Below, piece after piece: positions 1 through 48,441 of a stretch of DNA of 48,441 nt (position 1 is the first letter of the stretch; every line of letters starts with the position of its first letter). The translations under genes were made by a program, and so were the position numbers. The stretch is from Verrucomicrobiaceae bacterium. Lineage in GTDB: Bacteria; Pseudomonadota; Gammaproteobacteria; Pseudomonadales; CAMLJR01. The DNA lies in contig JAQGNY010000035.1 in assembly GCA_028293825.1 (NCBI GenBank), positions 1-48,441 on the forward strand. The letters are read 5' to 3'. The notes under the pieces were generated by a model. That model made no database searches and was not told where the DNA came from. It worked only from the letters and a program-made list of their open reading frames with translations.

Positions 1-1
1 A

Positions 2-688
2 CCCTCAGAAAACCACTGGCTCGGCACTGATACCACGGGTCGCGATGTGCTCGCTCGCTTACTATACGGATTTCGCATCGCAATCGCGTTCTCTGCTGCG
101 CTATTACTCTTTGAATATTTAATCGGCATTACTATTGGTTGCTTGATGGGTTATTGGGGCGGCGCGTTCGATTTAATTTTTCAGCGCATTATCGAGGTGT
201 GGTCCAACGTTCCGACGCTCTATGTGATCATGATCGTCGCATCGATTGTGCCGCCCGGATTTTGGACATTACTGTTCATCATGATTGCTTTCAGCTGGAC
301 CAACATGACGTGGTATATGCGCACTGCTACTTACCGCGAAAACACCCGTGATTATGTACTTGCTGCTCAAGCAATCGGCGCAAGAAGTGGTCGAATTATT
401 TTCCGTCATATTTTGCCGAACAGTATTTCAACCGTCGTTACATTTATTCCCTTCTCTGTCGCGGCTGGCGTGACCGCTTTAACTGCTCTTGATTATCTCG
501 GCTTCGGATTACCACCGCCCACACCAAGCTGGGGTGAGCTATTGAAGCAAGGCACAGACAACCTCGAATCGCCATGGATAGTAACCAGCGTCGTCATTGC
601 CATGACTGCTGTTTTAATGCTCGTGACATTTATCGGTGAAGCGATTCGCGAAGCATTTGATCCGAAGGTATTTCGTATTTATGAGTAA
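2..688 (+). CDS. Peptide-type ABC transporter permease, YejE/DppC-like (5' truncated)
   Basis: Inner-membrane permease subunit of a peptide/nickel-family ABC importer. The frame is open from the first bases of the window, so the gene starts upstream. The first visible residues (HWLGTDTTGRDVLARLLYG) are the conserved stretch that precedes the core BPD transmembrane domain in DppC/OppC/YejE proteins. Several hydrophobic helices follow, and the EAA-loop region is visible as the AAQAIGARSGRIIFRHILPN stretch, which contacts the ATPases. The stop codon overlaps the start of the binding-protein gene by 8 bases, so it belongs to the operon that runs to 4494. The first permease (YejB/DppB-like) is probably just outside the window. 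Family assignment is strong; the exact substrate is not readable from the permease. Confidence 0.9.
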   Translation, partial: PSENHWLGTDTTGRDVLARLLYGFRIAIAFSAALLLFEYLIGITIGCLMGYWGGAFDLIFQRIIEVWSNVPTLYVIMIVASIVPPGFWTLLFIMIAFSWTNMTWYMRTATYRENTRDYVLAAQAIGARSGRIIFRHILPNSISTVVTFIPFSVAAGVTALTALDYLGFGLPPPTPSWGELLKQGTDNLESPWIVTSVVIAMTAVLMLVTFIGEAIREAFDPKVFRIYE

Positions 689-2525
689 GTGGGTGAAATT
701 ATTTTTTTCCGGCTGCCTGATGTTTCTGCCTTTTTTAGCGCGAGCCGAAGCACCAACGCTTCCCGCTAATTTGCAATGGCAAACCAACGATACCGACCCC
801 GTGTTCGCCGACCCCAACGCAAAGCGCGGTGGTCGATTTCGAACCGTGATGCTGAGCTTTCCGCCGACGCTACGAATGGTAGGTCCCGACGCGTCAAATG
901 CATTTTCGGGTTTCCTTCGCGAAAACACGATGTCGCTCGTGGGGCAGCATCCCACAACATTGAATCCTATTCCCGGCTTAGCAACGCACTGGGCTTTCGG
1001 TGCCGATGGCAAAAGCGTTTATTTTAAGCTTGATCCGGATGCGCGCTGGTCCGATGGCGTGCGCATCACTGCAGACGATTATCTATTTGTACTGGAGTTC
1101 ATGCGCTCGAAATTTATCGTTGACCCGTGGTACAACAATTATTATTCAGAAGTGATAACAGACATTATTAAATTTGACGATTACACGATCGGTGTCATTG
1201 GGGCAAACTCAAGACCGCCTACTGAATTATTATTTGAACTAAATCTGCAACCGGAACCCAAGCATTTCCACAAACTGGACGAAAACTGGGTCGATAATTA
1301 CAACTGGAAAATAGAACCAAATACCGGCCCCTATGCCATCGATAGTATTCGCAAAGGAAAATATGTCGAATTCAAAAGAAAAGCAGACTGGTGGGCTAAC
1401 AACAAACGCTATTTTGCGCACCGATTTAATCCGGATTACGTTCGCGTCAAAGTGATACGCGATATGAATGTCGCGTATCAGAACTTTACTAAAGGCGAGC
1501 TCGACAGTTTTGGCTTAACCCTTCCCAGACTCTGGTACAAAAAAGCCAACGGCGTTCCGTACGATTCCGGCTACATCGGAAAAATTAAATTCTTTAACGA
1601 CGTACCTCAATCGCCGCAGGGATTTTTTCTGAATGAAGATGATCCGATACTGGCGGACCCAAATGTACGCTACGGAATAGCTTATTCGCTGAACTTTGCG
1701 AAACTGTTAAAAACAGTGTTACGCGGAGATTACGAGCGCCTGCAAACAATGAACGATGGCTACGGCGATTACACTAATCACGATATCAAACCGCGCGAAT
1801 TCGATTTGGCGAAAGCAAACCATTTCTTCGAACAGGCAGGATGGAATCGACGCGGCGGCGATGGAGTTCGAATTAAAAATGGACAACGGCTCTCGCTACG
1901 AATCAGTTACGGCAATGGCGAATCGACCGATAGATTAATTTTACTCAAACAAGAAGCAGCCAATGCCGGGTTGGAATTGACGTTGCAACTATTGGACGGC
2001 ACTGCGGCGTTCAAACAAATCTCAGAAAAAAAGCACCAGATCGCATGGCTTGCTTTTGGCAGTGGCGGCGGCGCAGCACCATCTTCGTATTGGGAGTTTT
2101 TTCATTCCGTAAACGCGCATAAGCCGCAGACCAACAACATAACCAATACGGACAATAAAACGCTCGACAACAAAATCGACGCCTACAAAGCTGCAACCGA
2201 TTTACAACAGCGTATAAAGCTGGCGCATGAAATTGAGCAGTTGATTTACGAGGATTGCGGATTTATCCCCGGCTACAAAGTCCCCTACAGTAGACAAGCG
2301 TTTTGGCGCTGGTTAAAACTACCTGCTGCGCTGGGTACGAAATCCTCAGAGGATTTATTCGATCCGTTCGGCGGTAACGTCATCGCAGATTCTTTCGGCG
2401 GCAGTGGCGGCCTATTCTGGATCGACGAAGCCGAGAAAGAAAAAGTGCAAAAAGCGCGAATACTTGGCGAGAAATTTCCGCCGATTAATATCGTCGATGA
2501 AACCTGGCGAGTGAAACCGCAATGA
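681..2525 (+). CDS. Family 5 extracellular solute-binding protein (YejA-like)
   Basis: Periplasmic binding protein of about 614 residues for a peptide-type ABC importer. The ATG at 681 lies inside the permease stop (ATGAGTAA) and gives a typical signal peptide: MSKWVKL, a hydrophobic core, then cleavage probably after LARA before EAPTLP. An in-frame GTG at 636 would extend it into the permease gene and spoil the signal peptide, so it was not used. The mature part has the SBP_bac_5 layout, including the RWSDGVRITADDYLF region and a C-terminal GYKVPYSRQAFWRW stretch. Length and order (permease, binding protein, ATPases) resemble the yejABEF system for oligopeptides and microcin-C-like compounds, but the substrate is inferred only. 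Confidence 0.9.
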   Translation: MSKWVKLFFSGCLMFLPFLARAEAPTLPANLQWQTNDTDPVFADPNAKRGGRFRTVMLSFPPTLRMVGPDASNAFSGFLRENTMSLVGQHPTTLNPIPGLATHWAFGADGKSVYFKLDPDARWSDGVRITADDYLFVLEFMRSKFIVDPWYNNYYSEVITDIIKFDDYTIGVIGANSRPPTELLFELNLQPEPKHFHKLDENWVDNYNWKIEPNTGPYAIDSIRKGKYVEFKRKADWWANNKRYFAHRFNPDYVRVKVIRDMNVAYQNFTKGELDSFGLTLPRLWYKKANGVPYDSGYIGKIKFFNDVPQSPQGFFLNEDDPILADPNVRYGIAYSLNFAKLLKTVLRGDYERLQTMNDGYGDYTNHDIKPREFDLAKANHFFEQAGWNRRGGDGVRIKNGQRLSLRISYGNGESTDRLILLKQEAANAGLELTLQLLDGTAAFKQISEKKHQIAWLAFGSGGGAAPSSYWEFFHSVNAHKPQTNNITNTDNKTLDNKIDAYKAATDLQQRIKLAHEIEQLIYEDCGFIPGYKVPYSRQAFWRWLKLPAALGTKSSEDLFDPFGGNVIADSFGGSGGLFWIDEAEKEKVQKARILGEKFPPINIVDETWRVKPQ

Positions 2526-3514
2526 CCGCACTGCGTATTGAAAATCTCAGTGTGTCGGTTGCCAGCGGTAAGCAGGATCAGGTGCGTTGGCCGGTACTGC
2601 ACAACATTTCATTGGAATTAAAAAGCGGTGAAATGCTCGGCCTGGTTGGTGAATCCGGCTGCGGCAAAAGTGTCACTGCACTTTCCGTCTTGCGCTTATT
2701 ACCGCAACCGACACTGCGCGTAGACAGCGGTGCCATTATTTTTAACGAAACTAATTTGCTCGCGCTAGACCCAAAGCAACTGCGCCAATTACGCGGCAAT
2801 AATGTCGCGATGATTTTTCAAGATCCGATGACCGCATTGAATCCAGTGCAAACCATCGGCAAGCAAGTCGAAGAAGTTTTACTACTGCATCGCCCGCAGT
2901 GGAGTAAGCAACAACGGCGGCAGCGCATTATTGAACTGCTCGAGCGCGTACGCATTCCCGCGCCTAGCGAACGCTTAAATGCCTATCCGCACCAACTGTC
3001 GGGAGGTATGCGCCAGCGCGTGATGATTGCGATGGCGCTGGCGTGCGAGCCGCAATTATTAATTGCCGACGAGCCCACCACTGCATTAGATGTCACGGTG
3101 CAGGCACAGGTACTCGATTTAATTAGAGAGTTGCAGCGCGAATCGAATATGGCGGTGTTGTTGATCACACACGATCTCGGTGTAATTGCCGAGACCTGTC
3201 AGCGCGTTGCGGTGATGTACGCCGGACGCATCGTGGAGCAGGCATCGGTCGAAGAGTTATTCGAGCAACCTCGACATCCGTACACACAAGGTTTGCTGGC
3301 ATCGCTACCGGCTCGCGCTGCGCAACCGCAAACGCCGCTCGCCACTATCGGAGGACAAGTGCCGGATATCGATGCGCGACCGCCCGGCTGCGCATTCTCC
3401 AATCGCTGTGCATGGCGTAGCGATATTTGCAGTGAAGTACCGGTGCTTGAAGGCGAAAGTCACGCCGTCGCCTGTTTTCACTGGCAGCATATTGCGACGG
3501 AGAATGCGCAATGA
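2522..3514 (+). CDS. Oligopeptide-type ABC transporter ATP-binding protein (OppD/DppD-like)
   Basis: Cytoplasmic ATPase of 330 residues. Walker A is GESGCGKSV, the signature motif is LSGGMRQRV and Walker B is [12 protein letters not shown], followed by the switch histidine in LLITHDLG. The C-terminus carries the oligopeptide_HPY extension with cysteines in [15 protein letters not shown]; in OppD/DppF-type proteins this region binds an iron-sulfur cluster. Its ATG overlaps the binding-protein stop by four bases (ATGA), so translation is probably coupled. In E. coli YejF both ATPase halves are one polypeptide; here they are two genes, so the set looks like a YejABE core with Dpp/Opp-style separate ATPases. 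Confidence 0.93.
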
Positions 3515-4494
3515 GCGACGCATTGATTCAAGTACGCAATTTGCGCAAATATTTTTTGCAGCGCAGTGGATTGTTAAAGCAACACAAAAATTATTTGCAT
3601 GCCGTCGATGGCGTTAGCTTCAATATCGAGCGCGGCGAAACGCTGGGCCTGGTCGGAGAATCCGGCTGCGGTAAATCGACGCTCGGAAAAGCGTTGCTGC
3701 GCTTATATGAACCGGATGAGGGTGAAATTATTTTCGACGGCGCCGACATTCGCACGCTGTCACGTGCGGATATGCGCACTACGCGCCGTCGTATGCAGAT
3801 GGTATTTCAAGATCCGTACGACTCATTGAATGCGCGCCATACGGTTGGAACAATTGTCGAAGAGCCATTGGTTGTGCATAACCTCGGCGGTAATAGCAAC
3901 CAGCGTCGCGAGCAAGTACAACAATTACTGAAACAGGTCGGCCTACCTACCAACAGTATCGATCGCTACCCGCACGAATTTTCCGGCGGACAACGACAGC
4001 GCATCGGTATCGCGCGCGCGATTGCCCTACAGCCAGAATTTATCGTTTGCGATGAGCCGCTTTCGGCACTCGACGTTTCGGTACAGGCGCAGATAATTAA
4101 TTTGCTGCTAGAGCTGCGCGCTTCGATGAATTTATCGCTGCTGTTTATTTCGCATGATCTGTCCGTGGTGCGGCATATTAGCGATCGTGTGGCGGTTATG
4201 TATCTGGGTGAAATTGTCGAGCTGGCACCAGCGGCAACAATTTATAACGAAGCGCGGCATCCTTACACGCAATATTTAATCGCGTCGATTCCTAAACCCG
4301 TGCCCGGTGCGCGTCGTCAACACCATGCGCTGCTAACTGGCGAAGTGCCCAGCCCGATCAATCCACCGAGCGGGTGTCGCTTTCATACGCGCTGCCCCAA
4401 AGCGGAATCAATCTGTAAGGTCGAAAAGCCGGCATTCGATATGATCGCAAACGATGAGCAACATCGAGTCGCGTGTCATTTTGCAGAAAAATAA
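3511..4494 (+). CDS. Oligopeptide-type ABC transporter ATP-binding protein (OppF/DppF-like)
   Basis: Second ATPase of the importer, 327 residues. Walker A is GESGCGKST, the signature is [14 protein letters not shown] and Walker B is [12 protein letters not shown], with the switch histidine in LFISHDLSV. The C-terminal HPY extension contains [15 protein letters not shown], again with the cluster-type cysteines. The ATG overlaps the previous stop by four bases. It is the last gene of the operon: a hairpin follows, and the next genes run toward it from the other strand. Family assignment is strong; the transported substrate is not determined by this sequence. Confidence 0.93.
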
Positions 4495-4533
4495 AAACGA
4501 AAATCGAAAGCGCTGAATGGAAAAAACAGAAGG

Positions 4534-4564
4534 AAGCGGCTGCAACAATTAATTTGCAGCGCTT
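4534..4564. terminator. Probable bidirectional terminator between convergent operons
   Basis: A stem GCTGCAA (4539-4545) pairs with TTGCAGC (4554-4560) around an 8-base loop. An outer AAGC/GCTT pairing extends it past one bulged G. It sits between the ABC operon (+, ends 4494) and the COX IV-like gene (-, ends 4568). On the minus strand a run of six T follows after about eight bases; on the plus strand the tail is only moderately T-rich. Function is inferred from structure and position. Confidence 0.55.
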
Positions 4565-4567
4565 TAA

Positions 4568-4867
4568 TTAAGCTGCGTTAAACCAATACAAACAGACAAT
4601 AGCAATGCAGACGCCCGCACCCCACAACTCGAACAACAAACGCAGCGGTAGCGGCGCGTGCTTTAGCTCCATGAAATTTAAACCCACCAGTCTCACTTTA
4701 AAAAGCGCTACCAGAAACATGAATACCGTCGCCAGTTGCGGCCCTTTCGAATATTGAATGGAGGCTGAGGAATGCCCCAACCACCATGAAAAACCGGTCA
4801 ACAGAACTAAAACCACCCAGACGACCGTAGTGTAACTGCGCAACAATTGGCTCATAACAGCGCTCAT
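4568..4867 (-). CDS. Prokaryotic cytochrome c oxidase subunit IV family protein
   Basis: Small membrane protein of 99 residues with three predicted helices: VVWVVLVLLTGFSWWL near the N-terminus, a middle ATVFMFLVALFKVRLVGLNF segment, and a C-terminal LWGAGVCIAIVCLYW helix. The size and the middle FLVALFKVRLVGLNFMELKHAP stretch match the COX4_pro family (CyoD/NorF-like accessory subunits of haem-copper oxidases). It lies 21 bases downstream of a COX III-like gene in the same direction. No catalytic subunit I or II is present in the window, so whether it serves an oxidase or a NO reductase encoded elsewhere is open. The start is uncertain between ATG 4867 and ATG 4855; neither has a strong ribosome binding site. 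Confidence 0.75.
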   Translation of the reverse strand: MSAVMSQLLRSYTTVVWVVLVLLTGFSWWLGHSSASIQYSKGPQLATVFMFLVALFKVRLVGLNFMELKHAPLPLRLLFELWGAGVCIAIVCLYWFNAA

Positions 4868-4888
4868 TAGTTAGCGAATAGTTAAACG

Positions 4889-5479
4889 TCACTTCATTAA
4901 ATACAGCAGCGGAAATAGAACAATCCACAGCACGTCGACCATGTGCCAATAACTGGCGCCACCTTCCAAAATCGCAAGATCGCTCGGCTTGGAAATACCC
5001 CGCCGCGCGATCACGCAAAGAACAGCCAGCGCTACCATGCCGATCAATACATGAAAAAAATGCAGCCCGGTAAGGATGAAGTAAAACATGTAAAAGTCGT
5101 TGGTGGTCAGCCCTATTCCAGCGTGTATTTTTTCGGAGTATTCGATTACTTTCACCGAAATAAAACCGGCACCGCACAACATTGCCAGCAACAATAATTT
5201 GAACGCCAGCCCATTCAGATTTTTCCGCGCCGCGTTAATACCGAGCACGACCAACCACGAACTGGTCAGCAGAAAAATCGTGTTCAACGCACCGTAATTG
5301 CTATTCAGTGTGGCTTGCGACTGCATAAACAATTCGGGATTCTGCGCGCGATAAAACACGAATACCGAAAAGAACAAACCGAATACCAGCATATCGCCGA
5401 GAACAAAAATCCAGAGACCAAGCTCGCCCGGTATATGCCGAGTGGAAACGGGCTTGGCCTCTATAACCCGTGCATTCAC
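4889..5479 (-). CDS. Cytochrome c oxidase subunit III family protein (NorE-like)
   Basis: Membrane protein of 196 residues with five predicted helices. The N-terminal PGELGLWIFVLGDMLVFGLFF, the central FYMFYFILTGLHFFHVLIGM and the terminal SYWHMVDVLWIVLFPLLYL are hallmark COX III segments, including the conserved E of the GE/GLW region and the LTGLHFFHV motif. The length is that of short CyoC/NorE-type subunits, not of full COX III. The start is a GTG at 5479 that overlaps the TGA of the upstream gene (GTGA); the nearby ATG is out of frame. This implies tight coupling with the unknown membrane protein upstream. NorE-like proteins assist NO reductases, but no norB or norC is visible here. Confidence 0.85.
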   Translation of the reverse strand: MNARVIEAKPVSTRHIPGELGLWIFVLGDMLVFGLFFSVFVFYRAQNPELFMQSQATLNSNYGALNTIFLLTSSWLVVLGINAARKNLNGLAFKLLLLAMLCGAGFISVKVIEYSEKIHAGIGLTTNDFYMFYFILTGLHFFHVLIGMVALAVLCVIARRGISKPSDLAILEGGASYWHMVDVLWIVLFPLLYLMK

Positions 5480-6177
5480 CGCAGTACACCTACATCCGGT
5501 TGGCGTTTAATCGCTTTCAACAAGGTTATGAACATCACGTTGAACCAAATCGCAAACACGACTAGCGGCATCCAAAACGCGAGTAAACCATTCCAGGCAA
5601 ACGGGCCGGTTTTGAAAAACGTCATCAGGCCGGCCGGCAACAATAAAAATGCCACCCAGAAATTTAAATAACCCACCCAACGCGGAAAAATTGGCGGCTG
5701 ATTTTTATCGCCAAGAATGGCAAGACCGATAGCTACGTTTTGAATAACGGCCGGCGAAAAAGTCATCGCAATAATCAACCACGACGCATCGTTCAACAGC
5801 AAAATAAGTTCGGGATTACGCTCGGGTCGAAACGCTGCGGTCGTCCACAACATGGCGGGGATCAAGATAATTGCGATACTCATCGCGCCACCCAGTAACT
5901 GCGTATACGCCAATACCGGTGGGCTGCCTTCGATACGCTGAATTTGGGCGGAAATAACGGCGATAAACGGGGCAAATAAACCGGCACCCGCCACCAATAA
6001 AATCATTCCGACGCGAATGCCATTGGTATTTTGTCGAAATAACTCTGCAATTTCGGCAGCACCGGAACTCGGTAACGGTGGTGGTACAAACTTCGCCAAC
6101 AACCACCAACCGATGGTCACCATAACTCCCATCAACGGTGCGGCCCAAAGACAGATCAACTGTGAACGCTTGTTCAT
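5476..6177 (-). CDS. Unknown six-helix integral membrane protein
   Basis: A 233-residue protein I do not recognise. Six hydrophobic segments are visible, at about residues 7-29, 54-76, 88-110, 127-150, 165-185 and 195-218. The start is ATG 6177, preceded by a strong AAGGAGAG ribosome binding site; a 15-residue upstream extension in the same frame lacks one. The stop overlaps the GTG of the COX III-like gene, so the two are translationally coupled, and it probably acts with that protein in the inner membrane. No cofactor-binding motif is obvious. There are few charged residues in the helices and the loop after helix 1 is proline-rich. It could be an assembly or anchor subunit; no function is claimed. 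Confidence 0.75.
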   Translation of the reverse strand: MNKRSQLICLWAAPLMGVMVTIGWWLLAKFVPPPLPSSGAAEIAELFRQNTNGIRVGMILLVAGAGLFAPFIAVISAQIQRIEGSPPVLAYTQLLGGAMSIAIILIPAMLWTTAAFRPERNPELILLLNDASWLIIAMTFSPAVIQNVAIGLAILGDKNQPPIFPRWVGYLNFWVAFLLLPAGLMTFFKTGPFAWNGLLAFWMPLVVFAIWFNVMFITLLKAIKRQPDVGVLR

Positions 6178-6398
6178 TTCACTCTCCTTATTGTTATTGA
6201 ATCGAATGTATTTGCCGCCCATTGTAATTGAGATAAATAAGCGCGCGACAGCTGTTGTTGGACTGCGGGTAAAACGGTGAGGTAATTGATCAAGCGAATC
6301 GAGCTGATCGCCGTGCTTAATTAATATCTGTTAATAAACTTGATTTAACATCGGTTCAAATCCCAATGCCGAAGTCAGTGGCAACGAAACAGGGAGCA

Positions 6399-6710
6399 TT
6401 ATTTTTTTGGAGTCGACATATAAACAATCAGTGCTGCGTAATCGGTATCGGTGCAGTCGAAACACATTCCCTTCGGCGGCATCGCGTTTATACCGCGTTT
6501 AGCGCTGAGCAATAATTGCTGTGGACCCTTGGCCAGACGCGGCTTCCAATCCGCTTCTACAAACGATCGCGGCGCGCCTGCGGCACCGGACGCATGGCAC
6601 GATATGCAGGAGCGATTGTAATGGTCAATAACGTCTTGATCGGTCGCTGCCGCCGCCATCGACAACAGCATTAATGAAAAACTTAAAACGCCTGCCAATA
6701 CATTTTTCAC
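6399..6710 (-). CDS. Cytochrome c5-type c-type cytochrome, periplasmic or membrane-tethered
   Basis: Small c-type cytochrome. A haem attachment site CISCH lies in a SCISCHASGAAGAPR context, and an INAMPPKGMCFDC segment near the C-terminus holds the likely methionine ligand; this pattern and the two extra C-terminal cysteines are typical of the cytochrome c5/CytC5-like family. The open frame extends to 6854, but that part is basic and not signal-like. A GTG at 6710 (or 6719) gives a proper signal peptide, MKNVLAGVLSFSLMLLSMAAAA, read from the frame. The start is therefore uncertain. The gene lies between the PepSY gene and the six-helix protein, all on the minus strand, and could pass electrons to or from either. 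Function is inferred from family only. Confidence 0.8.
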   Translation of the reverse strand: MKNVLAGVLSFSLMLLSMAAAATDQDVIDHYNRSCISCHASGAAGAPRSFVEADWKPRLAKGPQQLLLSAKRGINAMPPKGMCFDCTDTDYAALIVYMSTPKK

Positions 6711-6831
6711 GAATGTCACCCAACTGTTTGGTTTAACGCGATCGCTCTCAGCGCAATTTACGTTAGCGCTAAAACATGTCGGCGACAATTTTATCACTGA
6801 TCGGCTTTTTCGATGCTTTAGTTGCGCGTGA

Positions 6832-8259
6832 TTATTCGGGAAATGGTGCCGCATTTTTCTCGCAGGTTTTTTTGTAAATCTTCTCAGGAAGACCCAACCA
6901 GCGATTCACGGCGGGAATTTGGCTGAACAAAAACTTTTCCAGTACAAACACTACAGCTACCGAAGCGCCAAACAGCGGTAAATAAATAGCCAGTCCGGCT
7001 ACTACGACAACTAAACCAAAAGAAAAACGTGGCTGCTGTAACGGTATCGGCGCGCCCAATAAACCTGTCGCACGGCGACGCCACCATAGAACGACAGCGC
7101 TGACACTAAGCAGAACTAAACCGAGCGCGGTGAACAAGCCGAGCAATTGATTGAACCAACCGAACAATTGTCCTTCATGCGCTGCGACACCGGTGCCGAT
7201 AATGCGATCGATTAAATGGCGTTGATTGAAATTTTCACGGCGAACTATTTCCCCCGATGCGCCATTGACCAGTAAATCGGCGCGCAATAGTCGATTCTGT
7301 GCATCGGATTTTGCTGCCCATAAATCGGCTGTACTGGTCGACGGACTGATCCGCACCGGCGGCGCAAGCTGAAGCGCACTCACCACCGCGACAACGCGAT
7401 TGATCTGCGCATAATTGGTTGAAAAATTATTTGTCGATTTTTGCATTGCGGAATGATCGTGGCCAACATGCTCCTGCGATGCGCCCTGCTCCAAAGTTTT
7501 TCCGCTGGATTGTTTGTCGGCATTTTCACGCCCCACTGTCCAATCCTGCGCTGCGACCGCAGTACCTGTCAGCGTTCGCAACGCCTTAAAATAACTTCCC
7601 CAAACGTTGGCCCACGGCAAACCACTCAGTAATAACACTAATGCAAAAGCAGAAATCCAAATTCCCGTTACCGCGTGAATATCGCGCCAGAACGTGCGCT
7701 GACCGCGACCTATGCGCGGAAATAACAAACCCGCTAAACCTTGAACCTGGCGCGGCCACCACAAATAAATTCCGCTCACTACCATAACAATCGCCCAGGA
7801 CGCCGCCAACTCGACCAAAATCGATCCGACATTCCCGATTAGCAACTCGCCATGAATCGTGCGCACGACCTGCATAAATCGATCTTCTTCGCGCACTGTT
7901 TTTAATATCTGCAACGTTTGTGGATGCACGTAAACGCGCACCGTCGCACCCTCGCTTTTCACAAAAACCCGCACCGCCGCGTTATCAGCCGGCGGTAATT
8001 CGTAAGCGATAAATTGTGCGCCTGCGACTGCGTTTAACGCGGCTGCTATCTGTGCATCCGCGTCGGCACGATGTGCAATCGGCGTCAAATTATCGAGCGG
8101 CACATCGATCCATGCCTCCACCTGCGGCTTGAATAGATAAATGGCACCACTGATCGACAATAAAATAACAAAAGGAATACAAAATAAACCTGCGTAAAAA
8201 TGCCAGCGCCACACTGCGCGATAATCCGGCCACGATTTTTTTGTGTTTTTATTTTTCAT
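6832..8259 (-). CDS. PepSY-associated transmembrane protein
   Basis: Inner-membrane protein of 475 residues of the PepSY_TM family. The N-terminal WRWHFYAGLFCIPFVILLSI segment with conserved histidine is the family hallmark. Further helices include ASWAIVMVVSGIYLWWPR, WISAFALVLLLSGLPW and LLGLFTALGLVLLSVSAVVLWW, then one more C-terminal pair. The conserved histidine in the VVRTIHGELLIG region is also typical, as is the central periplasmic part with PepSY-like folds. A histidine-rich stretch, EHVGHDHSAMQ, sits between helices 3 and 4 and may bind metal. In other bacteria such proteins sit beside TonB receptors and are proposed to reduce imported ferric or cupric complexes. The TonB receptor ends 39 bases upstream, so the two are probably one operon. 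Confidence 0.88.
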   Translation of the reverse strand: MKNKNTKKSWPDYRAVWRWHFYAGLFCIPFVILLSISGAIYLFKPQVEAWIDVPLDNLTPIAHRADADAQIAAALNAVAGAQFIAYELPPADNAAVRVFVKSEGATVRVYVHPQTLQILKTVREEDRFMQVVRTIHGELLIGNVGSILVELAASWAIVMVVSGIYLWWPRQVQGLAGLLFPRIGRGQRTFWRDIHAVTGIWISAFALVLLLSGLPWANVWGSYFKALRTLTGTAVAAQDWTVGRENADKQSSGKTLEQGASQEHVGHDHSAMQKSTNNFSTNYAQINRVVAVVSALQLAPPVRISPSTSTADLWAAKSDAQNRLLRADLLVNGASGEIVRRENFNQRHLIDRIIGTGVAAHEGQLFGWFNQLLGLFTALGLVLLSVSAVVLWWRRRATGLLGAPIPLQQPRFSFGLVVVVAGLAIYLPLFGASVAVVFVLEKFLFSQIPAVNRWLGLPEKIYKKTCEKNAAPFPE

Positions 8260-8298
8260 AAATAATCTCTGTCAGCGCTATGCGCCGATCATTTCAAC

Positions 8299-10734
8299 TC
8301 AAAATTTCAAGCGGACGCCCGTTGTCAGCGTGCGGGGTTGACCGGCCCAAATCGAGCCGGACGCTGCTTCCAAATTTGCCGATGGATTTTGCAAGCCGGT
8401 CGTCGCGCTGATCGTGTCGGAAATATTCGAAGCCGATGCCACGTAGCGGCGGTTAAACATATTGCGAATCTCGAAGAATAAATGCAGATCGTCGATGACG
8501 CTTCCATTCAACTTGGTATCGTAATGCGCGTTGAAGTTATACAGCGAATAACCCGGAATTTTCAGCAGATTCGCGTTATCCATGTACGCGGCTTCACGAT
8601 AATCCGACTCGATAAAACCGCCGAGCCCTTGCAACAAGCCCGCTTTCTGATCGTAGCCAATACGCAAGTGCAACGTCTGTGGAGCGACGCCGGGAATTTT
8701 ATTGCCCGAGCGATCAAACGCCGTCGATTGCGTACCGGCGCTGAGGCGCTCGCTATATTTGTCGTAGTACTGATCGTTGCGCAAATACGCTGCGGCCAAA
8801 TACGCGTCCGGCAAAAAGTCGGCAAACGGTCGCCAGTGAATTCCTGCCTCAATACCGCGATGTATCGAGCGCGGCGCGTTAAACGTGTACGTTTGCAAAC
8901 TGGCGCCGGGCGATTGCGATACTAATTCATCGCGAAAGCGTTCATAAAATGCCGTCACGCTGGCATTAAAAAATGGCGTGGGCGACCACATTGCACCGAT
9001 ATCCAAACCGGTATTGCGCTGCGGATCGAGCTGCGTGTTATTGCCCGCAACACCGGCCGAGGTCACAAATAAATTGGTGGCCTGCGGTGTACCGTAACCG
9101 GTGGCAACGCGTGCATGTAAACGCCACGATGCAATGGGCTCGAAAATAACGCTGACTTCCGGCGCGACATTGGTGTAATCACGTCGACCGACCACGCTGG
9201 TGGTAGTCGGCGCCGCCGCCGTCGGATAACCGAATGCCATTGAAGTAGCATCGAGCAATGTGCGCTCGACGCCGATACCAGCAACACCACTCCACTGCGC
9301 ATTAAATTGCAATTCTTCGCGCGCCCGCGCGCCGTAGTTAAAATGGCTGCCATTGACGGTTTGCGTCAAACCGCCCTGCACTGCTTTATCACCGGGACCT
9401 TTATTACCGCCCGGCGCGACGTTGTAAGTATTCGAATTAATATTTTCGTAATTCGCGAACACGCCGACAAAATGCGTCGCTTTAAATCCGAGCAATTCAT
9501 CGTCAATCGTGACATCGCTAATAATATTGAACGAGGGAAATGTGCCGACCGAACTACTCGAATTGGTAGGCTGTTTAATATCGCGGTTGTCGAACACAAA
9601 TTGCGTGCGCCACATCGTTTCAGCATCGAACGCATGCTCCCAACGCGCGGCGGCGATAGTGCGACGATCGTGGCGACCGATGCCCGCATCATCGGCACTC
9701 AAGCTAACACGCGGACCATTGAAACCATTCGCGAGCAATGCAACCGGCGCGCAACCGCTGACTGCAATATTGTCGCAACCTTTTTGATAGGGGTTTTGTT
9801 TGTATTGATTTAACGACAATCGCACCGATACGTCGGCATCCATATTGTTGTTTACAAATTTAAACGTGAATTTATCGCTGTCGGTGGGCGTGTACGTCGC
9901 CAATAAATTCACTGTGTCGGTATCGAAACCGCTGTGATTGGTAAAACCGTCACCGGCAACATAACTGGCAAAGGCGCTGTATTCGAAGCTATCGGTTTTT
10001 TTGCCGAGCGTGACGTAGTGATTGCGATAGCCGAAGCGACCAATATCGGTGCCGACTTCCACACCGTTGATATCTGCGCCACGACGCGATTTGAAATTGA
10101 TCATGCCGCCGGTGGCGTAGTTACCGTACAGCGCCGAACCCGGTCCTTGAAACACATCAATGCCGGTGTATACGTGCGGATCAATTAAATCGGTACGCGC
10201 CAAGCCATCGGGCTGCGTCACCGGAAAACTGTCTTCGAAAACCTGCACGTTGCGAACACCGAATGTCTGCCGTGCATTCGAACCGCGTACCGATATCGAC
10301 ACATCGCGCGGACCATTGCCCTGCGCGACGGTCACACCCGGTGTTAGCACCATTAATTCGCCGATCGTAAACGCGCCCGAATTTTTAAATTGCTCGCGAT
10401 CGATGGCGGTTACCGTTTGCCCTTTCGGCTGACTGAAAATCTCGCGGTGTCCGGTAACGAAAACTTCGCTTAACGATAATTCTTCCTGAGCAAGCGATGC
10501 CGATTTTTTATGCAGCAGCGCGGTATCGACTGGTGCAGCCGCCTGCGCATCTAAATCAGCAAGCTGCGCTTTTATTGCATCCATCTGCCGCAATAAATCA
10601 GCGCGCTGTTTTGCAATCACAGCCGCGTCGGCAGCAAAACTCAACGACGAATAAGCGATTAAGACTGCTGCAGCAGTGACCGCCGCAATTAACGAAAGCG
10701 GGAAGTTAATTATCGAAAGAAGGGATTTTTGCAC
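8299..10734 (-). CDS. TonB-dependent outer-membrane receptor
   Basis: Outer-membrane gated channel of 811 residues. The GTG start at 10734 gives a signal peptide ending near LSFAADA. A short coiled-coil-like stretch (AKQRADLLRQMDAIKAQLADLDA) and a possible TonB box (LSLSEVFVTG) follow. The plug domain is clear: IGELMVLTPGVTVAQG, SISVRGSN, and GPGSALYGNYATGGMINF. The barrel runs to the last residues TTGVRLKF with terminal phenylalanine, as expected for BamA-dependent insertion. The neighbouring PepSY protein suggests a metal-complex or siderophore substrate, but no substrate motif can be read. No Fur box was seen upstream. The 86-base gap to the sensor kinase gene could hold its own promoter. 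Confidence 0.92.
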   Translation of the reverse strand: MQKSLLSIINFPLSLIAAVTAAAVLIAYSSLSFAADAAVIAKQRADLLRQMDAIKAQLADLDAQAAAPVDTALLHKKSASLAQEELSLSEVFVTGHREIFSQPKGQTVTAIDREQFKNSGAFTIGELMVLTPGVTVAQGNGPRDVSISVRGSNARQTFGVRNVQVFEDSFPVTQPDGLARTDLIDPHVYTGIDVFQGPGSALYGNYATGGMINFKSRRGADINGVEVGTDIGRFGYRNHYVTLGKKTDSFEYSAFASYVAGDGFTNHSGFDTDTVNLLATYTPTDSDKFTFKFVNNNMDADVSVRLSLNQYKQNPYQKGCDNIAVSGCAPVALLANGFNGPRVSLSADDAGIGRHDRRTIAAARWEHAFDAETMWRTQFVFDNRDIKQPTNSSSSVGTFPSFNIISDVTIDDELLGFKATHFVGVFANYENINSNTYNVAPGGNKGPGDKAVQGGLTQTVNGSHFNYGARAREELQFNAQWSGVAGIGVERTLLDATSMAFGYPTAAAPTTTSVVGRRDYTNVAPEVSVIFEPIASWRLHARVATGYGTPQATNLFVTSAGVAGNNTQLDPQRNTGLDIGAMWSPTPFFNASVTAFYERFRDELVSQSPGASLQTYTFNAPRSIHRGIEAGIHWRPFADFLPDAYLAAAYLRNDQYYDKYSERLSAGTQSTAFDRSGNKIPGVAPQTLHLRIGYDQKAGLLQGLGGFIESDYREAAYMDNANLLKIPGYSLYNFNAHYDTKLNGSVIDDLHLFFEIRNMFNRRYVASASNISDTISATTGLQNPSANLEAASGSIWAGQPRTLTTGVRLKF

Positions 10735-10820
10735 CGAGGTATTCCAGCTTTAATTCGGCGCGTATTGTAGAAAGCCAAACTGAAAGCCGGAATGTGACTA
10801 ATTGTCGCAGGCGAGTATTT

Positions 10821-13310
10821 TCAACTGAGCCAGCGGATTAATACTTCCGTCAACTGGCGAATATTAATCGGTTTGGTGATGTGTCCATTCATGCCGGCCG
10901 CAAAGCAGCGATCGCGATCCTCGGACATCACATCCGCCGTCATCGCCACGATGGGCAACTCCGCGGCATCTTTTAAATGGCGAATTTCTCGGGTAGCTGC
11001 GAACCCATCCATCACCGGCATTTGAATATCCATCAATACCAGCCGGTAATAGTTGCTGCCATTCGCCCTCACCAAATCGAGCGCTTCCTGTCCGTTCGCA
11101 GCAACTTCGGCATTGACGCCGAGGTAATTTAAAATCGCGCGTGCGACCTGTTGATTCAATTCGCTGTCTTCGACCAGTAGCACGCGTGCGCCGGCGAATT
11201 TAAGCAATTCGCCATTGGTATCCGCCGCCCGCGCGACCGCAGGCACTGCCGTTTTTGCACGTTCGAGTGGAATCACAAAACTGAAATTGCTGCCCTGCCC
11301 AGGCGTGCTGACGACATCGATATCGCCGCCCATCATGCCCGCCAAACGTTTGCAAATGGCGAGGCCCAGACCGCTGCCACCATAGCGCCGCGTGGTCGAG
11401 GCATCGCCCTGCCGGAAAACTTCAAACAATATGCCGCGCTGCTCGGCGCTCAAACCAATACCAGTGTCCTGCACTGAAAATCGCAGCTGTACATCGCCTG
11501 GATTAATTGCTTCTGCGCGGACCGTGATCGTGACCGAACCGCTGTCGGTAAATTTAATGGCGTTACCGCCGAGATTCACCAAAATCTGTTTGATGCGCAA
11601 TGAATCGCCGCGCAGATCGAGCGGTATGTCGGCAGAAAAATCAGTGCGCAAATGCAGGTGCTTTTCGTCGGCCTTCGCTTGCAAAATCATCGCTACATTT
11701 TGCAATAACGCATCGAGTCGGAAATCCACCGACTCCAATTCCAGCTTGCCGGCTTCTATTTTCGACAGATCGAGAATGTCGTTCAATATCGCCAACAAAA
11801 ACTCGGCGGCGCTTTCGGTCTTTTCCGCATACTCCATTTGAATCGTGGACAGCGGTGTTTTTTGCAGCAAAAAATTTAGACCGAGAATTGCATTTAACGG
11901 CGTGCGAATTTCGTGACTCATATTGGCGAGGAACGCGCTTTTCGCCATATTCGCCGCTTCTGCAACTTCCTTCGCAGCCAGCAGTTCTTCGTTGAGTCGT
12001 TTGCGCTCGGTGATATCTTCTTTCACCGCGACGTAATGAGTAATTTTGCCGTGGGCATCGCTAACCGGCGCTATGGCAGAGCTTTCCCAAAATTCTTCGC
12101 CGGATTTTTTTCGATTGTGAAATTCGCCGCGCCAGATTTCGCCTTCCACGAGATTTTTCCATAACCCCGTATAGACATCGTCCGCCATTTTGCCGGATTT
12201 AAGCAGACGTGGATTTTCGCCCAGCACTTCATCCTGCACGTAGCCAGTCGCATCGGTGAATTGTGGATTTACATATTCGATATCGCCGCTGGCATCCGTA
12301 ATCATCACGCTGGCGGGTGAATGCTCGACCGCGCTCGATAATTGCCGCAATTTTTCCTGATAATCTTTGCGCTCGATAAACCGGATTAATTCGCTATTCG
12401 TTTGCTCGAATAGAAAATTCCAACACTGACGGTCGAGCATTTTGGTTGGATGCAAAAATAGAAATCCCGCGCGCAATCGACCGGAAATAACAATCGGCAT
12501 CCAATAACCAAAATGGATTGGGCCGCGATAAAAGCCCGATTGCACAACACGGCGCAGCGCCACTTCGTCCAACCAATCGGCTTCGGATCGACTTTGCAGA
12601 TCTTTAAAAATTGCGCTGAGCGCACTGTCGTTGTCCGCAGCCAGAATCAATTCATCATCGGCGAAGGTGGCAACAATTTGCGCGCTGTGTTGACGCGTGC
12701 CTTTAAACGAACTCGCGGCGGCCCAATGCCAGCCGCCGCAACGCGCCAGCAGGTCGAGTGCGGAAGCCAATAATTCCGGCACCAGCGAACTGGCTTCGGC
12801 TGCCAACGCCAATTCGTCGACAAGGCGTTTGGTGAGCTCTCGCACGGCGAGATGCTCGGTGCTTTCTTGAATTTGAGTTTGTAAAAGAGCGTTATCTTGA
12901 ATTTGCGCCCGCAACTCTTCATGGGCTTGGCGCTGCGATTTATGTCGCTCCAACGCCATTTGAATAGTCGCGTGTAATTCACGTTCGGAAAAAGGTTTTA
13001 ATAAATAGCCGTACGGTTTGGTGGCACGCGCACGCATGAGCGTGGCTTCTTCGGAGTAGGCCGTCAGAAATACGACCGGCGTATCGGCCGTTTCACCGAT
13101 ACGAGCGGCAGTTTCGATGCCGTCGAAATCACCTTCGATATTAATATCCATCAGGACAATATCGGGCTGACCGTGTTCGACATTGTTCAGCGCTTGCGCG
13201 CCGCTTGCGCAAATTACCGGCACATCGTATCCAAGCTTGACCAAACGCTGCTGCAAATTCAGTGCAACGATACGTTCATCTTCAACAACCAATACCTTGG
13301 TGGCTGACAT
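10821..13310 (-). CDS. Hybrid sensor histidine kinase (REC-GAF-like-PAS-HisKA-HATPase-REC)
   Basis: Soluble hybrid kinase of 829 residues with no membrane segment. Order: a receiver at about 1-125 (phospho-acceptor D55 in [10 protein letters not shown]105), a short coiled coil, a GAF-like region at about 150-310, PAS at about 317-433, HisKA with H466 in MSHEIRTP, HATPase_c with N box, DTGIGL and GGSGLGL motifs up to about 683, then a second receiver with D761 in [14 protein letters not shown] good AGGAG site precedes ATG 13310. It is 41 bases downstream of the HisKA_2 kinase gene, so the two are likely an operon and may form a phosphorelay. The N-terminal receiver could be controlled by another kinase. 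No output regulator lies beside them; the TonB gene downstream is a possible target only by position. Confidence 0.93.
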
Positions 13311-13351
13311 TTTCTTGCTCCTATTTGCTTAGCGTAATAGCCCGCCTGGCG

Positions 13352-14788
13352 CTATAACGAAAACCGCAGCGAAAAGCGCGTGGGATTCGCACGCTTAATT
13401 TCTAACTTACCGCCGATCTGTTCGGCCAACAAATTAATTAACTGTAAGCCCAACGTGCCGGTTAAACCCAAATCGATATGCTCCGCAATGCCGATGCCGT
13501 CATCGACAACGCTTAGTTCGACCATATCACCAATCGCGATGAATGAAATTGAAATTGACCCACGGCTTCGACCGACAAAGGCATGCTTTAATGAATTCGT
13601 CACTAATTCATTAACAATTAACCCACACGGAATCGCTTTATTAATCGACAGCGGAATATCCATGGCATCGAAGCTTAATTGAATGTGTCCGTCATCGACG
13701 CCATAAGAGGCCAATAACGAATTCCCAATAAGATCGAGCACATTCTTGAACTCAATCGCTGCAAAATCTTTCGATTGATATAAGGTCTGGTGAATGATCG
13801 CCATCGAGCGAATGCGGTTTTGGCTGTCTTTTAACATATCGCGCACAACCGGATCCGCGATTTGCGTGCACTGTAAATCGAGCAAACTGTGCACGATCTG
13901 CAAATTATTTTTTACGCGGTGATGAATTTCACCAAGCAGAATATCTTTCTCCGCCAATGCTTTTTTAATGCTTTCTTCTTTTTGTTTACGGTCGGAAATA
14001 TCGACAATCGCCGATAGCACCATAGGCCCCTGCTCAGTTTCGATCGGATTTAAACCGATCTCGACTGGGAATTCGCTGCCGTCTTTACGTAGCCCGAATA
14101 AATCGCGCCCGGCGCCCATTGGCCGCGATTGCGGATCGCTGTAAAACGATTTCCGCATCTGCGGATGATGCTTACGAAAACGCTCGGGCACCAACATTTC
14201 TACAGCGCGCCCCAATAACTCCGAGCGTGAATAACCGAATACGCGCTCAGCCTGGGCGTTTACCATTTCGATTTTGCCGCTTTCATTAATCATCACCATC
14301 GCGCTGGGCGCGGACTCCACCACCAGCCGAAAGCGCTCGTCCATTTGTTTGCGCGTGGAAATATCGCGGGTTACGACGGCAAATCCGCGCGGCTCATTGG
14401 CGTCATCGAACAACAAAGTAATAACAACCTGTGCGTAGAAGCGCGAGCCATCGCTGCGCAAGCGCCAACCTTCGGTGACGTAATTACCGTGCACGCGGGT
14501 GGCGGCAAGTTCACGCTGCGGTAAGCTGCCGGTAATATCATCGGGTGTGTAAAAGATGGAAGAGTGGTGACCGACGACTTCGTCGGCGCTGTAGCCGGTC
14601 ATGCGTTCGGCACCGATATTCCAGTTAGCGACGTGGCCGCGAATATCGAGCAGACAAATTGAGTAATCCTGTACAGAAGAAACGAGCAGCCGGAAATTTT
14701 CTTCGCTGTCGTGTAATGCGCGGGCTGTCGTCACCTCAGCGTGAACTTCGGATTTACGGACCTTGCTATCCATAAAAGCAGCCGCCAT
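13352..14788 (-). CDS. PAS-PAS sensor histidine kinase, HisKA_2 family
   Basis: Soluble kinase of about 478 residues. Two PAS domains follow each other (roughly residues 28-146 and 150-270 from ATG 14788); the second ends with VLSAIVDISDRKQKEE. Next is a HisKA_2 dimerisation/phosphotransfer domain with the signature EIHHRVKNNLQIV, then an ATPase domain with LIVNELVTNSLKHAF and DDGIGI. HisKA_2 kinases often respond to light, redox or stress and use non-standard response regulators. The start is ambiguous: the frame continues to a TTG at 14860, but ATG 14788 or 14773 is more likely because upstream residues show no domain. The hybrid kinase follows after 41 bases. Confidence 0.9.
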   Translation of the reverse strand: MAAAFMDSKVRKSEVHAEVTTARALHDSEENFRLLVSSVQDYSICLLDIRGHVANWNIGAERMTGYSADEVVGHHSSIFYTPDDITGSLPQRELAATRVHGNYVTEGWRLRSDGSRFYAQVVITLLFDDANEPRGFAVVTRDISTRKQMDERFRLVVESAPSAMVMINESGKIEMVNAQAERVFGYSRSELLGRAVEMLVPERFRKHHPQMRKSFYSDPQSRPMGAGRDLFGLRKDGSEFPVEIGLNPIETEQGPMVLSAIVDISDRKQKEESIKKALAEKDILLGEIHHRVKNNLQIVHSLLDLQCTQIADPVVRDMLKDSQNRIRSMAIIHQTLYQSKDFAAIEFKNVLDLIGNSLLASYGVDDGHIQLSFDAMDIPLSINKAIPCGLIVNELVTNSLKHAFVGRSRGSISISFIAIGDMVELSVVDDGIGIAEHIDLGLTGTLGLQLINLLAEQIGGKLEIKRANPTRFSLRFSL

Positions 14789-15024
14789 AAAAATGTCCGC
14801 GCACAAAAAAGCGGAATAACAATTCCAGACGGGGTTGTTGCTGACCGAATCCACACGCAAAACAGCTCATTGCGACTGGCATCCTCTGCTTGTTATTTAT
14901 AAATGCTTTGCAGTACCGCCTTAAACATTAAACAAACGTTCAATTAACATGCAAAACACGGGCTAATATGCATAAAGAGGAACTTGTCAAAAGACTTTAG
15001 CGTAATGCATCACACATGAGACAA

Positions 15025-15030
15025 TATAAT
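15025..15030 (+). promoter_or_regulatory. Candidate -10 element for rlmG
   Basis: A perfect TATAAT lies 21 bases upstream of the rlmG start codon. No good -35 is seen at 16-18 bases (the nearest TTGTCA is too far upstream), so this would give a short leader and a weak or activator-dependent promoter. Confidence 0.4.
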
Positions 15031-15051
15031 TAAAACGAATTCGCTATAACT

Positions 15052-16203
15052 ATGACCACACCTACAACTTTCAGTAACGCCTTCGGCACTTTCGACATCT
15101 ATCGACGACCGGCACGCCACGATAAGTCGTTGCAGGCATGGGATGCGGCCGACGATTATTTGCTCGAAACACTTAAAACTAAAAATTTACATGTCGACGA
15201 CGTATTGATCGTTAACGATCAGTTCGGCGCACTCGGCATCGCCTTGAATGCATACACTATTTGCAGCTGGAGCGATTCGCGCACGGCGCATTTGGCACTT
15301 TCTGACAATATTAAACACAATCGCTTAGCTGCGTTTTTCACTCCGGAGCTATTGCCGGGGACACAGCGACCAGAGCGGACATTCGATGCAGTGCTTTGGC
15401 GAATTCCAAAAACATTGGCGCTATTTGACCAACAGTTAAATGCATTAAAACTTTGTACCAATGCCGATACATTGGTGCTAGCGGCGGGAATGCTTAAACA
15501 TTTACCCGACCGAATTTTCGAATCGCTGCAGCGTCTCGGCGATACTGTCGCGTTACCGGCGCAGAAAAAAGCGCGCGTCTTTCATATAACTCCGCATCCG
15601 CAGCACACTGAAACTGCACCGGCAATTTCTGTTTGCGCAGAACCGTCACTCACTATTCCCGACTATCAACTAACGCTGAGCGCCGGCCCCAATGTATTCG
15701 CGCGCGATAAATTCGATATCGGCGCGCGCTTTTTTATCGAACAATTTAAGCAACTGCCGCGCAGTGCACGTATCGCTGATCTCGGCTGCGGCAACGGTAT
15801 TCTCGGCATGCTGGCAAAACGTATGCAACCGTCGTCTGCTGTAGCATTTTTTGACGATTCGTATCAGGCCGTCGCAGCGGCCGAACTTAACTATCGGTAC
15901 AACGGCTTTGACGATCTATTTCCGGCCGCAACATTTCAGGTCGACGATGTATTCAGCAATTACAACGGCGCAGCGTTTGATTTGATTTTATGTAATCCAC
16001 CCTTTCATCAAGGTCATGTGGTCGGCGATCAGATCGCATGGCAAATGTTTAAACAAAGCCGCGATTTACTTACGCCACAGGGCGAACTTTGGATCGTGGG
16101 CAATCGGCATTTGCAGTATCAATCGATGTTAAAAAAGATTTTCGGCAACTGCCGACAAATCGCCGCCAACACTAAGTTCGTGGTGCTGGCCGCGCGCGCT
16201 TGA
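15052..16203 (+). CDS. rlmG: 23S rRNA (guanine-1835-N2)-methyltransferase RlmG
   Basis: SAM-dependent methyltransferase that modifies G1835 of 23S rRNA; 383 residues, close to the usual RlmG length. The N-terminal half has the degenerate methyltransferase-like domain with the family sequence LQAWDAADDYLLE. The C-terminal half is catalytic: IADLGCGNGILGMLA (SAM-binding motif I) and LILCNPPFHQGHVVGDQIAWQMF (the NPPF motif of N6/N2 base methyltransferases). The paralogue RsmC shares this layout, but the LQAWDAADDY segment favours RlmG. It is a single gene, divergent from the sensor kinase and followed by a DUF1161 gene. Confidence 0.9.
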   Translation: MTTPTTFSNAFGTFDIYRRPARHDKSLQAWDAADDYLLETLKTKNLHVDDVLIVNDQFGALGIALNAYTICSWSDSRTAHLALSDNIKHNRLAAFFTPELLPGTQRPERTFDAVLWRIPKTLALFDQQLNALKLCTNADTLVLAAGMLKHLPDRIFESLQRLGDTVALPAQKKARVFHITPHPQHTETAPAISVCAEPSLTIPDYQLTLSAGPNVFARDKFDIGARFFIEQFKQLPRSARIADLGCGNGILGMLAKRMQPSSAVAFFDDSYQAVAAAELNYRYNGFDDLFPAATFQVDDVFSNYNGAAFDLILCNPPFHQGHVVGDQIAWQMFKQSRDLLTPQGELWIVGNRHLQYQSMLKKIFGNCRQIAANTKFVVLAARA

Positions 16204-16287
16204 AAACACTCGACAAGCGGTTGCAACGCCCGCAATAATCAAGCGCCATTCCCATTCCCATCCATTTCTCACAACGGAGTCTGTGAT

Positions 16288-16551
16288 ATGAAAAATATTG
16301 CAATAGTTGTAGCAACACTCGCATTTGTAGCAGCGCCGGCATTTGCCGCTAAACCATGCGATGAATTGAAAACCGAAATCGCTGCGAAACTCGATGCCAA
16401 AGGCGTGGTCGGTTACACGCTCGATATCGTCGATACAGCTCAGATTGCTGATCAGAATGTCATCGGCAGTTGCGATGGCGGTACCAAGAAAATTACTTAC
16501 TCTCGCGGCGGTATGAAAGTCGCGAAAGAACCAGCTCCAGCTCCGCAATAA
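16288..16551 (+). CDS. DUF1161 small periplasmic protein (YnfD-like)
   Basis: Secreted protein of 87 residues with a clear signal peptide (MKNIAIVVATLAFVAAPAFA, cleavage before AKPC). The mature part has the DUF1161 pattern: KPCDELKTEIAAKLDAKGV, a YTLDIVD strand, then VIGSCDGGTKKITYSRG; the two cysteines probably form a disulfide. The tail is proline-alanine rich. Related small proteins are induced by stress in some enterobacteria, but the molecular function is unknown. A good site (ACGGAG) precedes ATG 16288, and a strong terminator follows directly, which supports expression as a single gene. Confidence 0.88.
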   Translation: MKNIAIVVATLAFVAAPAFAAKPCDELKTEIAAKLDAKGVVGYTLDIVDTAQIADQNVIGSCDGGTKKITYSRGGMKVAKEPAPAPQ

Positions 16552-16557
16552 TAGTTG

Positions 16558-16591
16558 CAGCCGGCGCATTCCTCATTGAGTGCGCCGGCTG
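16558..16591. terminator. Strong hairpin terminator after the DUF1161 gene
   Basis: An 11-base perfect stem CAGCCGGCGCA (16558-16568) pairs with TGCGCCGGCTG (16581-16591) around a 12-base loop. A T-containing but not pure T tract (AACTTACTTTATTT) follows on the plus strand. It sits between the DUF1161 gene and the convergent rlmD gene and could stop transcription from both sides. Confidence 0.75.
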
Positions 16592-16599
16592 AACTTACT

Positions 16600-17925
16600 T
16601 TATTTCCGCGCCAAACAAACAACCGCTTCGCTATGTCCGGTCTGCGGAAACATCTCGACCAACGCTGCATGCTGTAGAACAAATCCACCCTTCGCCAAAA
16701 TTTCGATATCGCGCGTCAGCGTCTGCGGGTTGCACGACACGTAAACAATGCGTTGCACTGATTTTAACGTTGCCAATGTTTCGCAGAGCAATTTCGCGCC
16801 CGCGCGCGGCGGATCAAGCAGTATCTTATTCTCGGTCAGCGTAAATTCAGCAATCGGCTCGAATAGATCGAGCACTTCAAACCGCGCATTGCCGATATTT
16901 TGCGCCATCGCATTAGCGCGAGCGCGCGCAACCATCGCCGCGCTGACCTCATAACCGACCGCAGTTTTTGCTCGGCGAGCCAGCGGCAACGTGAAATTAC
17001 CGAGCCCACAAAAAAAATCGGCGACACTGTCTTCCGCAGTCGGCGCCAACCAGTCAATTACGCGCGCGGCCAACTGATCGTTGATCGCGGGGTTCACCTG
17101 AGTGAAATCGTTAGGCGTAAAAGCAATGGAGGTCGCCTGACTCGGCACCGCGTAATTCAGCTGCGCACCATCGCCGCACAACACATTGGCCGCGCGACAC
17201 AACGCTTCCAATTTATCGGCATCCGCTTTGGGAAACGCGCGCTGCGCATGCCACGCCACCGCAATGTTGTTGCCGCTATCAACCGCCACCAGAATCTCTT
17301 CGATACGACGCCACTGCGGCAATTGCTCCAGCCATTGCGGCAATAATTGCAGCAGCGGCTGCAGGCGCGTATCGAGAATCGGACAGCTCGATACGGCCAG
17401 CACATGATGACTATTCGCCGCACGAAAACCCACAATGGGTTTACCGTCCTGCTCCGCCACAGCAAGACGCGCGCGATGACGGTAATACCACGGCTGTGCC
17501 GACAAAGTTGGCTGCCAAACGCTGCTGTCTTCCGATACGAACCCGCGCAATAACCGCTGCAACGATTGCTGTTTGTGCGCGATCTGCTCATCGGCACCGA
17601 GCATTTGCAACTGGCAGCCGCCGCAACGACCGAACAACTCGCATGGAGGAATTTGTCGTTGCGGCGCGGGTGTCAGCACCTCCAGCAATTGCGCTTCGGC
17701 AAACTCGCGCTTGTCATTGACGATGCATGCCCGCACCGTTTCACCGGGCAACGCATAGGGAACGAACACTGGCTTACGGTCACGAAAGGCCATGCCGCGA
17801 CCTTCGGCGCTCAACCGTTCGATATTCAACTCAATGGAGGTGTTAGAGGATAAGCCCGCCGGATTTTTTTCCGCTTTACGCGCAGGCGCTTTATAAAATA
17901 ATGGGCCTGATCTTTTTTGCGCCAT
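16600..17925 (-). CDS. rlmD: 23S rRNA (uracil-1939-C5)-methyltransferase RlmD
   Basis: SAM-dependent enzyme that makes m5U1939 in 23S rRNA; 441 residues. An N-terminal TRAM domain (about residues 28-82: LNIERLSAEGRGMAF through LLEVL) binds RNA. Iron-sulfur ligands are visible as C95, C101 and C104 in CELFGRCGGC plus a later cysteine in SSCPIL. The catalytic part has FFCGLGNFTLPLA, LDPPRAGA and the nucleophile in YVSCNPQTLTRD. The ATG overlaps the stop of the AddA-like gene by one base (TGATG), so it is the last gene of that operon. The mostly basic N-terminal 25 residues are typical of the family. Confidence 0.95.
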   Translation of the reverse strand: MAQKRSGPLFYKAPARKAEKNPAGLSSNTSIELNIERLSAEGRGMAFRDRKPVFVPYALPGETVRACIVNDKREFAEAQLLEVLTPAPQRQIPPCELFGRCGGCQLQMLGADEQIAHKQQSLQRLLRGFVSEDSSVWQPTLSAQPWYYRHRARLAVAEQDGKPIVGFRAANSHHVLAVSSCPILDTRLQPLLQLLPQWLEQLPQWRRIEEILVAVDSGNNIAVAWHAQRAFPKADADKLEALCRAANVLCGDGAQLNYAVPSQATSIAFTPNDFTQVNPAINDQLAARVIDWLAPTAEDSVADFFCGLGNFTLPLARRAKTAVGYEVSAAMVARARANAMAQNIGNARFEVLDLFEPIAEFTLTENKILLDPPRAGAKLLCETLATLKSVQRIVYVSCNPQTLTRDIEILAKGGFVLQHAALVEMFPQTGHSEAVVCLARK

Positions 17926-20900
17926 CAGTCGTTCAATTCCAGCCAGTGCGCAATGCGCGGAAAATACAGTGCGAGCCGAATCGGCCGCGCATCGAAGCCG
18001 CTAACCAGTTCGCGATAATTAATCAGTTGCGCGCGGTAACTTTGCAGCTCGCGTTGCGCGAATACCGTCAAGATCTCATCGGTACGCGGCAGCGAATTTT
18101 TGTAATCGACGATCCAACGCACGCCTTCGGCATCGACAAAACTGCGATCGATAACGAAGCGCTTGCCCGCGGCTGTCAGCAATTCCCACTCACTAACACT
18201 TTCGCTATGGGTCGATTGCAACAGCCAGTTGCCACGCGTATCGGCCAGCGTCGTGTCGATGGTTTGCAAAACTGCACTTAACGTCGCATCGATATGCGCA
18301 TCGGCCACACCGTTCTGGCGTAGCTGATGAATTATTTTTTGCGATTTATTGGCAGCAGAAAATTTCTGCCAATGACCGACACCGTAACGCGCGAACGCGT
18401 CGAGCAGCTGATGCACAGTGCTGCCGATTTGCGTGTCCAGTGTATTGACCAGCGGTGCGATGGGATTCGGCTCATCAAGCGACGACTCGGTTTGCGCCGA
18501 ATGCGTTTGCTGCCACGCTATCGGCACACGCTGCAACCGTTGCAAATCGTTGTGCTCGGCATCGGCGATAACGATCGGACTGTCGCGCCACACCACATCG
18601 GCTTCGACCGCCGCCCAGATTTTTTGCAACAAACTGCGCGCGGGCGGCGCGGTAAATTCCTGTTCGTTTTTGGTCCGAAATAATAAATACAACCGTTTAA
18701 TCGCGCGCGTCGCGGCGACATATAGCAAGCGTGTGTCTTCGAGCGATTGTTTCTGTTTGTGTTCATATTCGAGCCAATCGTAAGTCGCATCCGGTGCATC
18801 GCCCAGTGCCGATTTCACCGACAGCACTAAACCGAGCTCACCGTCTTCGGCCAGATATTCGCTCCAACGCAACAGCGGTTTATCGTCGCTGCGCGAACCG
18901 GCATCAAGTGCCGGCACAATCACGGTATCGAATTCGAGACCTTTCGATTTGTGAATTGTCATTAACAACACGCGCGTATCGGCCGATTGATCGGCGCGCG
19001 CATATAAATTCTGCAATTGTTGTTCGAGCTGTGCGAAATCGATTTCACCACCGGCCTGCTCGATCAAATCGAGCAGTACCTGTACATCGCTCCACTCGCC
19101 TTCGCCTGAAATCAATAAATCGCCGCCGAGCGCAAGCCACACACCTTCGAGCCAACTGCGCAAAGGTTTACGCGCACGCTCGGCCCAGGCGCGATCGAGT
19201 GCGGCCAGTAAATAAATAACGCGTTGACGCGCCTCATTGGTCAATGCAGCGTGCGCCGATGAATCGCGCATACGCGCCAACACACTGCGCTGACGTGTTT
19301 CGCTCGCATGCGTTATCAGTGTATGCAAATCGCGATTATCGATGCCCGCGAGCGGCGAGCGCAGCAGCGCGAGCAATGCAATCGGATCGACGTTATCGAG
19401 CAACACCCGCAACAGCGTTAATAAATCCTGCACATGGGCGCGCTGTACCAACGGATCGATATCGTTGGCGCGAAAGGCGATACCGGCACGTCGCAGCGCC
19501 GGCACAATTTGCCGCAAATGCGAGCGCCCACGCACCAGAATCGCAATTTTTCCGCTGTCGTCGTATTGCAACGCTTGCTGTACCAACTGCACGCATTGCG
19601 CTGCTTCGGCGCTGCGATCCGGATCGTTGCGCAAACCGTAAACCGCTACTTCGCTGTGCACTTGATCGGCATTGAAAGCGGACGACGGCTCGTAAGAAAC
19701 GGCGCCGCGCGCGATATGTTCGAATTGTGGAAATGCCTGCGCAAAAACGCGATTGACCCAATCGACAACGGTCGGCGTCGAGCGAAAATTAACGCTGAGC
19801 GGCGCATCGTCCAATTGCAAATGATTAACGCCGAGCGTGCGCGCTTCCAAAAACAAACCGACTTTTGCTTCGCGAAAACCGTAAATCGATTGCATGCCAT
19901 CGCCGACAATAAATAATGTCTGCGGCGCCGCGCCGGTTTCGTTGTGCTCGCGCCAGCCTTCGACCAAACGTTCGAGCAAACGGTATTGCGCCGACGAGGT
20001 GTCCTGAAATTCATCGATCAACAAATGTCGAATGCGATTGTCGAGACGCAACATTAATTCGCTAGGGTTCAATGCCGAGCCGAGCGCGCGCAATGCGCAC
20101 AACGATATTTCAGTGAAATCCACTTCACCGCGCAATTGAAAAATCAATTGCAGTTGCGCCACGGTTTGCGTCAACACGCGGGTCAGTCGAACCAATAATT
20201 GCCAGCGCGAATCGGCATAATTATCGGCCGGCAAATACCGCACTTCGGCTAGTTGTTCGCGCAACGCTTCATCGTGGGCAAAGGCTTTTAACAAAGCGCT
20301 CATCGCCTCTTTGCGCTCTTTATTTAACGCTTTGTGTGTACCTTCAGCGGCGGGAAAGCCTTCCTTGACCGTCAGACGCTGCCGCCAGGTGCCTTTTTCG
20401 GTCAGCATCCACGCCGCTAAAACTTGCCACAACGGTACGTCATACGATTGCGCGCTCGGCAATTCAACGCAGCCGGCAAATTGCGCCAGCGGATGATCGG
20501 GTTGTGCTTCGCTGACGCGTTGCGCGGCGAAGTCGAGCAACGGCAATAAATCGCCTTGATAAACAAACAGACTTTGCTGCAAGTTACGCAACGCATCGTC
20601 GCGCACCGTGCATAAAGTATTTTCCAAATGACCGCGCGCGACATCGGCATCGATACCGCCGCCGACATGTGGCAGCCATTGATCGCGCGATGCCAGCAAA
20701 CTGGCCAGCAATTCGTGCAGGCGTTCGACACGGTTATCGACATGCAACAATAGCGCGGCAATGTCGTCGGCGAGCGGATGATTTTGTTCGAGATATAACA
20801 GCAATGCGTCGATAGCTTCGCGATACAACGGCGCGGCGCGATCGGTGACGCGCGGCTGCGCGCCGAATTGCGACAGCACCGGCATTTGTCCGGTCAGGCT

Positions 20901-21275
20901 ACTGCAAAAACCATCGATAGTTTGCACGCGCAGGCGCTGCGGATTTTGCAGCAAATTCCAGTTTTGATTTTCCGCATGCGTCAATGCCGCGTGCGCGAGC
21001 TTCCACGTTTCGCGTTTATGCGCCTCGGCAGGTTCTGGCAATTGTGCGGCGCGCAACGCACTGAGAATACGCTCGCGCATTTCCGCAGCAGCTTTGCGCG
21101 TGAACGTGATTGCCAATACTTCTTCGGGTTGCTGCACGGTAGAAAGCAACGCCAATACGCGCTGACTGAGCAATTCTGTTTTGCCCGAACCGGCCGGTGC
21201 GGTAACGCAAAACGAGCGCGTGGTGTCGAGTGCTTGCGCGCGCTGTGTGGCGTCGAGCGGTAACGATAAATTCAT
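17925..21275 (-). CDS. UvrD-family helicase with C-terminal nuclease, AddA-like
   Basis: Predicted helicase-nuclease of about 1116 residues for double-strand-break processing. Walker A is APAGSGKTE (K32) and the Q motif and motif Ia (ITFTRKAAAEMRERI) follow. Motif II is LIDEFQDTSS, motif III FIVGDGMQSIYGFREA, motif V MTIHKSKGLEFD and motif VI YVAATRA. The C-terminus holds a RecB/AddA-type nuclease domain with WIVDYKNS near residue 1065. The open frame extends to 21446, but ATG 21275 is the start because it overlaps the upstream stop by four bases (ATGA) and begins right at the family N-terminus. Together with the AddB-like partner it would replace or supplement RecBCD. The symbol is not given because these proteins differ from Bacillus AddA. 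Confidence 0.9.
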   Translation of the reverse strand: MNLSLPLDATQRAQALDTTRSFCVTAPAGSGKTELLSQRVLALLSTVQQPEEVLAITFTRKAAAEMRERILSALRAAQLPEPAEAHKRETWKLAHAALTHAENQNWNLLQNPQRLRVQTIDGFCSSLTGQMPVLSQFGAQPRVTDRAAPLYREAIDALLLYLEQNHPLADDIAALLLHVDNRVERLHELLASLLASRDQWLPHVGGGIDADVARGHLENTLCTVRDDALRNLQQSLFVYQGDLLPLLDFAAQRVSEAQPDHPLAQFAGCVELPSAQSYDVPLWQVLAAWMLTEKGTWRQRLTVKEGFPAAEGTHKALNKERKEAMSALLKAFAHDEALREQLAEVRYLPADNYADSRWQLLVRLTRVLTQTVAQLQLIFQLRGEVDFTEISLCALRALGSALNPSELMLRLDNRIRHLLIDEFQDTSSAQYRLLERLVEGWREHNETGAAPQTLFIVGDGMQSIYGFREAKVGLFLEARTLGVNHLQLDDAPLSVNFRSTPTVVDWVNRVFAQAFPQFEHIARGAVSYEPSSAFNADQVHSEVAVYGLRNDPDRSAEAAQCVQLVQQALQYDDSGKIAILVRGRSHLRQIVPALRRAGIAFRANDIDPLVQRAHVQDLLTLLRVLLDNVDPIALLALLRSPLAGIDNRDLHTLITHASETRQRSVLARMRDSSAHAALTNEARQRVIYLLAALDRAWAERARKPLRSWLEGVWLALGGDLLISGEGEWSDVQVLLDLIEQAGGEIDFAQLEQQLQNLYARADQSADTRVLLMTIHKSKGLEFDTVIVPALDAGSRSDDKPLLRWSEYLAEDGELGLVLSVKSALGDAPDATYDWLEYEHKQKQSLEDTRLLYVAATRAIKRLYLLFRTKNEQEFTAPPARSLLQKIWAAVEADVVWRDSPIVIADAEHNDLQRLQRVPIAWQQTHSAQTESSLDEPNPIAPLVNTLDTQIGSTVHQLLDAFARYGVGHWQKFSAANKSQKIIHQLRQNGVADAHIDATLSAVLQTIDTTLADTRGNWLLQSTHSESVSEWELLTAAGKRFVIDRSFVDAEGVRWIVDYKNSLPRTDEILTVFAQRELQSYRAQLINYRELVSGFDARPIRLALYFPRIAHWLELND

Positions 21276-24028
21276 TCGTCGGCCCCCTCTTCCGCGCGCT
21301 GTTGATGCGCGATGCGACAGACGCTGCTCAAGTCGCAATACGTGCACACCTGTGGTTTTTTTGGATCGACGCGTGCGGCGCCATGAATAAATTCGTGCGC
21401 TAAATTTTCGAGCGTTTCGCGCCATTGCTGTTTCAATGCCGGCCATTCTTTCGCGCTGGTTTCGTCGGTAATTTGCGCGGGCGCTTTAAATCCTCTCAGG
21501 GTCAGTGTGTCATCGCCGATGCCAACAAATTGCGGCTGCTCGACGCGCACCTGCGCGAATGCGATACCGGCGACGCTCTGATTATTTTCATCGTTGTTTT
21601 CCAGCAGCGCCGCATACAACGGTAACTGCGGTTCGTCAGGACGCTCGCCCAACCATTCATTGATCGTACTGTTGCCAGTTTTGGTTTTGTAATCGATAAC
21701 GAGCAGTCGGCCATCGGCGAGTTGATCGATGCGATCGACACGCACGCGCAGCGGCAAATCGGCGAAATTATTTTCGCGCCGCTGTTCGGTCGCTACGACT
21801 TCAAACGGTTCGCGCTCGCTTTCGAGTTCAAGCCATTGGTGCAACACCTGTGCGAGCCGCTGTGTTTCGAGCGCGGCGAAACGTGCGCCGATGCGCTGCG
21901 CATTGCGCTCGATAAATTGCGCGATCGCAGCCTGCGCGGTTTGCTCGATCAGCGCGCTGCGTTCATCTTCATTCAGAGCGAGCAACGCGGTTTGCGTTTT
22001 CAAATGATTCCAAATCGACTCCAACGCTGCGTGCAAAATATTGCCGCGCTCGGCTGCATCCAAACCCGCAACCGGCTCCGGCAATGCTCGCGCCGACAAT
22101 CGATGCCGCGCAAATGCGCGAAACGGGCACGCGGCCTGATCCTGAAATAAACCGCTGCCGCCGCGCGCGCGCTCCTGCGCGGTTAACACCGGCGCATCGC
22201 CAGAATCAATTTCTTCCAGCGTGTAATTTTCTACCGCTGCCGAATGCCGCAAACGCGCCGGCAATAATTCACCGAGCGACGCGCCAAGTAATTGCTGCAA
22301 TGAAATTTCTTCGAGATGCGCAAACAACGGACTCGGCCGACGCACCACTTCTTCGCGTTCGCGCTGATAACTGACGACAACATCGAACGCGCTGTCGAGC
22401 AGCGACCGCGTCAGGCGCGCGGCAATCGCGTATTCGCGGTCGGCATCGCACCGCGGCATGCGCAATTGGCGCTGCAATTCGCGCGGCAATAACGGCTGCG
22501 GCGAAGCCGGCGCCGGCCAGCGGTCGTCGCTCATATCGCACAGCCACAAACCTTGAAACTGCAGCCCGGCCGCTTCCAATACACCGAGCACCTGCACCGG
22601 CGTGTCCGCGGTTTTCGGCTGGAATACCTGCGCCTGCAAAAACTGCCGCAACCGCTGCAGCGCGCCGTGGAAATCCAGCGGCGCCAACACGCGATCGAAT
22701 TGCGCGAAGTCGATCAGCACTTGCTGAAATTGTTGATGCTGCTGGTATTCGATACTGTCGAGCGTGCGCGGTCCCGGCCAGCCGAACAACGCGAGTAATT
22801 GCGTAAAGCGCTCGGCCCATTGCGCCGCCGAAAAACGCGCGCTGTGCCAGCGCTCGCGCCGCACCGTTTCGATAACGCTCTGCAATATTTCGGCAAACGG
22901 CCATTCGGTAAAACGCAATGCCACTTTATCGGCGCATTGGCGCACCTGACCCAGGCGCAACGTGGTCAGACGCAAATCGCGAATCGCGCCGATAAATGAC
23001 GCGAGCGCTTCGTGTTGCGTCGAAGCCGCATCTGACGGTGCAGCAAGATTGAAAAACGGCGCGCGCAACAATTGCAGCAACGTGCTCAGTTGAATCATCG
23101 GCGCGGCCAGCTCGATCAATTGAAGCGCAGTTTGCAGCAGCGGTGTTTGTGCCAGCGGTTCGCCGGCGGAAAAATTCAGCGGCGGCAATTGTCGACGCTG
23201 CTCCGGCAATGCAAGTTCGGGCGTGAAAATATCGAGCAGCACGCGTTCGACGAAAGCGCGCTGCTGATTTAGCTCCGGCACCACGATGGCGAACGGACCA
23301 TCGGGATGGTCGCGCAGGCGTTCGCGCACCCACAAGGCCGCCGCTTGCAATTGTTCTTCGAGCGTATCGGCGCCGACCACTGCCGCCCCGCGCGCGCGCG
23401 ATTCCGGCTGATAGTGCGAAAAAACAGCGCAGCATTCGAGCAGATCGCGGTGCAACGGCGGCACATCGTCAAAGCCGACGCCCAATAATTCCGGCGGCAA
23501 CTCAACCCGTCCGGCTTGCGCGGCGACCACGACGCGGCGGTCGCGCTCGGCCACGGCAATGCATTCGCGCTGTATGCACAGTTGCTCGAAGCGGCCGAGC
23601 CATTCGATAAATGCAGCGCTATCCGGCTGGGCCAAACAGTCGGCGCGAAGCGTGGCTGACAGCGGCAACTGCCGCCACAATGCCAGCGTGCGATACGCGC
23701 TAGCCGCTTGCTCGGCGGCCTGGGCCGGACGCAGCAACGGTAATTCGGAGGCGCGAATCGCCAACTCCCACAGCGCCAATTCCTGCGCCGGGTTCAACAC
23801 CCAGACCGCGTCGGCCAAGACATCGCCGCGAAATACCATTTGCTCCCACAGCCGCTGCAACCAGTCGCTCAACGCAAATACCGGCGCGGCAGGCGCGACG
23901 CTCTGCGCGCCGAGCAACGCGGTCCGAATCCGACTGGCGAGGCGCCGGTTGGGCGTCAGCAATTGCGCGCCGCGCGCCAACGCGGGTCGCAGCGGATCGG
24001 CATTGAATAGAAGGGTCGCTTGCGTCAT
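21272..24028 (-). CDS. AddB-like nuclease with iron-sulfur cysteines (probable DNA repair protein)
   Basis: Partner of the AddA-like helicase, about 918 residues. The N-terminus (LLTPNRRLASRIRTALL) is typical of AddB and of the TIGR03623-type repair proteins, whose helicase part has no working Walker A; none is seen here. The C-terminus has a nuclease domain with RVDRIDQLADGRLLVIDYKT. Four cysteines frame it: one in QAACPFRAFARHRL and three in VCTYCDLSSVCRI, the AddB-type iron-sulfur arrangement. ATG 24028 was chosen because upstream codons to 24157 give no family sequence. It is the first gene of the three-gene operon with the helicase and rlmD, with divergent aro gene upstream. Confidence 0.88.
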   Translation of the reverse strand: MTQATLLFNADPLRPALARGAQLLTPNRRLASRIRTALLGAQSVAPAAPVFALSDWLQRLWEQMVFRGDVLADAVWVLNPAQELALWELAIRASELPLLRPAQAAEQAASAYRTLALWRQLPLSATLRADCLAQPDSAAFIEWLGRFEQLCIQRECIAVAERDRRVVVAAQAGRVELPPELLGVGFDDVPPLHRDLLECCAVFSHYQPESRARGAAVVGADTLEEQLQAAALWVRERLRDHPDGPFAIVVPELNQQRAFVERVLLDIFTPELALPEQRRQLPPLNFSAGEPLAQTPLLQTALQLIELAAPMIQLSTLLQLLRAPFFNLAAPSDAASTQHEALASFIGAIRDLRLTTLRLGQVRQCADKVALRFTEWPFAEILQSVIETVRRERWHSARFSAAQWAERFTQLLALFGWPGPRTLDSIEYQQHQQFQQVLIDFAQFDRVLAPLDFHGALQRLRQFLQAQVFQPKTADTPVQVLGVLEAAGLQFQGLWLCDMSDDRWPAPASPQPLLPRELQRQLRMPRCDADREYAIAARLTRSLLDSAFDVVVSYQREREEVVRRPSPLFAHLEEISLQQLLGASLGELLPARLRHSAAVENYTLEEIDSGDAPVLTAQERARGGSGLFQDQAACPFRAFARHRLSARALPEPVAGLDAAERGNILHAALESIWNHLKTQTALLALNEDERSALIEQTAQAAIAQFIERNAQRIGARFAALETQRLAQVLHQWLELESEREPFEVVATEQRRENNFADLPLRVRVDRIDQLADGRLLVIDYKTKTGNSTINEWLGERPDEPQLPLYAALLENNDENNQSVAGIAFAQVRVEQPQFVGIGDDTLTLRGFKAPAQITDETSAKEWPALKQQWRETLENLAHEFIHGAARVDPKKPQVCTYCDLSSVCRIAHQQRAEEGADE

Positions 24029-24195
24029 CGAACGGGGGCCAAAACGGGAAAGGCACCATTGTAACGGCTGGCCGGTACAGCGCCGAAACGTAATTATTAA
24101 CGCGCGTAAATCGCGGTCTGCGCGGTAAGTACCTGCGCGCGGGCAATTTCGGTACAATCGTCGGCCCTTTATGCCGTGAGCAGTACGGAACCGCC

Positions 24196-25266
24196 ATGTC
24201 CGATAGTGTTGTCGAGAACCTAAATGTCGCCGCCCAGGAAATCCTGATCACGCCCGATCAGTTGAAAGCCGCGCTGCCGATGTCCGCCAAAGCGCGCGAT
24301 ACCATCACCCAATCGCGCCAGACCATTCGCAATATTCTCGATCGCAAAGACCATCGCCTGTTTGTGGTGGTCGGTCCCTGCTCGATTCACGATATCGACG
24401 CCGCGCACGATTACGCGCGCCGCCTGAAAGCGCTGGCCGACGAAATCAGCGACACGTTGTTCATCGTGATGCGCGTGTATTTCGAAAAACCGCGCACGAC
24501 GGTCGGCTGGAAAGGCCTGATCAACGATCCGTACATGAACGACACCTTCAAAATCGAAGACGGCCTGCATATTGGCCGTAAATTGCTGCTCGATATTTCC
24601 GAACTCGGTTTGGCGACATCGACCGAAGCGCTCGACCCGATTTCGCCGCAATACCTGCAGGACTGCATCACCTGGTCCGCGATCGGCGCGCGCACCACCG
24701 AATCGCAGACTCACCGCGAAATGGCCAGCGGCCTGAGCTCGGCGGTCGGTTTCAAAAACGGCACCGACGGCGGACTTGCAGTCGCGATCAACGCGTTGAA
24801 ATCGGTCTCGGAACCGCATCGTTTTCTCGGCATCAACTCGCTGGGGCAAGTTGCCGTCATTCACACCACCGGCAATCAATACGCGCACGTGGTATTGCGC
24901 GGCGGCAGCAACGGCCCGAATTACGATTCCGTGCATATCGCGCTGTGCGAGCAAGAGTTGGCGAAAGCTAAAGTGCCGGCCAATATCATGGTCGATTGCA
25001 GCCACGCCAACTCGAACAAGCAACCGGAGCTGCAACCACTGGTGATCGATAACGTTACCAATCAGGTGCTCGAAGGCAATAAGTCGATTGTCGGCCTGAT
25101 GGTCGAGAGCAATCTGTTCGCCGGCAATCAATCGATTCCCGAAGACCTGAGCAAGTTGCAATACGGCGTTTCAGTCACCGACGGCTGCATCGGCTGGGAC
25201 AGCACCGAGCAGTCGTTGCGCGCAATGCGTGACAAGCTGAAGGATGTTCTGCCCAAACGCGGCTGA
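24196..25266 (+). CDS. 3-deoxy-7-phosphoheptulonate synthase, class I (AroG/F/H type)
   Basis: First enzyme of the shikimate pathway; joins phosphoenolpyruvate and erythrose 4-phosphate to DAHP. The length of 356 residues and the motifs VVVGPCSIHD, MRVYFEKPRTTVGWKGLINDP, GARTTESQTHREMASGLSSAVGFKNGTDG and VDCSHANSNK are those of the E. coli-type class I enzymes. The metal ligands (the cysteine of GPCS, the histidine of DCSH and others) are present. Which aromatic amino acid inhibits it cannot be read with certainty. A single gene with a terminator right behind it; the upstream gap of 167 bases to the divergent repair operon holds a TACAAT at 24153-24158 that could be its -10. Confidence 0.95.
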   Translation: MSDSVVENLNVAAQEILITPDQLKAALPMSAKARDTITQSRQTIRNILDRKDHRLFVVVGPCSIHDIDAAHDYARRLKALADEISDTLFIVMRVYFEKPRTTVGWKGLINDPYMNDTFKIEDGLHIGRKLLLDISELGLATSTEALDPISPQYLQDCITWSAIGARTTESQTHREMASGLSSAVGFKNGTDGGLAVAINALKSVSEPHRFLGINSLGQVAVIHTTGNQYAHVVLRGGSNGPNYDSVHIALCEQELAKAKVPANIMVDCSHANSNKQPELQPLVIDNVTNQVLEGNKSIVGLMVESNLFAGNQSIPEDLSKLQYGVSVTDGCIGWDSTEQSLRAMRDKLKDVLPKRG

Positions 25267-25290
25267 TCGCTGCACTCCTATCAATCGCAA

Positions 25291-25321
25291 TAAAAGCGCT
25301 GTCATCGCGGCAGCGTTTTTT
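25291..25321 (+). terminator. Rho-independent terminator of the DAHP synthase gene
   Basis: Stem CGCTG (25297-25301) pairs with CAGCG (25311-25315) around a nine-base loop, followed by six T. The A-run before the stem can pair with the T-run. It begins about 25 bases after the stop codon at 25266. Confidence 0.75.
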
Positions 25322-25609
25322 CCTTCAACCTAGTTCTTTTCTTTCGCTTTTTTTCCTTCACCCGTCTGTTGCACGGCCTTCTTTCTTTTTATTCGGCTCC
25401 GCTTACAGCTCTCTATCCAAATCGTAATCAACGCTATTGCTCTTTAGTCTGTCGTAATCAGCGCGGCTCAACTATTCTCTCAACGCGCTCATTCATTTTT
25501 CTTTGTACGAAGTTCAATGTGGCGCGCCTGCGTGACATACATTTTCACGGCAATTTATTGAGCGATCATTCATCCGCTGCCTACGCTCTCCGGACCGGAG
25601 CTTCACTGT
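25322..25609. other. Intergenic stretch, pyrimidine-rich, with an imperfect direct repeat
   Basis: No gene was found here. The first 80 bases after the terminator are strongly C/T-rich on the plus strand. Two copies of TCGTAATCA[A/G]CGC lie at about 25423-25435 and 25457-25469. A GGAG about nine bases before ATG 25610 is the likely ribosome binding site of the coiled-coil gene, whose promoter should lie in this stretch. Confidence 0.5.
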
Positions 25610-27349
25610 ATGTCCGACAGCCTCAATTTTTTCCTGCTGTTAAGTATCCCCAGCACGTTGGTCCCGTTACTGATTTTTTTGTATCTGAGCTATCGCAATC
25701 GGCAGCGTATCGATCAGCTCAAACAACGCGGTGACGAATACGAGTCGCAGCGCGCCGAACTTTATTTGCAACGCGAAGCACAAATCACTCGACAACGCGT
25801 GACCATCGCGGAAAAAAATGCCGACACCCTTCCCGATTCGCTCGATCATTTGCGTTTGATTTGGCTGGAGGCCGAACTGATCGGGTTAGTCGATCAAGGT
25901 CGTCATCGCAGTAATTTGGATGCCTTAAAGCGCGGCGCGCTGCCGCTGCTGCAGCTACTTAAACGCCCGGTAAAAACAGCAGACACGACGACATCAGATT
26001 CCGCCGCCGCGCAATTGAGAAAAGCGCGTAACGCTTTGGCGCTTCAAATGGATTCGATCGCGCAAATTCGGCAGGCAGTTTCTTCATCAAGCCACAATGA
26101 AAGCGCTGAACACTCTCCTGCGCAAAAAAAAGTAACCAGTACCTTGGGAGACGTCGAGCAAAACACTCAGACCTTGATGACGACAATTGCGCGGCTCGAA
26201 ACCGAATTACATTCGCTGCAGCATAAATTCGACAGCACTGAAGCAAAATTACGCGAAGCGTGCCGAACCGATCAGCAACACGCGCCGCACGATCTGCTGA
26301 TTATCTCGACGCCAAACAAGAACGAAAGCAAACTCGATGCGACGCGCGAGTTGCTGCAGGAAACAACGCAAGCGTATCAACAAAGCGTCGCTGAAATTAA
26401 TCGCATGCGTGAAATCAATCGCAAGCAGCGCGGTTTGATCATGCAATTGGAAACGGAAATATCGCTGCTGCGCCAGGATTCGACACAGTACGAAACCTCA
26501 TTCGCCATTCTCGGCCAACTGAAATTGCAACTGCGCGATTACGAAACCTGCACCGTTATTCTCGAAACCGAAGGCGATACGTTGCGCGATAAAATCACGC
26601 AGCTCACCAAGCTTATCGAACACGAGGAACCGGAAGACTCAGCTAACCCTGCGCCAACGCCAGTAACGACACGACATCTTGCGACAGACACAGCAACCGA
26701 TTTGGCCACATTGGTCCTCGCCATTCTAAAAATGAATACGGCTGAAAATGTTATCGGTTGCGTTATCGAATGGCTGGCGCAAAAAAAATTATCCGCCGTT
26801 ATTTTGGTGCGCGGTCGACGCGAGCAATTGTGGTTATCGAGCGAAGGCAGCATCGACAGTCATAGCAAACAACTTTTGCAGTCGATTAGCGCCAAGCCGG
26901 ACAGCCCGGTCGTTGAACTCAGCGAAGGTTTACTTTTCGCTTACCCGCTCTGTCATGTATTGATTTATCAAAGCGCCAACCTGACCACATACACGGAAGA
27001 ATTGCTGCATGTATTTCCCGCCATCGACCGCTGGCTCGCGATGATCGAAGCGGAAAAATTCACGCAACAGGAAAACATGAGCCACGCGGATATTCATTCC
27101 GAATTGAACAAGCTGCTCGGCCAATACAATTACGTAATCACCGAGCATCACCGCGCGACACAAAAATTTCACGGCGAATTGCAGGAGTTTTTGACCGGCC
27201 CGGGATTGTCCGACAGTCAGCGCGAATACGCCGCCGGTATGCTGGAAGATTTTCAATCGCAACAGGACATTATCGGCAAAGCCAGTAAACTGGTTTACAG
27301 TGGGCTCAAGACCGTCATTCAAAATATCGACGCCGACGAATCCACCTAA
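25610..27349 (+). CDS. Unknown membrane-anchored coiled-coil protein with a GAF-like region
   Basis: A 579-residue protein I do not recognise. Residues 6-26 form one membrane helix (FFLLLSIPSTLVPLLIFLYLS) followed by a positive YRNRQR, so most of it should be cytoplasmic. Long heptad-rich coiled coils span about residues 28-70, 135-225 and 255-345. A compact region at about 365-480 (ATDLATLVLAILKM, SAVILVRGRREQLW, FAYPLCHVLIYQS) has the look of a GAF-type sensor domain. The last 90 residues are helical. There is no catalytic motif. A PilZ gene follows after 65 bases on the same strand. The protein may organise a complex at the membrane; this is inference. Confidence 0.75.
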   Translation: MSDSLNFFLLLSIPSTLVPLLIFLYLSYRNRQRIDQLKQRGDEYESQRAELYLQREAQITRQRVTIAEKNADTLPDSLDHLRLIWLEAELIGLVDQGRHRSNLDALKRGALPLLQLLKRPVKTADTTTSDSAAAQLRKARNALALQMDSIAQIRQAVSSSSHNESAEHSPAQKKVTSTLGDVEQNTQTLMTTIARLETELHSLQHKFDSTEAKLREACRTDQQHAPHDLLIISTPNKNESKLDATRELLQETTQAYQQSVAEINRMREINRKQRGLIMQLETEISLLRQDSTQYETSFAILGQLKLQLRDYETCTVILETEGDTLRDKITQLTKLIEHEEPEDSANPAPTPVTTRHLATDTATDLATLVLAILKMNTAENVIGCVIEWLAQKKLSAVILVRGRREQLWLSSEGSIDSHSKQLLQSISAKPDSPVVELSEGLLFAYPLCHVLIYQSANLTTYTEELLHVFPAIDRWLAMIEAEKFTQQENMSHADIHSELNKLLGQYNYVITEHHRATQKFHGELQEFLTGPGLSDSQREYAAGMLEDFQSQQDIIGKASKLVYSGLKTVIQNIDADEST

Positions 27350-27414
27350 TTATTTTGACTGACATTGGCGTATCAAATCGATAGCCCGCGCTAAGACAGC
27401 ATGAGCTGGAAATA

Positions 27415-27735
27415 ATGTCCAAAGAACGCAGAGTCCATAACCGCATCGAAGTAAATTGGTCCGCGCGCATTGGTGGTCGCGGGCTCGGCATCGCACCGGC
27501 AAAAGTGAAAGACGCATCGATTGGCGGCATTTATTTGATTACCACGCTGCATGTCGAGCTCGGCGATATGGTGATCGTCGAACTTGAAATAAGCAGCGAT
27601 GGTCCACCGGCTCTGGTCAACAGCAAAATTGCGCGTAAAGATCCGCTACCCGGCGACAAACTATTTGGCTACGGACTTCAATTTCTGCATCTCGACGATG
27701 ATGTGCTGCAATATCTGTTAACGGCTTGCAGCTGA
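27415..27735 (+). CDS. PilZ domain protein
   Basis: Stand-alone PilZ protein of 106 residues, a likely cyclic-di-GMP receptor. The RxxxR motif is present at the N-terminus (R6 to R10 in RRVHNR) and the second motif as DASIGG (D33, S35, G38), so the binding residues are intact. The rest is the usual six-strand barrel. It follows the coiled-coil gene by 65 bases and may be co-expressed with it. Such single-domain proteins act through a partner, and the coiled-coil protein is a candidate. The window also encodes a GGDEF-EAL protein at 43.8 kb, so the ligand is made in this organism. Confidence 0.9.
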   Translation: MSKERRVHNRIEVNWSARIGGRGLGIAPAKVKDASIGGIYLITTLHVELGDMVIVELEISSDGPPALVNSKIARKDPLPGDKLFGYGLQFLHLDDDVLQYLLTACS

Positions 27736-27829
27736 TTCGCACTTAATTTCCATGGTTGCGCCCACCTTCACTTCTCATCGAGAATTGCGCTTCTTATTTT
27801 CTGTATGCGTTTAATTCGCGCTGGCACCT

Positions 27830-28579
27830 ATGACAGCAATTTTCATCGAGATAAAGAATCTGCACAAGCGCTTCGCCATACAACCGCGCGATGTGATTAA
27901 CGATCTGTCGTTAACGCTGCCGCATGGCGAATCGCTATCGCTGCTCGGGCCCTCCGGTTGCGGCAAAACTACGTTATTGCGCTTGATTATGGGGCTGGAA
28001 CAGCCGAGCGCCGGCAGTATTGAAATCGAACCGACGATAGCGCCGCACATGTCATACGTATTTCAGGAACCGCGTCTGGTGCCATGGCGCACCACGTTAG
28101 AAAATGTGTTGCTGCCGCTCGAATTGCTAAAACGCGATAGCGCCGAGCGATGCCAACACGCTCGTGAATTATTGCAACGCTTAGGATTGGGCGCACACAG
28201 CGATCGCTTTCCTGCAGAACTGAGCGGTGGCATGCAAATGCGCGCTGCATTGGCACGCGCATTAATAACCGATCCGAAATTAATATTGCTCGATGAGCCG
28301 TTCGCAGCGCTGGATGAACGCACGCGTTTTCGTCTACAGGATTTGCTGCACGAATTAAAAACGACTTACGCACTCCAATATATATTCGTTACACATTCGA
28401 TTGCAGAAGCTATTTATCTGGGTGACCGAGTTCTACTGCTCGATCAATACGGTCGACAGAAATTACTCACACCGGTTGAGATCGGCCCACGTTCGCAAGA
28501 TACAAAATTAAGCGGGCCGTTTAACGCGATGGTAAAAATGCTGACGCAACAATTTGCCGATATCGAGCAAGCCGCATGA
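27830..28579 (+). CDS. ABC transporter ATP-binding protein, nitrate/sulfonate/taurine (SsuB/TauB/ThiZ) type
   Basis: Cytoplasmic ATPase of 249 residues. Walker A is GPSGCGKTT, the Q-loop lies in VFQEPRLVPWRT, the signature is LSGGMQMRAALARAL, Walker B is ILLDEPFAALDE and the switch histidine is in FVTHSIAEA. VFQEPRLVPW is characteristic of the NrtD/SsuB/TauB group. It starts a three-gene importer (ATPase, permease, binding protein). Only 94 bases separate it from the PilZ gene, with no THI-box riboswitch visible, so regulation by thiamine is not supported. Confidence 0.93.
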   Translation: MTAIFIEIKNLHKRFAIQPRDVINDLSLTLPHGESLSLLGPSGCGKTTLLRLIMGLEQPSAGSIEIEPTIAPHMSYVFQEPRLVPWRTTLENVLLPLELLKRDSAERCQHARELLQRLGLGAHSDRFPAELSGGMQMRAALARALITDPKLILLDEPFAALDERTRFRLQDLLHELKTTYALQYIFVTHSIAEAIYLGDRVLLLDQYGRQKLLTPVEIGPRSQDTKLSGPFNAMVKMLTQQFADIEQAA

Positions 28580-29337
28580 AAAATATACTTGTGGAAAAGT
28601 TACCAGCCTGGATTTTCTTCTTTTTAATTATTGCCATCTGGCAAACCATCGTCGCGCAGCAGTGGGTACCTTCTTATTTATTGCCGTCACCGCGCGAAAT
28701 AATTCAAACGACTATCGACAATTGGACGGATATCGGCAGCGCACTGCTATCGACGCTGCTGTCCATTGTTTGGGGATTGGGACTGAGCTTTAGTATTGGC
28801 GTGGTGCTGGCGATTACATTTTTTGCGGTGCCGCTATTGCGAAAAGCAGTACTGCCTTTCTGCATATTTTTTCAAACGGTACCGATTATCGCGATAGCGC
28901 CGCTGCTGGTCATTTGGTTCGGCTTCGGTCAGCCGACCGTGAAGGCGTCGGCGTTTATCGTTTCACTATTTCCGATTCTGGCAAATACGCTAACTGGTTT
29001 GCAGCAAACCGATCCGCAATTGAAGGAATTATTTTCGCTGTACAAACCCAACGTATTGACGACAATTTTTAAACTGCAAATCCCGTCGGCATTGCCGTAT
29101 ATTTTGGCAGGCCTGCGTATTGCGGTGGGGCTTTCCGTTATCGGCGCCATTGTCGGCGAATTTATCGCCGGCGGCGGTCTCGGCAGTTTGATCGATTCGG
29201 CAAGAACGCAGCAGCGCGTCGATTTGGTGTTCAGCGGGGTGATGATGTCGAGTGTGTTGGCACTGGCGCTAATTTTCTTAATCGATCTGGTCACTAAATT
29301 ATTACTGGGCAAACGTCCCTATTTAAGAAAAGCGTGA
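28576..29337 (+). CDS. ABC transporter permease, SsuC/TauC/ThiX type
   Basis: Inner-membrane permease of 253 residues with about six helices. The ATG overlaps the ATPase stop by four bases. The early VPSYLLPSPREIIQTT and the central FFQTVPIIAIAPLLVIWFGFG are typical of the BPD_transp_1 group that serves nitrate, sulfonate and pyrimidine importers. The coupling helix region reads LFSLYKPNVLTTIFKLQIPSALPYI across two segments, and IVGEFIAGGGLGSLI lies near the C-terminus. It forms the pore of the importer whose binding protein follows after 10 bases. Confidence 0.93.
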   Translation: MKNILVEKLPAWIFFFLIIAIWQTIVAQQWVPSYLLPSPREIIQTTIDNWTDIGSALLSTLLSIVWGLGLSFSIGVVLAITFFAVPLLRKAVLPFCIFFQTVPIIAIAPLLVIWFGFGQPTVKASAFIVSLFPILANTLTGLQQTDPQLKELFSLYKPNVLTTIFKLQIPSALPYILAGLRIAVGLSVIGAIVGEFIAGGGLGSLIDSARTQQRVDLVFSGVMMSSVLALALIFLIDLVTKLLLGKRPYLRKA

Positions 29338-29347
29338 GGAAAATTAC

Positions 29348-30304
29348 ATGGCAAAAAAATGGTTGACGATTTTAGCTGCGGCTTTCGCGCTCTGCTCTAC
29401 TGCATTTTCAACCGCTGCGCTCGCCGACGGCGAGCCGCTTAAACTCGCACTGAACTGGAAAGCAGAGCCTCAATTCGGTGGCTTTTATGCAGCGCAGCAC
29501 TTCGGATTGTTCACCAAGCAACAATTAACCGTTGAAATTACCGAGGGCGGCTCCGGCACGCCGACCGTGCAAATGCTGGCGGCGGGAAAAGTCGATTACG
29601 CGATTGTTTCCGCCGATGAAGTCGTCATCGCGCACGATCGCGGCGCCAACAATATTGTCGCCTTATTTGCCACCTATCAAACCAATCCGCAGGGCATCAT
29701 GACACACGCCGAACGCGGCTTTAAAAACCTGGACAATGTAATGAAAGCCGATGGCACTCTGCTGTGGCAATCGGGCCTTGCCTACGCGCAATTTTTCAAA
29801 AAGAAATACGCGCCAATTAAAGTCACTACCGCGCCGTACCTCGGTGGCATTGGCAGCTTTCAGAGCGACACAAAAATTTCACAACAATGCTTTGTCACCA
29901 GCGAACCGCTCAAAGCCGAAAAAGCCGGCCTCAGCGTTAAAACTTTTTTGATTGCAGACAGCGGATATAACCCCTACACCACCGTGCTCGCTACCACGCG
30001 CGAACATCTGCAAAAAAATCCCGATGAAGTAAAACGTGTCGTCGCTGCTGTGCGGGAAGGCTGGAATGAGTATTTAAAAAATCCGGAGGCGACCAATATA
30101 AAAATGGCCGCGCAAAATAAATCGATGGATCTAGCTACATTTTTAGCCAGCGCTAAAGCTCAGCAGAATTTGATTGCTACACCAGATATTAAGAAGCTAG
30201 GCCAAATGAGCGCCACACGCTGGCAAACGCTATCGGATCAATTGCTGGATATAAAAATGATAAAGACTGCGGTAAAACCGGATGAATTATTTGTCGATTT
30301 TTAG
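29348..30304 (+). CDS. ABC transporter substrate-binding protein, NMT1/THI5-like
   Basis: Periplasmic binding protein of 318 residues. The signal peptide ends near AALADGEP. The mature protein starts LKLALNWKAEPQFGGFYAAQ and later has EGGSGTPTVQMLAAGKVDYAIVSADE, the pattern of NMT1/THI5-like proteins such as ThiY and the SsuA relatives. ThiY-like proteins bind formyl-aminopyrimidine for thiamine salvage, but the same fold binds sulfonates and other small organics, so the ligand is open. It is the third gene of the operon. The stop lies only 9 bases from the end of the convergent gene at 30314, with no room for a separate terminator. Confidence 0.9.
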   Translation: MAKKWLTILAAAFALCSTAFSTAALADGEPLKLALNWKAEPQFGGFYAAQHFGLFTKQQLTVEITEGGSGTPTVQMLAAGKVDYAIVSADEVVIAHDRGANNIVALFATYQTNPQGIMTHAERGFKNLDNVMKADGTLLWQSGLAYAQFFKKKYAPIKVTTAPYLGGIGSFQSDTKISQQCFVTSEPLKAEKAGLSVKTFLIADSGYNPYTTVLATTREHLQKNPDEVKRVVAAVREGWNEYLKNPEATNIKMAAQNKSMDLATFLASAKAQQNLIATPDIKKLGQMSATRWQTLSDQLLDIKMIKTAVKPDELFVDF

Positions 30305-30313
30305 TATTGAAAA

Positions 30314-30898
30314 CTAATGCTGCGACACATGCCCAATGATTTTTCTTATTTGCTGCACATACGGCAGCGCCTGTTCGCGCGTGGCAAAGACACCGATCTG
30401 AATCTGCTTCTGCGCGGACAAATTGATATCGATGGTAAAGGTCGGCGCATCGTCCAACGGTGCAATATCGATGATTTCCACTGCGCAGATGGAGTCGAAC
30501 GAATAGGTTTGCCGCCGTTGCCCCTGCGCCGGTGCGCGAGCGGTGTAAATAACCCGGCGCATACTGCGATCGAATAAAAGTGTCTGTCTCGGTAAAAGCA
30601 CAGCCATTTTCAGGCAATACCCACCGAATAAAAAAAACGCGACCAAGCCCAGCATTGAGGCAACTTCCCCGCCAGCTTTTGCCCACATGGCTGGTGTGCC
30701 GATAATTAGCGCGCCGATATTGATCGCCCCGATCTGCCGAATGAGCTCGACAAAAAATAGCGAGCAGACAATTGCGATTATTCCAGCTCCGCCAAAAACC
30801 AAACGCAACACCGCAGTGCTGTCCGGCTCGCGATACAGCAATCCTTCGGCTGTTTCCACGAAATAGTTGGGCTGAGCGTTACGATTTAACTTAGACAT
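30314..30898 (-). CDS. Unknown small membrane protein
   Basis: A 194-residue protein of unknown family. Helices are visible at about residues 28-52 (AVLRLVFGGAGIIAIVCSLFFVELI), and at about 78-100 (ASMLGLVAFFLFGGYCLKMAVLL), with a weaker hydrophobic stretch at 58-68. The C-terminal 90 residues look like alternating strands (TLLFDRSMRRVIYTA, QTYSFDSICAVEIIDI, FTIDINLSAQKQIQIGVF) and end in a helix, a layout seen in membrane proteins with a PH-like cytoplasmic domain. The start is ATG 30898, with GCGGGAA upstream. It stands alone between the ABC operon and an AT-rich gap, so the context gives no function. Confidence 0.7.
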   Translation of the reverse strand: MSKLNRNAQPNYFVETAEGLLYREPDSTAVLRLVFGGAGIIAIVCSLFFVELIRQIGAINIGALIIGTPAMWAKAGGEVASMLGLVAFFLFGGYCLKMAVLLPRQTLLFDRSMRRVIYTARAPAQGQRRQTYSFDSICAVEIIDIAPLDDAPTFTIDINLSAQKQIQIGVFATREQALPYVQQIRKIIGHVSQH

Positions 30899-31351
30899 CG
30901 GTTCCCGCTACTAGCATTGAGGCCCGACAGGTCGCGACCAAAATTATCTGCTTCAATTGCGCGCAATGAATCTATACAACGCATTTTCGCCGTCACTTTA
31001 TTAAAAACGGCTGTACTCTTAAATACTTTAAATACTTTAAATACTTTAAATACTTGAATACTTGAATACTTGAATACTGGCGAAAGCAGTGTATCCAGAG
31101 TCTCACCTTCCGTGATGCGCCAAAAGCGGGCATAGATTGAATCGAAGAATATTGTAAAACCCATTTTTTAAATGTGATGCGGCTTTCGAATTGCAGAGCG
31201 AACCATCTTAAATCTCGCTTGAGGCGATACAACAGGTTTGCAGCCGATTATTTACGCCGAATACTTACCGACTATTTCTTGGACTCCACAAAAATAGAAT
31301 CAATAAACGGCCGTGGCGGGAGGGATTTTATATAAGTTATGAAACATAAAA
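30899..31351. other. Gene-free, AT-rich stretch with a tandem repeat and a small palindrome
   Basis: About 450 bases without a convincing gene. It holds a perfect palindrome ATTGCGCGCAAT at 30956-30967 and the tandem repeat described separately. Two short minus-strand open frames that cross it translate the repeat into runs of VFK or KYL and have no support as genes. No terminator for the kinase gene that ends at 31352 is clear. Confidence 0.6.
31021..31080. repeat. Short tandem repeat: four 9-base units, then three 8-base units
   Basis: Four units of the type AAATACTTT (last one ending in G) at 31021-31056 are followed by three 8-base units AATACTTG, AATACTTG and AATACTGG at 31057-31080. 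All share the core AATACTT. The change from 9 to 8 bases per unit fits slippage. It is the only clear tandem array in the window. Confidence 0.85.
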
Positions 31352-34246
31352 CTAGCGTTCTGCCGCATCCTCTTCGATGTCGAGTTCGACCGCCAGGTCG
31401 CGCACTAGTATTAGCAACGCGTCGTTAATAAGCGCGGCCTGAGGAATCAGTACGGTTACATCAACGCCTCCAATTAGCGCTCTCTCGAAACTTTTCAGTG
31501 CCTCTCCCAACGTAAACGCGCCGATGGTTGCACACGCGCCGCGCAATGAGTGACATACCGACGGCCAGTTAGCCGTGCTGGCCGGAGAAATATTTAATAG
31601 TGCAGGCTCCCCATTCCGATAAATTTTTACGAACGTGTTCAAAATTCGTTTCAGTATTTCGATATCGCCGCCGATGTAATTCAGCGCGTGCGTCACGCTG
31701 AAGCCTTCGATCGCCGCCAGGCGATCCTTAAGCGGCATCGTTTGCAGCGCGCTGAAGGTTGAGTCCGTTATCCTCGGCGCAAAGTGATTCACGAGTGTCG
31801 GCAACCAGCGCAGCAAGGTGCCGTATAACGCCTCCGGATCAACCGGCTTCGCAACGTGATCGTTCATGCCCGCTTCGATACACGCGATGCGGTCTTCGCC
31901 AAATGCATTGGCCGTCATTGCTACAATCGGCAGCGTCGCAAATTGAGCGTGCGTACGAATGGCTCTGGTCGCCGCCATGCCATCCATAACGGGCATCTGT
32001 ACATCCATCAGAATTAAATCGTAAGCGTGCGCCAGTACCATGGCGACTGCCTGCGAGCCATCGTTAGCGGTTTCAACATGAAGATTGGCGCGACTCAATA
32101 ATTCGGTCGCCACTTCACGATTAATCGGATTGTCTTCAACCAATAAAACGCGCTGATTGGAATGCATTCGCTGCAAAAGATTTTCGGCTTCACCACCGAT
32201 TAAAGGCGCAGCGAAAGGAGCAGCAACCTGTTGACGCAGAACGCGGGTAAGCGTGTCGTGCAGCGCCGAATTGGTGATGGGTTTTATTAGCACGCCATCG
32301 AACTGAACGTCGGTGGCCTGCTGCCACATCGACGGATCGTCAAAAGCGGTAACTAAAATACTTGGCGGCATCGCATCCCCGAGCAACGCGCGCAACCTAC
32401 GCTGTGTTTCGATGCCGTCGATCGGGTCCATGCGCCAATCGATAAGTATCACATCGTACGGATTGCCGGCGATCAGTTGCGCTTGCACGCGCTGCAATGC
32501 ATCAATACCGTTGGCGAGCGCCTCGACATGCAAACCCAATAGCTCCAAACAATCTGCGAGAGCACCGCGCGCTTCGGGTAAATCGTCGACCAGCAATGCG
32601 CGTAGCCCTTGCATCGGTATTGGCGCAACCCGTTCGGCAGGTTCGACGGCGCGCTCAAGCCACGCGGTAAACCAAAACGTACTGCCGGCGCCGGGCGCGC
32701 TGATGACGCCCGATTCTCCACCCATCATCAGCGCCAAATGGCGTGTTAGCGCGAGCCCGAGTCCGGTGCCGCCGTGACGACGTGTGGTCGAACTATCGGC
32801 CTGCTCGAATGCATTAAATAATTCCGATTGACGATCCAGCTCGATACCTTCGCCAGTGTCCTGCACTTCGAAACGAACGTGAATTCGCTTATCGTCTTCG
32901 CCCAGCCGCTCGCCGCGCAAACGAACCCAACCGCGCTGCGTAAATTTCACCGCGTTAGCCAGCAAATTAATTAATGCTTGCGACAGCCGTGTTGGATCGC
33001 CACGCAATCGATACGGAAGATGGTCGGTATCGATCACCAACTCCAAGCCTTTTTCGCGCGCCGCTGCACTGACCATTTCAAAATTGCGCGACAGCAATTC
33101 ATCGAGGGCAAACTCAATATCTTCCAACACCATTTTACCGGCTTCGATTTTGGAGAGATCGAGAATGTCGTTAATAACTTGCAGCAAATGTTTCGCGGCG
33201 CCGTCGACTTTACCGAGGCGGTCACGCTGCAATGGGTCTTGCGTATCGCGCGACATTAAATACGTGAGTCCGATAATGGCATTCATCGGCGTGCGAATTT
33301 CGTGGCTCATATTCGCCAGAAATGCGCTTTTCGCTTTATTCGCAGTCTCGGCAGCTGCCATCGCCTCTTCCAGCGCCGCCGTGCGAATGGTCACTAATCT
33401 TTCGAGCTGATTGCGGTGTTGTTGTATTTCGGTAATGAGTTGTTGGTCATGGGTCACATCACAAAACGATGTAACCACCGCAATCAATGCGTTCGTATTT
33501 GGGTCGCGGATGGCGCGCGCATTTACTTCGAGCCAGATCATTTCTCCAGAGGGACTGACCGCACAGTACCGCTCTTTATCCACAGCGACATGACCTGCAA
33601 GAACCTTTCCTGAAGGTCTTTCTTCATTCGGCATTGCGCTACCGTCAGCTCGCAACAAGCGCCACCCATCAGGGAAAATCGAATGCCCCTGCCAGTTAGC
33701 TTCCTTCACTCCAACAATGCGTTCGGCGGCGGCATTGCAACTCAACACCAATCCTCGTGCATCGCTGACTACGATACCTTCGGTTAAAACCGACACCACG
33801 CTTCGATAATGCACTTCGCTTTGACGGAGTTGAATTTGTGCCGCTGCCAACTCTCTGTAGCGGGTGACTTCACGCAACTTGGAACGGTGCAAAACCTCGG
33901 TTAATAGGCTGACCATCAAGCCATTGGCAATCAACACAAACCACTGAATGAGATCGACGCCACCCGCCATAGCAAAATCATGGCGCGGCGGAATAATGAA
34001 ATAGCTGGCTAAGGCAGCGCACACAAATGTCGCAAGAATACCAGGCGCTAAACCACCGAGTAATGCGCCAAGAACAATGGGAAACATGAATAGAACAAGC
34101 AGCTGCCTATCGCTAGTGCCGGCCATCCATTGTTGAACTAGTAGCGTGGCAACACTTAATGCGACAGCAACAATACTTAAAATGATTGTTCGCCGCAGCT
34201 CCTTAGTTTTATCGGGAAGCTCATAACGCACAGGACGCAGTGGCAT
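31352..34246 (-). CDS. Membrane hybrid histidine kinase (TM-PAS-HisKA-HATPase-REC-REC-Hpt)
   Basis: Hybrid kinase of 964 residues with a full phosphorelay in one chain. Residues about 20-118 hold four helices resembling the DUF4118/KdpD membrane region. PAS covers about 140-270, then a coiled coil leads into HisKA with H315 in MSHEIRTP, HATPase_c (DTGEGI, GGTGLGL) to about 530, a first receiver with D603, a second with D748 in [13 protein letters not shown], and a C-terminal Hpt domain with H899 in [13 protein letters not shown] strong GGAGG precedes ATG 34246. No response regulator is adjacent, so the final output must be encoded elsewhere. It is a single gene by position. Confidence 0.93.
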
Positions 34247-34876
34247 TTTATGCCTCCATTGACAAATTCTTCCGTGCCGTAGCGGCAGTTAATTTTTATT
34301 GTGAGGACAATGTGCCTAAGCGGCTGTGGCGTCAATACAACAATTGTATCGTCGAAGTTTTCTGGGCGAATATAAATTCAAAAAAATAAAGTACTTCCAC
34401 AGCAACGAATCCAACTGTGAAATATCGAATTAAACGGGAGAGATTTAATCGCCTTTAAGAAGTTCGCTTTCAATTACGCAAAGTATTGAAGCGTAATCCG
34501 CGCAAATTGAAAACCAGGTTAGCAATTTATCGAGCCAAGAAAATTATCGCCTAATGCGTGTTATTAATGGACAACAAGCGGCGACTCGCGCCGTGAAAGA
34601 AGGTCTTCTGTTAACTCGGTGCGTAACATGCTGCATGCTTTGCGTAGCAATACATGCACACTTTGCCCTGCCAGCAACGTGGTCAATACACCCAGAGCAG
34701 CAGCTACGCGGACAATACCGCCAAAAGCGGCAATAATTTCGCTCCAGGAAATGACAGCTCCTTTTGCAAAAATTAATTTTCTTTTAAAAATTCGAATCAA
34801 TCGCTAAAACGGTTTTTTATTAACTCACAAAGAACCTATTATTTTTTTGTACAACGATATTTACGCGTATTAAAAA
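34247..34876. other. 630-base stretch without a supported gene
   Basis: Upstream region of the hybrid kinase (start 34246) and downstream region of the thioesterase. It holds an inverted repeat ATACAA-CAA-TTGTAT at 34335-34349 and a second one, ATTAAA-N9-TTTAAT, at about 34429-34447. A minus-strand frame at 34564-34800 has one hydrophobic segment but only a TTG start. The base composition is AT-rich near 34380-34550 and 34760-34870. Nothing else is recognised. Confidence 0.55.
34564..34800 (-). CDS. Doubtful small open frame with a hydrophobic segment
   Basis: A possible 78-residue protein, starting at TTG 34800, with a basic N-terminus (IRIFKRKLIFAKG) and a hydrophobic stretch (IIAAFGGIVRVAAALGVLTTLLAG). 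There is an AAAGGAG within the frame, but it is followed by ATT, not by a normal start codon. No family is recognised. It might be a real small membrane protein, a decayed gene or chance. Confidence 0.2.
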   Translation of the reverse strand: MIRIFKRKLIFAKGAVISWSEIIAAFGGIVRVAAALGVLTTLLAGQSVHVLLRKACSMLRTELTEDLLSRRESPLVVH

Positions 34877-35362
34877 CTACGGCGAAAGAAACCGATTCAT
34901 TTCCTCTTCAATGCCATTACGCAGTCCCATCAATTTACGCGCGTAGTCTTCGAGCGCAATGTCTTCCGCCGATTCGGAAGTCCATTCGCGCACCGGTGAA
35001 GGTCTGCCGTCGACATCGACAGCTACGAAAACAATAATGCAGTGCGTCGTTTTGCGCAGTTGATTTTGTTTAGGGTCACCGGCGCTGACATCGACTGCAA
35101 TGTGCATGCTGGTTTTGCCGGTGTAAATGACACGAGCCTGCACTTCGACCAGATGGCCGATAAGAATGGGTTGTATAAAACGAATACCGCCGACATAGAC
35201 AGTTACGCAATACTGACCGCTCCACCCTACCGCGCACGCGTAACCGGCCTGGTCGATCCATTTCATCACCGTGCCGCCGTGCACTTTGCCACCAAAATTA
35301 ACTTCCGAAGGCTCTGCTAAAAACCGCAATGTGATGTCGCGTTGTACTTGCGTGGCGGCCAT
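34877..35362 (-). CDS. Acyl-CoA thioesterase, hotdog fold (YciA/4HBT type)
   Basis: Cytoplasmic thioesterase of about 161 residues that hydrolyses acyl-CoA. The motif VNFGGKVHGGTVMKWIDQAGYACA holds the conserved N22, H28 and catalytic D37 of the YciA/BFIT-type family; it is split here as NFGGKVHGG and MKWIDQAG. The start is ATG 35362, with GAGG nine bases upstream; an in-frame ATG five codons earlier (35377) lacks a site. It is 55 bases downstream of the Ser/Thr kinase gene on the same strand and might be co-transcribed, though no functional link is evident. Chain-length preference cannot be read. Confidence 0.9.
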   Translation of the reverse strand: MAATQVQRDITLRFLAEPSEVNFGGKVHGGTVMKWIDQAGYACAVGWSGQYCVTVYVGGIRFIQPILIGHLVEVQARVIYTGKTSMHIAVDVSAGDPKQNQLRKTTHCIIVFVAVDVDGRPSPVREWTSESAEDIALEDYARKLMGLRNGIEEEMNRFLSP

Positions 35363-35417
35363 TATTTTGATCCTCATGCAGTGAGTTACGGTTTTAAATA
35401 AATAATTATTTCCGAAA

Positions 35418-36929
35418 CTATTGCTGTCTTGTCCATTGCTTCACTTCGTTATCAGCTGCAAACACTGGATACTGCTGCAAGGTGGCGGCGGCTTCCTGCA
35501 AGAGCTGCTGATCGACAACTCCATCTGCGCGCACGGCACGTTGTTTTAAAATCGCCACCACCGCATTGTGAATACGATCAATATCGCGATCGCTTTTCTG
35601 AATGGCATACGCGGCATCCAAATAATACAGCGCGCCATCGATTGCGCCAGCGTTTAACGCATTATCCGCCTCGTTAATTGCGTGATGAAACTGACGCTGC
35701 TCGGCGGCGGGTAAATCGCTCAAACGCGGCGCGGTATTCGAAAATAAATTCCAGTAAATGCCATTGCCAAGCGCCAGCATTATCAACAACACCGTCATGC
35801 CGGCGAGCTTTTTGTAACCGGCTACAGCGAAATCCAAACGGCGCAAAAATTCGGTGGCGTCGAGTGGACGTGCCGGCGCACGCAATTGCACCGAACTGCG
35901 CAACAAACGGCGCAGAAAAAAACCAAGACCTTTCGGCAAAACCGGCAACGTTGACTTGGCTTCAGCTTGAATGGCGGTTGCATCGAGATAGGCATGCGGG
36001 CCGCCAAGCAATTGCAGCGCGATTAACCCCACCGCATAAATATCATCGCGCGGGTCCGCCGCCATTTGCCGAAACATTTCCGCGCTCGCATAACGCGGCG
36101 TCAGCGCATGCAACTTTCCGGTTTCGAACGCGTCGCCGTTTTGATCCTGCGTCACCGCGCGCGCGATACCAAGGTCCAATACTTTTACGTGGTCGTTTTC
36201 GGTAAGAAAAATATTGCTGGGCTTTAAATCGGAATGAACAAAACCGCGACTGTGTGCGTAGGCCAATGCCACGGCGATATCGCGAATAATCGCCAGCGAT
36301 TTTTTGCGGTCGACTTGTTTACCCAGATTATTTTTAATGTATTTATCGAGCGAAATGCCGCGCAGCGCTTCCATCGTCATGTAAACGGTGCTGCCATCGC
36401 GATCGAAATCGTAAACAGTGACAATATTCGGGTGCGCTAACGTTTGTGTTTTGCGGGTCTCGCGCTGCAGCGCGATAAATGCTTCTGGATGTTTGGCGAT
36501 AGCGCCGCTTAGGACTTTAATCGCGATATACGGATCGCTGTCGCGCGCTTCCTTTTTGCGAAGGTCGAGCGCGCGATATACGCAGCCCATACCGCCGCGC
36601 CCTAATACATTATTGAGCACGAAGCGATGCTTGACCGTGCTGCCTAACGCAATGGGTAAATCCGTGTCAGCGTCGGAAAAAGTCAGCGTCAAATCGCCGG
36701 GCTCGAAACTCTCTGGCCCTGTCTTCAGCGAAGAGGTTGAAAGCGACGAGTTAATATCCGATTCAAGCATGGTAATTTGCGTAGCAGACGCAGCGATTTT
36801 ATTATCGGCCGCATTGAAATTATTTTTTTTAAAATCAAACACAGACTTTTCGGAATTCAACGCAGCGTCTTTTTCCACATCGAGAGATGGCGACGAAATA
36901 TCGAACTGGAACGGCTGCTTCTCTTCCAT
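35418..36929 (-). CDS. Transmembrane serine/threonine protein kinase (Hanks type)
   Basis: Kinase of 503 residues. Residues 1-95 are polar and look disordered. The kinase domain covers about 100-370: glycine loop LGRGGMGCVY, ATP lysine K138 (IAIKVL), helix-C E157, catalytic loop HSDLKPSN (D234, K236, N239), metal-binding DLG (D252). The residue before the catalytic aspartate is serine where most kinases have arginine, making it a non-RD kinase. One membrane helix lies at about 375-396 (LAGMTVLLIMLALGNGIYW), so the kinase domain is cytoplasmic and about 105 C-terminal residues, helical in character, face the periplasm. An AGGGAG precedes ATG 36929. It follows the nuclease-like gene by 31 bases. 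Confidence 0.93.
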   Translation of the reverse strand: MEEKQPFQFDISSPSLDVEKDAALNSEKSVFDFKKNNFNAADNKIAASATQITMLESDINSSLSTSSLKTGPESFEPGDLTLTFSDADTDLPIALGSTVKHRFVLNNVLGRGGMGCVYRALDLRKKEARDSDPYIAIKVLSGAIAKHPEAFIALQRETRKTQTLAHPNIVTVYDFDRDGSTVYMTMEALRGISLDKYIKNNLGKQVDRKKSLAIIRDIAVALAYAHSRGFVHSDLKPSNIFLTENDHVKVLDLGIARAVTQDQNGDAFETGKLHALTPRYASAEMFRQMAADPRDDIYAVGLIALQLLGGPHAYLDATAIQAEAKSTLPVLPKGLGFFLRRLLRSSVQLRAPARPLDATEFLRRLDFAVAGYKKLAGMTVLLIMLALGNGIYWNLFSNTAPRLSDLPAAEQRQFHHAINEADNALNAGAIDGALYYLDAAYAIQKSDRDIDRIHNAVVAILKQRAVRADGVVDQQLLQEAAATLQQYPVFAADNEVKQWTRQQ

Positions 36930-36960
36930 GATGACTCCCTAATTTTTAGCGCCGATATTT

Positions 36961-37842
36961 TTAAAAAACATCCACGCCGAGTTCGCGCAACGCGCGCGTT
37001 AAATATTCATCGAGATGCGCGAGATGTTCAGCGCGAACTTCGATGTAATGCCATTGTTGTTTACGGTATAAATCGAGCCGCTCCATCGTTGCGGCAATGG
37101 CGCCGGCGTCGTGCTCATCGCCGCTGACTTCAATATAAACCTGCGCTTGCGGCAACCAAAAATCGGCATGATGTTCCGGCGTTTCCTGCACTAGCGGCAA
37201 GCGGCGATTGCATGCATGCGCAACCCCCGCAAGATACAACCAATGACAAACCAGCCACTCGCTGCGGCTGTGAAAACTGTGACCGTCGAGTGCGCGCAGC
37301 TCAGTTATCGCAGTCAGCAAATCGGCTTCCGGTTGCTCGGCTTCGACATACAGGCGCTGCATATATTCGAACTGCTCGGCCACCAACGAATTTTCCAGCA
37401 AGCTTTCCGGCCAACTGATTTCCGCATCGCCAGCATCGCTTTCAATAATAACGCCACCGACCTGTTCGCCCGCGCGCGTTAAGCGCCAGCCGGAAAAATC
37501 ACGTTGCAATAAGCCAATTTCACCGAGGACACGACGCACTTCGCGCGCGGTAATTTGATATTTGCGTGCAAGCTGCGTGGCGCTGAGCATGCGATTGCTT
37601 TCGATCCCACGCAGCAATTGATGCTCGACGATAATATCCGGCCACACGATGTAGCGGCCGTAACGCCGGCTGTGCACGTATTCGCCGCCTTCGAATTCAC
37701 CCTTGGCAGTGAGCACCCAACCATCTTCCACTTTGCGAATCCAACCGCAGTCGCGCAGCGTTGCGAATAATTGTTGCAACGGAATATCGAGCAATTTCGC
37801 CAACGCGGAAGTCGATAGTTTTTGCTGCTCCGTTGTACTCAT
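36961..37842 (-). CDS. Unknown protein: duplicated DNA-binding-like module plus nuclease-like C-terminus
   Basis: A 293-residue protein with no name I can give. Residues 9-74 and 86-152 are two copies of one module: LS..LA.......I then G(W/L) then GW.LT..GE..GG and finally I.WP; each looks like a small winged-helix unit. Residues about 185-290 resemble a PD-(D/E)XK-type nuclease: SRSEWLVCHWLYLAGV (E195), then HADFWLPQAQVYIEVSG (D227, E238), then YRKQQWHYIEVRAEHL. The usual lysine after the glutamate is replaced (EVS), although lysine 261 could take its place. It starts one base after the dUTPase stop, so both are in one operon. Cellular role unknown. Confidence 0.8.
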   Translation of the reverse strand: MSTTEQQKLSTSALAKLLDIPLQQLFATLRDCGWIRKVEDGWVLTAKGEFEGGEYVHSRRYGRYIVWPDIIVEHQLLRGIESNRMLSATQLARKYQITAREVRRVLGEIGLLQRDFSGWRLTRAGEQVGGVIIESDAGDAEISWPESLLENSLVAEQFEYMQRLYVEAEQPEADLLTAITELRALDGHSFHSRSEWLVCHWLYLAGVAHACNRRLPLVQETPEHHADFWLPQAQVYIEVSGDEHDAGAIAATMERLDLYRKQQWHYIEVRAEHLAHLDEYLTRALRELGVDVF

Positions 37843-37843
37843 C

Positions 37844-38467
37844 TCAGGCGATCACTGTTTGATAGCGCGCGCTTAATGCTTGATAAAGATTTTCTGCAAA
37901 ACTTTCATCGCTGCTATTTTGCTCGCGCAACAATTCCATCAAATGCTCGTTATCTTCGCGACCGTGCCACTGCTTTTGATAAGAGCCATCTTTGTAGCCG
38001 TGATCCTGCCGAAAAAAATTCAATACATTTTTGCCGACGTAGTGCCGGTACAACTCATCGAAATCGAGTTCAACCGCGCGCAATAAATCCCAAAACAGCG
38101 GCACTGAAAATTGTTTGGTATTTAATGCGAAAGCGGCGAGCGCTTCGGTCGCGGTGCGTACATCTTGGTTGTTGTATTGGTGCGCATCGATTGCTGCGGC
38201 CACTTCATCGGCAATAACTTCGATTGATTTATTTTCGATAAACAATGCACTCAAACCGAAGTGCCAAATGTCGATTGCCTCAAGACGCACTTGCCCTATA
38301 TCCGGCGTTTGTTTTTTCCACCATTTGTAGCCGTAGTGTTCCATCAACTCACCGCATTCGATCCAAATGGCGCGAAACCATTCATACCGCTGATCGATCC
38401 ACTGCGGATGAACTTTGGTGTTCATCCGGTCTTGCAGCGTGAGCATGGTGATAAGAGCTTGTTTCAT
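37844..38467 (-). CDS. Dimeric-type dUTP diphosphatase (dUTPase_2 family)
   Basis: All-alpha dUTPase of 207 residues related to MazG, which hydrolyses dUTP to dUMP and keeps uracil out of DNA. The metal-binding motifs are intact: EC.E (E37, E40) in WIECGELMEHYGYKWW, and E..D (E63, D66) in LEAIDIWHFG. A downstream FDELYRHYVGKNVLNFFRQDHGYKDG segment completes the family pattern. Most gammaproteobacteria rely on the trimeric Dut enzyme; whether this genome also has that one cannot be seen. It is first in the minus-strand run with the nuclease-like protein, Ser/Thr kinase and thioesterase. The 127-base gap upstream holds the edd terminator and probably its promoter. Confidence 0.9.
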   Translation of the reverse strand: MKQALITMLTLQDRMNTKVHPQWIDQRYEWFRAIWIECGELMEHYGYKWWKKQTPDIGQVRLEAIDIWHFGLSALFIENKSIEVIADEVAAAIDAHQYNNQDVRTATEALAAFALNTKQFSVPLFWDLLRAVELDFDELYRHYVGKNVLNFFRQDHGYKDGSYQKQWHGREDNEHLMELLREQNSSDESFAENLYQALSARYQTVIA

Positions 38468-38523
38468 CGCGATCTCGGCATGAATAAATAATGGGCGAAG
38501 TTGAATAACGAACGAATAGTAAC

Positions 38524-38547
38524 AAAAAAGCCGATGGCGCGGCCTTT
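38524..38547 (-). terminator. Rho-independent terminator downstream of edd
   Basis: On the minus strand GCCG and CGGC enclose a six-base loop; one G-U and three A-T pairs extend the stem, and the six T that follow the stem partly take part in it. It lies 48 bases past the edd stop and ahead of the dUTPase gene. Confidence 0.65.
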
Positions 38548-38594
38548 GTCCGGTGTTTGCAAAGCGAGGAAATAAATGCGCGACGCGGCAACGA

Positions 38595-40427
38595 TTAGTC
38601 GGTTAAAAGATCTGTGAACAATGTAGCGCCAGCCGATGCCGAAGAAACCATGCGGCGAAAATTACCGAATAAAATACGGCCGGTGTCCAATGCGTCGCTG
38701 GCGGGAATATGCAGCGCGGGCAAGCGCTGCGCCAACTCGGCAGCGTCGACCAGCACGTTGAATTCACCGGCGACGGCATCGATACGAATAAGGTCGCCAT
38801 CACAGATCCGCGCGAGCACGCCGCCATCGAGCGCTTCCGGTGTTAGATGAATTGCTGCCGGTACTTTTCCCGATGCGCCGGACATGCGGCCGTCGGTGAG
38901 CAGCGCGACCTTGTAACCTTTATCGAGCAACACACCGAGCGATGGCGTCAATTTGTGCAGCTCAGGCATGCCATTGGCGCGCGGACCTTGAAAGCGCAGC
39001 ACCGCAATAAAATCGCGATCGAGCGCGCCGGTTTGAAATGCGTCGAGGAATTGCTCTTGGCTGTCGAATACCAAAGCGGGCTGTTCAATCTTCCAATGCT
39101 CCGGCTTTACCGCGGAGGTTTTGATAACCGCCTCGCCCAAATTGCCGTGCAGTACTTTAATGCCGCTGGTCGGCTGAAACGGATTGGCGACCGCGCGTAA
39201 CACCGAATTATCACCGCTACTTAGGGCCGATTCGCGCCACTGCAATTTTCCGTCGGCGCAAATCGCCTGTTGCGAGTACGACGCCAAATCGCCGACGGGT
39301 GCCATCGTCAACACATCGCCATGCAACAAACCGGCGCCGAGTAATTCGCGCACCAAAAATTGAATGCCGCCCGCCGCTGCAAATTGATTTACGTCGGCGC
39401 TGCCGTTCGGATAAACGCGGGCAAGTAGCGGCACCACGTCGGCCAAGTCGGAAAAGTCCGACCAATTAATACGAATGCCTGCCGCCGCCGCAATCGCGAC
39501 CAAATGAATCGTGAGGTTGGTCGAGCCGCCCGTTGCGAGCAAAGCGACGATGCCGTTGACGATGGATTTTTCATCCACCACTTTTCCAATCGGCCGGTAA
39601 TCGTTGTGCAATTTCGTGCGTGCGGCAATTTCATAAGCAGCCGCATCGGTGTAAGCCGCGCGCAATTCCGTATCGGGATTGACGAACGATGAGCCAGGCA
39701 ATTGCAATCCCATGACCTCAATGACGAGCTGATTGCTATTCGCCGTGCCATAAAACGTGCATGTGCCAGGGCTGTGATACGACTCCATTTCCGCCGCGAG
39801 CAATTCGCCGCGACCGATTTTGTTCTCCGCATACTCCTGACGGACGCGTGCTTTTTCTGCATTGGGCAGGCCGGAAGGCATCGGTCCGGCCGGTACAAAC
39901 AACATCGGCAAATGCCCGAATGACAACGCACCGATCAATAAGCCGGGAACAATTTTGTCGCAAATACCAAGCAATAAAACCCCATCAAAGACATCGTGCG
40001 ATAGCGCAACGGCAGTCGATAAGGCGATCACATCGCGGCTGAATAATCCCACTTCCATACCGACGCGACCTTGCGTCACGCCATCGCACATGGCCGGCAC
40101 GCCGCCGGCGACTTGCGCGGTGGCGTGTACTTGCGCAAGCGCTTTTTTTAGAGCTGCAGGGTAACTCGCGTACGGTACGTGCGCGGACAACATATCGTTG
40201 TACGCGGTGACGATGGCGATATGCGGTTGCACGGAATGGGTGACGGCGCTTTTTTCCGCACCGGCGCAACCAGCCACAACATGCGCGAGGTTGCCGCAGC
40301 TAATCGCGCCGCGTGAATTATCGCGTTGCGCACTCTGTTCGATACGATCGAGATAACGCCGGCGACTGTCGCGACTGCGTTCGATAATGCGTTCAGTTAC
40401 GGCTGCAACCCGTTCATGAACATTCAT
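38595..40427 (-). CDS. edd: Phosphogluconate dehydratase
   Basis: Entner-Doudoroff enzyme that turns 6-phosphogluconate into 2-keto-3-deoxy-6-phosphogluconate; 610 residues, the usual length. The IlvD/Edd family is shown by [31 protein letters not shown] and [11 protein letters not shown], the latter two with cysteines that bind the iron-sulfur cluster. The [29 protein letters not shown] region and a C-terminal [17 protein letters not shown] are also typical. GAGGAG precedes ATG 40427. It follows zwf by 39 bases in one operon. The next pathway gene, eda, is not in the window. Confidence 0.96.
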
Positions 40428-40466
40428 GAAAAACTCCTCAGCGTAAAACGCGCATTAAACGTCACA

Positions 40467-41909
40467 TCAATACGCCAGCCATTCGCGATCTTCCATGTGC
40501 AATAACGTGTCGGCCTTGGTCGGACCGGTACTGCCCGCCGGATAAGGCGCGACCGCGAAACCGGAACGGCCCCATAAATCCCGCACCGAATCGATCCAGC
40601 GCCACGATGTTTCGATCTCATCCTCGCGCACGAATAAAGTTTGGTCGCCGCGCAATGCAGCGGCAAGTAACCGTTCGTACGCCGTGTAGCCGCGCGCGAC
40701 TTTGCGTCGATCAAGATGTAAATCGAGTGATGTCGTTTCCAACTCAAGCTGTTCGCTCATCCGCGATTTGGTGGCGATGGTGAGGCGAATCCATTCCTCC
40801 GGTTGCAGCTTGATCATCAATCGATTGGGAATTGGCGGCAGATCATTGCCGCGCGAAAACATGGAATGCAGGATCGGTTTAAATTGCACGGTGATGGTGG
40901 CGGTGGCTTCGCGCATGCGCTTGCCGGTACGCAAATAAAACGGCACGCCCGACCAGCGTTGATTTTGTACATAGGTGCGAATCGCAACGAAGGTTTCAGC
41001 GCGGCCATCCGGCACTTCATCGCGATAACCCGGCACTTGCTCGCCGCTGATAAAACCTTCGCTGTATTGACCCGCGACGATGCGCGTTGGCTCATGCTGT
41101 TCCGGTCGCGCCAGGGCGCGTAATACTTTTACTTTTTCATCGCGGATATCTTCGGCGGCCAAACTGAACGGATGCTCCATCGCCACGAATGCAAGCATTT
41201 GCAGCATATGGTTTTGCACCATATCGCGCAGTGCACCGGTCTCTTCATAAAAAGAGCCACGACTTTCTACACCGATCGTTTCCGTCACGGCAATTTGCAC
41301 GTGATCAATACAGGTCGAATTCCATAAATGATCGAGAAAAAAATTACCAAAACGTAGCGCCAGCAAATTCTGAACAGTTTCTTTGCCGAGGTAATGATCG
41401 ATGCGATAAATACGGCGCTCTTCGAATGCTTTCAACATGGCCGCATTTATCGCGCGACCTGACTTCAAATCGGAACCGAGTGGCTTCTCGACAATCAATC
41501 GCGATTCGCCCGATGACAAGTCATAAGCCGCGAGCTTTTCAGTAATGGGGACAAATAAGGACGGTGGTGTTGCCACATAAAATAATCGAAGTCGCGAGGA
41601 TTCCTCCGCGAGCCTATCGCGTAACGGACCCCAACCCTCATCGGAAGTGATATCGCAATCGACTGAAAAAACGCAGGCAAGAAATTGATCCAGCATTACT
41701 GCATCGGTGGCATTACTACTCGCGCGCAACGCATCGCCAACACGGCTGCGAAATGTATCGTCACTTTCGCGTCGTCTCGATACCGAAATGATGCGATCGC
41801 CAGCAGTAAATTCGCCGTTACGAAACAGGCCCCACAGCGCTGGATACAACTTGCGAAAGGCAAGATCGCCGGACCCACCAAACAAGACAAAATCCCGTTG
41901 CTGATTCAT
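40467..41909 (-). CDS. zwf: Glucose-6-phosphate 1-dehydrogenase
   Basis: Oxidises glucose 6-phosphate with NADP or NAD to 6-phosphogluconolactone; 480 residues. The coenzyme site is FGGSGDLAFRKLYPAL, the substrate-binding and catalytic part is IDHYLGKETVQNLLALRFGN, and the structural VQNHMLQMLAFVAME stretch follows. It feeds the Entner-Doudoroff dehydratase gene 39 bases downstream; pgl and eda are not seen. The ATG 41909 has no strong ribosome binding site. The 107-base gap to recX upstream shows no clear HexR box, so its regulation is not readable. Confidence 0.96.
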   Translation of the reverse strand: MNQQRDFVLFGGSGDLAFRKLYPALWGLFRNGEFTAGDRIISVSRRRESDDTFRSRVGDALRASSNATDAVMLDQFLACVFSVDCDITSDEGWGPLRDRLAEESSRLRLFYVATPPSLFVPITEKLAAYDLSSGESRLIVEKPLGSDLKSGRAINAAMLKAFEERRIYRIDHYLGKETVQNLLALRFGNFFLDHLWNSTCIDHVQIAVTETIGVESRGSFYEETGALRDMVQNHMLQMLAFVAMEHPFSLAAEDIRDEKVKVLRALARPEQHEPTRIVAGQYSEGFISGEQVPGYRDEVPDGRAETFVAIRTYVQNQRWSGVPFYLRTGKRMREATATITVQFKPILHSMFSRGNDLPPIPNRLMIKLQPEEWIRLTIATKSRMSEQLELETTSLDLHLDRRKVARGYTAYERLLAAALRGDQTLFVREDEIETSWRWIDSVRDLWGRSGFAVAPYPAGSTGPTKADTLLHMEDREWLAY

Positions 41910-42016
41910 GCGCTGACCACTCTGCTCGCCGCGATAAGGTCATTATCATGCACGAGTTTGCGAAGTCAATTTGGAAAAGTTTTTGTGAGAGGTGAAAAAA
42001 TTGTGCAGAAAGCTTT

Positions 42017-42457
42017 TTATAAATCGTCGATGCCGACAAAACCGCGATATTGTAAAAAACGCAATCGCATGGCTTTCTCTTTAAAATCCAGCGGCGCATT
42101 TACACCGAATTTATTCTGCAATAATTTTTGCTGATTAGCAGCCCAGTCGATATCGCTCTGTGCAAATGTATCGTTGATCAGCGCGTCGTTTATTCCGCGT
42201 TCGCGCAGCTCCGATTTAATGCGTTGCGGTCCATATAATTTTTGCGCGCGACTGCGTAAATACACTTCGGCGTAACGACTATCGCTTTGTAATTTTTCAT
42301 CGCGTAAGCGTTCCACTTCACCACGAATCAATTCACTGGCACCGAATCGATGCGTCAACTTGCGCGTTAATTCGTAACAGCTATGTTCGCGACGGGCCAG
42401 CAAATCCATTGCTGCCCGTCGAATATCTACTGCGGAAAACGCCGAAACATCGTTCAA
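42017..42457 (-). CDS. recX: Regulatory protein RecX
   Basis: Small modulator of RecA filaments, 146 residues. The family repeat helices are visible: AMDLLARREHSCYELTRKL, RGEVERLRDEKLQSDSRYAEVYLRSRA and YGPQRIKSELRERGI. It lies 17 bases downstream of the recA stop on the same strand, the classic arrangement, so it is made from the SOS-controlled recA transcript. The start appears to be a TTG at 42457; the nearby ATG is out of frame and the first in-frame ATG (residue 17) would remove part of the first helix. A weak start fits the need for far less RecX than RecA. Confidence 0.93.
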   Translation of the reverse strand: MNDVSAFSAVDIRRAAMDLLARREHSCYELTRKLTHRFGASELIRGEVERLRDEKLQSDSRYAEVYLRSRAQKLYGPQRIKSELRERGINDALINDTFAQSDIDWAANQQKLLQNKFGVNAPLDFKEKAMRLRFLQYRGFVGIDDL

Positions 42458-42474
42458 AACGCTGTACCGTTCCG

Positions 42475-43515
42475 TTACTCTTCGACTTCTTCAGCGACAC
42501 CGGATTTTTCAGTGACTGGCGGCAACGGCGCATTCAACAACTCGGCACGAATATCCCGTTCGATAACTTCACTGATCTGCGGATTGTCCTCGAGGAATTT
42601 CGCCGCATTGGCTTTGCCCTGTCCGATTTTGTCGCCTTTGTACGCGTACCAAGCACCAGATTTTTCGATCAGGCTCAATTTCACGCCGAGATCGATAACC
42701 TCGCCCATACGGTAAATACCTTTGCCGTACATAATCTGGAATTCAGCCTGGCGAAACGGCGGTGCCACTTTGTTTTTCACAACTTTGACGCGAGTTTCGG
42801 AGCCGACCACTTCTTCGCCGTCTTTCACCGCGCCGGTGCGGCGAATATCGAGACGAACCGACGAATAAAATTTCAGCGCGTTACCGCCGGTGGTGGTTTC
42901 CGGGTTGCCGAACATCACACCGATTTTCATACGAATCTGGTTGATGAAAATAACCAAGCTGTTGGTCTGCTTGATGGTGCCGGTTAATTTACGCATCGCC
43001 TGGCTGAGCAACCGCGCCTGTAAGCCGACATGCGAATCGCCCATCTCGCCTTCGATTTCCGCTTTCGGCACCAATGCCGCTACCGAATCGACCACGAGCA
43101 CATCCACCGCGCCGGAGCGCACCAGCATTTCCACTACTTCCAGTGCCTGCTCGCCGGTATCGGGCTGTGACACGATCAGGTCGTCGATATTGACGCCGAG
43201 CTTTTCAGCGTAGACAGGATCAAGCGCGTGTTCCGCGTCAATAAACGCAGCGGTGCCGCCCATTTTTTGCGCTTGCGCAATTACCGATAACGTCAGCGTG
43301 GTTTTACCCGACGATTCAGGTCCGTAAATTTCTACGATACGGCCGCGCGGCAAACCGCCAACGCCGAGCGCGACATCCAGCCCGAGCGAACCGGTGGAAA
43401 TAACCGGCATGGCGGCATGTATGTGATCGCCCATGCGCATAACGGTGCCTTTGCCGAACTGACGTTCAATCTGCGACAGGGCCGCGCTGAGTGCTTTTTG
43501 TTTGTTGTCGTCCAT
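42475..43515 (-). CDS. recA: Recombinase RecA
   Basis: DNA-dependent ATPase for homologous recombination and SOS induction; 346 residues. Walker A is GPESSGKTT, Walker B is VDVLVVDSV, loop L1 is [10 protein letters not shown] and loop L2 begins [22 protein letters not shown]. The C-terminus is acidic (GVAEEVEE) as in other gammaproteobacteria. GAGGATT precedes ATG 43515. A LexA box overlaps the promoter about 65 bases upstream, and recX follows. Divergent to a cyclic-di-GMP gene; the common cinA neighbour is absent here. Confidence 0.98.
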
Positions 43516-43578
43516 CCGGGTAATCCTCGTGCTGATTAAGACTGTAGTTAAAGCGAACGGAGTGGATTAAACCAGATT

Positions 43579-43608
43579 ACTGTATGAATGAACAGTGCTT
43601 GGCGGCAA
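43579..43608 (-). promoter_or_regulatory. recA promoter
   Basis: On the minus strand, -35 TTGCCG (43603-43608) and -10 TACAGT (43579-43584) are separated by 18 bases. The LexA box covers the -10 and most of the spacer, so bound LexA would block RNA polymerase. Both hexamers deviate from consensus; the position and the operator support the call. Confidence 0.55.
43580..43595. promoter_or_regulatory. LexA box (SOS operator) of recA
   Basis: CTGTATGAATGAACAG matches the gammaproteobacterial consensus CTGT-N8-ACAG exactly. It lies 65 bases upstream of the recA start codon and overlaps the recA promoter. It implies LexA repression of recA and recX with induction after DNA damage. Confidence 0.92.
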
Positions 43609-43823
43609 ATTTTTTAGCGCGTGTAAAACAATGGTTTGTAAGGAGCGGCAAACATAAAACCTGCACTGTGCCTTGTTTTGCCCACACTTTTTGCCTACTT
43701 TTATCGAGAAGCTTGAATACCCGCCAGGCATGGCCCGAGCCGCATTGATGGCAGCTCGCCAGAGTGAAGACAGTTGGTTCACTCAAACAATCGCAAATTC
43801 TCCCAAAAAATTAATCGGTGCCT

Positions 43824-46460
43824 ATGCCGTTATTAACGTCGCCGACTGACTCCCGCGCCGATACTTGGCCGCTCAAAGCGCTGACTGCGTTATCGAGCCA
43901 GCCGCGCCTGCAATATGGCCTGTTTGCACTGGTCTATTTCGGATGCGCGCTATCCAGTATTTATTTGACGCGTCAGCCCGGCCATGTCGCGGCGATTTGG
44001 TGGCCCAACGCGCTGATGTTGGCCACAGTGCTGCGCGCGTCGCGCACGCGGCACCGCCAGTTTCTTGCAGTTGGACTGGCCGCGAGCCTCGCGGCCAACG
44101 CGCTTACTGGCTATAGCGCACTACAGATTATCGGCTTCCCGTTGTGCGATTTGCTCGAAGTCGTACTCTGCTTGCGTTTGCTGAAACGCGGCTGGCCGCA
44201 GCTCGACATCTGTTACAACGTGCGCCACTTTATCGCCGTGCTCATGGTGGCACTGGGATTGGGCGCCACCTGCTCGGCGACGCTCGCCATCGCGCTAATT
44301 GGATTCACTGGCGGCAATATCGATGGCGTTTGGAGCTCTTGGTGGCTGGCTGAATGCATCGGCATGATCAGTTTGTTGCCCATTGGCGTGTCGATTTCGT
44401 CCGCATCGCTGAAACAAAATTTCGTCGGCCGCGCAAAGTACGAAATTATTCCTATTGCCGCCATGTCTTTGGTGGTCACCTGGATGAGCCTACATCTGGT
44501 GTCGTTCCCATTCGTGGTGATTGCAATCCCTTTGTTGATCGCGTCACAGCGGATGAACCTGCTCGGCACCGCATTGATCGGTTTGGCTAACGTGCTGCTG
44601 GCGTTGGCGGTGGCGCTTAACCCCGAGCTGAAAATTAAATTGATCGATTTTTCCATCGCCCGTCATCAGGTTTTGATTGCGATGGCACTGTCGCTGATCG
44701 GGCCATTGCTGGTCGCGGTGTTGATGAATCAGCGGCAGCGCGTACTGCGGCATTTGCAGGAAAACGAACGCACGCTTAGCGATGCCATGGAATACGCGTC
44801 GATCGGCATGGCGTTAATTTCCTTGGAAGGTCGCTGGATCAAAGTAAATCCGGCGCTGACATCCATTCTGGGTTACACCGCGAAAGAATTGCAGGCGCTG
44901 AGCTTTCAAGACATCACCTATCCCGACGATTTGGTGTCCGATCTGGAGCTGGTTGGAAAAATAATCGCCGGCGAGATCAGCCATTACGTGCTGGAAAAAC
45001 GCTACATCTGCAAGGACGGCGGCATCATCTGGGCGAATCTATCGGTCTCCGGTGTGTATGGCGAAAACGGCAAGGTTGCGAGCTTCGTCTCCCAAATCGA
45101 AAATATCGACGATCGCAAACACGCCGAATTTCAGCGCCTGGTATTTCAACGCGAACTCGAACATCGCGCCCGCCACGATGCGTTAACCGGCTTAATCAAT
45201 CGCCAGAGTTTCGAGTATGAAGCGCGGCGTCTGCTCGACGATGCCGACACGGACCGCCAGCACATCGCCTGTTTTCTCGACCTGGATCGCTTCAAAGTAT
45301 TGAACGACAGCGCCGGTCACGCCGCTGGCGATGCGCTATTGCGCGAAATCGCCGTCAGTCTCAGCGCGAAAATTCGTTCGCACGATATCGTCGCGCGCCT
45401 CGGTGGCGATGAATTTGGCTTACTGTTACCCGATTGCCCGCTCGAACCGGCGCGACGCATCGCTGAAAGTGTCATCGAAGCGATCAACTCCACCCACTTC
45501 ACCTGGAATGGCCGCGTCTTCGATGTCGGCGCCAGTATCGGTTTAGTGCCATTCGCGCCGGGCTCAATCAATTTCAACGAGTTGCTGAGCCGCGCCGACG
45601 TCGCGTGCTACACCGCGAAGAACGAAGGCCGCAACCGCGTCGTGGTTTATTCGGACAATGAAGGCGACGCCGCGCGCGATCACTCGCAGATCCAAATGGC
45701 GGCGAGTATTCGCGAAGCGCTGCAGAACGAACGCTTTTGCTTGTACGCGCAGGAAATCACACCGCTGGCGCCGAATAATCGCAGCCGCGCCATCGAGCTG
45801 CTGGTGCGACTGCGCACTGAACAGGGCCAGTTACTGCCGCCCGGCGCATTTATTCCCGCTGCCGAGCGCTACGGCTTGATGGCGGGCATCGATCGCTGGG
45901 TAATCAGCAAAGCATTGATCGAACTGGGTGATGAGCTGAAACAAATCGACAATTTATCGATTGCGATCAACTTGTCGGGCACTTCGTTCAACGAGCCGGA
46001 GTTTGCGCTGTGGCTGCGCGATATTGTGCGCCGCTCGCCGCTGCCCGCCTCGCGTATTTGTTTTGAGCTAACCGAAACCGCGCTTATCAATCATCTGAGC
46101 GGCGCCGCCGAAGTGATTCGTCTGATTCAAGAGGAAGGCTGCGCGGTGGCGCTCGACGATTTCGGCAGCGGGCTGAGCTCATTTACTTACCTGAAAAACT
46201 TCGCCGTGCAATTCGTGAAAATCGACGGCAGCTTTGTGCGCGCGATCAATCACAGCCAGATCGATCTCGCGATTGTCGAATCCATCAATGAAATCGCACA
46301 CCGCCTCGGCGCCGAAACGGTAGCCGAATACGTCGAAGACATGGCCATCGCGCGGCGCCTGCATGACATTGGCGTCGATTACGCGCAGGGCTACGCATTC
46401 GCCAAACCGGAGCCGATCGAAACCGTAATCGCGCGCTCGGCATTGCTCGCCGCCGTCTAG
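43824..46460 (+). CDS. MASE1-PAS-GGDEF-EAL cyclic-di-GMP synthase/phosphodiesterase
   Basis: Membrane signalling protein of about 878 residues. Eight hydrophobic segments between about residues 30 and 300 match the MASE1 sensor (the HVAAIWWPNALMLA segment is typical). PAS follows at about 315-440. The GGDEF domain has an intact RLGGDEFGLL site (G527), so it should make cyclic-di-GMP. The EAL domain has ELLVRL in place of EALLR (E658) but keeps NLSGTSF, FELTETALI, LDDFGSGLSS, VKIDGSF and the late ETVAEYVE, so it may still hydrolyse the dinucleotide. A GTG two codons earlier (43818) is an alternative start. It is a single gene between recA (divergent) and mutS. Confidence 0.93.
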   Translation: MPLLTSPTDSRADTWPLKALTALSSQPRLQYGLFALVYFGCALSSIYLTRQPGHVAAIWWPNALMLATVLRASRTRHRQFLAVGLAASLAANALTGYSALQIIGFPLCDLLEVVLCLRLLKRGWPQLDICYNVRHFIAVLMVALGLGATCSATLAIALIGFTGGNIDGVWSSWWLAECIGMISLLPIGVSISSASLKQNFVGRAKYEIIPIAAMSLVVTWMSLHLVSFPFVVIAIPLLIASQRMNLLGTALIGLANVLLALAVALNPELKIKLIDFSIARHQVLIAMALSLIGPLLVAVLMNQRQRVLRHLQENERTLSDAMEYASIGMALISLEGRWIKVNPALTSILGYTAKELQALSFQDITYPDDLVSDLELVGKIIAGEISHYVLEKRYICKDGGIIWANLSVSGVYGENGKVASFVSQIENIDDRKHAEFQRLVFQRELEHRARHDALTGLINRQSFEYEARRLLDDADTDRQHIACFLDLDRFKVLNDSAGHAAGDALLREIAVSLSAKIRSHDIVARLGGDEFGLLLPDCPLEPARRIAESVIEAINSTHFTWNGRVFDVGASIGLVPFAPGSINFNELLSRADVACYTAKNEGRNRVVVYSDNEGDAARDHSQIQMAASIREALQNERFCLYAQEITPLAPNNRSRAIELLVRLRTEQGQLLPPGAFIPAAERYGLMAGIDRWVISKALIELGDELKQIDNLSIAINLSGTSFNEPEFALWLRDIVRRSPLPASRICFELTETALINHLSGAAEVIRLIQEEGCAVALDDFGSGLSSFTYLKNFAVQFVKIDGSFVRAINHSQIDLAIVESINEIAHRLGAETVAEYVEDMAIARRLHDIGVDYAQGYAFAKPEPIETVIARSALLAAV

Positions 46461-46465
46461 AACGG

Positions 46466-46496
46466 TTGGCCCCGCACATCGCGGATAACGTACAAT
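46466..46496 (+). promoter_or_regulatory. Candidate mutS promoter
   Basis: TTGGCC (46466-46471) and TACAAT (46491-46496) are 19 bases apart, about 64 bases upstream of the mutS start. The spacing is longer than ideal, so this is a weak call. Confidence 0.35.
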
Positions 46497-46559
46497 CCGC
46501 CGCTCAAAACGCGGCAATCGCCGCTGCCCTAGCCCGCCTTGCTCACCCAGGTTGCCGCG

Positions 46560-48441
46560 ATGACGTCTCTGCAAGAACCCACTATTGACGCCAATTTGGA
46601 TTTGCACACGCCGATGATGCAGCAGTATTTGCGCATCAAGGCACAGCATCCGCTCGAGCTCGTGTTTTACCGCATGGGCGACTTTTATGAGCTGTTCTTC
46701 GACGACGCAAAAAAAGCGTCGGCGTTACTCGATATCACGCTCACCGCGCGCGGCAAATCCAACGGCGAGCCGATTCCAATGGCGGGCATTCCGTTTCACG
46801 CCGCCGATGGTTATCTCGCCAAACTGGTACGCGCCGGCCAGTCGGTGGCAATTGTTGAGCAAATTGGCGACCCGGAAACCAGCAAAGGTCCGGTCGAGCG
46901 CAAAGTCATGCGCATCGTTACGCCGGGCACGGTCAGCGATGAAGCCTTTCTCGATGAGCGTCGCGATAATTTATTGGTCGCGCTAAATCGTGTTGGTGAG
47001 CATTTCGGCTTTGCGACGCTGGATATCGGCAGCGGCAGTTTTCTCGTGTTCGAGGTGAAAGGCATCAGCGCGGCGCTGGCGGAATTGCAACGCCTGGCAC
47101 CGGCAGAATTGCTGCTCGAAGACAGCATCGATCATCCTGATATTCTCGCGCGCAATGGTGTGCGTCGCCGCCCGGTATGGGAATTCGAAGCGGAAACCGC
47201 GCAACGCTTATTGACGCAGCAATTCAACACCAAGGATTTGCAGGGTTTCGGCTGCGCGCATTTGCACATCGCCATTCCCGCTGCCGGCTGCCTGCTGCAA
47301 TATGCGCGCGAAACACAGCGCACCGCGTTGCCGCATGTTCGCGCGCTGATGCACGAGCGCCGCGAAGACAGCGTGATGCTCGATGCATCGACGCGCCGCA
47401 ATCTCGAAATCGATATCAATCTCGGCGGCGGCGCCGAACACACGCTGCAATGGGTGCTCGATAAAACGCGTACGGCGATGGGCAGCCGTTTATTGCGGCG
47501 CTGGCTGAATCGCCCGCTGTGCAATCGCACCGTGTTGGAAAAACGCCAGCGGGCAATTCAAGCGCTGCTCGATATTTTCCGCTTCGAAGCGCTGCGCGAT
47601 GCGTTGCGCCCGATTGGCGATGTCGAGCGTATTCTTGCGCGCGTGGCATTGCGCTCGGCACGGCCACGCGATTTATCGCGCCTGCAAATGTCGCTGAGCA
47701 GCTTGCCCGCGCTGCAAAAAATCGCACGCGCCATAGAAGCCCCGTTAGTCGCGGAACTCGCCGCACAGGCCAGCGAATTTCCCGAACTCGATGCGCTGCT
47801 CGCACGCGCACTCGTCGAAAACCCGCCGATGGTAATTCGCGACGGCGGCGTAATTGCACCGGGCTTTGATGCCGAGCTCGATGAGTTGCGCCACATTAGC
47901 AGCAACGCCGGCGACTATCTGGTCGATCTCGAAACGCGCGAGCGCGCGCGCACCGGCATTTCCACGCTGAAAGTCGGCTACAACCGTATTCATGGCTACT
48001 ACATCGAAATCAGCCGCGGCCAAGCCGAGCACGCGCCGGTCGATTACATTCGCCGGCAAACGCTTAAAAATGCCGAGCGCTTTATCACCCCCGAATTGAA
48101 AACCTTCGAAGACAAAGCGCTATCGGCAAAAAGCCGGGCACTGGCGCGCGAAAAAGCGCTGTACGACGAATTGCTCGAAACGCTGAACGCCGATTTGATC
48201 GCGCTACAGGACAGCGCCGCCGCGCTGGCACAACTCGATGTGTTATCGACGCTGGCCGAGCGCGCCGAAACGCTCAACTTGTGTGCGCCCGAATTAATCG
48301 AAGACGAAATTATCGATATTCGCGAAGGCCGCCATTTGGTGGTCGAGCAGGTGCTCGATGCGCCGTTCATTCCCAACGATGTGCGCTTCGATAGCGAGCG
48401 CCGCATGTTGATCGTCACCGGTCCGAACATGGGCGGTAAAT
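46560..48441 (+). CDS. mutS: DNA mismatch repair protein MutS (3' truncated by window end)
   Basis: Mismatch recognition ATPase; the first 627 codons are present. Domain I has the mismatch-contacting motif in [16 protein letters not shown] (the F and E of the FYE-type motif). The connector and lever domains follow, including [29 protein letters not shown] and [13 protein letters not shown]. The window ends inside the Walker A motif, GPNMGGK. ATG 46560 begins MTSLQEP, and residues [14 protein letters not shown] fit the family N-terminus. It lies 99 bases after the cyclic-di-GMP gene; recA and recX are close by, giving a repair-gene neighbourhood. Confidence 0.97.

Follow-up and report, generated by a model that had tools for sequence, protein, structure and literature searches.

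The dimeric dUTPase with the solved structure 1w2y, which we take to be that of Campylobacter jejuni, has a length of 229 aa and carries an EXXE...EXXD arrangement, presumably the metal-binding residues of dimeric dUTPases, as well as a C-terminal GYKDGSY...EDN block. In Staphylococcus, the Stl repressor together with phage dUTPases reportedly serves the control of mobile islands; the tie between a dUTPase and a DNA-binding repressor is similar to the arrangement described here, whereas the mobile-island control is different, and the two are likened by description and not by sequence. A third group of comparable proteins are the Vsr/EDxHD endonucleases (Vsr, the I-Bth0305I catalytic domain and proteins of the DUF559/DUF2726 type), and a fourth is the PADLOC family PDC-S69. 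The PDC families were obtained by guilt-by-embedding and most of them await validation (PMC12988326). A dUTPase of mycobacteria is reported to bind a helicase-nuclease and to stimulate its activity (PMC13309787). In this dUTPase-AdnAB system, as in the locus described here, a dUTPase is paired with a DNA-processing nuclease; there, a trimeric dUTPase is paired by contact and on experimental grounds, whereas here a dimeric one is paired by genomic linkage.

The window, i.e. the whole stretch of DNA that was analysed, comprises 48,441 nucleotides (contig JAQGNY010000035.1, positions 1-48,441, assembly GCA_028293825.1), and the gene run studied is located at positions 34877-38467. The gene order and spacing given in the preliminary description were confirmed: a dUTPase gene (37844..38467) is followed after 1 base by a gene for a nuclease-like protein (36961..37842) and after a further 31 bases by a Ser/Thr kinase gene (35418..36929), all on the minus strand. 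A fourth gene, missed in that description, is located 40 bases past the kinase gene at the low end of the span (34877..35377, minus strand) and encodes a hotdog-type, 4HBT/YciA-like acyl-CoA thioesterase of 166 aa (PF03061, 3.4e-17). The current location of the dUTPase and nuclease-like genes is marked by an edd-type dehydratase gene (38595..40427, minus strand; PF00920, 1.4e-92; PF24877), 127 bases upstream of the dUTPase gene, and by zwf (40467-41909; PF02781, 2.5e-104). The gene spacing in the window makes a single transcript plausible. Scans for promoter-like sites (3 vs 5.4 in shuffles) and terminator-like sites (19 vs 8.5) were uninformative; one of the terminator-like sites, at 38547-38526, separates edd from dut. 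Neither Rfam nor tRNA searches found a match in the window.

The dUTPase of 207 aa belongs to the dimeric all-alpha type, as proposed earlier, with a match to PF08761 at 1.5e-28 and 100.6 bits vs a gathering score of 22.9. Its nearest solved structure is 1w2y (4.7e-27); residues E37/E40 and E63/D66 align with the same residues of 1w2y, and the GYKDGSY...EDN block is common to both proteins, whereas the window enzyme is shorter and has a partner gene. The dUTPaseEpsil model NF049964 was matched with 114.6 bits, far under its 300-bit cut-off. A trimeric Dut was not found in this genome at E 1e-12 or better. Its one weak PF00692 match (20.7 bits) was read as a dCTP deaminase, an enzyme which we take to share its fold with the PF00692 trimeric dUTPases; in general, this reading was applied to PF00692 matches that scored about 20-33 bits and lay in frames of about 190-320 aa, which were kept out of the trimeric count, and the 21 PF00692 matches counted as trimeric dUTPase had E values of 4.1e-29 or better. 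Of the 312 genomes sampled from the order, 133 encode the dimeric and 172 the trimeric type, 7 encode neither and none encodes both. Since no genome combines the two, the window dUTPase is taken to be the sole one of the two known types in this genome, and dUTP hydrolysis is predicted for it. The gene for the nuclease-like protein was present in 58 of the 133 dimeric genomes vs 8 of the 172 trimeric ones, a contrast inflated by phylogenetic relatedness, and also in 3 genomes of this sample without either type. Nothing was found on such a split in Pseudomonadales in an open-access literature search. The clean division of the order between two unrelated dUTPases, with the partner gene enriched on one side, allows the idea of dUTPase partner proteins with roles beyond pool cleaning to be tested directly in new organisms.

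The linkage of the two genes was analysed in the 80 most similar of 177 related stretches, counts from which lean to close kin, and in the 312-genome sample, which is the fairer one. In 62 of these best 80 loci a dimeric dUTPase gene is located directly upstream of the nuclease-like gene, with gaps between -44 and +33 bases in 60 of the 62 (start codons picked by script). An adjoining dUTPase gene was not seen in 18 loci, at least two of which, L080 and L123 with just 541 and 611 bases upstream, are too short on that side to judge; at least 1.5 kb was available upstream in 70 and downstream in 77 of the 80 loci, and 5 kb on both sides in 51. In the larger sample the two genes lie within about 1 kb of each other in 43 of the 58 genomes with both (37 at no more than 150 bases, 6 at 269-1037), and 13 of the 15 genomes with the genes apart have them on different contigs of draft assemblies, where adjacency is possible. 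Of the 83 genomes matched, 14 were omitted from these counts, since their matches were no more than partial or confined to a domain and scored below about 190 bits. In many marine gammaproteobacteria the dUTPase and nuclease-like genes are inherited as a pair, linked beyond chance; no dUTPase-endonuclease operon was found for Halieaceae or Spongiibacter in the open-access literature search. The nuclease-like gene is dispensable, because it is missing from 75 of the 133 dimeric genomes and because all that is left of it beside the dUTPase gene of genome G009 is a stop-bearing remnant of about 55 residues.

The nuclease-like protein has a length of 293 aa. The internal duplication noted earlier is real: residues 6-82 (37597..37827, minus strand) and 83-152 (37387..37596, minus strand) match each other in profile comparison with a probability of 99.2% and an E value of 6.8e-20, and in the model secondary structure each is a winged-helix plus beta-hairpin module. 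Compared in the same way with the C-terminal domain (residues 189-291; 36970..37278, minus strand), the modules reached probabilities of 0.3% and 0.2% only. In the AlphaFold2 model (pLDDT 91.9) the C-terminal domain resembles 3r3p (I-Bth0305I) with Z 10.3, 91 of 97 residues aligned and an rmsd of 2.5, followed by Vsr 1cw0 (Z 8.7) and TnsA (Z 8.1); mitochondrial-ribosome proteins with this fold score equally high, and DUF559 and DUF2726 phage proteins were among the viral-library fold matches. Sequence searches of the PDB gave no significant relative (best E 0.43) and Foldseek against the PDB nothing at E < 0.001; the assignment is based on Foldseek probability, the viral-library matches and a second structural aligner. 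Judged by the model, the C-terminal domain has the Vsr/I-Bth0305I endonuclease fold, and DNA cleavage is predicted. In contrast to the Vsr/EDxHD endonucleases, the window protein has two N-terminal winged-helix modules, a variable Lys position and no significant sequence similarity in the PDB. The winged-helix modules matched the KilAC/ANT domain of phage antirepressors (2.3e-07) and showed a weak fold likeness to RacA (Z 5.7) and SoxR (Z 4.8), possibly just a common arrangement.

Candidate active-site residues of the window copy are E195, D227, E238 and R255. In an alignment of 65 sequences (the window copy, those from 55 of the 80 loci, and 9 full-length relatives out of 15) D227 is present in 63 and an acid (E/D) at position 238 in all 65. 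Position 255 is occupied by K in 33 sequences, by R in 26 and by N in 6, and position 195 by E in just 20. Trp240, near-invariant with 62 of 65, is absent from the window copy. By these column counts the active site is partly degenerate and uneven, so that catalysis may have been lost. What is said here of DNA binding, nuclease activity, substrate and function of the protein is what we infer.

In 63 of the best 80 loci, trmA is located downstream of the nuclease-like gene, directly in 29 and past one Pterin_4a gene in 34, in 3 of which it lies at 1.5-5 kb. Past trmA, trpD2-like, tus-type (DsrE/DsrH/DsrC) and yccA-type genes follow in 42-54 of the 80. The trmA region is thus the fixed chromosomal site of the pair in most of these relatives. 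In the present genome Pterin_4a, trmA, a galE-like gene, trpD2 and the tus block are intact on another contig and the pair is absent there; a gene for a 1325-residue protein now adjoins Pterin_4a on the flank expected for the pair. Pterin_4a itself belongs to the old site, since it separates the nuclease-like gene from trmA in 34 of the 63 loci, the same-genus locus included. Since the old site survives here without the pair, both genes seem to have been relocated together from the ancestral site near trmA to beside zwf-edd. Trees were calculated from 32 of the 80 loci and the window. The window nuclease-like protein forms a clade with its same-genus counterpart, which is still at the trmA site (support 100/99); the dUTPase tree gives the same grouping at 87/87, which is under the support threshold, and leaves 12 of its 30 inner branches open, and the two trees are not identical, with L122, for example, placed differently. 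A Mantel test covered the 52 loci that have all four genes, with L085 omitted; in it, the nuclease-like protein's distances tracked those of trmA (r 0.88) and of the dUTPase (r 0.80), with 0 of 300 permutations as high. From these data the pair appears to have been inherited near-vertically in the window's clade. The one site near trmA and the tus-type genes in most of the 80 loci, together with the tracking of trmA distances, argue against the reading as a defence island.

A fixed site combined with near-vertical inheritance speaks for genome maintenance rather than for island-type defence. The explanation we prefer, to which we would give an even chance, is a two-gene genome-maintenance operon in which the partner of the dUTPase is a predicted DNA-binding, Vsr-like endonuclease acting on a uracil- or replication-linked lesion or mismatch. 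The dUTPase would keep dUTP low and thereby uracil out of DNA, and the partner protein would bind duplex DNA via its two winged-helix modules and present the Vsr-like (PD-(D/E)XK) endonuclease domain, which may nick or trim the lesion or mismatch. The partner would be co-produced with the dUTPase and perhaps held by it through a putative contact. The genome protection proposed in the preliminary description is plausible for the dUTPase-nuclease pair in view of its conservation, its mostly vertical inheritance and its apparent joint relocation; the three-gene unit with the kinase is not conserved. Replacement of a missing uracil repair by the nuclease-like gene was considered and rejected, as a uracil-DNA glycosylase was found in 55 of 56 genomes.

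Alternatively, the protein could be a chromosomal anti-phage nuclease that cuts invading DNA, with the dUTPase keeping host DNA free of uracil, so that it can be told from phage DNA or so that the dNTP pool serves as a trigger. This is unlikely on balance, though it has substance, as PDC-S69 is matched over residues 6-292 (profile 3-288 of 289) at 5.2e-89 and 296.7 bits, judged without PADLOC's own threshold, and likewise matches 8 of 8 relatives tested. For the C-terminal domain, a relationship with the HEAT_CxxC_PDDEXK model was seen, and in relatives one with PDC-S68 as well. Two relatives are plasmid-borne: one in Methylotuvimicrobium, where it follows a gene for a UvrD-type helicase, and one in Nostoc, where it adjoins a PDC-S02-matching protein. 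A dUTPase domain is among the unvalidated defence predictions of DefensePredictor (PMC13092281). Against this stand the one main site and the near-vertical inheritance in the window's clade, the origin of the PDC families mentioned above, and the fact that PDC-S69 was not named in any open-access publication found. No relative of the protein was detected in 50,697 phage records or, with a single peptide pattern, in a scan of viral contigs. The window protein shares the full-length profile match with PDC-S69, whereas its gene is a chromosomal one at a conserved site adjoining a housekeeping dUTPase gene, with no embedding in or near a defence system seen: the neighbours identified are housekeeping genes, both in the window (zwf and edd) and in most of the 80 loci. 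Variable location or horizontal spread is not the pattern across the 80 loci, 63 of which have the trmA site, but relatives in other groups lie on the two plasmids. PADLOC matches to PDC-S69 in Halieaceae, Spongiibacteraceae and relatives may be non-defence genes, and this defence-candidate family is given a definite partner that can be tested, in a housekeeping setting.

Rather improbable is a role of the protein as a DNA-binding regulator or architectural factor, in which the nuclease fold is kept as a DNA- or protein-binding scaffold and dut or other genes are regulated. The two winged-helix modules with their KilAC/ANT match and RacA and SoxR likeness would fit, as would Arg or Asn at the Lys position in 32 of 65 sequences and the lack of Trp240 in the window copy; however, the expected metal ligands at positions 227 and 238 are kept, and a crude script that looked upstream of dut for a dyad operator common to the sequences found none, its best candidate occurring in 4 of 60, the same as in the trmA control (4 of 60). 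As a long shot within the two-gene arrangement, the nuclease-like protein could guard the sole dUTPase: kept bound or in balance by that enzyme while the cell is healthy, it would be released or sent to uracil-rich DNA when the enzyme is overwhelmed or blocked, for instance by phage or nucleotide stress. If so, a housekeeping enzyme would be wired to a DNA-cutting effector, and maintenance and defence would be joined in one operon.

The kinase (503 aa) has one membrane helix predicted by hydropathy at about residues 375-393, as described before, matches PF00069 at 6.6e-36 and contains K138, D234, N239 and D252, which we take to be the catalytic Lys, the catalytic-loop Asp and Asn and the DxG of Hanks-type kinases. 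That the three genes first described work as one defence-like unit, in which the membrane kinase would be the sensor, is very improbable: the 1- and 31-base spacing and the many matching PADLOC kinase models (best PD-T4-6, 3.3e-53) speak for it, but the 25 PADLOC matches listed are all confined to residues 93-394 (kinase domain and membrane helix), a neighbourhood search in relatives found that none of the best 80 loci (flanks of at least 5 kb on both sides in 51) has a kinase relative near the pair, the same-genus genome (assembly 89% complete) has the pair and no kinase match, and the best kinase relatives, in G017, G024 and G040, instead have a Sel1-caspase gene close by in 3 of 3 cases. 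The thioesterase matches NF007970 at 9.6e-17, under that model's cut-off, and has no match near the pair in the same 80 loci. The kinase is a local neighbour outside the conserved unit, and so is the thioesterase; under the maintenance explanation both would be passengers of the pair's new place.

The region lies on the minus strand, where zwf (G6PD domain match, 41909-40467) and edd (ILVD_EDD domain match, 40427-38595) are followed after 127 bases by the gene of an all-alpha dimeric dUTPase (38467-37844), one base further by the nuclease-like gene (37842-36961), after 31 bases by a Ser/Thr kinase gene (36929-35418) and after another 40 bases by the gene of a 4HBT thioesterase of the YciA-like hotdog type (35377-34877). 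In the preliminary description the dUTPase, nuclease-like and kinase genes were suggested as a possible genome-protection or defence-like unit. The order and the gaps of 1 and 31 bases were given correctly, and the dimeric type of the dUTPase was supported by a match to PF08761 (1.5e-28) and by the retention of acidic residues corresponding to those of 1w2y in an alignment. The span of 34877-38467 assigned to the unit does contain the three genes, but its low end is the thioesterase, a fourth gene of the run that had gone unmentioned; no YciA-like thioesterase was seen next to the dUTPase-nuclease pair in the best 80 of 177 related loci.

The same 80 loci, by record title from Spongiibacteraceae, Halieaceae, Oceanicoccus, Dasania and relatives, were used for the analysis of the neighbourhood. 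A dimeric dUTPase gene was located directly upstream of the nuclease-like gene on the same strand in 62 of them, with gaps of -44 to +33 bases in 60 cases and of 103 and 250 bases in the other two (start codons picked by script). Downstream on the opposite strand, trmA (PF05958) was present in 63/80 loci, directly adjoining in 29 and separated by a Pterin_4a (phhB-type) gene in 34, three of these at 1.5-5 kb. Beyond trmA followed a trpD2-like gene (42 of 80), genes of the DsrC, DsrH and DsrE types (44-54 of 80), which by position we take to be tusE, tusB, tusC and tusD, and a Bax1-I (yccA-type) gene (54 of 80). Among the 18 loci without an adjoining dUTPase, 12 (Amphritea, Pontibacterium and kin) have a different site in common, next to a gene for a glutathione S-transferase. 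A metallo-beta-lactamase-fold gene is placed between dUTPase and nuclease-like gene in genomes G004 and G047, both from one family, still beside trmA (L137 3641-4297, L138 4382-5029). In genome G009, which keeps dUTPase, Pterin_4a gene and trmA, the nuclease-like gene is reduced to a piece of about 55 residues that includes a stop. Three loci from Spongiibacteraceae and from a relative of that family, Litorivivens (L063, L058 and L059), carry the nuclease-like gene with no dUTPase within 6 kb upstream; L063 retains trmA and the tus-type genes.

A relative of the kinase was found near the pair in none of the best 80 of 177 loci, 51 of which extend at least 5 kb on both sides, so that a conserved neighbourhood of all three genes was not recovered. 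The Ser/Thr kinase, described before as a membrane kinase, retains its catalytic residues and has one predicted membrane helix. For its closest relatives over most of the length (genomes G017, G024 and G040; L134 6136-7821, L135 410-2077, L136 2313-3983), which show 40-42% identity with the first ~90 residues left aside, a gene with Sel1 repeats and a caspase domain is located nearby in 3/3 cases. This is an association different from the pair, and kinase and caspase together could constitute a separate system. Next to the kinase of the window no caspase gene was recognised. The 25 PADLOC matches listed for the kinase cover the kinase domain and the membrane helix, and none covers the C-terminal part. 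The kinase should not be counted as a member of the dUTPase-nuclease unit.

With respect to dUTPase types, 56 relatives comprised 33 genomes with the dimeric, 21 with the trimeric, none with both and two, incomplete ones, with neither type; in 312 genomes of the order, each at least 90% complete, the numbers were 133, 172, 0 and 7. Since no genome has both types, the dUTPase of the window, judged from gene content, most likely serves its cell as the housekeeping enzyme; dUTP could conceivably also be removed by a dCTP deaminase that has some dUTPase activity. The nuclease-like gene was present in 69/312 genomes, namely 58/133 dimeric, 8/172 trimeric and 3/7 with neither (Fisher p 5.5e-17, relatedness ignored). 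In the 58 dimeric genomes it was located at most 150 bases downstream of the dUTPase in 37, at 269-1037 bases in 6 and apart in 15, in 13 of which the genes are on different contigs. In the class sample, full-length matches occurred in 4/369 other genomes, all from other orders. We are highly confident of the joint statement that the unit is a pair and not a trio, that its usual site is a core one and that it holds the sole dUTPase of known type.

Pairwise distances were compared for 52 loci with all four of the genes nuclease-like, dUTPase, trmA and yccA. Those of the nuclease-like protein correlated with trmA (r 0.88), dUTPase (0.80) and yccA (0.74), with 0.75 between trmA and yccA, and 0/300 permutations were as high in each case. 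At the level of these distances the pattern is one of mostly vertical inheritance; the trees of the nuclease-like protein and the dUTPase are poorly resolved and not identical. No relatives of the nuclease-like protein were found in 50,697 phage records or, by a scan with one peptide pattern, in viral contigs. The 72,556 plasmid records yielded 15 matches; 7 of them span 80% or more of the query, and among those 7 are five Vibrio replicons with sizes of 1.7-2.1 Mb. One plasmid relative sits after a UvrD-type helicase gene (L148 3982-6942).

In the genome of the window, trmA is located on contig C40 amid an intact set of Pterin_4a, galE-like, trpD2 and tus-type genes, and the pair is absent from this site (L150, G000:C40:60000-76000, 3954-9501). 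Its expected place beyond the Pterin_4a gene is taken by a gene whose product of 1325 residues carries PKD and carboxypeptidase-regulatory-like domains. The sole same-genus genome, G001 (locus L050), has the pair followed by Pterin_4a gene and trmA. Trees with 33 rows group the nuclease-like protein of the window with that of L050 at a support of 100/99, and its dUTPase at 87/87, the latter below the tool's starred threshold. By parsimony, the pair moved as one, in the lineage of the window, from the trmA site to its place next to zwf-edd, with kinase and thioesterase now downstream; acquisition from an unsampled close relative is a conceivable alternative.

The structure of the nuclease-like protein was predicted from 65 aligned sequences (pLDDT 91.9). 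In the model, two modules at ~8-82 and ~88-150, each helix-helix-hairpin-helix-strand-strand, precede a long helix, after which residues 193-287 form an alpha-beta-beta-beta-alpha-beta-alpha domain. Profile comparison confirmed the previously noted duplication and showed homology between the modules (probability 99.2%, E 6.8e-20 over 69 columns, against 0.3% and 0.2% in the controls). KilAC/ANT was the only Pfam match above its cut-off (2.3e-07). The C-terminal domain resembles in fold the I-Bth0305I catalytic domain (Z 10.3, 91 aligned, rmsd 2.5), a Neisseria endonuclease-like protein (Z 9.3), the very-short-patch repair endonuclease Vsr (Z 8.7) and TnsA (Z 8.1); two mitoribosomal chains score equally high (Z 10.2 and 9.4), so this fold is also found where cutting is not expected. 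Among 65 sequences, D occupies position 227 in 63, position 238 carries either E (34) or D (31), position 255 varies between K (33), R (26) and N (6), and E stands at position 195 in 20; the window copy has E195, D227, E238 and R255. Thus D227 and the acid at 238 are kept and the basic position 255 is loose; nuclease activity is not readable from the sequence.

Because the nuclease-like gene adjoins, apparently moves with and nearly overlaps the gene of the cell's only dUTPase, both most likely belong to the same physiology, in which uracil and related damage are kept out of DNA. The nuclease-like protein, built like a DNA-bound endonuclease with two tandem DNA-binding-type modules and a Vsr-fold domain, would make a lesion- or structure-directed nick, possibly in physical contact with the dUTPase. 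By analogy, mycobacterial dUTPase binds AdnAB and modestly raises its nuclease activity (PMC13309787). This repair mechanism is put forward tentatively, as somewhat more doubtful than assured, given that the gene is dispensable, the basic catalytic position drifts and the protein carries a defence-candidate label. That label, PDC-S69, comes from a PADLOC model matching the whole length (5.2e-89) and would make the protein a phage-defence factor; as PMC12988326 describes PDC families as proposed via guilt by embedding and mostly awaiting validation, it is a lead and not evidence of function.

Trp240 is near-invariant (62/65 sequences) and replaced by Ser in the window copy and one other (residues 238-241, 37120-37131), so the window copy may be drifting functionally. 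The C-terminal nuclease domain alone was also matched inside open frames of ~760-1150 aa in several genomes of the order and class samples.
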